A stretch of 41,283 bases of DNA. It comes from Actinomycetes bacterium. Lineage in GTDB: Bacteria > Actinomycetota > Acidimicrobiia > Acidimicrobiales > Ilumatobacteraceae. The DNA lies in NCBI GenBank assembly GCA_027491335.1, contig JAIXWJ010000045.1:1-41283 (forward strand), read 5' to 3'. The notes below the pieces were generated by a model, which saw only the letters and a list, made by a program, of their open reading frames with translations, was not told where the DNA came from and did no database searches. A program made the translations under genes and the position numbers. Below, piece by piece: positions 1-41,283 of this stretch; the first letter of the stretch is position 1; each line of letters opens with the position of its first letter.

Positions 1-141
1 GAGAGAGTCCGTAATCGTCGAATCAACCACGACCGAGTCCTCGGAATCGCGGGCAACGGTCGACACCGTGGTGGACGATTCCGAACCACACGCGGACAAA
101 GCCATTGCTCCCACGAGGCAGGCGACGATGTATCTCTTCAT
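1..141 (-). CDS. Lipoprotein, N-terminal part only (runs off left edge)
   Basis: Reading the minus strand from ATG at 141 gives 47 open codons to the window edge. The start is a textbook lipoprotein signal: MKR, a hydrophobic stretch (YIVACLVGAMA), then the lipobox LSAC followed by G, so the lipidated residue would be Cys18. After the Cys the chain is rich in Ser, Thr, Val and Asp, typical of the flexible tether of an exported lipoprotein. The rest of the protein lies outside the window, so its function cannot be named. It is on the same strand as the next gene, which ends 45 bp upstream of this start. What is seen is the signal and lipobox; surface anchoring is inferred from them. Confidence 0.72.
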   Translation of the reverse strand, partial: MKRYIVACLVGAMALSACGSESSTTVSTVARDSEDSVVVDSTITDSL

Positions 142-185
142 GGACGAGGGTCTATCACGTCCACGATCATCGAAAATCACTGCCG

Positions 186-818
186 TCACGGAAGCGTGTA
201 GGTGTTCTCCAGTTCGTCCTGAACGACGGTGGCCACGTGTGTGGTCGTGTCCACGATCAACTCCGAGTCCAAGGTGCGGGTGCGGAAGGACCACCCCTGC
301 GGGAGCGACAGCCGTTCGCCGAGAAGATCCAGTCCCGCCACCGTCAACGTGGGGTCCACGCCCACGCAGTAGGCCTGCATCACGAACGCGCGCCCGCTGG
401 GATCCACCAATTCGTGAACGGTGCGACCGGCATCGAAGAAAAAGACCGCACCGCGATTGACGTGTCTCTCGGTGTACGGGACCGAGGCCGGGTTCGTGCC
501 CAGTTCGACCTCGGCGATACGACGCATGGGCATCCCGTGGAAATCGCGGATCACCGGTTCGACGACGGCGACTTTCGTCCCGAATCCGTCGAGGGTCCAA
601 TAACGCGGTCCGTTCAACTTGACCATGAGCGCACCCATTTCCTTGGCCAAAGCGCCGGCCTCGAACGAGTTCCACCACTCGGCCGGACAGTCGTGCAACA
701 TCTGAGTGCCCCACACCTCCGCGAACAACTTGTCCTCTCGGGCGTTCACGGCCAGCACCTCGCCGTATCGCACGCCACGCATGTCGTTCAGAAGTCGTTG
801 CGGTCGGTTCTCGCTCAT
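186..818 (-). CDS. Conserved hypothetical protein, 210 aa
   Basis: I do not recognise the family. The frame is open for a longer stretch upstream, but I place the start at ATG 818 (MSENRPQRLL) because a TATCGT -10 element lies exactly 6 nt before it, the leaderless pattern seen at many genes here. ATG 824 is the alternative. The protein is soluble-looking, without signal peptide or membrane segments, and mixes aromatic-rich (AEWWNSFEAG, GPRYWTLDGFG) and acidic parts; the C-terminal half is rich in beta-branched residues (SELIVDTTTHVATVVQ). It is divergent from the acyltransferase gene, start codons 18 bp apart, so the two may be co-expressed from one bidirectional promoter. That the ORF is real is fairly sure; its role is unknown. 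Confidence 0.7.
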   Translation of the reverse strand: MSENRPQRLLNDMRGVRYGEVLAVNAREDKLFAEVWGTQMLHDCPAEWWNSFEAGALAKEMGALMVKLNGPRYWTLDGFGTKVAVVEPVIRDFHGMPMRRIAEVELGTNPASVPYTERHVNRGAVFFFDAGRTVHELVDPSGRAFVMQAYCVGVDPTLTVAGLDLLGERLSLPQGWSFRTRTLDSELIVDTTTHVATVVQDELENTYTLP

Positions 819-823
819 CGCCA

Positions 824-830
824 TACGATA
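824..830. promoter_or_regulatory. Overlapping divergent -10 elements (bidirectional leaderless promoter)
   Basis: The short sequence ATACGATA contains TACGAT (824-829) on the plus strand and TATCGT (830-825) on the minus strand. Each is a TANNNT -10 hexamer and each lies 6 nt before a start codon: GTG at 836 on plus and ATG at 818 on minus. Neither gene shows a Shine-Dalgarno sequence, so both transcripts may begin at the start codon. Confidence 0.55.
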
Positions 831-835
831 ACGAC

Positions 836-2806
836 GTGAGTCACGACGGCCCCGATCACGCACATCGTGTTCGCGAGCGCCTGCGCGGACTCGACGGCTT
901 GCGGGCCCTGGCCGTGATCGGCGTGCTGGCCTTTCACGACGATCGACTGTCGGGCGGATTCCTCGGGGTCGATCTCTTCTTCGCGTTGTCCGGTTTCCTG
1001 ATCACCACGTTGCTCGTCGAGGAACTCACCACCACCGACCGAGTCGACCTGATTGGGTTTTGGGGACGACGCCTTCGACGTTTGCTGCCCGCGGTGATGG
1101 TCCTGCTGGTCGCGGTCGTGCTCTTCCTGCGATTCTTCGCCGACCCGGGGCAGTGGATCGTCGCTCGCCAGGACGCACCGTGGGCCCAGTTCTACGCCGC
1201 CAACTGGCACCAGATCGCCACCGGCGATGGGTACTGGGATGCCTTCGCCGAACCGTCGGCGTTCGAGCATCTCTGGAGCCTGGCCATCGAGGAACAGTTC
1301 TACGTGGTGTGGCCCGCCGTCATGTGGGCGGCCTGGCGCTGGAGACGCACCACGGCGATCGCGACGATCACGATCGGGGGGTTCGTCGCTTCCGCCGTGG
1401 CGATGATCGTTCTCTTCGACGGTGGCGACCCGACTCGCGTGTACATGGGGACCGACACCCGCGTGTTCTCTCTGTTGGCCGGAGCGATCGTGGCGCTTCC
1501 CGCCGTTCGCGACAAGGTCTCTCGCCTGGTGGCCCGGGCGCGACGTTCCACCGAGGTGGTCATCACCTTTTTGCTCGTGATCTTGTTGGGTTCGTGGTTC
1601 GTGGTCGACGGTTCCGACGACTGGCTGTTTCGCGGTGGTCTCGTCGTTCACTCGGCCGTTGCCGCGATCGTGGCTCTCGCGATACCGACCATCGACGGAC
1701 GACTTGCCGCACTTCTCTCGGTTCGTCCTCTGGAGTACGTCGGGCGCCTCTCGTACGCGTTGTACCTCTGGCACTGGCCGATCTTCGTCTACTGCACTCC
1801 CGACCGAATCGGCACCGACGGCTGGCGCCTCACCGTCGTGCGCCTGATTTCGACTCTCGCGTTCTCGATGGTGTCGTACCACTTCGTGGAGCAGACCGTC
1901 CGTCATCGTGCCCGCTGGGCTCACGGTGGCGCCGGGCGTCGAGCGTTCGTGTTGTCGATGACGGGCGCCGTGGTCGTGTGGTTGGTGGTGGCGGTGCCAT
2001 CCAGCACCAACGCGGTGGATGACGACGCGATCACCGGCGCCATCACCGACACGAGCACCGACACGAGCACCGACACGAGCGTGACCACGACGACCGTCGA
2101 CATTTCCGCAACCTCCACCACCCCCACCACGATTCCCCTCGGACCGCCCGTGAGCAGCATCTACTACCTCGGCGACTCCGTGGCCTACGACATGTGGCCC
2201 GCGATCGAGTCCGGGCTCGCGGCGAGTGGGCTGCGCGTCGAATCCGGTGCCTTCGGCGGCGTCGGCCTGATCCCCCAGGGCTCGGGGCCCACGCCGTTGG
2301 AGACGTTGCGCGGCACGTTGGACCGCGTGCGGCCCGACCTGCTGATCCTGCAACTCTCGGTGTGGGACGCACAGCAGTCGACGGACGATCAACGTGACGC
2401 ACTCGAGCAGTTGCGACTACTCGCGGTCGAACGGAGCCAACGGATTCTGATTCTGTCGTTCCCCACCTTCGCCCCCGATCGGACGGAGCCGGGGCAAGCG
2501 AGCCTGGAGACCCTCGCCATCGCCATGGCCGACACTTCTCCGGAGTTGATCGGCTACGCCGATCAGACGTCGGCTTTGGGAGAAGTCTTCGACGTCGACA
2601 TCGACGACGATGGCAATCCCGAGCGCAAGCGCGACGGAATCCACGTGTGTCCCACCGGCGCGCTCCGAAGCGCGCAATGGCTGATGCAGTTCCTCGCCGA
2701 TCACTTTGCCGGGATCACTCCGCCCACCTCGAACGACTGGATTCTCGGCCCCTGGTCGGCCGACCCGCGTTACGACAGTCCCCCGGGCGCCTGCGCCCGT
2801 GTATGA
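836..2806 (+). CDS. Acyltransferase 3 family membrane protein with C-terminal SGNH domain (OafA/YrhL type)
   Basis: A 656-aa integral membrane O-acyltransferase that would transfer acetyl or another acyl group to a cell-surface polysaccharide. The N-terminal AT3 domain (about residues 15-385) opens with RLRGLDGLRALAVIGVLAFH, which contains the family's R-x10-H motif (R23, H34), followed by about ten hydrophobic segments. A Thr/Asp-rich linker (about 395-435) leads to an SGNH-hydrolase-like domain with GDS (446-448) and a C-terminal DGIH (D600, H603), the usual Ser/Asp/His set. This fusion is well known in bacterial O-acetyltransferases. The start is GTG 836, chosen because a TACGAT -10 sits 6 nt upstream. 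An epimerase gene follows 30 bp downstream, which fits surface-glycan metabolism, but the glycan is unknown. Confidence 0.9.
   Translation: MSHDGPDHAHRVRERLRGLDGLRALAVIGVLAFHDDRLSGGFLGVDLFFALSGFLITTLLVEELTTTDRVDLIGFWGRRLRRLLPAVMVLLVAVVLFLRFFADPGQWIVARQDAPWAQFYAANWHQIATGDGYWDAFAEPSAFEHLWSLAIEEQFYVVWPAVMWAAWRWRRTTAIATITIGGFVASAVAMIVLFDGGDPTRVYMGTDTRVFSLLAGAIVALPAVRDKVSRLVARARRSTEVVITFLLVILLGSWFVVDGSDDWLFRGGLVVHSAVAAIVALAIPTIDGRLAALLSVRPLEYVGRLSYALYLWHWPIFVYCTPDRIGTDGWRLTVVRLISTLAFSMVSYHFVEQTVRHRARWAHGGAGRRAFVLSMTGAVVVWLVVAVPSSTNAVDDDAITGAITDTSTDTSTDTSVTTTTVDISATSTTPTTIPLGPPVSSIYYLGDSVAYDMWPAIESGLAASGLRVESGAFGGVGLIPQGSGPTPLETLRGTLDRVRPDLLILQLSVWDAQQSTDDQRDALEQLRLLAVERSQRILILSFPTFAPDRTEPGQASLETLAIAMADTSPELIGYADQTSALGEVFDVDIDDDGNPERKRDGIHVCPTGALRSAQWLMQFLADHFAGITPPTSNDWILGPWSADPRYDSPPGACARV
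2048..2083 (+). repeat. 12-bp tandem repeat in the acyltransferase linker
   Basis: The unit GACACGAGCACC occurs twice exactly and a third time with changes at its end. It encodes repeated DTST and lies in the Thr-rich linker between the membrane and SGNH domains. Copy number here could vary between strains without breaking the frame. Confidence 0.85.
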
Positions 2807-2836
2807 GCATTCAGGTGAACAGGCAAAGATGACATC

Positions 2837-3817
2837 ATGCTGACCGACAAAAAGATTCTCGTCACCGGTCCCGCGGGACAGATCGCCTTCCCGTTGGTGG
2901 AGTTTCTGGCGCCGCACAACGACGTGTGGGGCGTGGCCCGTTTCTCCGACGCCGAAGCTCGCCGACGAGTCGAAGACTTGGGCGTCGTCACCCGATCGCT
3001 CGACTTGTCGCGACCCGACTTCACGGATCTTCCGGACGACTTCGATTACGTGATCCACCTGGCGGCGTTCAAGACCGAGGGTCTCGACTACGACCATGCG
3101 CTCACGGTCAACGCCGAGGGAACCGGCCTCTTGCTTCGTCATTGTCGCAATGCCAAAGCCGCCCTCATCATGTCGACGCAGTCCGTCTACAAGCCGGTGG
3201 CCGATCCGCTGCACGCCTTCCGCGAGACCGATCCGTTGGGCGACGTCAACTACATCATGTCCCCCACCTACTCCATCTCGAAGATCGCCGAGGAAGCGGT
3301 GGCGCGTTTCTGTTCCCGCGCCTACGACCTACCGGTGACCATCGCGCGCATGAACGCTTCGTACGGAACCAATGGCGGCTTGCCCACGTATCACCTCGAT
3401 TGGGTGATCGCCGGGCAACCGGTGGTGACGCGCTGGGACCCGTGCCACTACAGCCTCATTCATCAGGACGACATCAATGGACAACTGGAGGCGATGCTCG
3501 ACGCCGCCAGCACTCCCGCCACTATCGTGAACTGGGCCGGCGATGAAACGCCGTCGGTTCAGGAGTGGTGCGCCTACATGGGCGAGATTTCCGGTTGCGT
3601 ACCGGACGTGCGGTCGATTCCCATTGATGGCACCACGCGTGGCTCCATCGCCGACGTGAGCAAGCGTCTGTCGATCACGGGGCCGTGCACCGTGTCATGG
3701 CGCGACGGTCTACGACGAGTGTTCGAGGAACGACATGGTGGACGGATCGGCACAGGACCAAGCGGCCAGTCCGCCAAGCTGCTGGGTGAAGTGTCGAAGT
3801 TGAACGCCGAGAAATGA
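2837..3817 (+). CDS. NAD-dependent epimerase/dehydratase (extended SDR)
   Basis: A 326-aa extended short-chain dehydrogenase/reductase, probably acting on a nucleotide sugar or a related hydroxy substrate. The N-terminal Rossmann fold has the dinucleotide motif VTGPAGQIA (about residues 9-17), then the typical VIHLAA segment (about 74-79), a catalytic-region serine (MSTQSVY, about 113-119) and the YxxxK pair in YSISK (about 145-149). The length fits the family. The C-terminal part, which sets substrate choice, is not diagnostic to me. The gene follows the acyltransferase on the same strand with a 30-bp gap, so they may share a transcript. A nine-codon open frame (MSIQVNRQR) overlaps the acyltransferase stop and ends just before this start; I do not count it as a gene. 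Confidence 0.85.
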   Translation: MLTDKKILVTGPAGQIAFPLVEFLAPHNDVWGVARFSDAEARRRVEDLGVVTRSLDLSRPDFTDLPDDFDYVIHLAAFKTEGLDYDHALTVNAEGTGLLLRHCRNAKAALIMSTQSVYKPVADPLHAFRETDPLGDVNYIMSPTYSISKIAEEAVARFCSRAYDLPVTIARMNASYGTNGGLPTYHLDWVIAGQPVVTRWDPCHYSLIHQDDINGQLEAMLDAASTPATIVNWAGDETPSVQEWCAYMGEISGCVPDVRSIPIDGTTRGSIADVSKRLSITGPCTVSWRDGLRRVFEERHGGRIGTGPSGQSAKLLGEVSKLNAEK

Positions 3818-3841
3818 GTCTCGAGAAGTAGCCGTCGGCAC

Positions 3842-3859
3842 GAACACCGGCTCGGGTTC
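3842..3859 (+). terminator. Possible weak hairpin terminator after the epimerase
   Basis: GAACACCG and CGGGTTC can pair with one bulged A around a GCT loop, followed by the T-rich TTCT. The hairpin lies 24 bp after the epimerase stop and just before the leaderless promoter of the next gene. The T run is short, so termination is uncertain. Confidence 0.3.
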
Positions 3860-3862
3860 TTC

Positions 3863-3868
3863 TAAGGT
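3863..3868 (+). promoter_or_regulatory. -10 element of the DUF4287 gene (leaderless)
   Basis: TAAGGT lies 6 nt before ATG 3875 and there is no Shine-Dalgarno sequence between them. I see no convincing -35 box. Confidence 0.45.
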
Positions 3869-3874
3869 TCTCGC

Positions 3875-4423
3875 ATGACTTCCACCGGCGAACGCGCCGA
3901 TCAGTTCCCGGCCATCGAGAAGAAGCACGGAAAGCCGATGAGTCATTGGTTCTCGATGCTGAAGAAGCTCGGTGACGCCAAGTACGCCGACCAAATGGCG
4001 CTTCTGCAGGAACAAGGCTTCAGTCGGGCCCACGCCAACACCGTGGTGATGCACCATCGCGGAAGCGCGTCATCGCGGCGCCATGATTCCGTCGACGATC
4101 TGCTGGACTCGTTGCCCGCCGAACATGCCGATCTGATGCGGCGCATATTCGCCACGATCATGAAGAAGAACCCGCGGCTGGAGCTGGTGGTGGCGTGGAA
4201 TCAGCCGATGCTGAAACTGGGCAAGGAATACGTCATCGGGGTGTCGGCGTCGAAGAAGCACCTCACCATCGGCCCTTGGGGCGACGAACCCATCGAGGTG
4301 TTCGCCTCGGAACTGGCCGGCTACGAATCGAACAAGAAGACCTTCAAGGTTCCCCTCGACTGGAAGATCGATGCCGCGTTGCTGAATGGTCTCGTTCGGT
4401 ATCGCCTGGACGAGATCACGTGA
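3875..4423 (+). CDS. DUF4287 domain protein with DUF1801/DUF5655-like C-terminal domain
   Basis: A 182-aa cytoplasmic protein. The N-terminal 65 residues fit the DUF4287 pattern of short helices (AIEKKHGKPMSHWFSML, then FSRAHANTVVMHHRG). The C-terminal half resembles the YdhG-like DUF1801/DUF5655 fold: WNQPMLKLGKEYVIGVSASK, then KHLTIGPWG, and a basic helical end (FKVPLDWKIDAALLNGL). YdhG-like proteins have been described as frataxin-like iron chaperones, but I see no specific iron-binding residues and do not carry that role over. The domain order is a known combination of uncharacterised proteins. The gene stands alone, with its own -10 element 6 nt before the ATG. Confidence 0.75.
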   Translation: MTSTGERADQFPAIEKKHGKPMSHWFSMLKKLGDAKYADQMALLQEQGFSRAHANTVVMHHRGSASSRRHDSVDDLLDSLPAEHADLMRRIFATIMKKNPRLELVVAWNQPMLKLGKEYVIGVSASKKHLTIGPWGDEPIEVFASELAGYESNKKTFKVPLDWKIDAALLNGLVRYRLDEIT

Positions 4424-4478
4424 TACGAATTCACGTGAGACGAGATTCTCCGACATGACGTTTCGATCGTCGCGAACG

Positions 4479-4484
4479 TAGCGT
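4479..4484 (+). promoter_or_regulatory. -10 element of the FMN reductase operon
   Basis: TAGCGT lies 7 nt before ATG 4492, so the FMN reductase-membrane protein-SRPBCC transcript is probably leaderless. Confidence 0.45.
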
Positions 4485-4491
4485 TCGGACG

Positions 4492-5040
4492 ATGAAGACC
4501 CTCCTCGCGTTCAACGGCTCGACCAGAGCCGACTCCTTCCACGGACGGATCATTAGGGTGTTGCCCTCGTTGGCTCCCGACGACGTGCGTATCGCCGAGT
4601 TCGATCTGAGCGACGTGCCCTTCTACAACCAGGATCTGGAGGGTGACCGGCAACCGGCGGCGGTGATGGCCATGCGCGCCGCGGTCGCCGAAGCCGACGG
4701 CATCATCTTCGCCGCCCCCGAGTACAACTACTCGTATTCCGCGCTCACCAAGAACACCATCGATTGGCTGACCCGCCCCATGGGTGCCGGTGCGTTGCGG
4801 GGCAAGAAGGTCATGGTGTTCAGCGTGACGCCCGGCCCCGGAGCGGGACGCAAGGTGACGGCGACCATCTCGGAGATCCTGCCCTTTCTGGGCAACGAGG
4901 TGGTCGCGGTGGTGAACGCGGCAACCATCCACGAGAAGATCGCCGCGAACAACGACACGAACAACGACACGAACATTGACGTCATCGTCGACGAGGAACT
5001 CTCCACCGCACTTCGCGCCGGATTGGCGGCCTTCTCATGA
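4492..5040 (+). CDS. NADPH-dependent FMN reductase family protein
   Basis: A 182-aa flavodoxin-fold NAD(P)H:FMN or quinone reductase of the SsuE/ChrR/YieF group, cytoplasmic. The phosphate-binding loop is FNGSTRADSFHGRII (about residues 8-22), and the flavin-contacting PEYNYS motif (about 79-84) is clear, followed by LTKNTIDWLTRP. Length matches the family. The C-terminal part contains a small in-frame duplication (NNDT twice, encoded by two direct copies of AACAACGACACG near 4949-4972) in a surface region before the last helix. The stop overlaps the next start as ATGA, so it is translationally coupled to the membrane protein gene. The electron acceptor in the cell is not predictable from sequence. 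Confidence 0.87.
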   Translation: MKTLLAFNGSTRADSFHGRIIRVLPSLAPDDVRIAEFDLSDVPFYNQDLEGDRQPAAVMAMRAAVAEADGIIFAAPEYNYSYSALTKNTIDWLTRPMGAGALRGKKVMVFSVTPGPGAGRKVTATISEILPFLGNEVVAVVNAATIHEKIAANNDTNNDTNIDVIVDEELSTALRAGLAAFS

Positions 5041-5525
5041 GGCCCGTTCCCGAGTCGTGGATTCGTCCCCTCGTGATCGCACACGTTGCGGCCACGCTGT
5101 TCATGGTCGGACTCATCTGGACCATCCACGTGGTGCACTATCCGCTCTTCGCCGACGTGGGCGCATCCAGTTACGTCGACTACCAGGCGGCCCACGTGGA
5201 ACGCATCGGAATCGTTCTGGCCTTCCCGTGGTTGCTGGAGGGTTTGACGTTGCTGGGCGTGTTGGCAATGGCCGTCGAGCGACGCGATCTACGGATCCCG
5301 GCCCTGATCGGAGCGATCGCGATGGCCACGGTGTTGGTGATCAGCGGATTGTGGTCGGCGCCCGCGCATGGTGAACTCGCCGACGGCTTCGATGCCGCGG
5401 TCCACGATCGACTGATGACCGCGAATCTGGTGCGAACGTTGGCCTGGACCGTGTGCGGTGCCAGCGCCCTGTGGGTGATGGCTCGCGTGTGGGTTCGCGG
5501 AACAGAATCGCATCATCGTGCGTGA
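5037..5525 (+). CDS. Small integral membrane protein, about four TM helices
   Basis: 162 aa with four hydrophobic segments at roughly residues 10-30, 58-80, 85-105 and 130-150. Between TM1 and TM2 lies a short loop (HYPLFADVGASSYVDYQAAH) and before TM4 a polar stretch (HDRLMTANLVRTLAW) with conserved-looking His, Asp and Asn. I have seen this architecture in uncharacterised bacterial membrane proteins, possibly distant from DUF1772/anthrone-oxygenase-like proteins, but cannot assign a role. It overlaps the FMN reductase stop by 4 nt (ATGA) and the next gene by 8 nt, so the three genes form one coupled operon. A redox or lipid-related job beside the reductase is speculation. Confidence 0.75.
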   Translation: MRPVPESWIRPLVIAHVAATLFMVGLIWTIHVVHYPLFADVGASSYVDYQAAHVERIGIVLAFPWLLEGLTLLGVLAMAVERRDLRIPALIGAIAMATVLVISGLWSAPAHGELADGFDAAVHDRLMTANLVRTLAWTVCGASALWVMARVWVRGTESHHRA

Positions 5526-6066
5526 GAACTGCGTTGCCACGGCCGAGGAGAAGTCGGCGCCCGTGGTGGGCGACCACCTCTGCACCAATCCCCACGTGGT
5601 GGCGACACGTTGCATCACCATCGATGCGGCTCCCGACGCGGTGTTCCCGTGGATTCGCCAGATGGGGTTCGGTCGGGCGGGCTGGTACAGCCACGACTGG
5701 ATCGACAACCTTGGTCGTCGCAGTGCCGACCGACTTCATGACGAATGGCAGGACGTCGAAACCGGGTCCAAGGTTCCCGGTGGTCCGATCGATTTCACCG
5801 CCGCCATCGTCGAGGCACCTCGGGCGTTCGTTCTGCAGATGGGCGAAGACTCTCAGCGGTTGAACTTCACCCTCGCCTACGAGTTGCGCGAGATCGAAGC
5901 GGACGGGCACACGAAAACACGCCTCGTCACCCGGATGCGGGCGCGGGTTCCCGGTGGTCGGGTGCTCGGTGGAGCCGTGGCCCGTGGCTTACTCGGCCCC
6001 GGCGACGGTGTGATGGTGCGCAAGCAACTGCGGACTCTGGCTGATCGTGTCGGGCGGGGCGAGTAG
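5518..6066 (+). CDS. SRPBCC (START-like) family protein
   Basis: A 182-aa helix-grip protein of the SRPBCC superfamily, which binds hydrophobic ligands. The classic opening after the first strand is ITIDAAPDAVFPWIRQMG (about residues 34-51), followed by GWYSHDWIDNLG and a mid-domain GSKVPGGPIDF; the C-terminal helix is VARGLLGPGDGVMVRKQL. Many such proteins are annotated only as hypothetical or polyketide-cyclase-like. The GTG start at 5518 overlaps the previous gene by 8 nt, in line with coupling. The 3' end runs tail-to-tail into the HNH gene on the other strand with a 78-bp overlap. Ligand unknown. Confidence 0.82.
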   Translation: MRENCVATAEEKSAPVVGDHLCTNPHVVATRCITIDAAPDAVFPWIRQMGFGRAGWYSHDWIDNLGRRSADRLHDEWQDVETGSKVPGGPIDFTAAIVEAPRAFVLQMGEDSQRLNFTLAYELREIEADGHTKTRLVTRMRARVPGGRVLGGAVARGLLGPGDGVMVRKQLRTLADRVGRGE

Positions 6067-7239
6067 AAGGTCGATGTCGATCCCGCCTTCGTGGATCACT
6101 CGATGGTGCGCATGACACAACGGGACGAGATTTCGCAGATCGGTGGCTCCTCCGTTTTCCCAGTGTTCGCGATGATGAATATGACATCGGTCGAATCCGA
6201 CGTCGCAATGGGGAACGGCACACGACTGATGAATTGCTTCGAGAGCTCGCCGCTGATGTGCCGTCGCCAGGCGCTTCGCACGCCCCACGTCGAGGGGAAC
6301 GCTGGGTCCGTCGAGGACCACCGGGATGATTGCCGCGTCGCACGCGAGCCGGCGGACGGTCTCCACCGGAACGTCGGCTCCTCCACTGGTGCGGCACACA
6401 CTGTCGGCGTGCAAACCGTGACGGAGAGTGTCGAGATCGATGTGCACGATCACCTCGGCCCGAACCATGCCGGTGGTGTGTACCCCGTCGGCCCCGGACA
6501 GCAGTTCCACCAGGGCCCGCGCCTGCCGGTGCTCGTTGGGCTCGACCCACGGCATCACATCGAGCCCAATCTCTTTGTCTCCGGAATGAAACATCGCTTC
6601 GACGACGTGACCGAGGGTGTTGGCGATGACCGCTGCACTGATGGGATCGAACTTTCCGCGGACGTGCAAGCAGCCTTCCTCGTCGGTTCGCAGGGAAAGA
6701 AACGTTTCGCGCTGCTGACGCTCGAACTTCGACAGTCCATCATCGACGACGACCGATTTCGCGGTCTTCCTGACGAGTTGGCCGAAGTCGGTGGCATTCA
6801 TCGTGGTCGATGCTTCGATCAGTTCGGGGAGGTGTTCGAGGAATGCCTCGCGTTGGTCGCCGACGATTCGCAGACCGCGCCCCAACGCGTCGACATGCGC
6901 CGATGTGGTGGAACCTTCGGCGAGAACTTCGGCGATTCCCGGAGCGACTTCGGAAATCAGGCCTCGGGAAACGACGTCGCGAGCCTGCCGCGGAGTGAGG
7001 CCACCATGCGTCACCAGTTCGCGTTCGGGGATGACGATCACCGGTGCGACCGGATCATCGAGCAATGACAGCATGCGCGCGTTCAAGGCCAATGTTTCGG
7101 CATCGAGTCGAGCCTGAATGGCCCGAATCTCCACCAAGCGTTCGCGAATCTGCTCGATGGACATCATGCCGACCGACGTCGAATCGATCGGAGCCACATC
7201 GACGCGAGATGGTCCAGAGTGTTCGTCGATTCGCTTCAC
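5989..7239 (-). CDS. DUF222 / HNH endonuclease domain protein (13E12-repeat type)
   Basis: 416 aa. An N-terminal DUF222 region (about 25-320) of helices (IEQIRERLVEIRAIQARLDA, GLTPRQARDVVSRGL) is followed by an HNH nuclease domain near the C terminus: C-x4-C in CAVPHC, then RCHIHHREHWENGG and LVPLCHAHH, the metal and catalytic histidines of the family. These proteins are abundant and multicopy in actinobacteria and are presumed DNA nucleases; their biology is poorly known. The start is GTG 7239, supported by a TACGTT -10 element 6 nt upstream. The last 26 codons overlap the convergent SRPBCC gene by 78 bp. A second member lies at 18935-20305, but the two differ widely in sequence and in predicted control (no LexA box here). 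Confidence 0.9.
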   Translation of the reverse strand: MKRIDEHSGPSRVDVAPIDSTSVGMMSIEQIRERLVEIRAIQARLDAETLALNARMLSLLDDPVAPVIVIPERELVTHGGLTPRQARDVVSRGLISEVAPGIAEVLAEGSTTSAHVDALGRGLRIVGDQREAFLEHLPELIEASTTMNATDFGQLVRKTAKSVVVDDGLSKFERQQRETFLSLRTDEEGCLHVRGKFDPISAAVIANTLGHVVEAMFHSGDKEIGLDVMPWVEPNEHRQARALVELLSGADGVHTTGMVRAEVIVHIDLDTLRHGLHADSVCRTSGGADVPVETVRRLACDAAIIPVVLDGPSVPLDVGRAKRLATAHQRRALEAIHQSCAVPHCDVGFDRCHIHHREHWENGGATDLRNLVPLCHAHHRVIHEGGIDIDLLLAPPDTISQSPQLLAHHHTVAGAE

Positions 7240-7245
7240 ATGATC

Positions 7246-7251
7246 AACGTA
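7246..7251 (-). promoter_or_regulatory. -10 element of the first HNH gene
   Basis: On the minus strand TACGTT lies 6 nt before GTG 7239. The palindrome at 7265-7280 falls where a -35 box would be, 17 bp further upstream. Confidence 0.45.
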
Positions 7252-7264
7252 CGCGAGGGGTGTT

Positions 7265-7280
7265 GCACGCGAACGCGTGC
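7265..7280. repeat. 16-bp inverted repeat, candidate operator or hairpin
   Basis: GCACGCG-AA-CGCGTGC is a perfect inverted repeat with 7-bp arms. It sits 7 bp after the stop of the AhpD-like gene and over the expected -35 position of the HNH promoter. It could be an operator for the HNH gene or an RNA hairpin ending the upstream transcript; there is no T run, which argues against an intrinsic terminator. It does not match the LexA box seen at 18885. Confidence 0.5.
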
Positions 7281-7287
7281 GAGACGA

Positions 7288-8277
7288 TCAGCCGTGATGC
7301 TTGAACACGTCGGCACCGACAGCCGTGCCGGCTCGAACACTGGCCATGTTGTGCAACACCGCTCCGGTGCCCTCGGCGAGTCGGGTCATCATCTCGAAGT
7401 TCGCCACGATCGCCGCCGCGTCGACCATCGCATCGACACCCATCATCTCGGTCAGACGCTGGCGCGCGACTTCCAGTGCAGTCCGATCACCCGCGGGCGA
7501 AGTGGCCGCCAAGGCGAACTCCAGCAACGCGTCGGCATGATCGACATCGACCTTCATCGAGGCCAGATCCACCGCGATCCCGTGTGCTTTGCCGCTCCAA
7601 CTGAGCATGCCTGCGTGCGAAGACGTTCAATAATGACATTCGCGACTGAACGACACCCGGGTGGCCAGCAGTTCCATATCAACGCGCGACAGAGTTCCGC
7701 GCGTCCACTTCGGGTCCACCATTTCGGCGTCGGGGATGTACTGAGCGTCGGCCAAACTCCAGAGCTCGTCGAAGGTGCCGGGGACCGCGGTGAGAGCCTG
7801 AACGACGGCGGCGGTCTTGTCGGCCGGCGCGGCCACGGGCACCCAGTTCCACTTCGCGTCGGCCAACTCCGGTGACGGAATCCGCGACGGGCCTCGTTCG
7901 TCGTCGGTCGACAACTCTCGATCGGGAAGACCCAACGTGCGGCGCAACGAGGACGCTGCCGCCGCAACCGCGACCAGGCCGACCAGTTCGACGTACGGCA
8001 ATGCCCCGATTCGGTCGCGCACGTCCTCGTACCACTCACGGGTCACATGGGGTCGACCGCTCCCCAAGCGAGCGGCGGCGCGCAGGGCGGCCTCCGGAGC
8101 ACCCGAGAGTGCCGGCGAGGGCTCGCTAACCGCCGACCACATCGCGGAGATCGCGGCCTTCGCCAACGCGCGACGTTCCGATGCCGACCACCACGTTCCG
8201 GCCGACGAGATGGCCACCCAGGTGCGCTCGTGAGCCTCGGCGAGGTCGGGTCGCAGGGTCGCGGTCACGGTCTCCAC
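7288..8277 (-). CDS. Probable selenocysteine-containing AhpD-like (carboxymuconolactone decarboxylase-fold) protein
   Basis: Two frames usually called as separate genes (8277-7627 and 7608-7288) lie in the same phase and are split only by one TGA at 7629-7627. Read through, they give 329 aa with residue 217 at the TGA. The context is E213-C214-H-Y-[TGA]-T-S-S-H221, matching the AhpD active site E-C-x-x-C-x-x-x-H with Sec in place of the second Cys. The flanks are also family-like (MELLATRVS before; AGMLSWSGKAHGIAVDL after). The N-terminal half (about 1-150) looks like a second, degenerate copy of the fold without the motif. AhpD-fold enzymes use the CxxC pair to reduce peroxides; this one would be a thiol/selenol peroxidase or related oxidoreductase. 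A -10-like TACCGT suggests GTG 8268 as an alternative start. A point nonsense mutation or sequencing error is the main alternative. No Sec machinery is in this window. Confidence 0.75.
7593..7607 (-). promoter_or_regulatory. Candidate bacterial SECIS hairpin downstream of the TGA
   Basis: On the minus strand UGCUC-AGUUG-GAGCG forms a 5-bp stem (four Watson-Crick pairs plus one U-G) with a 5-nt loop. The loop begins 24 nt after the in-frame TGA and has G at its second position, within the loose rules for bacterial SECIS elements (short stem, G near the start of the loop, about 16-37 nt after UGA). Stems this short arise by chance, so the support is modest. Confidence 0.4.
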
Positions 8278-8306
8278 GGTAGCCCGACGTGGCGCGGGGC
8301 CACCAG

Positions 8307-8320
8307 CGATCGATCGATCG
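8307..8320. repeat. Palindromic CGAT microsatellite
   Basis: CGATCGATCGATCG, three CGAT units plus CG, abuts the stop codon of the ACT-domain gene in the short spacer before the AhpD-like gene. It is self-complementary. Function unknown. Confidence 0.8.
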
Positions 8321-8740
8321 TCAGATCACCAAGCCGCCGGCGCGCCACGCATCCATGGCCGCGGCCGCCGACTGCCGCCTCACCAAGAAGTAGTCGGTGT
8401 CGTAGGTCGACACCGCGAAGACACTGATCGCCGCCTCGGCGAGAAGAGTCGAACATCTGCTGAGAATTCCCGTTAGGGCGAAGTCGAGAGTGCTCACGAT
8501 TCCGAACGCTGTCCAAGGGCCCTCCAACGATGTGAACTCGGGGTGAGCGTTCACGGCGGAAACGATCGAAATCTCGGACGCGGTCCGCGAGATGGTCCAG
8601 AAGTCCGGAGACCTTCGACCCACCTCCTCGATCAAGGTCGGAGACAGTGATTCGACCTTGGCGACCCAGTAGTCGCCGGCGAGCTCGTGCAGTTCGATCG
8701 CTGCTGACTCATGTTCGGGCACGATGATTCCCACCTTCAC
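8321..8740 (-). CDS. ACT domain-containing protein (COG3603-like)
   Basis: 139 aa from GTG 8740, preceded by GGAG at 5-6 nt; the frame is open further upstream but the extension looks like non-coding sequence. It resembles the small tandem-ACT proteins of the COG3603/CASTOR-like group: an N-terminal part (ELAGDYWVAKVES), a middle segment (SIVSAVNAHPEFTSLEGPWT) and a C-terminal half with the family's hydrophobic pattern (LTGILSRCSTLLAEAAISVF, then STYDTDYFLVR). ACT domains bind amino acids and act as sensors; the ligand here is not predictable. The downstream AhpD-like gene starts 43 bp away on the same strand and may be partly co-transcribed. Confidence 0.8.
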   Translation of the reverse strand: MKVGIIVPEHESAAIELHELAGDYWVAKVESLSPTLIEEVGRRSPDFWTISRTASEISIVSAVNAHPEFTSLEGPWTAFGIVSTLDFALTGILSRCSTLLAEAAISVFAVSTYDTDYFLVRRQSAAAAMDAWRAGGLVI

Positions 8741-8812
8741 ACTCCGGCGTCGACCCGCCCACGTGATCGTCGAATGTACCCGAGAGCGGACGATGCAAGG
8801 GCGTCCTCTCGA

Positions 8813-8818
8813 TAGCGT
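8813..8818 (+). promoter_or_regulatory. -10 element of the DJ-1/PfpI gene
   Basis: TAGCGT lies 8 nt before ATG 8827, slightly longer than at the other leaderless starts. Confidence 0.38.
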
Positions 8819-8826
8819 TCGAACGC

Positions 8827-9465
8827 ATGCCCACCGTTGGTTTGGTCCTCTATCCACGATTCACGGCTTTGGACATTGTCGGCCCGTTCCAAACGTTGGT
8901 CGACGTCCCCGGACTTGACGTGTTCTTCGTGGCCGCACAGAAAGGTCCGGTGGTCGACCACACGGGCAAGTTGATTCTCGAGGCGACCAGATCGTTCGAC
9001 GAGATCGATGCGCTCGATGTGCTGGTCGTCCCCGGTGGGTTCGCCGACCGAGACATCGACGACACGAATGATGTGGTCGCATTCATCCGCCGGATTCATC
9101 CCACCACCACATGGACGACGAGTGTTTGCACCGGTTCCATCTTCTTGGCCCATGCGGGAGTTCTGGATGGAATCACCGCGACGACGCACTGGGCTTCCTA
9201 CGAACGGCTACGGAGCCTCGGTGCGGTACCCACCGAGCAGCGTGTGGTTCGATCGGGCAAGATCATCACGGCCGCCGGGGTTTCTTCAGGCATCGACATG
9301 GGCCTCGTTCTGGTCGCGGCTCTCGAGAGCGAGGACATGGCCAAATTGATCCAACTCGCGATCGAGTACGACCCGCAGCCACCGTTCGATTCGGGTTCTC
9401 CATCGAAGGTCAGTCCCGAGTTCAAACAATTCGCTCTGAGCATCTTCGACGATCCCGGTCGGTGA
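8827..9465 (+). CDS. DJ-1/PfpI family protein (isonitrile hydratase-like)
   Basis: A 212-aa cytoplasmic class I glutamine-amidotransferase-like protein. It starts VGLVLYPRFTALDIVGPFQT, the usual first strand and helix with the conserved acidic residue (D17), then VLVVPGG (about 63-69) and the nucleophile elbow SVCTGSIFLAHAGVLDG with Cys101. The segment ATTHW after the elbow matches the isonitrile hydratase/transcriptional-regulator branch rather than deglycase DJ-1. There is no AraC HTH domain. Substrate uncertain: isonitrile hydratase is the closest named activity, but many members are unassigned. It is divergent from the ACT-domain gene with an 86-bp gap. Confidence 0.88.
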   Translation: MPTVGLVLYPRFTALDIVGPFQTLVDVPGLDVFFVAAQKGPVVDHTGKLILEATRSFDEIDALDVLVVPGGFADRDIDDTNDVVAFIRRIHPTTTWTTSVCTGSIFLAHAGVLDGITATTHWASYERLRSLGAVPTEQRVVRSGKIITAAGVSSGIDMGLVLVAALESEDMAKLIQLAIEYDPQPPFDSGSPSKVSPEFKQFALSIFDDPGR

Positions 9466-9544
9466 AGAACGAAGTTTGGTACTCCTACCCACGATGAGGA
9501 GACCTCGCATTCTTCGAGCGATACGCGCATGAGACAGGATTCAG

Positions 9545-9617
9545 CGCCCCCGGCAGGGATCGAACCTGCGACCTGCGGTTTAGGAAACCGTTGCTCTATC
9601 CACTGAGCTACGGAGGC
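9545..9617 (-). tRNA. tRNA-Arg (anticodon CCT)
   Basis: On the minus strand a 73-nt cloverleaf: acceptor GCCTCCG pairs with CGGGGGC (one G-U), the D arm contains TAGCTCAGTGGATAGAG, the anticodon loop is TTCCTAA with anticodon CCT, and the T arm has GTTCGATCC. The 3' CCA is not encoded. It decodes AGG, a rare arginine codon in GC-rich actinobacteria. Confidence 0.95.
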
Positions 9618-9817
9618 GGTTGTTGGTCCGAAGTTCGCCGCCACACCTCGCGACATCAGTGTGGAGGTTACTGGAGCGAGCTCACAGTGGAAAGGCTCCG
9701 CCGAAATCGCTGTCATGCTGGTGAAACACGCCTTCACCCATTCCTGGCCATCCGAAAGCAACCGCACCAGCGTTTACGAGCGCGATTTGTTCTACGGCTT
9801 CCGTAACGGTCGTTGTG

Positions 9818-12607
9818 TCATGTTCGGCTCAAGCGACGACGTGAAACACGACTTAGTGCGACGCCGCACAACAACAACATCATGATGGGCCACAGTCGAT
9901 GCGATGAACCAGTTGCCGGCAAAGTAACGGCTTCGACACTGATCGGTTGTTTGAAACCGATTCCACTGACTGGTGCGTACACCGCGAGAGTGTGATTGCC
10001 AGCAGTGAGACCGGCCGGAATGTTCCCGGTCAACGTGACAAAACCTTGGGCGTCGGCATAACCCGACCCAATGACTTGCGGTGTCGACGCGACAATGAGT
10101 TGCACAAACTCGCCTGGCACGAAACCACCAAAAGTGACACTCACTTCACCACCAGCCGACAAGGAATTGTCCGCAACGATGGGCGTGCTGGCCATCGGCA
10201 AAGCAACCACAACCGATACGGCCGGAGGGGCAACCGTTGGTGGAGTCGTCGGAGCAACCGCCGTCCACTGAGCGTAAAGAGTGATGTCCTCCGTCACGCC
10301 TGGTGAATACGGGAAGGACAGCACAGTTCCATCCTCGGTTGCCGACCATCCAGCAAAGGAATAACCCATGCGAGAAGGAGCATCTGGTGCTTCCGAAATT
10401 GCACCACCAGTTACGAATGAAACAGCAGATACAGCCGAGCCACCCGTCGCGTCCAATGCGACGGAATAGGTATTCGGATTCCACTTCGCATAAAGGGTCG
10501 CGTCGTTGTCAAATGCCCATCGAGTGACAGGGCCCCTATTCCAATCCCAATAGTGAGGAGAGTCATACCACGCATCGAATGAGTAACCAGTACGCGTTGG
10601 AGGAACAGGAAACGCGATCACCTCACCCACCGCACTACCTGGCGCAACTTCGGATCCACCTGTCGCGTCGTAGGTGACAACCGCCGTTTTCGGTGTGTAG
10701 TTGGGATACAACGTCACGCTGGCTGAACCGGCCACAGTCAAAGGGAACGTGGCGTCCGGCCCACCTTCAGTAGTCGACCAGCCCACCCAGTTGTATGCAC
10801 GTTTTGGAGCGAAGAACGGTCGGTTGTCAAAAGTGATGGGGCCATTAAAGGTGACTGAACTCAGAGACCGGTTGTATTGAAAGGCCTCGCCGCCGTTCTG
10901 GATGCTCAGGCGAGAAGCAATTCGGGGTTCAAAAATCACCGTCTGGAGTGGAGTATTAACGAATGCACTACCTTCAACGTATTCAACTGTTCCTGGGATC
11001 GAAACGGTCGTCAAAGCCGTCGTATCGAACGAACCACCAATGATCTCCTTCAAGCCAGTTGGCAAATCTATTGATGTGAACTTTGTGTTCTTGAATGCGT
11101 AATAGCCGATTTTCCTCAGTTGGCTGTTGGCTTCAAAGACGACACTCGTGATGTTTCGGTTTTCGAAAGTTCCCCATCCACCAATCTCAACGACATCGGC
11201 AGGAATCGTGATTTGTCCTGCACAATCGTCTGTTGACGACGTCACCACATAATCCACGGATCTGAAGGAACCTCCCAATGAACACTCCGTGACTGTGACG
11301 ACTTTGGCGGTCCATTTGGGATACAACGTGACGGTGGTGGAAGCTGCGACGGTCTGAGGGAATGTGATGATTGGCCCGCCCTCGCTAAGAGACCACCCCG
11401 TCCAATTGAAGTTTTCTTTGCTGATCTCACCCAGACCGTTCAACACAACTGGGCCACCAAAGGTGACAGAGCGGAGGTTGGGACTGCCATTGAAAGCGCC
11501 CGAGATAGAAAGATTCTGTGCCACTCGAGATGCAAAGGTCACGGTTTCAAGTTCATTGCTGCCAAACGCGCCGCCCTCGATGTACTCGATTGTTCCAGGA
11601 ATCGAAACAGTTGCCATTTTGTGGTTAGCAAAGGCGCCACCAATAATCTCTTTCAAGCTGGGAGGAAAATCAATTGAAGTGATCTGCGTGCTTGCAAATG
11701 CGTAATAGCCGATTTTCTTGAGTTGGCTGTTGGCTTCAAAGACGACACTCGTGATGTTTTTGTTTTGAAAAACTCCCCATCCACCAATCTCTTTTACATC
11801 AGAAGGAATCGTGACTACTCCAGCACAATCATTGGTTGCTGATGTCACGACAGATTCCACGGACGTGAAAGATCCTCCTAAAGAGCATCCGGTTACCGTT
11901 GTGATTTTCTCTCGCCACTTGGGATACAAAGTGACGCTCTCAGATGCCGCCACCGTCAAGGGGAATTGCACAATCGGCCCATCGACACTTGCAGACCATC
12001 CCGCCCATACAAGCGGCTGCATTTCTTTGGGAGCACGTAACTCCGTGTTGACCACAAGTGGACCTGAGAAGGTCACTGAACTCAGGTTGGAGCTGTTCTG
12101 AAACGCTCGGTAGTCCATTGTGAGACTGGAAGCAGTTCGGGGTGCGAAAACCACGGTCGTGAGATTGGTGTTGCCCTGAAACGATCCTTGACCGATTTCA
12201 TTGACCGTTCCCGGAATGGTAACGGACGTGAATCTGGCGTTGGTGAAGGCACCGCCGCCAATGAACTGTAGACCGTCTGGCAAAACCAACGATGAAATTG
12301 TTGAAAACTCCGCCGCGTAAACATCGATTCTCGTTAATTGACTGTTGGCCTCGAAGTTGACACTCCCTAGTTGTTTGTTCGCAAAAGCATGCGAAGCGAT
12401 TCGGGTCACGCTCGCAGGAATCGTGACATCTCCGACACAGTTAGAAGTAGACGATGTCAGCACGTTGTTTTGGATGCGGAAGGTGCCACTGACTGAACAT
12501 GCAATGTCCTGAGCGTTTGCTTTTGCCGGGCTCGCAACAAAACAAGCCGCGAAGAGCACGGCAACCGTGAGAATCAGACGCTGGAGGCGATGGGAATGTG
12601 ACTTCAT
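9818..12607 (-). CDS. LPxTG cell-wall-anchored surface protein with BspA-type leucine-rich and Listeria-Bacteroides repeats
   Basis: 929 aa. A signal peptide (LILTVAVLFAACFVASPAKA, cleavage near ANA-Q) precedes three related units of about 200 aa. Each unit starts C-S-x-x-G-x-F, has BspA-type LRR_5 strands (VTIPASVTRIASHAFANK, SVVFEANSQL, TVSIPGT) and ends in an InlB/Flg_new-like GW...VTLYPKW motif. Two further Flg_new repeats (YDATGGS, LDATGGS), a Pro/Thr linker, an Ig-like domain and a C-terminal LPATG sorting signal with hydrophobic helix and RRR tail follow. It should be linked to the wall by a sortase and expose its LRRs for adhesion; no sortase is in the window. ATG 12607 is chosen because TACGGT lies 6 nt upstream. 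The gene is visibly AT-richer than its neighbours, suggesting acquisition. It is divergent from a TetR gene, its likely regulator. Confidence 0.88.
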   Translation of the reverse strand: MKSHSHRLQRLILTVAVLFAACFVASPAKANAQDIACSVSGTFRIQNNVLTSSTSNCVGDVTIPASVTRIASHAFANKQLGSVNFEANSQLTRIDVYAAEFSTISSLVLPDGLQFIGGGAFTNARFTSVTIPGTVNEIGQGSFQGNTNLTTVVFAPRTASSLTMDYRAFQNSSNLSSVTFSGPLVVNTELRAPKEMQPLVWAGWSASVDGPIVQFPLTVAASESVTLYPKWREKITTVTGCSLGGSFTSVESVVTSATNDCAGVVTIPSDVKEIGGWGVFQNKNITSVVFEANSQLKKIGYYAFASTQITSIDFPPSLKEIIGGAFANHKMATVSIPGTIEYIEGGAFGSNELETVTFASRVAQNLSISGAFNGSPNLRSVTFGGPVVLNGLGEISKENFNWTGWSLSEGGPIITFPQTVAASTTVTLYPKWTAKVVTVTECSLGGSFRSVDYVVTSSTDDCAGQITIPADVVEIGGWGTFENRNITSVVFEANSQLRKIGYYAFKNTKFTSIDLPTGLKEIIGGSFDTTALTTVSIPGTVEYVEGSAFVNTPLQTVIFEPRIASRLSIQNGGEAFQYNRSLSSVTFNGPITFDNRPFFAPKRAYNWVGWSTTEGGPDATFPLTVAGSASVTLYPNYTPKTAVVTYDATGGSEVAPGSAVGEVIAFPVPPTRTGYSFDAWYDSPHYWDWNRGPVTRWAFDNDATLYAKWNPNTYSVALDATGGSAVSAVSFVTGGAISEAPDAPSRMGYSFAGWSATEDGTVLSFPYSPGVTEDITLYAQWTAVAPTTPPTVAPPAVSVVVALPMASTPIVADNSLSAGGEVSVTFGGFVPGEFVQLIVASTPQVIGSGYADAQGFVTLTGNIPAGLTAGNHTLAVYAPVSGIGFKQPISVEAVTLPATGSSHRLWPIMMLLLCGVALSRVSRRRLSRT
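11098..11790 (-). repeat. Near-identical internal duplication in the surface protein gene
   Basis: A stretch of about 90 bp starting at 11098 recurs at 11701 with few changes, a shift of 603 bp (201 codons), the length of one LRR/Flg_new unit. DNA-level identity at this spot is higher than over the units as a whole, which points to recent duplication or gene conversion between units 2 and 3. Confidence 0.75.
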
Positions 12608-12613
12608 ACGCCA

Positions 12614-12619
12614 ACCGTA
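12614..12619 (-). promoter_or_regulatory. -10 element of the surface protein gene
   Basis: On the minus strand TACGGT lies 6 nt before ATG 12607. The inverted repeat at 12624-12647 covers the -35 position. Confidence 0.45.
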
Positions 12620-12623
12620 CACA

Positions 12624-12647
12624 TTATTAGAGGCTTTTGTCTAATAA
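12624..12647. promoter_or_regulatory. TetR-type operator candidate (inverted repeat)
   Basis: TTATTAGA and TCTAATAA form a perfect inverted repeat with 8-bp arms and an 8-bp spacer. A further half-site-like ATTAGAGG follows at 12650-12657, echoing ATTAGAGG at 12626-12633. It overlaps the expected -35 region of the surface protein gene and lies about 70 bp before the tetR start, where a divergent TetR repressor would act. Confidence 0.6.
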
Positions 12648-12701
12648 AATTAGAGGAACTTCTATGTTTTTCCACGCCTCGTTCGCAAGAAGGGTTCCCT
12701 C

Positions 12702-12707
12702 TACAAT
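12702..12707 (+). promoter_or_regulatory. -10 element of tetR
   Basis: TACAAT, close to the consensus TATAAT, lies 11 nt before ATG 12719. This leaves at most a very short leader and no clear Shine-Dalgarno sequence. Confidence 0.4.
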
Positions 12708-12718
12708 CTGGATTCCTT

Positions 12719-13330
12719 ATGGCAACCCCCCCACGGCAGGCTCGAAGTATCGCCACGGAACAGAGAATGCTCGATGCCGCCGAGAGGCTCCTGAAAGGTG
12801 GAGACTCCCGGCAGGTCACTCTCGAGAACGTCGTCAAGCTCTCCGGCGCATCAACGGGTTCCTTTTACGCCCGATTCGGAAGTGTGGAGGGCCTCTTCGA
12901 AGCGCTGAAAGTCCGCTACCGCGAGGCGATCTATCAGACGACCATTGTCGAAGGTTTGGAGAAGGCCCTTCAAGAACCTGACCTGAGAGGTTCCCTCCAT
13001 CAAGGATTCAAAGTAGTGATTGAGCTGGCACACCGAGAGAGAAACGCGATCTCGTATTTCATCGCACATCCCGCCATCGATCGTGCGGAGCAACTCGAGC
13101 AGAGAAAATTCATTGTTGGCTCGATGCACAAGATTCTGCAACAACACCGCGGGGAAGTTGCACGAAAAGACCTTCGTCGTGCGAGCGAAAACATTTCACG
13201 AATCGCCTATGCAGTGTGGATGCAAGTCGCGTTACAGGAGCCAAGTGAGTTCATGGGCCGCAAAACTTCGCTATCGAGCGTGATCGACATCACCACAGAG
13301 ATGGCTTACGCGTACCTGACAACCGAGTAG
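12719..13330 (+). CDS. TetR/AcrR family transcriptional regulator
   Basis: 203 aa. The N-terminal TetR_N domain has the typical helix 1 (TEQRMLDAAERLLKGGD) and helix-turn-helix VTLENVVKLSGASTGSFYAR (about residues 38-57), followed by F-G-S-V-E-G-L-F. The C-terminal ligand domain (about 70-203) is all-helical and specific to this protein (IELAHRERNAISYFIAHPAI). It would bind DNA as a dimer and repress until a ligand binds. The gene is divergent from the LPxTG surface protein, with a palindrome between them that fits its operator, so control of the surface protein and of itself is the simplest model. The ligand cannot be read from sequence. Confidence 0.9.
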   Translation: MATPPRQARSIATEQRMLDAAERLLKGGDSRQVTLENVVKLSGASTGSFYARFGSVEGLFEALKVRYREAIYQTTIVEGLEKALQEPDLRGSLHQGFKVVIELAHRERNAISYFIAHPAIDRAEQLEQRKFIVGSMHKILQQHRGEVARKDLRRASENISRIAYAVWMQVALQEPSEFMGRKTSLSSVIDITTEMAYAYLTTE

Positions 13331-13780
13331 TCGTTCCAAACGCTTACTGGAACCCCATCCAGTACCCCACCAGAACCGGGTTTCGGCATTACTCACCAGC
13401 CTCACGGAGGCAAGAGTCGCCGACGCCAATTCGTTTCGTTCGTCCGAGACGTTGGCGAAGGTCACTGCCACTAGCTCATGCACACATTGAACGATGCCGC
13501 GCCAACACCACGAGATCGGTGTCGCCACCGGTGGTTGGCAACGTGCAAATTTCGGTGCTCAGCATGATCCCTCTTCCGCTCTGGGGTGTTGTGTCACCCT
13601 GGGCGACCACAATGGGCCCGACTGGTCCTCCCGGCCCCGAAGGCGCACACTTCGGCGCGTTCGATGCGTTCCTTCTTGCGACAACCCATTCAGAGGATCC
13701 GAGGGACCCGGCCCGATGACGATCCGCCAACCGCTCCGCACGAGAAAGGTGGCAAGGCCGGGAGCAATGGAGGAAACAAC
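13331..13780. other. 450-bp stretch without a supported gene
   Basis: Open frames exist on both strands (for example minus 13271-13528 and 13476-13730) but none has a recognisable start context, domain or family-like pattern. On the minus strand two frames abut near 13480-13530 and could be parts of a decayed gene, but I recognise no product. Only the last 20 bp have a clear role, holding the GGAGG ribosome-binding site of the next gene. Confidence 0.5.
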
Positions 13781-14404
13781 ATGGACACGCCCATCAACCC
13801 GTTCGCCTTTTTCGACGATCCGCCCTCGCCGGAGTCATTGCCCGACGATGCCCGTTGGGGGTTCACCCGCTCCGGCCTGCTCGGAATCCGACACCACATG
13901 CATTGGATTCCCGGAACCCGTGGCTTTTCGCGCACGTACGTCGCAACGCGCTGGCCCGGCCTCGACTGGAACATCGCGACACTCACCCTTCGAACCGCTC
14001 GCGTGTTCACGGCCGATCCCAGTCACTTCTCCGGAATGAAGATCGACGAGCGGGTGAAGGAATTCCACATCCTGTTCGACGGAACGTGGCGGGTGATTCA
14101 CCACGACGGCAAGGTGCGCACGGGCGGCCCGCTCACCGAGAAGCAGAAGGCGAGCATCGGATGGACCGCCGCCGATTTGGTTGAGGAGAGCGAAGACGAC
14201 GAAGAGTACGACGACGAGAACGACGACGATATGGCCGAATCCGATCCCGTGAGCGAAACCGAGTCACCCGTCGACGAATCGACCGGTGGCGCCGTCACCG
14301 TCACGGTCGAGCCGAACCTCCTCGAGACTCGCGAAGGTCGGCGACTGCTGGCGCGCATGATTCTCGAAGGCCTGCGACCCCGCAAGCAACCGCCAACAAG
14401 GTGA
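13781..14404 (+). CDS. Hypothetical protein with acidic C-terminal region, 207 aa
   Basis: The start ATG 13781 (MDTPINPFAFFDDP) is set by a strong GGAGG 7 nt upstream; the frame remains open further 5' but that part does not look coding. The N-terminal 135 residues are compact and aromatic-rich (RWGFTRSGLLGIRHHMHWIP, GLDWNIATLTLRTARVF, FHILFDGTWRVIHHDGK). Then comes a very acidic, low-complexity segment (EESEDDEEYDDENDDDMAES, about 138-157), and the C terminus ends in a basic helix (RRLLARMILEGLRPRKQPP). No signal peptide or TM. Its stop is 9 bp from the convergent tryptophan dioxygenase stop. Function unknown to me. Confidence 0.7.
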   Translation: MDTPINPFAFFDDPPSPESLPDDARWGFTRSGLLGIRHHMHWIPGTRGFSRTYVATRWPGLDWNIATLTLRTARVFTADPSHFSGMKIDERVKEFHILFDGTWRVIHHDGKVRTGGPLTEKQKASIGWTAADLVEESEDDEEYDDENDDDMAESDPVSETESPVDESTGGAVTVTVEPNLLETREGRRLLARMILEGLRPRKQPPTR

Positions 14405-14413
14405 CCACGACCT

Positions 14414-15238
14414 TCACAGGTCGGTGCGCAGACTCCAGAGTTCGGGGAACAAGACCACGTCCAACATGCGACGCAAATAGGACACGCCACTGGTGCCGCC
14501 GGTACCGGTCTTGTTGCCGATCACTCGCTCGACGGTGGTGAGGTGACGGAATCGCCACAACCGGAAGGCGTCCTCCAGGTCCACCAACTCCTCGGCGAGT
14601 TGGTAGAGGTTCCAATGCTTGTCCGGATCGCGGTACACCTCGGCCCACGCGCGTTCGACGGCTTCGGAGGCAACGCGGGGCTGACGCCAGTCGCGGTTCA
14701 ATTGGTCAGGCGGCACTTCCAATCCGGCGCGGGACATCATGCGCAGAGCCTCGTCGTACAACGACGGCGAACCCCAAACATCCTCTACTTGACGGAGAAT
14801 CTCGGGCGTGTGGCGATGCGGTTCAAGCATGGTTGCGCTCTTGTTGCCGAGAACGAACTCGATGCACCGATACTGCCAACTCTGGAAGCCACTGCTGTTC
14901 GACAGGTACGGCCGGATCGCGCTGTATTCGGACGGAGTCATCGTCGCCAACACGTCCCATGCGTGAACCAGTTGTTCCATGATGCGCGACACCCGCGCCA
15001 GAGTCTTGAACGCCGGCGCCGAACGATCCGCGGCCACGTGGCCGACGGCCGAACGCAGCTCGTGCAGCATCAACTTCATCCACAGTTCGCTCGTCTGATG
15101 CTGGATGATGAACAGCATCTCGTTGTGATCGGGCGACAACGGGGTTTGAGCGTTCAGAATTCGATCGAGTTGCAGGTAGTCGCCGTAACTCATGTCGGCG
15201 GAGAAGTCGAGACGCGCCCCTTCGTACTTGTCGTTCAC
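14414..15238 (-). CDS. kynA: Tryptophan 2,3-dioxygenase
   Basis: 274 aa, the family's usual length. Heme enzyme that opens the indole ring of L-tryptophan with O2 to give N-formylkynurenine, the first step of the kynurenine pathway, in the cytoplasm. Diagnostic motifs are [49 protein letters not shown] and, near the C terminus, [20 protein letters not shown], which holds the proximal heme histidine and the substrate-binding GTGGTSG loop. GTG 15238 is taken as the start because it precedes the conserved N terminus and overlaps the stop of a 17-codon leader ORF as GTGA. Kynurenine formamidase and kynureninase genes are absent from this window. Divergent from an aldehyde dehydrogenase gene. Confidence 0.95.
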
Positions 15239-15288
15239 GGCTGACCGACCTCGAAGACCGTGCCCGCGAGAATCACCGATGTCGTCAT
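15235..15288 (-). CDS. 17-codon upstream leader ORF coupled to tryptophan dioxygenase
   Basis: On the minus strand GGGAGG (15299-15294) stands 5 nt before ATG 15288, one of the best ribosome-binding sites in the window. It opens a short frame, [17 protein letters not shown], whose TGA stop overlaps the GTG start of the dioxygenase (GTGA). The dioxygenase GTG itself has only a weak Shine-Dalgarno sequence, so its translation may depend on ribosomes finishing the short ORF. The peptide has no tryptophan codon, so classical attenuation is not suggested. It could also be the remnant of a longer gene. A chance ORF is the alternative. Confidence 0.45.
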
Positions 15289-15351
15289 TTCTGCCTCCCG
15301 CGCCGAACATACTCATGATCGCTACGTTCAAAGGGCATCCTCGCCACCATC

Positions 15352-15357
15352 TAGTTT
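15352..15357 (+). promoter_or_regulatory. -10 element of the aldehyde dehydrogenase gene
   Basis: TAGTTT lies 7 nt before ATG 15365, giving an apparently leaderless transcript. Confidence 0.42.
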
Positions 15358-15364
15358 GTGCTTC

Positions 15365-16867
15365 ATGTCCACCTTCGTCCAGAACCGCATGACCGAATTG
15401 TCGGGGCACCTGTACATCGCCGGATCCTTCGTTCGATCGCGAGGAGACGCCTCCCCGGTGATCGACCCCGCAACCGAGCAGACGGTTGGTCACTTCGCGT
15501 TGGCCACACCCACCGAAGTCGATGATGCCGTGGCCGCGGCTCGGGCGGCGCAACGCGAATGGTGGCGATTGAGCGCCCTCGAACGCGCCGATGCTCTTCA
15601 TCGCGTGGCCGACCGCTTGAACGACATGGCCCCGTTGGTGGGTGAGTGCCTCACGCGCGAAATGGGCAAGCCGTTCCGCGAGTCCAATTGGGAGGCCGGC
15701 GCATCGGCTTCGTCGTTCCGCTACTACGCCGAGTTGGCCCGCCACGAACAGGGGCGTGTCGCCGGTTCCGCCATCGCCGGCCAGATTCACATGACGCTCA
15801 AGGAACCGCTCGGCGTGATCGTTTCCATCGTGCCCTTCAACTTCCCGGTTCTGTTGTTCGGTTGGCAAGCCGCCGCGTCCTTGGCCGCGGGCAACGCGAT
15901 CATCGTGAAGCCGTCCGACCTCACTCCCCTCACGCTTCTCATGGTGATGGAAGCGTTCGATCATCTACCGGCCGGCTTGGTTCAGGTGGTCACCGGCACG
16001 GCCCAGGTGGGCCAAGCGTTGGTGGCCCACGAACACACGCACGGCGTCGCTTTCACCGGCAGCGTTCCCGCGGCGCAGGCGGTGGCCCGCGTGGCCGCCG
16101 ACCGATTCAAGCCGGTTCTCATCGAAGCGTCGGGCAACGACCCCTTCATCGTGATGCCATCGGCACCCATCGATGTGGTGGCGCGCGGTGCCGCCTTCGC
16201 CTCGTTCCTGAACTGCGGTCAGGTGTGCACCTCGGCCGAACGCTTCTACGTGCACACCGACGTTTTCGACGACTTCGTCGAGGCCTTCGCCGAACAGGCC
16301 CGATCGTTGCGTGTGGGATCGGGCCTCGACAACGTGGATATGGGGCCGCTCGCGTCGTCGCGCGAGCGCGACCGATTCGAACGAACCTTGCATCGCGCCA
16401 TCGAGCAGGGCGCTCGCGTGGTCACGGGAGCACGTCGACCGGAACGACTCGATCGCGGTTGGTTCCACGAGCCCACGGTCATGGAGGTGCGCCATGAATT
16501 CGACATCATGCACGCCGAATCCTTCGGCCCGGTCGCTCCGGTGTGTCGAGTGGATGGTCTGGATCAGGCCATCGAGTTCGCCAACGACTCCAACGTGGGT
16601 TTGGGCGCCAACATCTACACCTCCGATCTTCACGAAGCTTTCCGTGCCGTGCACGAGATCGAGAGTGGCATCGTGTGGGTGAACACGCCGCTGAACGACA
16701 ACGACGCCGTTCCCTTCGGTGGTCGCAAGCTCACGGGTTCCGGTCGCGAACTCGGCGCCGAGGGTCTCGAACAGTTCCGTCGCTCGAAGATGGTCATGAT
16801 CTCCCCCACCGCCGAAGCCGATCCCGAGTGGTTCCCCTACCCCGACGAGGACGCCTACCCGGGGTGA
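15365..16867 (+). CDS. NAD(P)-dependent aldehyde dehydrogenase
   Basis: 500 aa, normal length for the ALDH superfamily. It oxidises an aldehyde to the acid with NAD(P)+. Visible motifs are the cofactor-site [15 protein letters not shown] (the conserved Asn of FNFP), [13 protein letters not shown], the nucleotide-binding [14 protein letters not shown], the general-base region [10 protein letters not shown] (Glu), and the nucleophile in [12 protein letters not shown] (second Cys). The C-terminal FGPVAPV and [15 protein letters not shown] are also in place. ATG 15365 is chosen because TAGTTT lies 7 nt upstream. It is divergent from tryptophan dioxygenase; a role in kynurenine or another amino-acid breakdown pathway is possible, but the substrate cannot be read from the sequence. 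Confidence 0.92.
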
Positions 16868-16915
16868 ATCGAGATGGGAATCGACGGCGACAGCGCACGA
16901 TGAGCGACGCCTGAA

Positions 16916-16921
16916 TAGTCT
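16916..16921 (+). promoter_or_regulatory. -10 element of selO
   Basis: TAGTCT lies 6 nt before ATG 16928, another apparently leaderless start. Confidence 0.42.
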
Positions 16922-16927
16922 CGAAGC

Positions 16928-18403
16928 ATGTCCGATTCCGCGCGGCCTCCCTCGTTCGAGAACACGTTCGCGCGCGATCTCCCCGACATGTTCGAGCCAT
17001 GGTCCGCCGTGGTGGTCGAGCGGCCCACGGTGTTGGTCGTCAACGACTCCGTCGCTCGCGAGTTGGGTTTCGATCCCTCGTGGTTGCGTGGCGACGAGGG
17101 CGCTCGATTCCTCGTGGGCAATCTCGAGCTGCCGGGCATGCACACGGTGGCCCAGGGGTACGCCGGCCACCAATTCGGCGGCTTCTCGCCGCGACTAGGT
17201 GACGGGCGCGCACTTCTTCTGGGCGAGGTGATCGACACGAACGGCGTTCGACGCGACGTGCATCTGAAGGGTTCGGGTCGCACGCGCTATTCGCGCGGTG
17301 GTGACGGCAAGGCCGCGGTGGGTCCGATGTTGCGCGAGTACGTCATCGGTGAGGCCATGAATGCTCTCGGCATCCCCACCACTCGCGCACTTGGGGTGGT
17401 CGCCACCAACGAACTGATTCCTCGCGACGAGATGCTGCCCGGGGCCGTGCTCTGCCGCGTGGCGCTCAGCCACTTGCGCGTCGGTTCGTTCCAGTACGCC
17501 GCCACCATGAGCAACGATCACGTCCGTCGACTCGCCGACCACGCCATCGCCCGCCACGATCCCGAACTCATTGACTCCGACGATCGATATCTGGCGTTCT
17601 TTCATCGAGTCATGAATCGTCAAGCATCGCTGATCGCCAATTGGATGAGCGTCGGCTTCATTCACGGAGTGATGAACACCGACAACATGACCATCTCGGG
17701 CGAGACCATCGACTACGGCCCGTGCGCATTCATGGACACGTACTCGCCCACCACCGTGTTCAGCTCCATCGATCACCAAGGTCGGTACGCGTACGGCAAC
17801 CAACCGCACATCGCCCAGTGGAACCTCGCGCGACTTGCCGAGACCTTGCTGCCCCTCATCCACGACGACAAGGACGAGAGCATCCGCATCGCCACCGAGG
17901 CCATCAACGGTTTCCCCGCTCTCTTCGAGCGCGAATGGGAGAGACGAATGCGCGCCAAGTTGGGGCTCACCGAGCAGTCACCCGTGGAAGCGAACCTGTT
18001 CCATTCGCTCCTCACTCTGTTCGAAAGTCACCGAATCGACCACACCAACGGGATGCGCGCGCTCTCCGATGTGGTGCGAGGACGCCGCGAGCGCATGCAC
18101 GCCCTCTTCGACATGCCGTTGGCGTTCGACACCTGGGCTCGCCCGTGGTTGGACGCGTTGAATCTGGACCCGCGTGATTCGAACGACATCGCCGACGCCA
18201 TGGACGCGGTCAACCCCGCGTACGTTCCCCGCAATCACATCGTCGAGACGGCGTTGGCCGCGGCGAGTGCGGGCGATCTCGCTCCGCTGGGTTCATTGAT
18301 GGAAGTGCTGCTCCATCCGTTCCACGAGCGCGCCGGCCTCGAGGACTACGCGCGCCCCATGCCCTCGGACTGGGAGGGTTACCAAACCTTCTGCGGAACC
18401 TGA
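16928..18403 (+). CDS. selO: Protein adenylyltransferase SelO (YdiU/UPF0061 family)
   Basis: 491 aa pseudokinase-fold enzyme that transfers AMP from ATP to Ser, Thr or Tyr of target proteins, linked to redox stress. Family signatures are strong: AGHQFGGFSPRLGDGRALLL, HLKGSGRTRYSRGGDGKAAV, GPMLREYVIGEAMNALGIP, and the metal/catalytic stretch GFIHGVMNTDNM followed by IDYGPCAFMD. The protein ends FCGT, a Cys three residues from the end, the same place as the C-terminal Cys of bacterial SelO that can form a disulfide with the Cys in the catalytic region; here C in GPCAF is the likely partner. Animal SelO has selenocysteine near its C terminus, but this protein does not need it. It ends convergent to the cold-shock gene. 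Confidence 0.94.
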   Translation: MSDSARPPSFENTFARDLPDMFEPWSAVVVERPTVLVVNDSVARELGFDPSWLRGDEGARFLVGNLELPGMHTVAQGYAGHQFGGFSPRLGDGRALLLGEVIDTNGVRRDVHLKGSGRTRYSRGGDGKAAVGPMLREYVIGEAMNALGIPTTRALGVVATNELIPRDEMLPGAVLCRVALSHLRVGSFQYAATMSNDHVRRLADHAIARHDPELIDSDDRYLAFFHRVMNRQASLIANWMSVGFIHGVMNTDNMTISGETIDYGPCAFMDTYSPTTVFSSIDHQGRYAYGNQPHIAQWNLARLAETLLPLIHDDKDESIRIATEAINGFPALFEREWERRMRAKLGLTEQSPVEANLFHSLLTLFESHRIDHTNGMRALSDVVRGRRERMHALFDMPLAFDTWARPWLDALNLDPRDSNDIADAMDAVNPAYVPRNHIVETALAAASAGDLAPLGSLMEVLLHPFHERAGLEDYARPMPSDWEGYQTFCGT

Positions 18404-18414
18404 ATTCGGGCAAC

Positions 18415-18442
18415 AAAAAAGGCGCCGGTTTCCCGACGCCTT
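18415..18442 (-). terminator. Rho-independent terminator of the cold-shock gene
   Basis: On the minus strand a 10-bp stem (AAGGCGTCGG with CCGGCGCCTT, one U-G pair) closes a GAAA tetraloop and runs into a six-T stretch. It lies 24 bp after the cold-shock stop. Read on the plus strand the hairpin lacks a T run, but may still mark the end of the selO transcript. Confidence 0.88.
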
Positions 18443-18465
18443 CGTTGCACTTCGTTGTTCGAAGA

Positions 18466-18666
18466 TCAGATGCGGCGAACCTTCTGGGCCTCTTCGCCCT
18501 TCTTGCCCGGAGCAACCTCGAACTCGACCTTGTCGCCTTCGTTGAGGGTCTTGTAGCCGGTTCCCTCGATGTTCGAGAAGTGAACGAACACGTCGTCCGC
18601 ACCCTCGCGCGAGATGAAACCGAAACCCTTTTCGGCGTTGAAAAACTTCACGATGCCAGTGGCCAT
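18466..18666 (-). CDS. Cold-shock domain protein
   Basis: 66 aa, a single OB-fold cold-shock domain that binds single-stranded RNA and DNA and melts RNA structure. It starts [18 protein letters not shown], with RNP1 in KGFGFI and RNP2 in VFVHF, followed by the usual [12 protein letters not shown] 18666 is chosen over the upstream in-frame TTG because MATG is the standard family start; GGAAAAAG just upstream may serve the ribosome. The mRNA ends in a strong terminator. The 268 bp upstream hold a 12-bp tandem repeat and the LexA box of the next gene, but I see no clear promoter for this gene. Confidence 0.95.
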
Positions 18667-18767
18667 TTTTTCTTTTTCCAATCAACAAACTGATGCCTTG
18701 TGCATCCCTGACGACGCTAACCCCCAAATCTCCGATAGTCCCCGCGGAGAGACAATTGTTCGAAATT

Positions 18768-18791
18768 GATGTGGAGATCGATGTGGAGGTC
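18768..18791. repeat. 12-bp tandem repeat
   Basis: GATGTGGAGATC and GATGTGGAGGTC are adjacent copies with one difference, in the leader or promoter region of the cold-shock gene. No function is suggested by sequence. Confidence 0.75.
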
Positions 18792-18884
18792 GAAACGACC
18801 ATTTCTGCGACTTCTGCGACACAAAACAGTGTGAGGTTCCGGGCCGACACGATGGGGCAACCCTGCAACACCCGTGTACCATAA

Positions 18885-18900
18885 TCGAACACATGTTCGT
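18885..18900. promoter_or_regulatory. LexA binding site (SOS box) upstream of the second HNH gene
   Basis: TCGAAC-ACAT-GTTCGT matches the actinobacterial LexA box TCGAAC-N4-GTTCGA in all but the last base. It lies directly before a -10-like TAGGAT (18902-18907) and 35 bp before the HNH start, so LexA bound here would block RNA polymerase. Confidence 0.75.
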
Positions 18901-18901
18901 A

Positions 18902-18907
18902 TAGGAT
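18902..18907 (+). promoter_or_regulatory. -10 element of the SOS-controlled HNH gene
   Basis: TAGGAT lies 27 nt before ATG 18935, leaving a short leader with GAGG as a ribosome-binding site. The SOS box abuts it upstream. Confidence 0.45.
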
Positions 18908-18934
18908 CACATCACCCCAGCCCATGAGGCCGGA

Positions 18935-20305
18935 ATGCCGATCCACGAACACGCCTCGCCTTCCACCCGTGCCACCCCCGGGGGCGGCTCGTCATGGGCC
19001 ACCGCCACGTGGCGGTTCGACATCGGGGCCGTGCGTCCTTCGCCCGCCGGTCGCGTGCGTTCGGCCCTGGCCGATCTCACCGCCGATCTTCATCACCTCA
19101 CGCGGGGCCCCGATCTCGCCGAGCTACTCACCGAACTGGAACTCATCGCGCGCTCCGTCGAGGCCGCCACGGTGCGCGTCATGGCCCGCGCCGACGAAGC
19201 CGACGCGTTCCGCGACGACGGCCATGGCACCCTCAGCGGTTGGGCCCGATCCATCATCAAGTGGAGCCCAACAGAGGCATCGGCTCGCGCGCGCACGGCG
19301 ACGGCCGCTCACGAGTATCCCGCCCTCGTGGAAAGGCTCCACGCCGGAACGCTCGGTGTGGCCCAGGCCCGACGCCTCGCCGGTCTGCACGCCAACCGTC
19401 GCGTGCGCGACGAACTACCCATCGTCTTCGACACTCTGGCCGACATCGCCGGTGCTCTCCCCTACGAGGATTTCAACACCGCCGTGCTGCGCTGGGAGCA
19501 ATTGGCGGACGCCGACGGAGCTCATCGCCACGCCGACGTGGTCCATGACTCGCGCGACGCCAGCGTGCATCCGGTGGGCGACACCGTGTACGTCGACGCT
19601 CATGTCGGAACGGCGCAGGGCGCTCTCATTCTCGAGGTCTTCGAGCGTTACGTGGAAGCCGAACTGCGTCACGATCTCGACGCTCGCGACGCCCTTGGCC
19701 TCACCACCATGTCCGATCTTCCTCGCACGGCCGCTCAACGACGCGCCGATGCCTTGCACGCCATCTTCTGCAGTGCGGCGGTGGGTTCCTCACCCGCACC
19801 AGAGCCGGTGGTGAACATCCTCATGGACGCCGACACGTACGAGGCCGCCGTGGTCGCCCTCGCCAACGACGAACGTCTGCCTTCGTTGGCCCGTCGCCCG
19901 GACGACATTCACCATCGTCGATGCGAAACCACGTCGGGCCTCATGTTGGATCCCATCGACGTGGTCTCGGCGTCGTTGGTGGGCCATGTTCGACGCGTCG
20001 TCATCGGTTCCCACGGAACGGTCATCGATCTGGGACGCAAATCCCGACTCTTCACCGGTGCGGCCCGCGAAGCGATCTGGATGAGACGACGACGGTGCGT
20101 CTGGCCGTCGTGTTCACGACTTCATTGCGAGGTCGATCACCGAGTTCCTTGGTCCGAAGGTGGACGCACATCGCCCGACAACGGTGATCCACTCTGCGCC
20201 AAACACAATCGTTGGAAGACACGGGGCTATCGAACCCACATGAATCCACGCACGAGCGCCATCGAAGTCCTGCGCCCCGACGGCTCCATCATCAGCCCGG
20301 TCTGA
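18935..20305 (+). CDS. DUF222 / HNH endonuclease domain protein, SOS-controlled
   Basis: 456 aa. The DUF222 region (about 50-340) is helical (LAELLTELELIARSVEAATV, GVAQARRLAGLHANRRV), and the C-terminal HNH nuclease reads CVWPSC (C-x4-C), HCEVDHRVPWSEGGRTSPDN, LCAKHNRWK, with the DH pair and the final His/Asn of the motif present. It is only distantly like the HNH protein at 5989-7239. The LexA box 35 bp upstream suggests induction by DNA damage, as I recall for some 13E12-family genes of mycobacteria. A DNA nuclease role is expected; the biological target is unknown. The stop overlaps the convergent class V aminotransferase gene by 14 bp. Confidence 0.9.
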   Translation: MPIHEHASPSTRATPGGGSSWATATWRFDIGAVRPSPAGRVRSALADLTADLHHLTRGPDLAELLTELELIARSVEAATVRVMARADEADAFRDDGHGTLSGWARSIIKWSPTEASARARTATAAHEYPALVERLHAGTLGVAQARRLAGLHANRRVRDELPIVFDTLADIAGALPYEDFNTAVLRWEQLADADGAHRHADVVHDSRDASVHPVGDTVYVDAHVGTAQGALILEVFERYVEAELRHDLDARDALGLTTMSDLPRTAAQRRADALHAIFCSAAVGSSPAPEPVVNILMDADTYEAAVVALANDERLPSLARRPDDIHHRRCETTSGLMLDPIDVVSASLVGHVRRVVIGSHGTVIDLGRKSRLFTGAAREAIWMRRRRCVWPSCSRLHCEVDHRVPWSEGGRTSPDNGDPLCAKHNRWKTRGYRTHMNPRTSAIEVLRPDGSIISPV

Positions 20306-21578
20306 TCCGACCCTTCACGAAGTCCTCGATCAAGTTGAGGGCCACGTCCAACTCGGCCGTCGTGTTGTAGTGCGTGGGCCCGATGCGCAGCACCCCGCCT
20401 CGATCCTGCAGGCCCAAACGTTCGATCACGTCGATGCCATACGAGTGCCCGTTCCACACGTACACCCCGTGCTGGTCCAGAAACATCGCCAACTCGGCCG
20501 GATCCAGATCCGCCTTGGTGACCGACACCGTCGGCACCCGATGCTCGAAGCGCTCGGGGTTGGTGATGCCACGAATCTCCAGTCCATCGATGCGTTGCAA
20601 TCCATCGATGAGATGACGACTGAGCCCACGGTCGTAATCGGCCATGGCCAACAAACCGGCGTGCACCTCCCGGGTTCGATCCGACAATCCCGGCTTGGTC
20701 GCAGTGAACTCGGTGCCCATGGTGCGTCCGACCCACTGCATGTATTCGATGGCACCCACGGTGCCGGCCTGACCTTCGAGCGACTGCGTGCCCGTCTCGT
20801 AACGACCGGGCGGAACGTCCTTCACCACGCGCAGCTTCCATGCCGGCAAGGTGGACAGCAGTTCCTCGCGACCCCAAAGAATTCCTTGGTGCGGGCCATA
20901 GAACTTGTAGGCCGACGCCACCAGGAAGTCGCACCCCAGATCCTGCACGTCGATGGCTCCATGAGGGGCGAACTGCACGGCATCCACGTAGGTCAACACG
21001 CCGGCGGCCCGATAGCGCTCGCACATGGCCTTGACGTTGTTGATGGTGCCCAGAATGTTGCTGCTGTAGTTGATGGCCGCGAACTTGGTGCGGGGCGTGA
21101 TGATCTCGTCCAGCCGCGCCACATCGATCTCGTAGGTGGTGGGATCGAAGTCCAAGCGCTTCACCACCAAGCCGCGCTCTTCGGCCATGATGCGCCACGG
21201 CGATGCGTTGCCGTCGTGCTCCATCTGCGTGAGGATGATCTCGTCGCCGGCCTCGAACCGCCCGGCCAACACCCGCGTCATCATGAACGTGAGCGTCGTC
21301 ATGTTGGCGCCGAACACCACCTCTCGTTCATTGGACGCGTTGAAGAAGTCCGCCATCGCCCGATGCGCCTCGGCCGACATCTCGGTGGCCAAGCGCGAGG
21401 TGTGGAAGTTGCCGCCCATGTTGGCGTTGAACTCCACCAGCGCCTGCATCATGCGATCGAGCACCATCCGCGGCACCTGCGTGCCGGCCGGGTTGTCCAG
21501 ATAAATGCGGGGCGCGCCGTTGTGCGTCAGTGCCAACGCGGGGAACTGCTCGCGCACTGCGGTGATGTCGAGAGCCAT
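20292..21578 (-). CDS. Cysteine desulfurase-like class V aminotransferase (TIGR01976/VC1184 type)
   Basis: 428-aa PLP enzyme of fold type I. The start is ATG 21578 (MALDITAVREQFPAL); a TACTGT -10 stands 6 nt upstream. Sequence markers are IYLDNPAGTQVP near the N terminus, the PLP-stacking His in LTQMEHDGNASPW, the Asp of VDAVQFAPHG and the PLP lysine in SAYKFYGPHQG (K225). The pattern fits the cysteine desulfurase-like VC1184 subfamily rather than IscS, SufS or kynureninase; members of this subfamily have no firm biochemical role. It lies between an HNH gene and RF3 and is not obviously in an operon with either. Confidence 0.85.
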   Translation of the reverse strand: MALDITAVREQFPALALTHNGAPRIYLDNPAGTQVPRMVLDRMMQALVEFNANMGGNFHTSRLATEMSAEAHRAMADFFNASNEREVVFGANMTTLTFMMTRVLAGRFEAGDEIILTQMEHDGNASPWRIMAEERGLVVKRLDFDPTTYEIDVARLDEIITPRTKFAAINYSSNILGTINNVKAMCERYRAAGVLTYVDAVQFAPHGAIDVQDLGCDFLVASAYKFYGPHQGILWGREELLSTLPAWKLRVVKDVPPGRYETGTQSLEGQAGTVGAIEYMQWVGRTMGTEFTATKPGLSDRTREVHAGLLAMADYDRGLSRHLIDGLQRIDGLEIRGITNPERFEHRVPTVSVTKADLDPAELAMFLDQHGVYVWNGHSYGIDVIERLGLQDRGGVLRIGPTHYNTTAELDVALNLIEDFVKGRIRPG

Positions 21579-21584
21579 GACTCG

Positions 21585-21590
21585 ACAGTA
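21585..21590 (-). promoter_or_regulatory. -10 element of the class V aminotransferase gene
   Basis: On the minus strand TACTGT lies 6 nt before ATG 21578. Confidence 0.42.
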
Positions 21591-21613
21591 ATCCCTGTAC
21601 CCTCTCACGAGCC

Positions 21614-23206
21614 ATGGAACCGGGTACGAGCATCTTGACGGAGGCCGCGCGTCGACGCACGTTCGCCATCATCAGCCACCCCGACGCCGGCAAGACCAGC
21701 CTCACCGAGAAGTTCCTGTTGTACGCCGGCGCGGTGCAAGAAGCCGGATCCGTGCGCGCCCGAACGGGTCAGCGCTCGGCCACTTCGGACTGGATGGAGA
21801 TGGAGAAGCAGCGAGGCATCTCCATCTCCTCGACCGTGTTGCAGTTCCCGTACCGCGATCACGTCTTCAACCTGCTCGACACGCCGGGTCACCGCGACTT
21901 CAGCGAAGACACGTATCGCGTGCTGGCCGCCGTGGACGCCGTCATCATGGTGCTCGACACCGCCAAGGGCATCGAGTCCCAAACGTTGAAGTTGTTCAAC
22001 GTGTGCCGCTCGCGCAATCTTCCGGTGCTGACGTTCTTCAACAAGTTCGATCGTCCCGGTCGCGATCCGTTGGAACTGCTCGACGAGGTCGAACAGCAGA
22101 TCGGCCTGCGCGCCACTCCGGCCACGTGGCCCGTGGGTATTCCGGGCGACTTTCGTGGCACCATCGACCGACGCACCGGCGAGTTCACGAAGTACACCCG
22201 CACCGCGCGCGGTGCCGCCGCGGCCCCCGAGGAGATCATCCCCGCCGAACGAGCGGCCGCGGAGGAGGGTGACGCCTGGAAGGTGGCCCTCGATGGTTGT
22301 GGTTTGCTCGACGCCATCGGCGCCGACGTCGATCTACCGTCGTTCCTCGCCGGCAAGAGCACGCCGGTGTTCGTGGGGTCGGCCCTCACCAACTTCGGCG
22401 TGCGCGCCTTGCTGGACGCGGTGGCCGAACTCGCACCACCCCCGTTGCCACGTGTCGACGTGAACGACAACGAGCGACCACTCGACGCCAACTTCGCCGG
22501 GTTCGTCTTCAAGATTCAGGCCAACATGGATCCGAACCACCGCGACCGACTGGCGTTCGCGCGCGTGTGTTCGGGTCGCTTCGAGCGCGGCATGGATGCC
22601 GAGTGCCTGCGCTCGGGTCGTGCGGTGGGCACCAAGTACGCCACCACGGCGTTCGGCAACGATCGCGAGACCATCGAAGAAGCGTTTCCCGGCGACATCA
22701 TCGGCCTGGTGAACGCCGGTGACCTACGAATCGGCGACACCATCTTCCAAGGAAAGAAGATCGAGTTTCCCGGCGTGCCCCGCTTCGCACCCGAGGTGTT
22801 CGCCAGCGCGCGCCCGCTGGACCGCGGCAAGATCAAGCAGTTCCGACGGGGCCTCGAACAACTCGACGAAGAGGGTGTGGTCCAGGTGCTACGCGACCTC
22901 GACTTCGGCGACACCGAACCGGTGTTGGCCGCCGTTGGTGTGTTGCAGTTCGAAGTGTTCGCCCATCGTCTGGCCAGTGAGTTCAACGCTCCGGCCGAGA
23001 TCGTGTCGTCGCCCTATCAAGCGATGCGATTGACCGACAAAGCCAGCGCCGAACGCTTGCGCCAAATCGGCGGCATTCGCATTTTGTACCGGGCCAACGA
23101 TGAGATGGTGGCGTTGTTCGAGAACAAGTACCGATTGCAGCGTCTCATGAACGACGAACCCGAATTGCGACTGGATCCCGTCTTCGACGGCCAGCCCGAT
23201 CAGTGA
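21614..23206 (+). CDS. prfC: Peptide chain release factor 3
   Basis: 530-aa translational GTPase that removes RF1 or RF2 from the ribosome after peptide release. The GTPase domain shows G1 SHPDAGKTSLTEK (about residues 21-33), G3 DTPGHRDF and G4 NKFD; the switch region QRGISISSTVLQF and the later KIQANMDPNHRDRLAFARV and GVLQFEVFAHRL are RF3-specific and set it apart from EF-G. Length is normal. ATG 21614 stands 36 bp from the divergent class V gene; a TACCCT at 21598-21603, 10 nt upstream, may be its -10. The stop is 18 bp from the convergent penicillin-acylase gene. Confidence 0.95.
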   Translation: MEPGTSILTEAARRRTFAIISHPDAGKTSLTEKFLLYAGAVQEAGSVRARTGQRSATSDWMEMEKQRGISISSTVLQFPYRDHVFNLLDTPGHRDFSEDTYRVLAAVDAVIMVLDTAKGIESQTLKLFNVCRSRNLPVLTFFNKFDRPGRDPLELLDEVEQQIGLRATPATWPVGIPGDFRGTIDRRTGEFTKYTRTARGAAAAPEEIIPAERAAAEEGDAWKVALDGCGLLDAIGADVDLPSFLAGKSTPVFVGSALTNFGVRALLDAVAELAPPPLPRVDVNDNERPLDANFAGFVFKIQANMDPNHRDRLAFARVCSGRFERGMDAECLRSGRAVGTKYATTAFGNDRETIEEAFPGDIIGLVNAGDLRIGDTIFQGKKIEFPGVPRFAPEVFASARPLDRGKIKQFRRGLEQLDEEGVVQVLRDLDFGDTEPVLAAVGVLQFEVFAHRLASEFNAPAEIVSSPYQAMRLTDKASAERLRQIGGIRILYRANDEMVALFENKYRLQRLMNDEPELRLDPVFDGQPDQ

Positions 23207-23224
23207 TCGTTCTGTCGTGATATC

Positions 23225-25729
23225 TCAGTCCCCGAAGATGTCGATCTCGACCATCTCGGGATCGGCCATGATCTGCTCGTTCGTGAACAACACGTCGCGC
23301 CAGTTCCTATTGCTGAACCGCTCCAACTGAGCGTCGAACAAGGGCGATGTGCGATCACCCGTGTTGGAGTACGTGAGGAGCGCCCATGCTCGTGGTGCAC
23401 CCTGCGTGTAGTCCACTGTCATGATGAAGCTGGTGCCGTAGTTGATGGGGTAACCATCGACGGTGAGCGTCGTGCCGGGCGCGACCCGGTCGCCACGCGA
23501 TGGAACGGTTTCCGTGGACGAACCGAGTCCACCCCAGCTGACCACGTTGGTGACGCCGTCGCTGCCGAGGCCTCCGGGGACCGGAATGCGAGTGGCCGCG
23601 CGGGGCGCGTACTGCGTCTCGCGCAAGGTCGCGTCGGGCGTACGTCCGCCCAACTCGAGCACCTTCACCGCTTGACCGAGAGCCACCAACACGGGGTCGT
23701 CACCGGTGGCGGGCGCCGGTGCCATACCGCTCGGGGTCTCTTGGGGTTGCGCGGGATCAAACGGAGTTTCCCAGATCGACGGGAACATCCCGAGAGCCGA
23801 CACACGACCGAGCCACTCGCGGAACAGAGGAGCCCCGGGTGCATCGAGGTCGAATGTTCCGCTCCAGTCCGACAGCACCGCACACGCCTCTTTGAGATCC
23901 ACCTGACCAGCTTCGATGACAGCCGTACCGTCCGACGCGTTCACGGCTGGAATCACGATCGTCGTAACGGCCGTGCATCGCTGAACGAGCGGCGTGATGA
24001 ACTGATACGCGGCGTAGGAGGTGTTATTGACCGACGCGTCCCGCAGTTCTTCGCCGGAAAACAGTCCGTCATCACCGGCAGCACTTCCGTCGGACAGTAT
24101 GCGCAGGTTTTCACGAGTACGTAGCGAGCGCGCGGTGTTCTGCTCGCCGTGCAGGATCGAATAGTTGCCACTCAGGGTTCCGGCTCCGTCGGCCACCCAG
24201 AAACTGTCGTTGGCGTTGAACACGAAATCGGTGCGCTCCGTCATGGGCAGTTCGCTCCACGGAACCAGGCCCGGATCACGCGCCCCTTCCTGTTCTTCCC
24301 AACGGTTGATGCTCTTGGAACCGTCGAGCACGATGGCGCCGCTCTGTCGACCGATGGCGGCGATTCCGCCCGCGGCGATCTGCGCCTTGTACTCGGCCTC
24401 GGCTTCGGCCGACAGATTCGGTGTGGCCGACACGTCGGCGTACCAAGCGCGGCCGTCGTTGCTGACCGCGATGGTGTTGAACAGCGGCACGCCCTGGAAC
24501 GTCTCGTGGGCGGCGATGAACTCGTCGAGATTCTGGGCGCGTCCCATCGCGCTGTACTGCTCGATGAACTCGTCGTTGTTGATGTTGGCGTCGCGATACG
24601 TGGTGACCATCGAGTTCGACCAACCGATGCCCGGGAAGTCGAGGATCGGCCCGTACTCGCTGAACCACAGCGTGCGCGTGACCGGACTGGTCGAGCCGTC
24701 CTCGCCCAACACGTCGACGCTGAACTCGCGCGGCTTCATCGCGACCTTCTCGCCGTCCACCAAATAGGTGGTGGGATCCGACGGATCGAGGTTCAACGTG
24801 TAGGCGGTGAACCGGCTACCCGCCGACACCGTGTGGGTCCACGCGAAGTTCTCGGTGAACCCGATTCCGATGCCGGGCACGCCGGTGAGGTTGGCGCCGT
24901 AGATGTCGATCTCGCCCGGAACGGTGAGGTGAACCTCCCAGAAGCGCAACTCGCCCTCCCACGGGAAGTGCGGGTTGGCCACCAAGACTCCGCCTTGGCC
25001 GCCCTCCACCAAGTCGCTACCGACGGCCCAGCCATTGCTGGCCATGGGAGTGGGAGCCAACTCGGGAGCCGAGTACGACGCCGGTTGAGCCCCGGCCGTG
25101 GGCGGGGTCGCGGTGGCGATGTACTGAGCAAGACGCGAACCGGACGCGTTCAATGCGATGGAGCGGGCGTAGGTGTACACGTCCTCGCCGGTGACGGGAC
25201 GCACCCAATCGGCGCCCGCGCACCAGCCGGTGAGACCGTCGGTGCCCACGGCTTCCAGATGCGCGTTCCAGCCGGCCGCGAAGGATTCGAACTGGTCGGT
25301 GATCTCGGGGGACGCGATCAGATAATCGGCCCGAGCGAGCTCGTTGATGCCGATGGACTTCCACGCGAAGTCACTGTTGACGTTGGCGTCGCCGTCGCCG
25401 GCGCCCAAGGCGGCCGCGCGAGTGCTGGTGATCTTCAGCATCTGGTCCGCGAGTGAGCAAGCGTGATCCTGACCACTGGCGTACCCCTGTCCGAAGAAGA
25501 GGCCCTTCATGTCGTCGGCCACGATGTGGGGAACTCCGTCGCTCGTGCGACGAATGGTGGCCTCGTACAGATGATCACCCTCGGCCTGCTCGACCACGGT
25601 CGTGGTGCCGTCGGGCTCGGTGGTGTCGCTGTCTCCCCCACCCGAACAGGCCGTGATCACCACGAGGGCGACCACGGACAATGCGATCGCGGACGATGAC
25701 GAGCGAGTGAACTTCTGGTGACGCTTCAT
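23225..25729 (-). CDS. Penicillin acylase family lipoprotein (S45, Ntn hydrolase)
   Basis: 834 aa with a lipoprotein signal (SAIALSVVALVVITACSGGG, lipobox ITAC). The precursor would mature by self-cleavage before Ser231 in ASNGWAVGSDL, the catalytic N-terminal nucleophile of the beta chain. The alpha chain before it (about 60-230) and the beta-chain motifs (NPHFPWEGELRFWEVHL, IGFTENFAWTHTVS, NDSFWVADG) fit penicillin/acyl-homoserine-lactone acylases. It would hydrolyse an amide bond outside the membrane; substrates in the family range from beta-lactams to acyl-homoserine lactones and aculeacin, so none is assigned. ATG 25729 lies 28 bp after the helicase stop on the same strand, so the genes may be co-transcribed. 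Confidence 0.9.
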   Translation of the reverse strand: MKRHQKFTRSSSSAIALSVVALVVITACSGGGDSDTTEPDGTTTVVEQAEGDHLYEATIRRTSDGVPHIVADDMKGLFFGQGYASGQDHACSLADQMLKITSTRAAALGAGDGDANVNSDFAWKSIGINELARADYLIASPEITDQFESFAAGWNAHLEAVGTDGLTGWCAGADWVRPVTGEDVYTYARSIALNASGSRLAQYIATATPPTAGAQPASYSAPELAPTPMASNGWAVGSDLVEGGQGGVLVANPHFPWEGELRFWEVHLTVPGEIDIYGANLTGVPGIGIGFTENFAWTHTVSAGSRFTAYTLNLDPSDPTTYLVDGEKVAMKPREFSVDVLGEDGSTSPVTRTLWFSEYGPILDFPGIGWSNSMVTTYRDANINNDEFIEQYSAMGRAQNLDEFIAAHETFQGVPLFNTIAVSNDGRAWYADVSATPNLSAEAEAEYKAQIAAGGIAAIGRQSGAIVLDGSKSINRWEEQEGARDPGLVPWSELPMTERTDFVFNANDSFWVADGAGTLSGNYSILHGEQNTARSLRTRENLRILSDGSAAGDDGLFSGEELRDASVNNTSYAAYQFITPLVQRCTAVTTIVIPAVNASDGTAVIEAGQVDLKEACAVLSDWSGTFDLDAPGAPLFREWLGRVSALGMFPSIWETPFDPAQPQETPSGMAPAPATGDDPVLVALGQAVKVLELGGRTPDATLRETQYAPRAATRIPVPGGLGSDGVTNVVSWGGLGSSTETVPSRGDRVAPGTTLTVDGYPINYGTSFIMTVDYTQGAPRAWALLTYSNTGDRTSPLFDAQLERFSNRNWRDVLFTNEQIMADPEMVEIDIFGD

Positions 25730-25757
25730 GACAGAGAGTGTGTCACCTCCACCACGC

Positions 25758-27167
25758 TCAACGACGGTTTCGCGTCTCCTTGTTGCGAGCCGCGGAACCG
25801 CGTCCCCGCTCACGATGCGGCTGACGGCGCTCGACCCGTCCGCTGCCCTCGTTGCCCGACACCGGAATTCCGGTCCAGGTGGCGGTGACACCGGCCTTGG
25901 ACAAGAGATGCCGCACCTCACCCACTTGCGACGGGGAGGCGATGGTCACCACGCGTCCGGCGGCCCCGGCGCGGGCCGTGCGACCGGAGCGGTGGGTGTA
26001 GGCCTTGTGCTCCACCGGCGGATCCGCGTGAACGACCAACGGCACGTCATCCACGTGGATTCCACGTGCGGCGATGTCGGTGGCCACCAACGCGGTGGCG
26101 GTTCCGTCGGAGAACGCGGCCAGATTGCGCTCGCGCGCCGTCTGCGAAAGGTTGCCGTGCATGTCCACGGCGGTGACGCCGAACGTCTTCAACTTGGCGG
26201 CCATTTGCTTGGCGCGGTGCTTGGTGCGCGTGAAGATCACGACGCGTTCGGTGCGAGCGAACTCGGCGACGGCCGCCAAACGATCGGCGTCCTCCACCAC
26301 CAACACGCTGTGATCGAGCAACACCGGTGCTTCCACTTCGGCGGCGTGCGACACCGGATCGTCGAGGTAGCGCGACACGATGGCGTCCACTCCCCCGGCC
26401 AACGTGGCCGAGAACAACATGCGCTGACCCTTCTTCGGCGTGGCGTCCAGAATGCGCTTCACCATGGGCAAGAAACCCTGATCGGCCATGTGATCGGCCT
26501 CGTCGATGACGGTGATCTCGATGCGATCGAGGCGCGCGTCACCCTCGCCCATGTGATCGATGAGACGACCGGGACAGGCCACCACGATCTCGGCGCCGGC
26601 GCGCAAGCCGTCGCGTTGCGGTCCGTGGCCGACGCCACCGAAGATGGTGATCACGCGCAGACCCACCGCCATGGCCAAGGGTTCGATGACCCCGGCCACC
26701 TGAGTGGCCAGTTCGCGCGTGGGCACCAACACCAACGCGCGCGGGCGATTGGGTTGACGCGGCGTCTTGGTGGCGGCCAGGCGAGCCACCAACGGAAGTG
26801 CGAACGCGATGGTCTTGCCCGAGCCGGTGCGGCCCTGACCCAACACGTCGCGACCGGCCAACGAGTCCGGCAAGGTGACGGCCTGAATGGAGAACGGATC
26901 GGTGACCCCGGTGGCGGCCAACACTCCGGCCAAGGTGGCGGGCACGCCCACCTTCACGAAACCATTGTCCGGGCCCACCTCGATGGGCTCGATGCGCTGG
27001 GGGGCCGGCCGGGCGGCCGCCGGCGCCGGAGCGCCCTGACGATCACGACGCGGTCCGCCAGAACGAGCCGGTCGACGTCCACCAGCGTTTCGGGTACCAG
27101 TGCCCGACGGGGACGAGTTCGGGCGACGGCGCGGTCCACCGCGCCCGCCAGAGGAGGGGGTTGCCAT
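25758..27167 (-). CDS. DEAD-box RNA helicase
   Basis: 469 aa. All DEAD motifs are present: Q motif FSIQAVTLP, motif I GQGRTGSGKT, Ia PTRELA, Ib TPGR replaced by CPGR, II DEAD in VIDEADHM, III SAT in LFSATL, and in the second RecA domain ALVATDIAARGIHV and VI HRSGRTARAG. The first 60 residues and the C terminus are basic, disordered and Gly/Arg/Pro-rich, typical of RhlE-like helicases that act on structured mRNA or rRNA. ATG 27167 is preceded by AAAGGACA; the longer open frame upstream is not coding-like. It is divergent from the sulfur operon (170-bp gap). Confidence 0.93.
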   Translation of the reverse strand: MATPSSGGRGGPRRRPNSSPSGTGTRNAGGRRPARSGGPRRDRQGAPAPAAARPAPQRIEPIEVGPDNGFVKVGVPATLAGVLAATGVTDPFSIQAVTLPDSLAGRDVLGQGRTGSGKTIAFALPLVARLAATKTPRQPNRPRALVLVPTRELATQVAGVIEPLAMAVGLRVITIFGGVGHGPQRDGLRAGAEIVVACPGRLIDHMGEGDARLDRIEITVIDEADHMADQGFLPMVKRILDATPKKGQRMLFSATLAGGVDAIVSRYLDDPVSHAAEVEAPVLLDHSVLVVEDADRLAAVAEFARTERVVIFTRTKHRAKQMAAKLKTFGVTAVDMHGNLSQTARERNLAAFSDGTATALVATDIAARGIHVDDVPLVVHADPPVEHKAYTHRSGRTARAGAAGRVVTIASPSQVGEVRHLLSKAGVTATWTGIPVSGNEGSGRVERRQPHRERGRGSAARNKETRNRR

Positions 27168-27325
27168 ATGAGTGTGTCCTTTACAGGTGCCGCGAACCTG
27201 TCCGGGATGACACGCCTCGCTTGGGCCATGTGGCCCCGGCGCCTTTGACCCTACCGAGAAAGCCCTGCATAGCGGGCGGATATGGATTGTTGGTATTCCC
27301 GATAGAAATAGTCGTGAATCAGGGG

Positions 27326-27331
27326 TAGCCT
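27326..27331 (+). promoter_or_regulatory. -10 element of the sulfate assimilation operon
   Basis: TAGCCT lies 6 nt before ATG 27338, so cysH is probably leaderless. In the 170 bp to the divergent helicase gene I see a short symmetric TAT-TCCCG-ATA but no recognised sulfur-regulator site and no -35 box. Confidence 0.45.
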
Positions 27332-27337
27332 GCCCAC

Positions 27338-28024
27338 ATGAGCGCTCTGACCACGGCTTTACCGTCCGATATCGCCGACGATGACGCCGCTGGCATCGTG
27401 GCCTGGGCGGGCCGAACCTTCGGATCCGGCCTGGTCCTGACCGCCAGTTTCGAGGATCCGGTGCTCGTGCATCTGGTGGCCACGCACGCACCCGGCACGC
27501 CGATCGTCGTGCTCGACACGCAATATCTGTTCGCCGAAACCAAGTGGTTGATCGACAACCTGCATCGCCGTTTGAAGTTCCCGCTCGAAGTGTTCGAGCC
27601 CGCGGCCGACGTGGTGCCCGACGATCAGTGGCAGTTCGACGTGGAGGGTTGCTGCGCGCGGCGCAAGGTCGAACCGCTCGCGCGCGCTCTGTCGGGGCGC
27701 AGTGGTTGGATCACCGGAATCCGTCGGGTCGACGGACCCACTCGCGCCGACACACCGATCGTGCAGTTCGACGCGGCCCGTGACATCACCAAGATCAATC
27801 CCCTCGCGGCATGGAGCGACGAACGCCTCGAGCAATACATCGTCGATCACGCACTCCCCCGCAATCCGCTCACCGAGCGCGGTTACCCGTCCATCGGCTG
27901 CTGGCCCTGCACTCGTCCGGTGGCACCGGGCGAGGACAAGCGCGCCGGACGCTGGTCCGGACACAACAAGACCGAATGCGGACTTCACGTTTCCCCCACC
28001 AAGAGCTCTTCCCCCAAGAGCTGA
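27338..28024 (+). CDS. cysH: Adenylyl-sulfate (APS) reductase, [4Fe-4S] type
   Basis: 228 aa. Reduces APS to sulfite and AMP with thioredoxin. The cysteine pattern is that of the iron-sulfur APS reductases, not of PAPS reductase: GCCARRK (CC pair, about residues 106-107), then SIGCWPC (C-x-x-C), and the catalytic C-terminal ECGLH. The nucleotide-binding region (LVLTASFEDPVLVHLV, with SFED in place of the usual SGGxxS-like loop) and VLDTQYLFAET are in place. First gene of the operon cysH-cysD-cysN-siroheme genes-sulfite reductase; no APS kinase gene (cysC) is present, which agrees with direct APS reduction. Confidence 0.95.
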   Translation: MSALTTALPSDIADDDAAGIVAWAGRTFGSGLVLTASFEDPVLVHLVATHAPGTPIVVLDTQYLFAETKWLIDNLHRRLKFPLEVFEPAADVVPDDQWQFDVEGCCARRKVEPLARALSGRSGWITGIRRVDGPTRADTPIVQFDAARDITKINPLAAWSDERLEQYIVDHALPRNPLTERGYPSIGCWPCTRPVAPGEDKRAGRWSGHNKTECGLHVSPTKSSSPKS

Positions 28025-28043
28025 CCACCCCACAGGACACGAC

Positions 28044-28976
28044 ATGACTCTCATCGACAACCGACTCGACAGCATCCGCGACGACGAAGGACTCGACGAA
28101 CTCGAGGACGAAGCCATCACCATCATCCGCGAGGTCGCGGCCGAGACGCGCGCACCGGTGTTGCTCTTCTCCGGCGGCAAGGACTCGGCCGTGCTGTTGC
28201 ACCTGGCCGCCAAGGCATTCCGACCCGGCAATCTTCCTTTCCCCGTCATGCACGTGGACACCGGCCACAACTTCGATGAGGTCATCGAGTACCGCGACCA
28301 ACTGGTGAAGGATTACAACGTTCGTCTCGTGGTGGCCAGCGTGCAGGCCAGCATCGATGCCGGTCGCGTGGTGGAAGAGACGGGTCCGCGCGCCAGTCGC
28401 AATCGTCTGCAGTCGGTCACGTTGCTCGACGCCATCGCCGAGCATCAGTTCGACGCGGCGTTCGGCGGCGGACGACGCGACGAGGACAAGGCGCGCGCCA
28501 AGGAGCGCATCTTGTCGTTCCGCGATCGCTTCGGCCAGTGGGAGCCGCGCGCGCAGCGTCCCGAACCGTGGAACATGCTGAACGCCAAGATCCGCACCGG
28601 CGAGCACCTGCGGGCGTTCCCGTTGTCGAACTGGACCGAACTCGACATCTGGCGTTACATCGCTCGCGAGGAAGTGCCGTTGCCGTCGATCTACTACTCG
28701 CATCGACGCGTCGTCATCGAACGCAACGGAATGCTGTTGAGCGTCGGTGGTCCCGTCGTCGCCGAGCCGGGCGAGGTTCCTTTCGAGGAGACCGTGCGCT
28801 ACCGCACCGTCGGTGACGCCAGCTGCACGGGTGCGGTGCGCTCGACCGCGGCCAACGTTCACGACGTCATCGCCGAGGTGGCCGCGGCCCGCATCACCGA
28901 GCGCGGCGCCACGCGCGCCGACGACAACTTCTCGGACTCCGCCATGGAGGACCGCAAGCGCGAGGGGTACTTCTGA
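28044..28976 (+). CDS. cysD: Sulfate adenylyltransferase subunit 2
   Basis: 310 aa PP-loop ATPase that adenylates sulfate to APS together with CysN. Clear motifs are the PP-loop FSGGKDSAVLLHLA (about residues 46-59), MHVDTGHNFDEVIEYRD, AFGGGRRDEDKARAKER, FPLSNWTELDIWRYI and the C-terminal SAMEDRKREGYF. ATG 28044 lies 20 bp after cysH and is preceded by AGGA. The stop overlaps the cysN start by one base (TGATG). Strong family match; length normal. Confidence 0.96.
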   Translation: MTLIDNRLDSIRDDEGLDELEDEAITIIREVAAETRAPVLLFSGGKDSAVLLHLAAKAFRPGNLPFPVMHVDTGHNFDEVIEYRDQLVKDYNVRLVVASVQASIDAGRVVEETGPRASRNRLQSVTLLDAIAEHQFDAAFGGGRRDEDKARAKERILSFRDRFGQWEPRAQRPEPWNMLNAKIRTGEHLRAFPLSNWTELDIWRYIAREEVPLPSIYYSHRRVVIERNGMLLSVGGPVVAEPGEVPFEETVRYRTVGDASCTGAVRSTAANVHDVIAEVAAARITERGATRADDNFSDSAMEDRKREGYF

Positions 28977-30229
28977 TGGTTCTGCGCATCGCCACCGCGG
29001 GCTCGGTCGACGACGGCAAGAGCACCCTCATCGGTCGTCTGTTGCACGACACCAAGACCGTGTTCGAGGACCAGTTGGCCTCGGTCGAAAAGGCCAGCCT
29101 TCGCTACGGCGACGGATCGCTGAACCTGGCGTTGCTCACCGACGGCCTGCGCGCCGAACGCGAGCAGGGAATCACCATCGACGTCGCCTATCGCTATTTC
29201 GCCACCCCAAAGCGCACGTTCGTGGTGGCCGACACCCCCGGCCACGCGCAATACACGCGCAACATGGTCACGGGTGCCTCGGTCAGCGACGTGGCCATAG
29301 TGCTGGTGGACGCGCGCAACGGACTCACCGAGCAGACCCGACGCCACCTGTTCGTGGCCTCGCTGCTCGGCGTCAAGCAGGTGATGCTGGCCGTCAACAA
29401 GATGGATCTGGTGGACTTCTCGCGCGATCGTTACGACGAGATCGTGGCCGCGGCCACCGCTCACGCCACGGCGCTGCCGGCTCCCGTCACGTTGAACCCG
29501 TTGCCCATCTCGGCGTTGCTCGGCGACAACGTGGTCGATTCCTCCGACAACATGCCGTGGTTCACCGGCCGCCCGTTGCTGGAGCAACTGGAGACCCTCG
29601 AACTGGACGACGACCAGAACATCGGCGCTCGCTTGTCGGTGCAGTGGGTCATCCGGCCCTACAGCACCGAGCACCACGACTACCGCGGACTGGCCGGTCG
29701 TCTCACCGGCGGCACCTTGGCCATTGGTGATCGCGTGCGAGTGTTGCCCGGCGCGCAACAGTCCACCGTCATCGGCATCGATCGTGGCGGCGTGCCGCAG
29801 GAGACCGCCGAACCCGGCGAAGCCATCAGCATCCAACTCGCCGACGACATCGACATCAGTCGTGGCGACGTGGTGGTGACGGTGGCGGCGCACAAGCCTC
29901 CGGTGGTCGCCGATCAGATCGTGGCCGACGTCTCCTGGATGGTGGACAAGCCCCTCGAGGTGGGCAGTCGTTGGATCATCAAGCATCTCACCCGCACCGC
30001 CAAGGCATTCGTGAGCGCCATCGAAACGCGACACGACGTGGTGACGGCGGCGCAGCATTCCACCGAGCGTCTCGAACTGAACGATCTCGGTCGCGTGCAC
30101 CTGAACGTGTCGGTGCCCTTGGTGGTGGATCTCTACGACGATCATCGCCCGGGCGGAGCCGCCATCCTCGTGGACGAGGCCACCGGCATGACGTGCGCCG
30201 CGTTGATGATCCGCGGATTCGACGAATGA
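28976..30229 (+). CDS. cysN: Sulfate adenylyltransferase subunit 1 (GTPase)
   Basis: 417-aa EF-Tu-like GTPase that couples GTP hydrolysis to sulfate adenylation by CysD. Motifs: G1 GSVDDGKSTL, G2/switch REQGITIDVAYRYF, G3 DTPGHAQY, G4 NKMD, then two beta-barrel domains (YRGLAGRLTGGTLAIGDRV). There is no fused APS-kinase (CysC) domain, so the product APS goes straight to the CysH reductase. The start overlaps cysD by 1 nt and the stop overlaps the next start by 4 nt (ATGA). Confidence 0.96.
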   Translation: MVLRIATAGSVDDGKSTLIGRLLHDTKTVFEDQLASVEKASLRYGDGSLNLALLTDGLRAEREQGITIDVAYRYFATPKRTFVVADTPGHAQYTRNMVTGASVSDVAIVLVDARNGLTEQTRRHLFVASLLGVKQVMLAVNKMDLVDFSRDRYDEIVAAATAHATALPAPVTLNPLPISALLGDNVVDSSDNMPWFTGRPLLEQLETLELDDDQNIGARLSVQWVIRPYSTEHHDYRGLAGRLTGGTLAIGDRVRVLPGAQQSTVIGIDRGGVPQETAEPGEAISIQLADDIDISRGDVVVTVAAHKPPVVADQIVADVSWMVDKPLEVGSRWIIKHLTRTAKAFVSAIETRHDVVTAAQHSTERLELNDLGRVHLNVSVPLVVDLYDDHRPGGAAILVDEATGMTCAALMIRGFDE

Positions 30230-30810
30230 ACCAGTTCCCCGTGAACCTCAACCTGGCCGGCAAGCCGGTGCTGGTGGTGGGCGCCGGTCGCATCGCGTTG
30301 CGCAAGACCGAGCAACTCTTGGCCTGCGACGCCGCCGTCACGGTGATGGCACCGAACGTGCACGAGGGTTTCGACGCGTTGCCGGTCACGGTGGTGCGCC
30401 GCGAGTACGCCAGCAACGACGTGGCCGGTTTCCGATTGGTCATCACCGCCACGGCGAACCGCGAGGTGGATCAACTCATCCACGACGAGGCCGAAGCCCT
30501 CGGGATCTGGGTGAACTCCGCCGACGACCCCGACCGTTGCACGTTCACTCTGCCCGCCACCGTGCGTCGTGGTGAGCTGTTGATCACGATCTCCACCGCC
30601 GGCGCCAGCCCCGCGTTGTCGTCGTACCTGCGCGCGCGACTGGGCGAAATCATCTCGCCCGACTTCGCGCGCGTCGTCGACGATCTGGCACAACGTCGCG
30701 CGGGCTTCCATGCCGAGGGTCGCAGCACCGAGGACATCGACTGGCGACCGATCATCGAAGAGCTGTTGGCCACGCACGGCATCGATCTGCCCCTGGCGGT
30801 GACCGCGTGA
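30226..30810 (+). CDS. Precorrin-2 dehydrogenase / sirohydrochlorin ferrochelatase (CysG N-terminal, Met8p-like)
   Basis: 194 aa. Oxidises precorrin-2 with NAD+ and inserts Fe2+ to make siroheme, the cofactor of the sulfite reductase encoded downstream. The Rossmann motif is VLVVGAGRIALRK (about residues 15-27); ITATANREVDQLI, VNSADDPDRCTFTLPATVRR and TISTAGASPALSSYLR are standard CysG-N/Met8p segments. Separate from its methyltransferase partner, while E. coli CysG has both in one protein. ATGA overlap with cysN and GTGA overlap with the next gene show tight coupling. Confidence 0.93.
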   Translation: MNQFPVNLNLAGKPVLVVGAGRIALRKTEQLLACDAAVTVMAPNVHEGFDALPVTVVRREYASNDVAGFRLVITATANREVDQLIHDEAEALGIWVNSADDPDRCTFTLPATVRRGELLITISTAGASPALSSYLRARLGEIISPDFARVVDDLAQRRAGFHAEGRSTEDIDWRPIIEELLATHGIDLPLAVTA

Positions 30811-31541
30811 CCGTGTTCCTGGTGGGTGCGGGACCGGGCAGTGCCGATCTGCTCACGGTGAAGGCGGCGCGTCTGGTGGCCAACGCCGACGTGATCGTGC
30901 ACGATCGACTCGCCGATCCGGCAATTCTCGAACTCGCCCGTCCCGGCACCGAGTTCATCGACGTCGGCAAGCAACCGGGCCGTCCCACACCGCAGGAGAT
31001 CATCAACGCTTTGTTGGTGCACCTCGGCCAGCAAGGTTTGAACGTCGTGCGCCTGAAGGGCGGCGATCCGTTCGTGTTCGGTCGTGGCGGCGAAGAGGCC
31101 GACGCCCTGCGCGCGGCCGGGGTTCCTTTCGAAACGGTTCCCGGAATCACGTCGGCCGTCGGTGTTCCGGCGGCGGCGGGCATCCCCGTCACCCATCGCG
31201 GTGTGTCGGCCTCGTTCACCGTGGTCACCGGCCATCGCGAGCGCGGAGGCTCCACGAACGTGGAATGGGAAGCCCTGGCCAAGGTGGGCGGAACCATCGT
31301 CGTGCTCATGGGCGTGGCCGAACGCGCGGTCATCGCCGCGCGCCTGATGAACGGCGGACTCTCACCGGAAACGCCGGTGGCGGCCATTCATTGGGGAACG
31401 CGACCCGAGCAACACACGGTGCGCACGTCGCTGGCCGAACTCGCCGACGCGCTCGTCGAATCGCCGGCCACCATCGTCATCGGCGCGGTGGCGGCCTTCG
31501 ACTTCACCAACACCTCCATCGAGACGGATCTGGTGATCTGA
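30807..31541 (+). CDS. cobA: Uroporphyrinogen-III C-methyltransferase (SUMT)
   Basis: 244 aa. Methylates uroporphyrinogen III twice with S-adenosylmethionine to give precorrin-2, the substrate of the preceding gene's enzyme. Signatures are VFLVGAGPGSADLLTVKA at the N terminus, VIVHDRL, VVRLKGGDPFVFGRGGEE and ETVPGITSAVGVPAAAGIPV; later GTIVVLMGV and HWGTRPEQ. Length is that of a stand-alone SUMT without the uroporphyrinogen synthase fusion seen in some actinobacteria. GTG 30807 overlaps the previous stop as GTGA. Confidence 0.94.
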   Translation: MTVFLVGAGPGSADLLTVKAARLVANADVIVHDRLADPAILELARPGTEFIDVGKQPGRPTPQEIINALLVHLGQQGLNVVRLKGGDPFVFGRGGEEADALRAAGVPFETVPGITSAVGVPAAAGIPVTHRGVSASFTVVTGHRERGGSTNVEWEALAKVGGTIVVLMGVAERAVIAARLMNGGLSPETPVAAIHWGTRPEQHTVRTSLAELADALVESPATIVIGAVAAFDFTNTSIETDLVI

Positions 31542-31542
31542 C

Positions 31543-31800
31543 ATGCGACGCAGCATCGACGACGAACCCATCGGCTTGAACGGACTGCCACCCGGCGCCG
31601 ACGACGCCACACCGGTGTCGTGGGCCGTGGCCATTTGCGACGACTACGACGACGCCGAACCGCGCGTCGTGCTCACCGTCGAAGACATCGGCAACCCCGG
31701 CACCGGACTGGTGGCGCATCTATCCGCCGAACAAACTCGCCGCTTGCGCGGCGCACTGCACGACGCCCTCCGCGAGGTGGGCGAGAACACCGGACGCTAG
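31543..31800 (+). CDS. 85-aa hypothetical protein in the sulfur operon
   Basis: Starts one base after the cobA stop and ends 12 bp before the sulfite reductase, so it belongs to the operon. The first 30 residues are polar and look disordered (SIDDEPIGLNGLPPGADDAT). The rest could be a small alpha/beta fold: SWAVAICDDYDD, RVVLTVEDIGNPGTGLVAHL, then a basic helix (SAEQTRRLRGALHDALREVG). No cysteine to bind metal beyond a single Cys. I do not recognise the family. A helper of sulfite reductase or of siroheme delivery is only a guess from position. Confidence 0.68.
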   Translation: MRRSIDDEPIGLNGLPPGADDATPVSWAVAICDDYDDAEPRVVLTVEDIGNPGTGLVAHLSAEQTRRLRGALHDALREVGENTGR

Positions 31801-31812
31801 GAGAAAGACACC

Positions 31813-33594
31813 ATGACCATCACACCCGCTCCCCAACCGCGCGACCTCGACGCGGAGCAACTACGCGACATCGAACGATTCGAACTGGCGATCGATCAAT
31901 ACCTGAAAGGCGAGATCGGCGAGGACGTCTTCCGCGTGATGCGCCTGAACAACGGCATCTACGGACAACGCCAAGGCGGCACCAACCAGATGGTGCGCAT
32001 CAAGTTGCCCGCGGGAACCATCACCCCCGAACAACTGGATCTGATGGGTCGTTTGTCCACCGAGTTCTCCCGCGGTTGGGGCCACATCACCACGCGCCAG
32101 AACATCCAGTTCCACTTCGTCGAACTCACCCGCATCCCGGCGCTGCTGCGCGAACTGGCCGCGGTGGGTCTCACCTCGCGCGAGGCCTGCGGCGACACCG
32201 TGCGCAACGTGATGGCCTGCCATCTGGCCGGAGCATGCCCGTACGAGAAGATCGACGTCACCCCGTGGGCCGAGGCCGTGTTCCGTCACTTCGTGCGCAA
32301 TCCGTTGGGTCAGCGTCTGCCCCGCAAGTTCAAGGTGAACTTCTCGGGCTGCAGCACCGACTGCGGTCAGGCGATGTTCAACGACGTCGGAGTGGTGGCG
32401 GTGTCGCGCACGAACGACGACGGTTCGATCGAGCAAGGATTCCGCGTCTACATCGCCGGTGGTTTGGGCGCCACGCCGCATCCGGCGTTGGCCCTCGAGG
32501 ACTTCACCACCCGCGAGGAACTGCTGCCCACCATCGAAGCAGTGCTGCGCGTGTTCGAGCAGACCGGCAACCGCGACAACAAGTTGCGCGCTCGTCTGAA
32601 GTGGGTCGTGGATCAGTTGGGAATCGACGAAGTCCGTCGTCGGGTCATCAAGATCCGTCACACACTGCCCGCGTCCTCCACGTGGCCCGGTGGCATTCCG
32701 CCGGAAGTGGTGGCCGCCGGTGACGCACCCGCCGGCAAGGCCGGCGAAGCCACCGCGGTCGGCCAGGGCGTGGCGGTCACGTTGCGCAGCAGCGATCCGT
32801 ACACGCGTTGGGAGCAGACGAGCGTCATCCGTGGCGCCGGCAACGGCTCGGTGTCGGCGGTCGCCTACGCGGCCATCGGCGACATCACCGCCTCGCAGTT
32901 CACGTCGTTGGCGGCCATTCAGCGCGAGCTCGGTGCCGACGTGCGTTTGTCGAACCGTCAGAACGTCGTGTTCCGCGGATTGCGCGAGGACCAGTTGGCC
33001 ACGTTGTACGCGCGACTCGAAGCCATCGGCATGGCCCGCCCCGGCGCCGAGTTGGCTCGCGACGTGGTGGCCTGCCCCGGCGCCGACACCTGCAACATCG
33101 CGGTGACGCAGAGCCGCGGCTTGGCCAAGGCCATCGGCGAGCAGTTGGAGGAAGAGGGACTGGCCGAGGTCGGCGGAGTGCGCATCAACATTTCCGGCTG
33201 CACCAACAGTTGCGGACAGCACCACGCCTCCGACATCGGATTCTTCGGCGCCGAGCGACGCGCCAACGGCAAGGCCATTCCGGGTTATCAGATGTTGCTC
33301 GGTGGCTTCGTCGGCGACGAACAGATCCACTTCGGACAAAAGGCGTTGCGCCTGCCGGCCAAGAATGCGCCGGTGGCCGCGGCCCGCGTGATTCGCCGTT
33401 ACGCCGAGGAGCGCAAGGCCGGAGAGCCGTTCCAGGAATGGCTCGCTCGTTCCGGTGGAGCCGCCAAGGTGGCCGAGGGTCTGAAGGATCTGGATCAGAT
33501 CCCCACCCCCGACGAGGCCCCCGACTTCTACGTGGACTTCGACGAAACCAGCCCCTTCGCGGTCAACGTCGCCGAGTCCGAGTGCGCCACCTGA
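31813..33594 (+). CDS. Siroheme sulfite/nitrite reductase (assimilatory, ferredoxin type)
   Basis: 593 aa, two tandem ferrodoxin-like plus siroheme-binding halves. Reduces sulfite to sulfide (or nitrite to ammonia) with six electrons; the operon argues for sulfite. The C-terminal half carries the [4Fe-4S]/siroheme ligands C421, C427 (ACPGADTCNIA) and C463, C467 (SGCTNSCGQHH), the same spacing as known SirA/NirA enzymes. The N-terminal half also has a C-x5-C plus C-x3-C set: C136, C142 (ACHLAGACPYEK) and C180, C184 (SGCSTDCGQ). TTRQNIQFHFVEL is the family's basic substrate region. AGGAG lies about 8 nt before ATG 31813. Ends back-to-back with the monooxygenase stop (no gap). Confidence 0.93.
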   Translation: MTITPAPQPRDLDAEQLRDIERFELAIDQYLKGEIGEDVFRVMRLNNGIYGQRQGGTNQMVRIKLPAGTITPEQLDLMGRLSTEFSRGWGHITTRQNIQFHFVELTRIPALLRELAAVGLTSREACGDTVRNVMACHLAGACPYEKIDVTPWAEAVFRHFVRNPLGQRLPRKFKVNFSGCSTDCGQAMFNDVGVVAVSRTNDDGSIEQGFRVYIAGGLGATPHPALALEDFTTREELLPTIEAVLRVFEQTGNRDNKLRARLKWVVDQLGIDEVRRRVIKIRHTLPASSTWPGGIPPEVVAAGDAPAGKAGEATAVGQGVAVTLRSSDPYTRWEQTSVIRGAGNGSVSAVAYAAIGDITASQFTSLAAIQRELGADVRLSNRQNVVFRGLREDQLATLYARLEAIGMARPGAELARDVVACPGADTCNIAVTQSRGLAKAIGEQLEEEGLAEVGGVRINISGCTNSCGQHHASDIGFFGAERRANGKAIPGYQMLLGGFVGDEQIHFGQKALRLPAKNAPVAAARVIRRYAEERKAGEPFQEWLARSGGAAKVAEGLKDLDQIPTPDEAPDFYVDFDETSPFAVNVAESECAT

Positions 33595-35373
<1,779 letters not shown>

Positions 35374-35380
35374 CGCTTCC

Positions 35381-36466
35381 TCACTTCACCAAATCCAACG
35401 CGTCATGGTCGAGTGCCTGTTGGCCATGTTGCGTGGCCATCTTCACGAACAAGTCATCGCCACGTTCGGTGCGGGCCGCCATCGATGTGGCCAACACGGT
35501 GATGACGAGACCCCACAACGAACCGAACCGGTAGTCGCGCCAACAGGTGTCGACGTCGTAGTCCACACCGGCGGCGTTCATGCGGGTCCGATACGACTCC
35601 AGCAGGTCCCGTTCCACGTCGCGACGGCGTTCGGGCGTGAAGCTTCCGGCAATCATGTAGGCGACGTCCACCATGCCCAGACCCTGGTTGGCGGTCTGCC
35701 AGTCCACGATCACCAACGGTGGTGCGTCGGGCGTGCGCGCGAAGAGGAAGTTGTCGGGGCGGAAGTCGTAATGCGCCAACGTGAGCGGTGTTCCCGAACC
35801 CTGCGCCCATCGTTCCACGTGCGGCGCGAAATCCTGAACGATGCGCGCGATCGGTTCTTCCAAACGCGCTCCGAGTCGCTCCATGAAGGCGGGCAACATC
35901 ATGGAATAGAACATCGACAAAACCGCCGCCCGCTCTTCGACGGTGGCGGGATTCGGTGCGATCTCGTCCAGGGTGGGGTCGCCCCAACGAGGAGCGTGCA
36001 TCAACACCGCTTGCTCGATGGCCAACTCGGCCTCGTCGAGACTGAGACCGACGAACTGATCGCCCTGCTCGGATCCGCTCAAATCCTCCATGATGAGACA
36101 GAACTGCTGGGCCTCCAGATTCAAAGCCGCGTGGTGGCACTTCGGAGCGCGAACACTCACCGTGGACGCGATGCGACTGTAGAAGTTGAACTCGGTGACG
36201 TAGGCCGTGCCACCGAACCCCGTGGCCCTCGCGGTCTCGTCCAACGACGGGAACTTGCCCATCACGGTGGCCGGTCGACCCGCGGGTTCGCTCCACGTCA
36301 GCGAGAACCGACCGTTGCATCCGGTCTGGCCAGTGCCCACGAATCCATCGAATCGACAGTCGAGCAACGTCGCCCCCGCCGACACGCCCGCGTCATCGAG
36401 CACGCGGGCCATCCACGCGGTGTCGATCGTTCGCGGATCGCTACGAATGTCCTGAATTTCCCCCAT
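35381..36466 (-). CDS. APH/ECK-fold phosphotransferase family protein
   Basis: 361 aa. The C-terminal lobe has the catalytic loop [13 protein letters not shown] (H-x-D-x4-N) and the metal-binding VDWQTA of the aminoglycoside-phosphotransferase/choline-kinase fold; [10 protein letters not shown] is the hinge region typical of the APH-like kinases found beside acyl-CoA dehydrogenase and monooxygenase genes. It would phosphorylate a small-molecule hydroxyl with ATP, but the substrate is unknown and antibiotic resistance should not be assumed. GGGGG 7 nt before ATG 36466 is the ribosome-binding site. Its stop is 7 bp before the monooxygenase start. Confidence 0.87.
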
Positions 36467-36528
36467 GTGACAACCCCCGAATTCCTACCGACAACCGTAG
36501 ACCGCGGGCGGGCGCATTGGCACGCCCG

Positions 36529-36534
36529 TAGCCT
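36529..36534 (+). promoter_or_regulatory. -10 element of the LLM oxidoreductase gene
   Basis: TAGCCT lies 6 nt before GTG 36541, the same hexamer and spacing as at cysH. Confidence 0.45.
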
Positions 36535-36540
36535 GAACTC

Positions 36541-37428
36541 GTGAGCCTCGTGTCCGGAATTCGTGTCGGCATTCAGTTGCCCGAGGTCGAACGGGTGGTG
36601 CGCTGGCCCGAGTATCGCGACATGGTGCGAGCCGCCGAAGGGAACGCTTTCGACAGCATGTGGCTGGGCGATCACCTGCTGTACCGCGGCGACGGTCGCC
36701 CCGAGCGGGGACCCTGGGAGGCATGGACCATGTTGGCCGCCTTGGCCGCCGAGACCGAACGCATCGAGTTCGGTCCGTTGGTGGCCTGCGCCGGTTTCCA
36801 TCCGCCGGCGGTGCTGGCCAAGATGGCCGCCACCGTCGACGAGATCAGCGGTGGACGATTCGTCCTCGGTCTCGGCGCCGGCTGGAATCGGCCCGAGTTC
36901 GACGCGTTCGGCGTTCCGTTCGATCGTCGCGCCGCGCGTTTCGAGGAGGCATTGGCCATCATCGAACCCCTCGTGGCCGGTCGTCGCGTCACGCGACACG
37001 GCGAGTTCCATGACATCGACGACGCCGTGTTGTTGCCCACACCCCTGCGCCCCGTACCCATCATGGTCGGCTCCGTGGGCGATCGAGTGTTGCGCGCCGC
37101 CCTGCCCACGGCCACTTGGTGGAACACCTGGTTCGACTGGTTCGGCAACTCCGCCGAGGGCTTCGCCGCACTGAACGAACGGATCTCCCAATTGTGCGCG
37201 GACGTGGGTCGCGACCAAACCACGTTGAAGCGCAGTGCGTGCCTGTTGGTGGTGACTGACCCCGATGCCGGAGAGCGGCCCCGCCCCGTCGACTATTCGG
37301 CGGCGACTCTCGCGGACGTGTGCGCCCGCATTCTCGAACTACGCGACGCCGGTGCCGACGAAGTGATCCTGGTCAGCGATCCCATCGACCGCCGCAGCAT
37401 CGAACGCCTCGCCGAAGCAATCAGGTGA
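36541..37428 (+). CDS. LLM-class flavin-dependent oxidoreductase
   Basis: 295 aa, luciferase-like TIM barrel using FMN or F420. It begins RVGIQLPEVERVVRWPEY, then FDSMWLGDHLLY (about 38-49), ALAAETERIEFGPLVACAGF, GRFVLGLGAGWNRPEFDAFG, and LRPVPIMVGSVGDRVLRAA. The GAGW and the PEF/FG motif are usual for F420-dependent members common in actinobacteria, but FMN cannot be excluded. GTG 36541 is set by a TAGCCT -10 6 nt upstream. Divergent from the phosphotransferase-monooxygenase operon, with which it might share a catabolic task; this is inference. Confidence 0.9.
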   Translation: MSLVSGIRVGIQLPEVERVVRWPEYRDMVRAAEGNAFDSMWLGDHLLYRGDGRPERGPWEAWTMLAALAAETERIEFGPLVACAGFHPPAVLAKMAATVDEISGGRFVLGLGAGWNRPEFDAFGVPFDRRAARFEEALAIIEPLVAGRRVTRHGEFHDIDDAVLLPTPLRPVPIMVGSVGDRVLRAALPTATWWNTWFDWFGNSAEGFAALNERISQLCADVGRDQTTLKRSACLLVVTDPDAGERPRPVDYSAATLADVCARILELRDAGADEVILVSDPIDRRSIERLAEAIR

Positions 37429-37433
37429 CCATC

Positions 37434-40088
37434 ATGACTCGACGCACGGGCATGACGGTCGTGGGAGCGATGCTGAGCATCGGGTTCTCCGTGCTCTCAT
37501 TGCACCCCGTCGCGGCGAGCGTCGAGCAACTTCCGAGCGAAACGCCGAGCGACACGCCAGGCGACACGACGATCACCTCACTCATCGTCGAGCGGCTGCC
37601 CGGACGAACGGCTTTGGCCGCGCAATCCGTGGTGGAGGACATCGTCGATGTCGAGGCCCGTCGGGGCAAACAGCTCGGCGAGCGGTTCGAGACGATCGTT
37701 CTGGACGAACCCATCACCGTGGACGAGGCCGAGGAAGTCGCGAAGTCACTGGAACGCGACGGATTGGTGGTGTCGGCATCGCCCGACTATCCGAGGTACG
37801 CCTCCGTCGCCCCGAACGACCCCGAGTGGTCGAACCAATGGTCTCTGCGGGCGTTCAACGGTTCGACGAACGCCGGCATCGGCGTGGAGGGGGCCTGGAC
37901 CTCGGTGCCGGGTGCCAACGACGTCGTGGTGGCCGTCATCGACACCGGCCGACCGAAGTTCAACGGAAACGATCACCCGGACATGAACGGCAACGTGGTG
38001 CCGGGCTACGACTTCATGACGTTGTCCGGCGGTGGTCGCGACCCCCGCGACGGAAACGGCTGGGATGCGAACGAGACCGACGAGGGCGACTGGGAAACCG
38101 CCGGCCAATGCGCCGGAGGTGCACCGGCCTCGAACCAGAACAGCTCGTGGCATGGTTCGCACGTGGCCGGCATCATCGCCGCCGAATCGAACAACGGACT
38201 CGGCATCGCCGGCATCAACCCCCGCGCCAAGGTGCAACACATCCGAATTCTCGGAGCGTGCGGCGGGATCACCTCCGACGAAATCGCCGCCATTCGTTGG
38301 GCCGCCGGACTCCCGGTGCCCGCGCAGAACGGCAACGCGGCGCCACCGATCAACCCCACTCCGGCCAAGGTGATCAACCTCAGCCTCGGTGGGGAGAGCC
38401 CGTGCAGCGACGCCGAACAAGCCGCCATCAACGCCGCCGTCAACGCCGGCAGCATCGTGGTGGTGGCGGCCGGCAACAGCAGCCTCGACCTCGATGTGAA
38501 CGATTACGCACCGGCGAACTGCAACAACGTGATCACCGTTGCAGCCACGACCCAGAACGGATCCCGCCTGAGCCAATCGAATTACGGCTCCACCGTCGAG
38601 ATCGCCGCACCGGGAAACGCGATTCGTTCCACCATGAACGCCGGCACCACCACGACCACGTCATCGTGGACGTACACCGACAAATCCGGCACCAGCATGG
38701 CCACACCGATCGTGGCCGGCGTGGTGTCGTTGATGTTGTCGTACCAACCGACTCTCACGTTCGTCGACGCTCGCTACATCCTGCAACAGTCGGCCTCGGC
38801 CTTTCCGGGTGGCTCCACCTGCGGCAGTAGCCCATCCAACACCGTCTTCTGCGGTGACGGCATCGTGAACGCCACCGGCGCGTTGCAAGCCTTGACGAAC
38901 TACAACCGGCGAGGCGCCCTGGTCGATATCACTCCGAATCGCGTGCTCGACACCCGTGACGGAACGGGCGGCGTGCCGCGCGAGCGCGTCGGCAACTTCT
39001 CGGGAACCGCGAACGACTTGCGTTTCCGCGTCCTCGGCGCCGGTGGGGTTCCGAACCTCGGCGTGGCCGCCGTGTCGCTGAACGTGACCGCCACCCAAAC
39101 GTCGGCCCCCGACGAGGGCGGTTACGTCACCGTGTACCCCTGCTCGACCGGGCGACCCGACGTCTCCAACATCAACTTCACCAGCGGCCAGATCGTGCCC
39201 AACGCCGTCATCTTGTCGGCGGGCTCCGGTGAGATCTGTTTCCACGTCTACGGATCCGCCCACCTCATCGTCGACGTGTATGGCTGGCTGCCGTTCGGCG
39301 CGGGCTTCACCACGGTGACTCCCAATCGCGTGATGGACACCCGCAACGGAATCGGTGTGGCGAACGTGGCGCGCGTCGGCAACTTCACCGGAACCGCTCC
39401 GGACTTGGCGTTCACCGTGCTCGGTGCCGACGGCATTCCCACCTCGGATGTGTCGGCCGTGTCGCTGAACGTGACCGCCACCCAAACCTCGGCCCCCAAC
39501 GAGGGTGGCTACGTCACCGTGTACCCGTGCGCCGTCGGACGACCCGACGTCTCCAACATCAACTTCACCAACGGTCAGATCACGGCGAACATGGTCATCG
39601 TCCCCGTGGACATCAACGGTCGGATATGTCTGCACGTGTTCGGTGCCGCCCACCTGATCATCGACGTCAACGGCTGGTTCACGACGGGGGCCGGCTTCAC
39701 CACCGTGGACCCCAGCCGAATCATGGACACTCGCGACGGAACCGGTGACGTGACACGGGCTCGCGTTGGCAACTTCACCGGAACCGGCACCGACCTGGTG
39801 TTCACCGCCGTGGGCCGTGGCGGGGTGCCCGCCACCGGGGTGTCGGCCGTGTCGCTGAACGTGACCGCGACCGAGACGTCGGCCCCCAACGTGGGCGGCT
39901 ACGTCACGGTGTACCCCTGCGACACCGGGCGACCGAACGTGTCCAACATCAACTTCCGCGACCGCCAGATCGTGGCCAATGCGGTCACCGTTCCGGTCGA
40001 CGGGAGTGGGCGGATTTGTCTGCACGTGTACGGCTCGGCCCACCTGATCATCGACGTCAACGGCTGGTTCCCCGGCGACACCCCCTAA
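37434..40088 (+). CDS. Secreted S8 (subtilisin-like) serine protease with three C-terminal repeats
   Basis: 884 aa. A signal peptide (VVGAMLSIGFSVLSLHPVAA) leads to an N-terminal region (about 35-115) that looks like an I9-type propeptide, then the peptidase S8 domain with Asp170 (VAVIDTG), His240 (SWHGSHVAGI) and Ser421 (SGTSMATPIVAG), the complete triad. From about residue 500 three repeats of 129-130 aa follow, each with NRVLDTR near the start and HLIVDVYGW or HLIIDVNGWF at the end. These secreted-protein domains are frequent in Actinobacteria and have no settled function. ATG 37434 is preferred because AGGTGA lies just upstream; GTG 37425, overlapping the LLM stop as GTGA, is the alternative. 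No wall anchor is visible. Confidence 0.92.
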   Translation: MTRRTGMTVVGAMLSIGFSVLSLHPVAASVEQLPSETPSDTPGDTTITSLIVERLPGRTALAAQSVVEDIVDVEARRGKQLGERFETIVLDEPITVDEAEEVAKSLERDGLVVSASPDYPRYASVAPNDPEWSNQWSLRAFNGSTNAGIGVEGAWTSVPGANDVVVAVIDTGRPKFNGNDHPDMNGNVVPGYDFMTLSGGGRDPRDGNGWDANETDEGDWETAGQCAGGAPASNQNSSWHGSHVAGIIAAESNNGLGIAGINPRAKVQHIRILGACGGITSDEIAAIRWAAGLPVPAQNGNAAPPINPTPAKVINLSLGGESPCSDAEQAAINAAVNAGSIVVVAAGNSSLDLDVNDYAPANCNNVITVAATTQNGSRLSQSNYGSTVEIAAPGNAIRSTMNAGTTTTTSSWTYTDKSGTSMATPIVAGVVSLMLSYQPTLTFVDARYILQQSASAFPGGSTCGSSPSNTVFCGDGIVNATGALQALTNYNRRGALVDITPNRVLDTRDGTGGVPRERVGNFSGTANDLRFRVLGAGGVPNLGVAAVSLNVTATQTSAPDEGGYVTVYPCSTGRPDVSNINFTSGQIVPNAVILSAGSGEICFHVYGSAHLIVDVYGWLPFGAGFTTVTPNRVMDTRNGIGVANVARVGNFTGTAPDLAFTVLGADGIPTSDVSAVSLNVTATQTSAPNEGGYVTVYPCAVGRPDVSNINFTNGQITANMVIVPVDINGRICLHVFGAAHLIIDVNGWFTTGAGFTTVDPSRIMDTRDGTGDVTRARVGNFTGTGTDLVFTAVGRGGVPATGVSAVSLNVTATETSAPNVGGYVTVYPCDTGRPNVSNINFRDRQIVANAVTVPVDGSGRICLHVYGSAHLIIDVNGWFPGDTP
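38925..40085 (+). repeat. Three tandem repeats in the S8 protease gene
   Basis: Equivalent codons of the NR(V/I)(L/M)DTR motif start at 38940, 39327 and 39717, giving periods of 387 and 390 bp. Copies share VSLNVTAT(Q/E)TSAP, GGYVTVYPC, (D/N)VSNINF and the C-terminal GW motif. Copies 2 and 3 are closest. Confidence 0.9.
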
Positions 40089-40097
40089 CCAAAACCA

Positions 40098-40162
40098 AAA
40101 TGCGACAATTTGTCGCTTTACGTACATGAGCCGTGTACACAAAGCGACAATTTGTCGCATTT
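40098..40162. repeat. 65-bp nested inverted repeat between the two S8 protease genes
   Basis: Two copies of the 15-bp palindrome GCGACAA-T-TTGTCGC (40102-40116 and 40144-40158) are the cores of a larger inverted repeat: 40098-40126 pairs with 40134-40162 with three mismatches around a 7-nt centre. It lies 9 bp after the first protease stop and 78 bp before the second protease start. It may be a paired operator or a structured terminator; no strong T run follows. A small non-coding mobile element cannot be excluded, but I see no target-site duplication. Confidence 0.88.
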
Positions 40163-40240
40163 GAGTCTTGACCAAACGCTGATTCAGATAAGTACGTGTC
40201 TACCGACAACCTCTAGCATTTCGAGGGTCGGGAGAGACAC

Positions 40241-41283
<1,043 letters not shown>

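Follow-up and report, generated by a model that had tools for sequence, protein, structure and literature searches.

The closest described relative of the protein considered here is hypothetical protein 1 from the Sargasso Sea selenoproteome, whose 2005 description drew on four sequences (PMC1088965) and which a 2026 review lists, under NF041238, as "AhpD-related protein (hypothetical protein 1, Sargasso Sea metagenome)" with the motif CxxU (PMC13188914). The protein family is thus already known, and NCBIfam names it AhpD_rel_CFYUT, an "alkylhydroperoxidase-related (seleno)protein". The GOS survey reports AhpD-like 1 and AhpD-like 2 selenoproteins under COG2128 and pfam02627 (PMC2398784).

We have analysed a stretch of 41,283 nucleotides (the window) that constitutes contig JAIXWJ010000045.1 of an actinobacterial assembly (GCA_027491335.1; Ilumatobacteraceae), in which one minus-strand gene very probably encodes a further protein of this kind. 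Like hypothetical protein 1, the window protein carries CxxU and matches NF041238 above the cut-off, over residues 9-312; the motif in the family name is CFYUT, whereas CHYUT stands in the window protein and in the two relatives nearest to it. It resembles the GOS proteins in being of the AhpD/CMD type with CxxU, but those proteins are filed under other families, whereas the family of the window protein is covered by a model of its own and possesses an additional N-terminal half. The chains 2pfx, 6k40, 3c1l, 2oyo and 2prr, all AhpD- or peroxidase-related and matched by the family profile, are 188-197 residues long and lack this extra half, and 2pfx has CFYC where the window protein has CxxU. 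The features of the locus are as follows.

7288..8277, minus strand: read-through CDS of a predicted AhpD-related selenoprotein, 329 aa (NF041238, 226.9 bits)
8277-8275, minus strand: GTG assumed as the CDS start (presumed; alternative in-frame GTG at 8268-8266)
7627..7629, minus strand: in-frame TGA, predicted Sec217, second position of the CxxU motif (TGA in 39/39 distinct TGA-bearing loci, TGC in one Cys homologue)
7636..7638, minus strand: Cys214 codon, first position of CxxU (invariant in a 40-row alignment)
7672..7674, minus strand: Glu202 codon (invariant in the same alignment)
7615..7617, minus strand: His221 codon (invariant in the same alignment)
7594..7606, minus strand: predicted bacterial SECIS hairpin GCTC-AGTTG-GAGC (loop from 24 nt past the TGA; G and T at loop positions 2-3)
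7888..8277, minus strand: N-terminal half (residues 1-130), lacking CxxC and probably a degenerate AhpD-fold half (profile matches over residues 53-119; Foldseek and hhalign matches weak)
5989-7239, minus strand: downstream neighbour, DUF222/HNH protein
8321-8857, minus strand: upstream neighbour, ACT_7 domain

The minus-strand frame from 8277 to 7288 holds a single internal stop, the TGA at 7629-7627, ahead of the terminal TGA at 7290-7288. A first-pass annotation had described two frames, 8277-7627 and 7608-7288, in the same phase and parted by one TGA; this arrangement was confirmed on the minus strand, save that 7608 merely marks the first ATG after the TGA and the open frame runs from 7626. 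The residues around the codon read S-F-S-R-E-C-H-Y-[TGA]-T-S-S-H-A-G, exactly the E-C-H-Y-[TGA]-T-S-S-H context that had been noted, with catalytic-type spacing (E-x11-C-H-Y-[TGA]-T-S-S-H) in the 329-residue protein. Taken alone, the open frame after the TGA is weak evidence, because a frame of 112 codons would stay open by chance with a probability of about 0.04 at the base composition of this G+C-rich window. The frame nevertheless stands above chance, since both halves match NF041238 in register and the TGA column is constant in 39/39 aligned loci.

The read-through protein scored 226.9 bits against NF041238 (cut-off 175), and the same gene reached 216.1 bits in a genome-wide search with the model. 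The two halves alone scored 132.6 and 60.2 bits, both below the cut-off; the upstream piece (residues 9-216) corresponds to model positions 2-238 and the 106-residue downstream piece to 246-339. Among 14 control genomes NF041238 had matches in five and none above the cut-off. The earlier description of an AhpD-like gene therefore holds as to relatedness and needs narrowing as to family, which is the longer NF041238 and not generic AhpD. The further assertion that standard annotation would miss the protein was too strong, because NCBIfam has a model for this (seleno)protein, though halves annotated separately fall below its cut-off. Relative to CFYUT, the window protein keeps C, Y, U and T and replaces F by H; F occupies this place in 36/39 distinct loci. 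Pfam CMD matched the window protein at 22.3 and 22.7 bits, just below the gathering score of 23, and the window gene was absent from the listed matches of a PF02627 search of its genome; 39/40 aligned family members matched CMD at E 0.01 or better. On the sequence evidence gathered here, we put the probability that the gene encodes a selenoprotein of NF041238, with the TGA decoded as selenocysteine, at about 0.94.

A protein search at E 0.001 or better found matches in 68/296 genomes of the class, including weak ones to shorter AhpD-like genes, and 44/296 genomes had NF041238 above the cut-off. By hand count, 46 of the 47 listed over-cut-off gene copies in these 44 genomes hold one internal TGA. 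Loci for alignment were the best-scoring matches and not a random sample: of 67 examined, L085 was without a match, the matches of four others (L081-L084) contained no TGA, and 62 had a TGA, reduced to 39 distinct loci by the 80 residues around the codon. The TGA falls at one alignment column in 39/39 of these, and the 39 proteins form 29 clusters at 60% identity. The sole TGA-free over-cut-off copy among those listed (L081, G247:C4:31800-33500; 193 bits against NF041238) reads CFYC and has TGC at this very column, so that the alignment with a Cys homologue contains 39 TGA and one TGC. Its genome (G247) has selA and a best tRNA-Sec match of 44.5 bits, under the cut-off; a short AhpD-like match bearing a TGA also occurs there. 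The two nearest relatives, L049 (Actinomycetota) and L050 (Ilumatobacteraceae, class Acidimicrobiia), come from metagenome assemblies, are about 74% identical and keep ECHYU. A pattern scan of genome contigs gave two loci among 26 pattern matches, and a phylum-level search at E 1e-40 returned 4/396 genomes, including the window's own, all of the same class. Among the class-wide family matches, many short AhpD-like frames (about 185-230 aa), some of them in genomes of no more than about 1 Mb (family f29), also carry one in-frame TGA.

Downstream of the TGA lies a putative SECIS element. The pattern GCTC-N-G-[GT]-NN-GAG[CT] occurs exactly 20 nt 3' of the TGA in 39/39 distinct loci. In 38,367 nt of family genes it has 39 occurrences and follows 0/12,243 non-TGA codons (12,282 codons tested); its presence is a circular observation, because the motif was derived from the same 39 sequences, but its exclusiveness is not. 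The constraint extends to codon choice: CTC, which makes up 47% of all Leu codons in the same genes, encodes Leu+8 in 39/39, and AGC, 24% of the Ser codons, encodes Ser+11 in 38/39, whereas at other Leu or Ser columns conserved to at least 80% the commonest codon reaches 59% at most. Kinship accounts for little of this fixation, given the 29 clusters at 60% identity.

Published rules for bacterial SECIS elements, as given in section 5 of the review, call for a loop of 3-9 nt, an upper stem of 4-16 bp, G within the first two loop bases, a UGA-to-loop distance of 16-37 nt and a minimum free energy at or below -7.5 (PMC13188914). These rules were applied to folds in place of a dedicated SECIS program. 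The window hairpin has a 5-nt loop (AGTTG) with G second, a 4-bp stem plus a U-G pair and a spacing of 24 nt, and folds at -8.5 (40 nt) and -9.5 kcal/mol (45 nt), all within that section's limits; with 36 nt folded a different structure is preferred. The energy of the 42 nt after the window TGA is not below that of synonymous shuffles (79% of 2000 were as low or lower). Across the family, the minimum-energy fold of 42 nt is the 4-bp, 5-nt-loop hairpin in 23/39 loci and a 5-bp, 3-nt-loop form in 2 more, the others differing, and no covariation can be counted because the stem hardly varies. The Cys homologue L081 lacks the hairpin at the corresponding place and folds otherwise. Between 7000 and 8600, an Rfam scan allowing E up to 10 turned up four matches, all of them sub-threshold and not one a SECIS. 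A scan of the window's own genome for this same hairpin spaced 16-24 nt from a TGA found five places, against two in a backwards control; the four besides that in the window were judged to be chance because the frame is short on one side of their TGA.

Selenocysteine insertion also demands a decoding apparatus, and selA, selB, selC and selD, the requirement for a bacterial selenoprotein, are all present in the genome containing the window (2.52 Mb in 76 contigs, 94.57% complete, 0.19% contaminated). Its tRNA-Sec scored 67 bits (gathering 47; ARAGORN anticodon TCA), selB 289.2 (cut-off 242.25), selA 395.2 (cut-off 267.9) and selD 322.4 (cut-off 125), and selB adjoins selA on one contig. Machinery was counted at over-cut-off matches alone, because sub-cut-off matches to tRNA-Sec, selB and selD occur in 14/14 control genomes; above the cut-off these controls had tRNA-Sec in 5, selB in 2 and selD in 2, while selA had matches in 4 and exceeded its cut-off in 1. 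Absence of selB and tRNA-Sec, named beforehand as grounds for rejecting selenocysteine, was thus not encountered. Class-wide, a selA match (E 0.001 or better) was found in 43/44 family genomes against 170/252 others (Fisher p 5.4e-6, kinship ignored), and the lone family genome without one (G234) has a tRNA-Sec of 68.4 bits. Two genomes of the same genus, G279 and G071, possess selA and tRNA-Sec and have no NF041238 copy above the cut-off (no match in G279, a weak one at E 5e-4 in G071); the gene is therefore dispensable in the genus.

Of course, a lone stop in an intact frame is also what a recent nonsense mutation yields, in which case the TGA would terminate translation and the downstream part would be decaying, and the same-genus genomes without an over-cut-off copy could be read in that light. 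Such a pseudogene is very improbable in view of the TGA shared by 39/39 distinct TGA-bearing loci from 29 clusters at 60% identity. The degraded downstream part that it predicts for relatives was also not observed: pN/pS relative to L049 is 0.300 upstream (213 codons) and 0.309 downstream (112 codons), and purifying selection, judged from these ratios, is alike on either side of the TGA. The assembly comprises 76 contigs, the window being one of them, and a sequencing or assembly error for TGC or TGT might be suspected, but the presence of TGA at this site in L049, L050 and many other genomes makes an error extremely improbable. TGA is reassigned in some bacteria, and the codon might conceivably be read as Trp or Cys through a variant code or near-cognate read-through. 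Yet TGA is the terminal stop of both this gene and the one upstream of it (8857-8321), the genome encodes tRNA-Sec, selA, selB and selD, and the hairpin goes with the TGA, the TGC homologue having none at the corresponding position, all of which leaves very little room for a reassigned codon. The proposal that this TGA encodes selenocysteine is instead supported by its conservation, by the SECIS-like hairpin at a fixed distance and by the machinery in the genome.

A second, shorter gene of the same genome, outside the window (L093, C9:49662-49910), matched Pfam CMD at 28.2 bits (cut-off 23) and holds one in-frame TGA within N-Q-C-V-V-[TGA]-M-N-T-R. It is followed by a hairpin, GCCGCATC-GGC-GATGCGGC, with an 8-bp stem and a GGC loop beginning 20 nt after the TGA. 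None of the NCBIfam models listed for the piece scanned reached its cut-off. Because NF053654 gave 73.3 bits against a cut-off of 310, L093 perhaps represents a selenoprotein subgroup without its own model, and its sequence independently suggests an organism that reads TGA as selenocysteine. As regards gene neighbourhood, inspection by eye at L049 and L050 revealed no conservation, the DUF222/HNH and ACT_7 genes not lying beside the relatives' gene; in L050 a 1129-residue glycine-rich repeat frame of the GGNGG type (2363-5752, minus strand) adjoins it.

Our comparisons place the predicted selenocysteine in an AhpD-type active site. The family profile matched 2pfx, 6k40, 3c1l, 2oyo and 2prr at E-values from 1.4e-14 to 1.7e-11, the widest match covering residues 159-303 and the best, 2pfx at E 1.4e-14, residues 159-302. 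An AlphaFold2 model of the whole protein, with Cys for Sec, had a mean pLDDT of 93.1, and its top Foldseek matches were AhpD-type chains, none of which reached E 0.001 (best 0.026). Throughout the 40 aligned rows, E202, C214, position 217 and H221 are invariant, giving the set E-x11-C-x2-C/U-x3-H. The spacing is that of the catalytic set of M. tuberculosis AhpD (Glu118, Cys130, Cys133 and His137), in which the second Cys, whose position Sec would occupy here, is the attacking residue.

The N-terminal half matched 2oyo (E 8.4e-4) and 6k40 (1.3e-3) by profile, both AhpD-like and spanning residues 53-119; the remaining profile matches, at E 0.13 or more, include unrelated proteins. Its model (pLDDT 89.9) gave AhpD/CMD-type chains as the top eight Foldseek matches, each at E 1.2 or more, and hhalign of the N against the C half gave a probability of 6.5 and E 0.0056 with 114 columns in register, too weak to stand alone. 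From the profile matches and the Foldseek top eight, this half is likely to be a second, inactive AhpD fold. Sestrin2 has two AhpD-like halves in one chain; its structure (5dj4) ranked 21st in Foldseek (TMq 0.43, E 1.3), a match that is not significant.

On this basis a mechanism can be outlined. SelB bound to the hairpin would deliver Sec-tRNA at the UGA, and translation would run on to 7288. By analogy with its fold family, the enzyme may act as a thiol or selenol peroxidase or a disulfide reductase, in which Sec217 would attack the substrate, Glu202 and His221 would handle proton transfer, and Cys214 would resolve the intermediate to a selenenylsulfide that is then reduced by a cellular thiol system. 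The N-terminal half, probably an inactive AhpD fold, would pack on the active half much as the partner subunit does in an AhpD dimer.

We rate the chances of a peroxidase role, a reading drawn from the fold family, as roughly even. Another possibility is that this selenoprotein of NF041238 is no peroxidase and serves as a reductive dehalogenase or other thiol-exchange enzyme, since the AhpD-fold debrominase Bmp8 (6ohi, 6ohj) appears at Foldseek ranks 8, 9 and 12 and again among the sub-threshold profile matches of the N-terminal half. However, every AhpD-type Foldseek match is weak, with E-values from 0.026 upwards, and both 2prr and 6k40 rank above Bmp8. The named neighbours (DUF222/HNH, ACT_7, DJ-1/PfpI and Polyketide_cyc2) show no link to halogen chemistry, and by eye they are unlike those beside L049 and L050; a role of this other kind is accordingly unlikely. 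Returning to the AhpD-related selenoprotein as a whole, it is tempting to speculate that it forms a one-chain pseudo-dimer of two AhpD folds in which the C-terminal half alone is active, with Sec, and in which a near-invariant SECIS (GCUC-NGKNN-GAGC, exactly 20 nt after the UGA) dictates codons, and hence residues, near the active site; the substrate might extend beyond peroxides, for example to halogenated compounds. We offer this composite picture tentatively.

Taken together, our sequence comparisons indicate that the gene is a well-supported further member of a described family, with the slightly different motif CHYU. What is contributed here is the spread of the family within a single actinobacterial class, the rigidity of the hairpin and the CHYU variant, together with the suggestive resemblance of the N-terminal half to an inactive AhpD fold. 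Searches of open-licence full texts found nothing on selenoproteins with carboxymuconolactone decarboxylase in actinobacteria, on selenoprotein or selenocysteine with Acidimicrobi, or on selenoprotein with alkylhydroperoxidase-related.

The locus thereby brings whole-genome support for UGA as selenocysteine in this actinobacterial lineage, and it locates the metagenomic "hypothetical protein 1" in 44 of the 296 genomes sampled from the class, with the Sec form prevailing almost without exception in that sample. The invariant hairpin lends itself to a clean test of how SECIS elements are recognized in actinobacteria, and a family that is nearly Sec-only invites direct comparison of the Sec and Cys forms.
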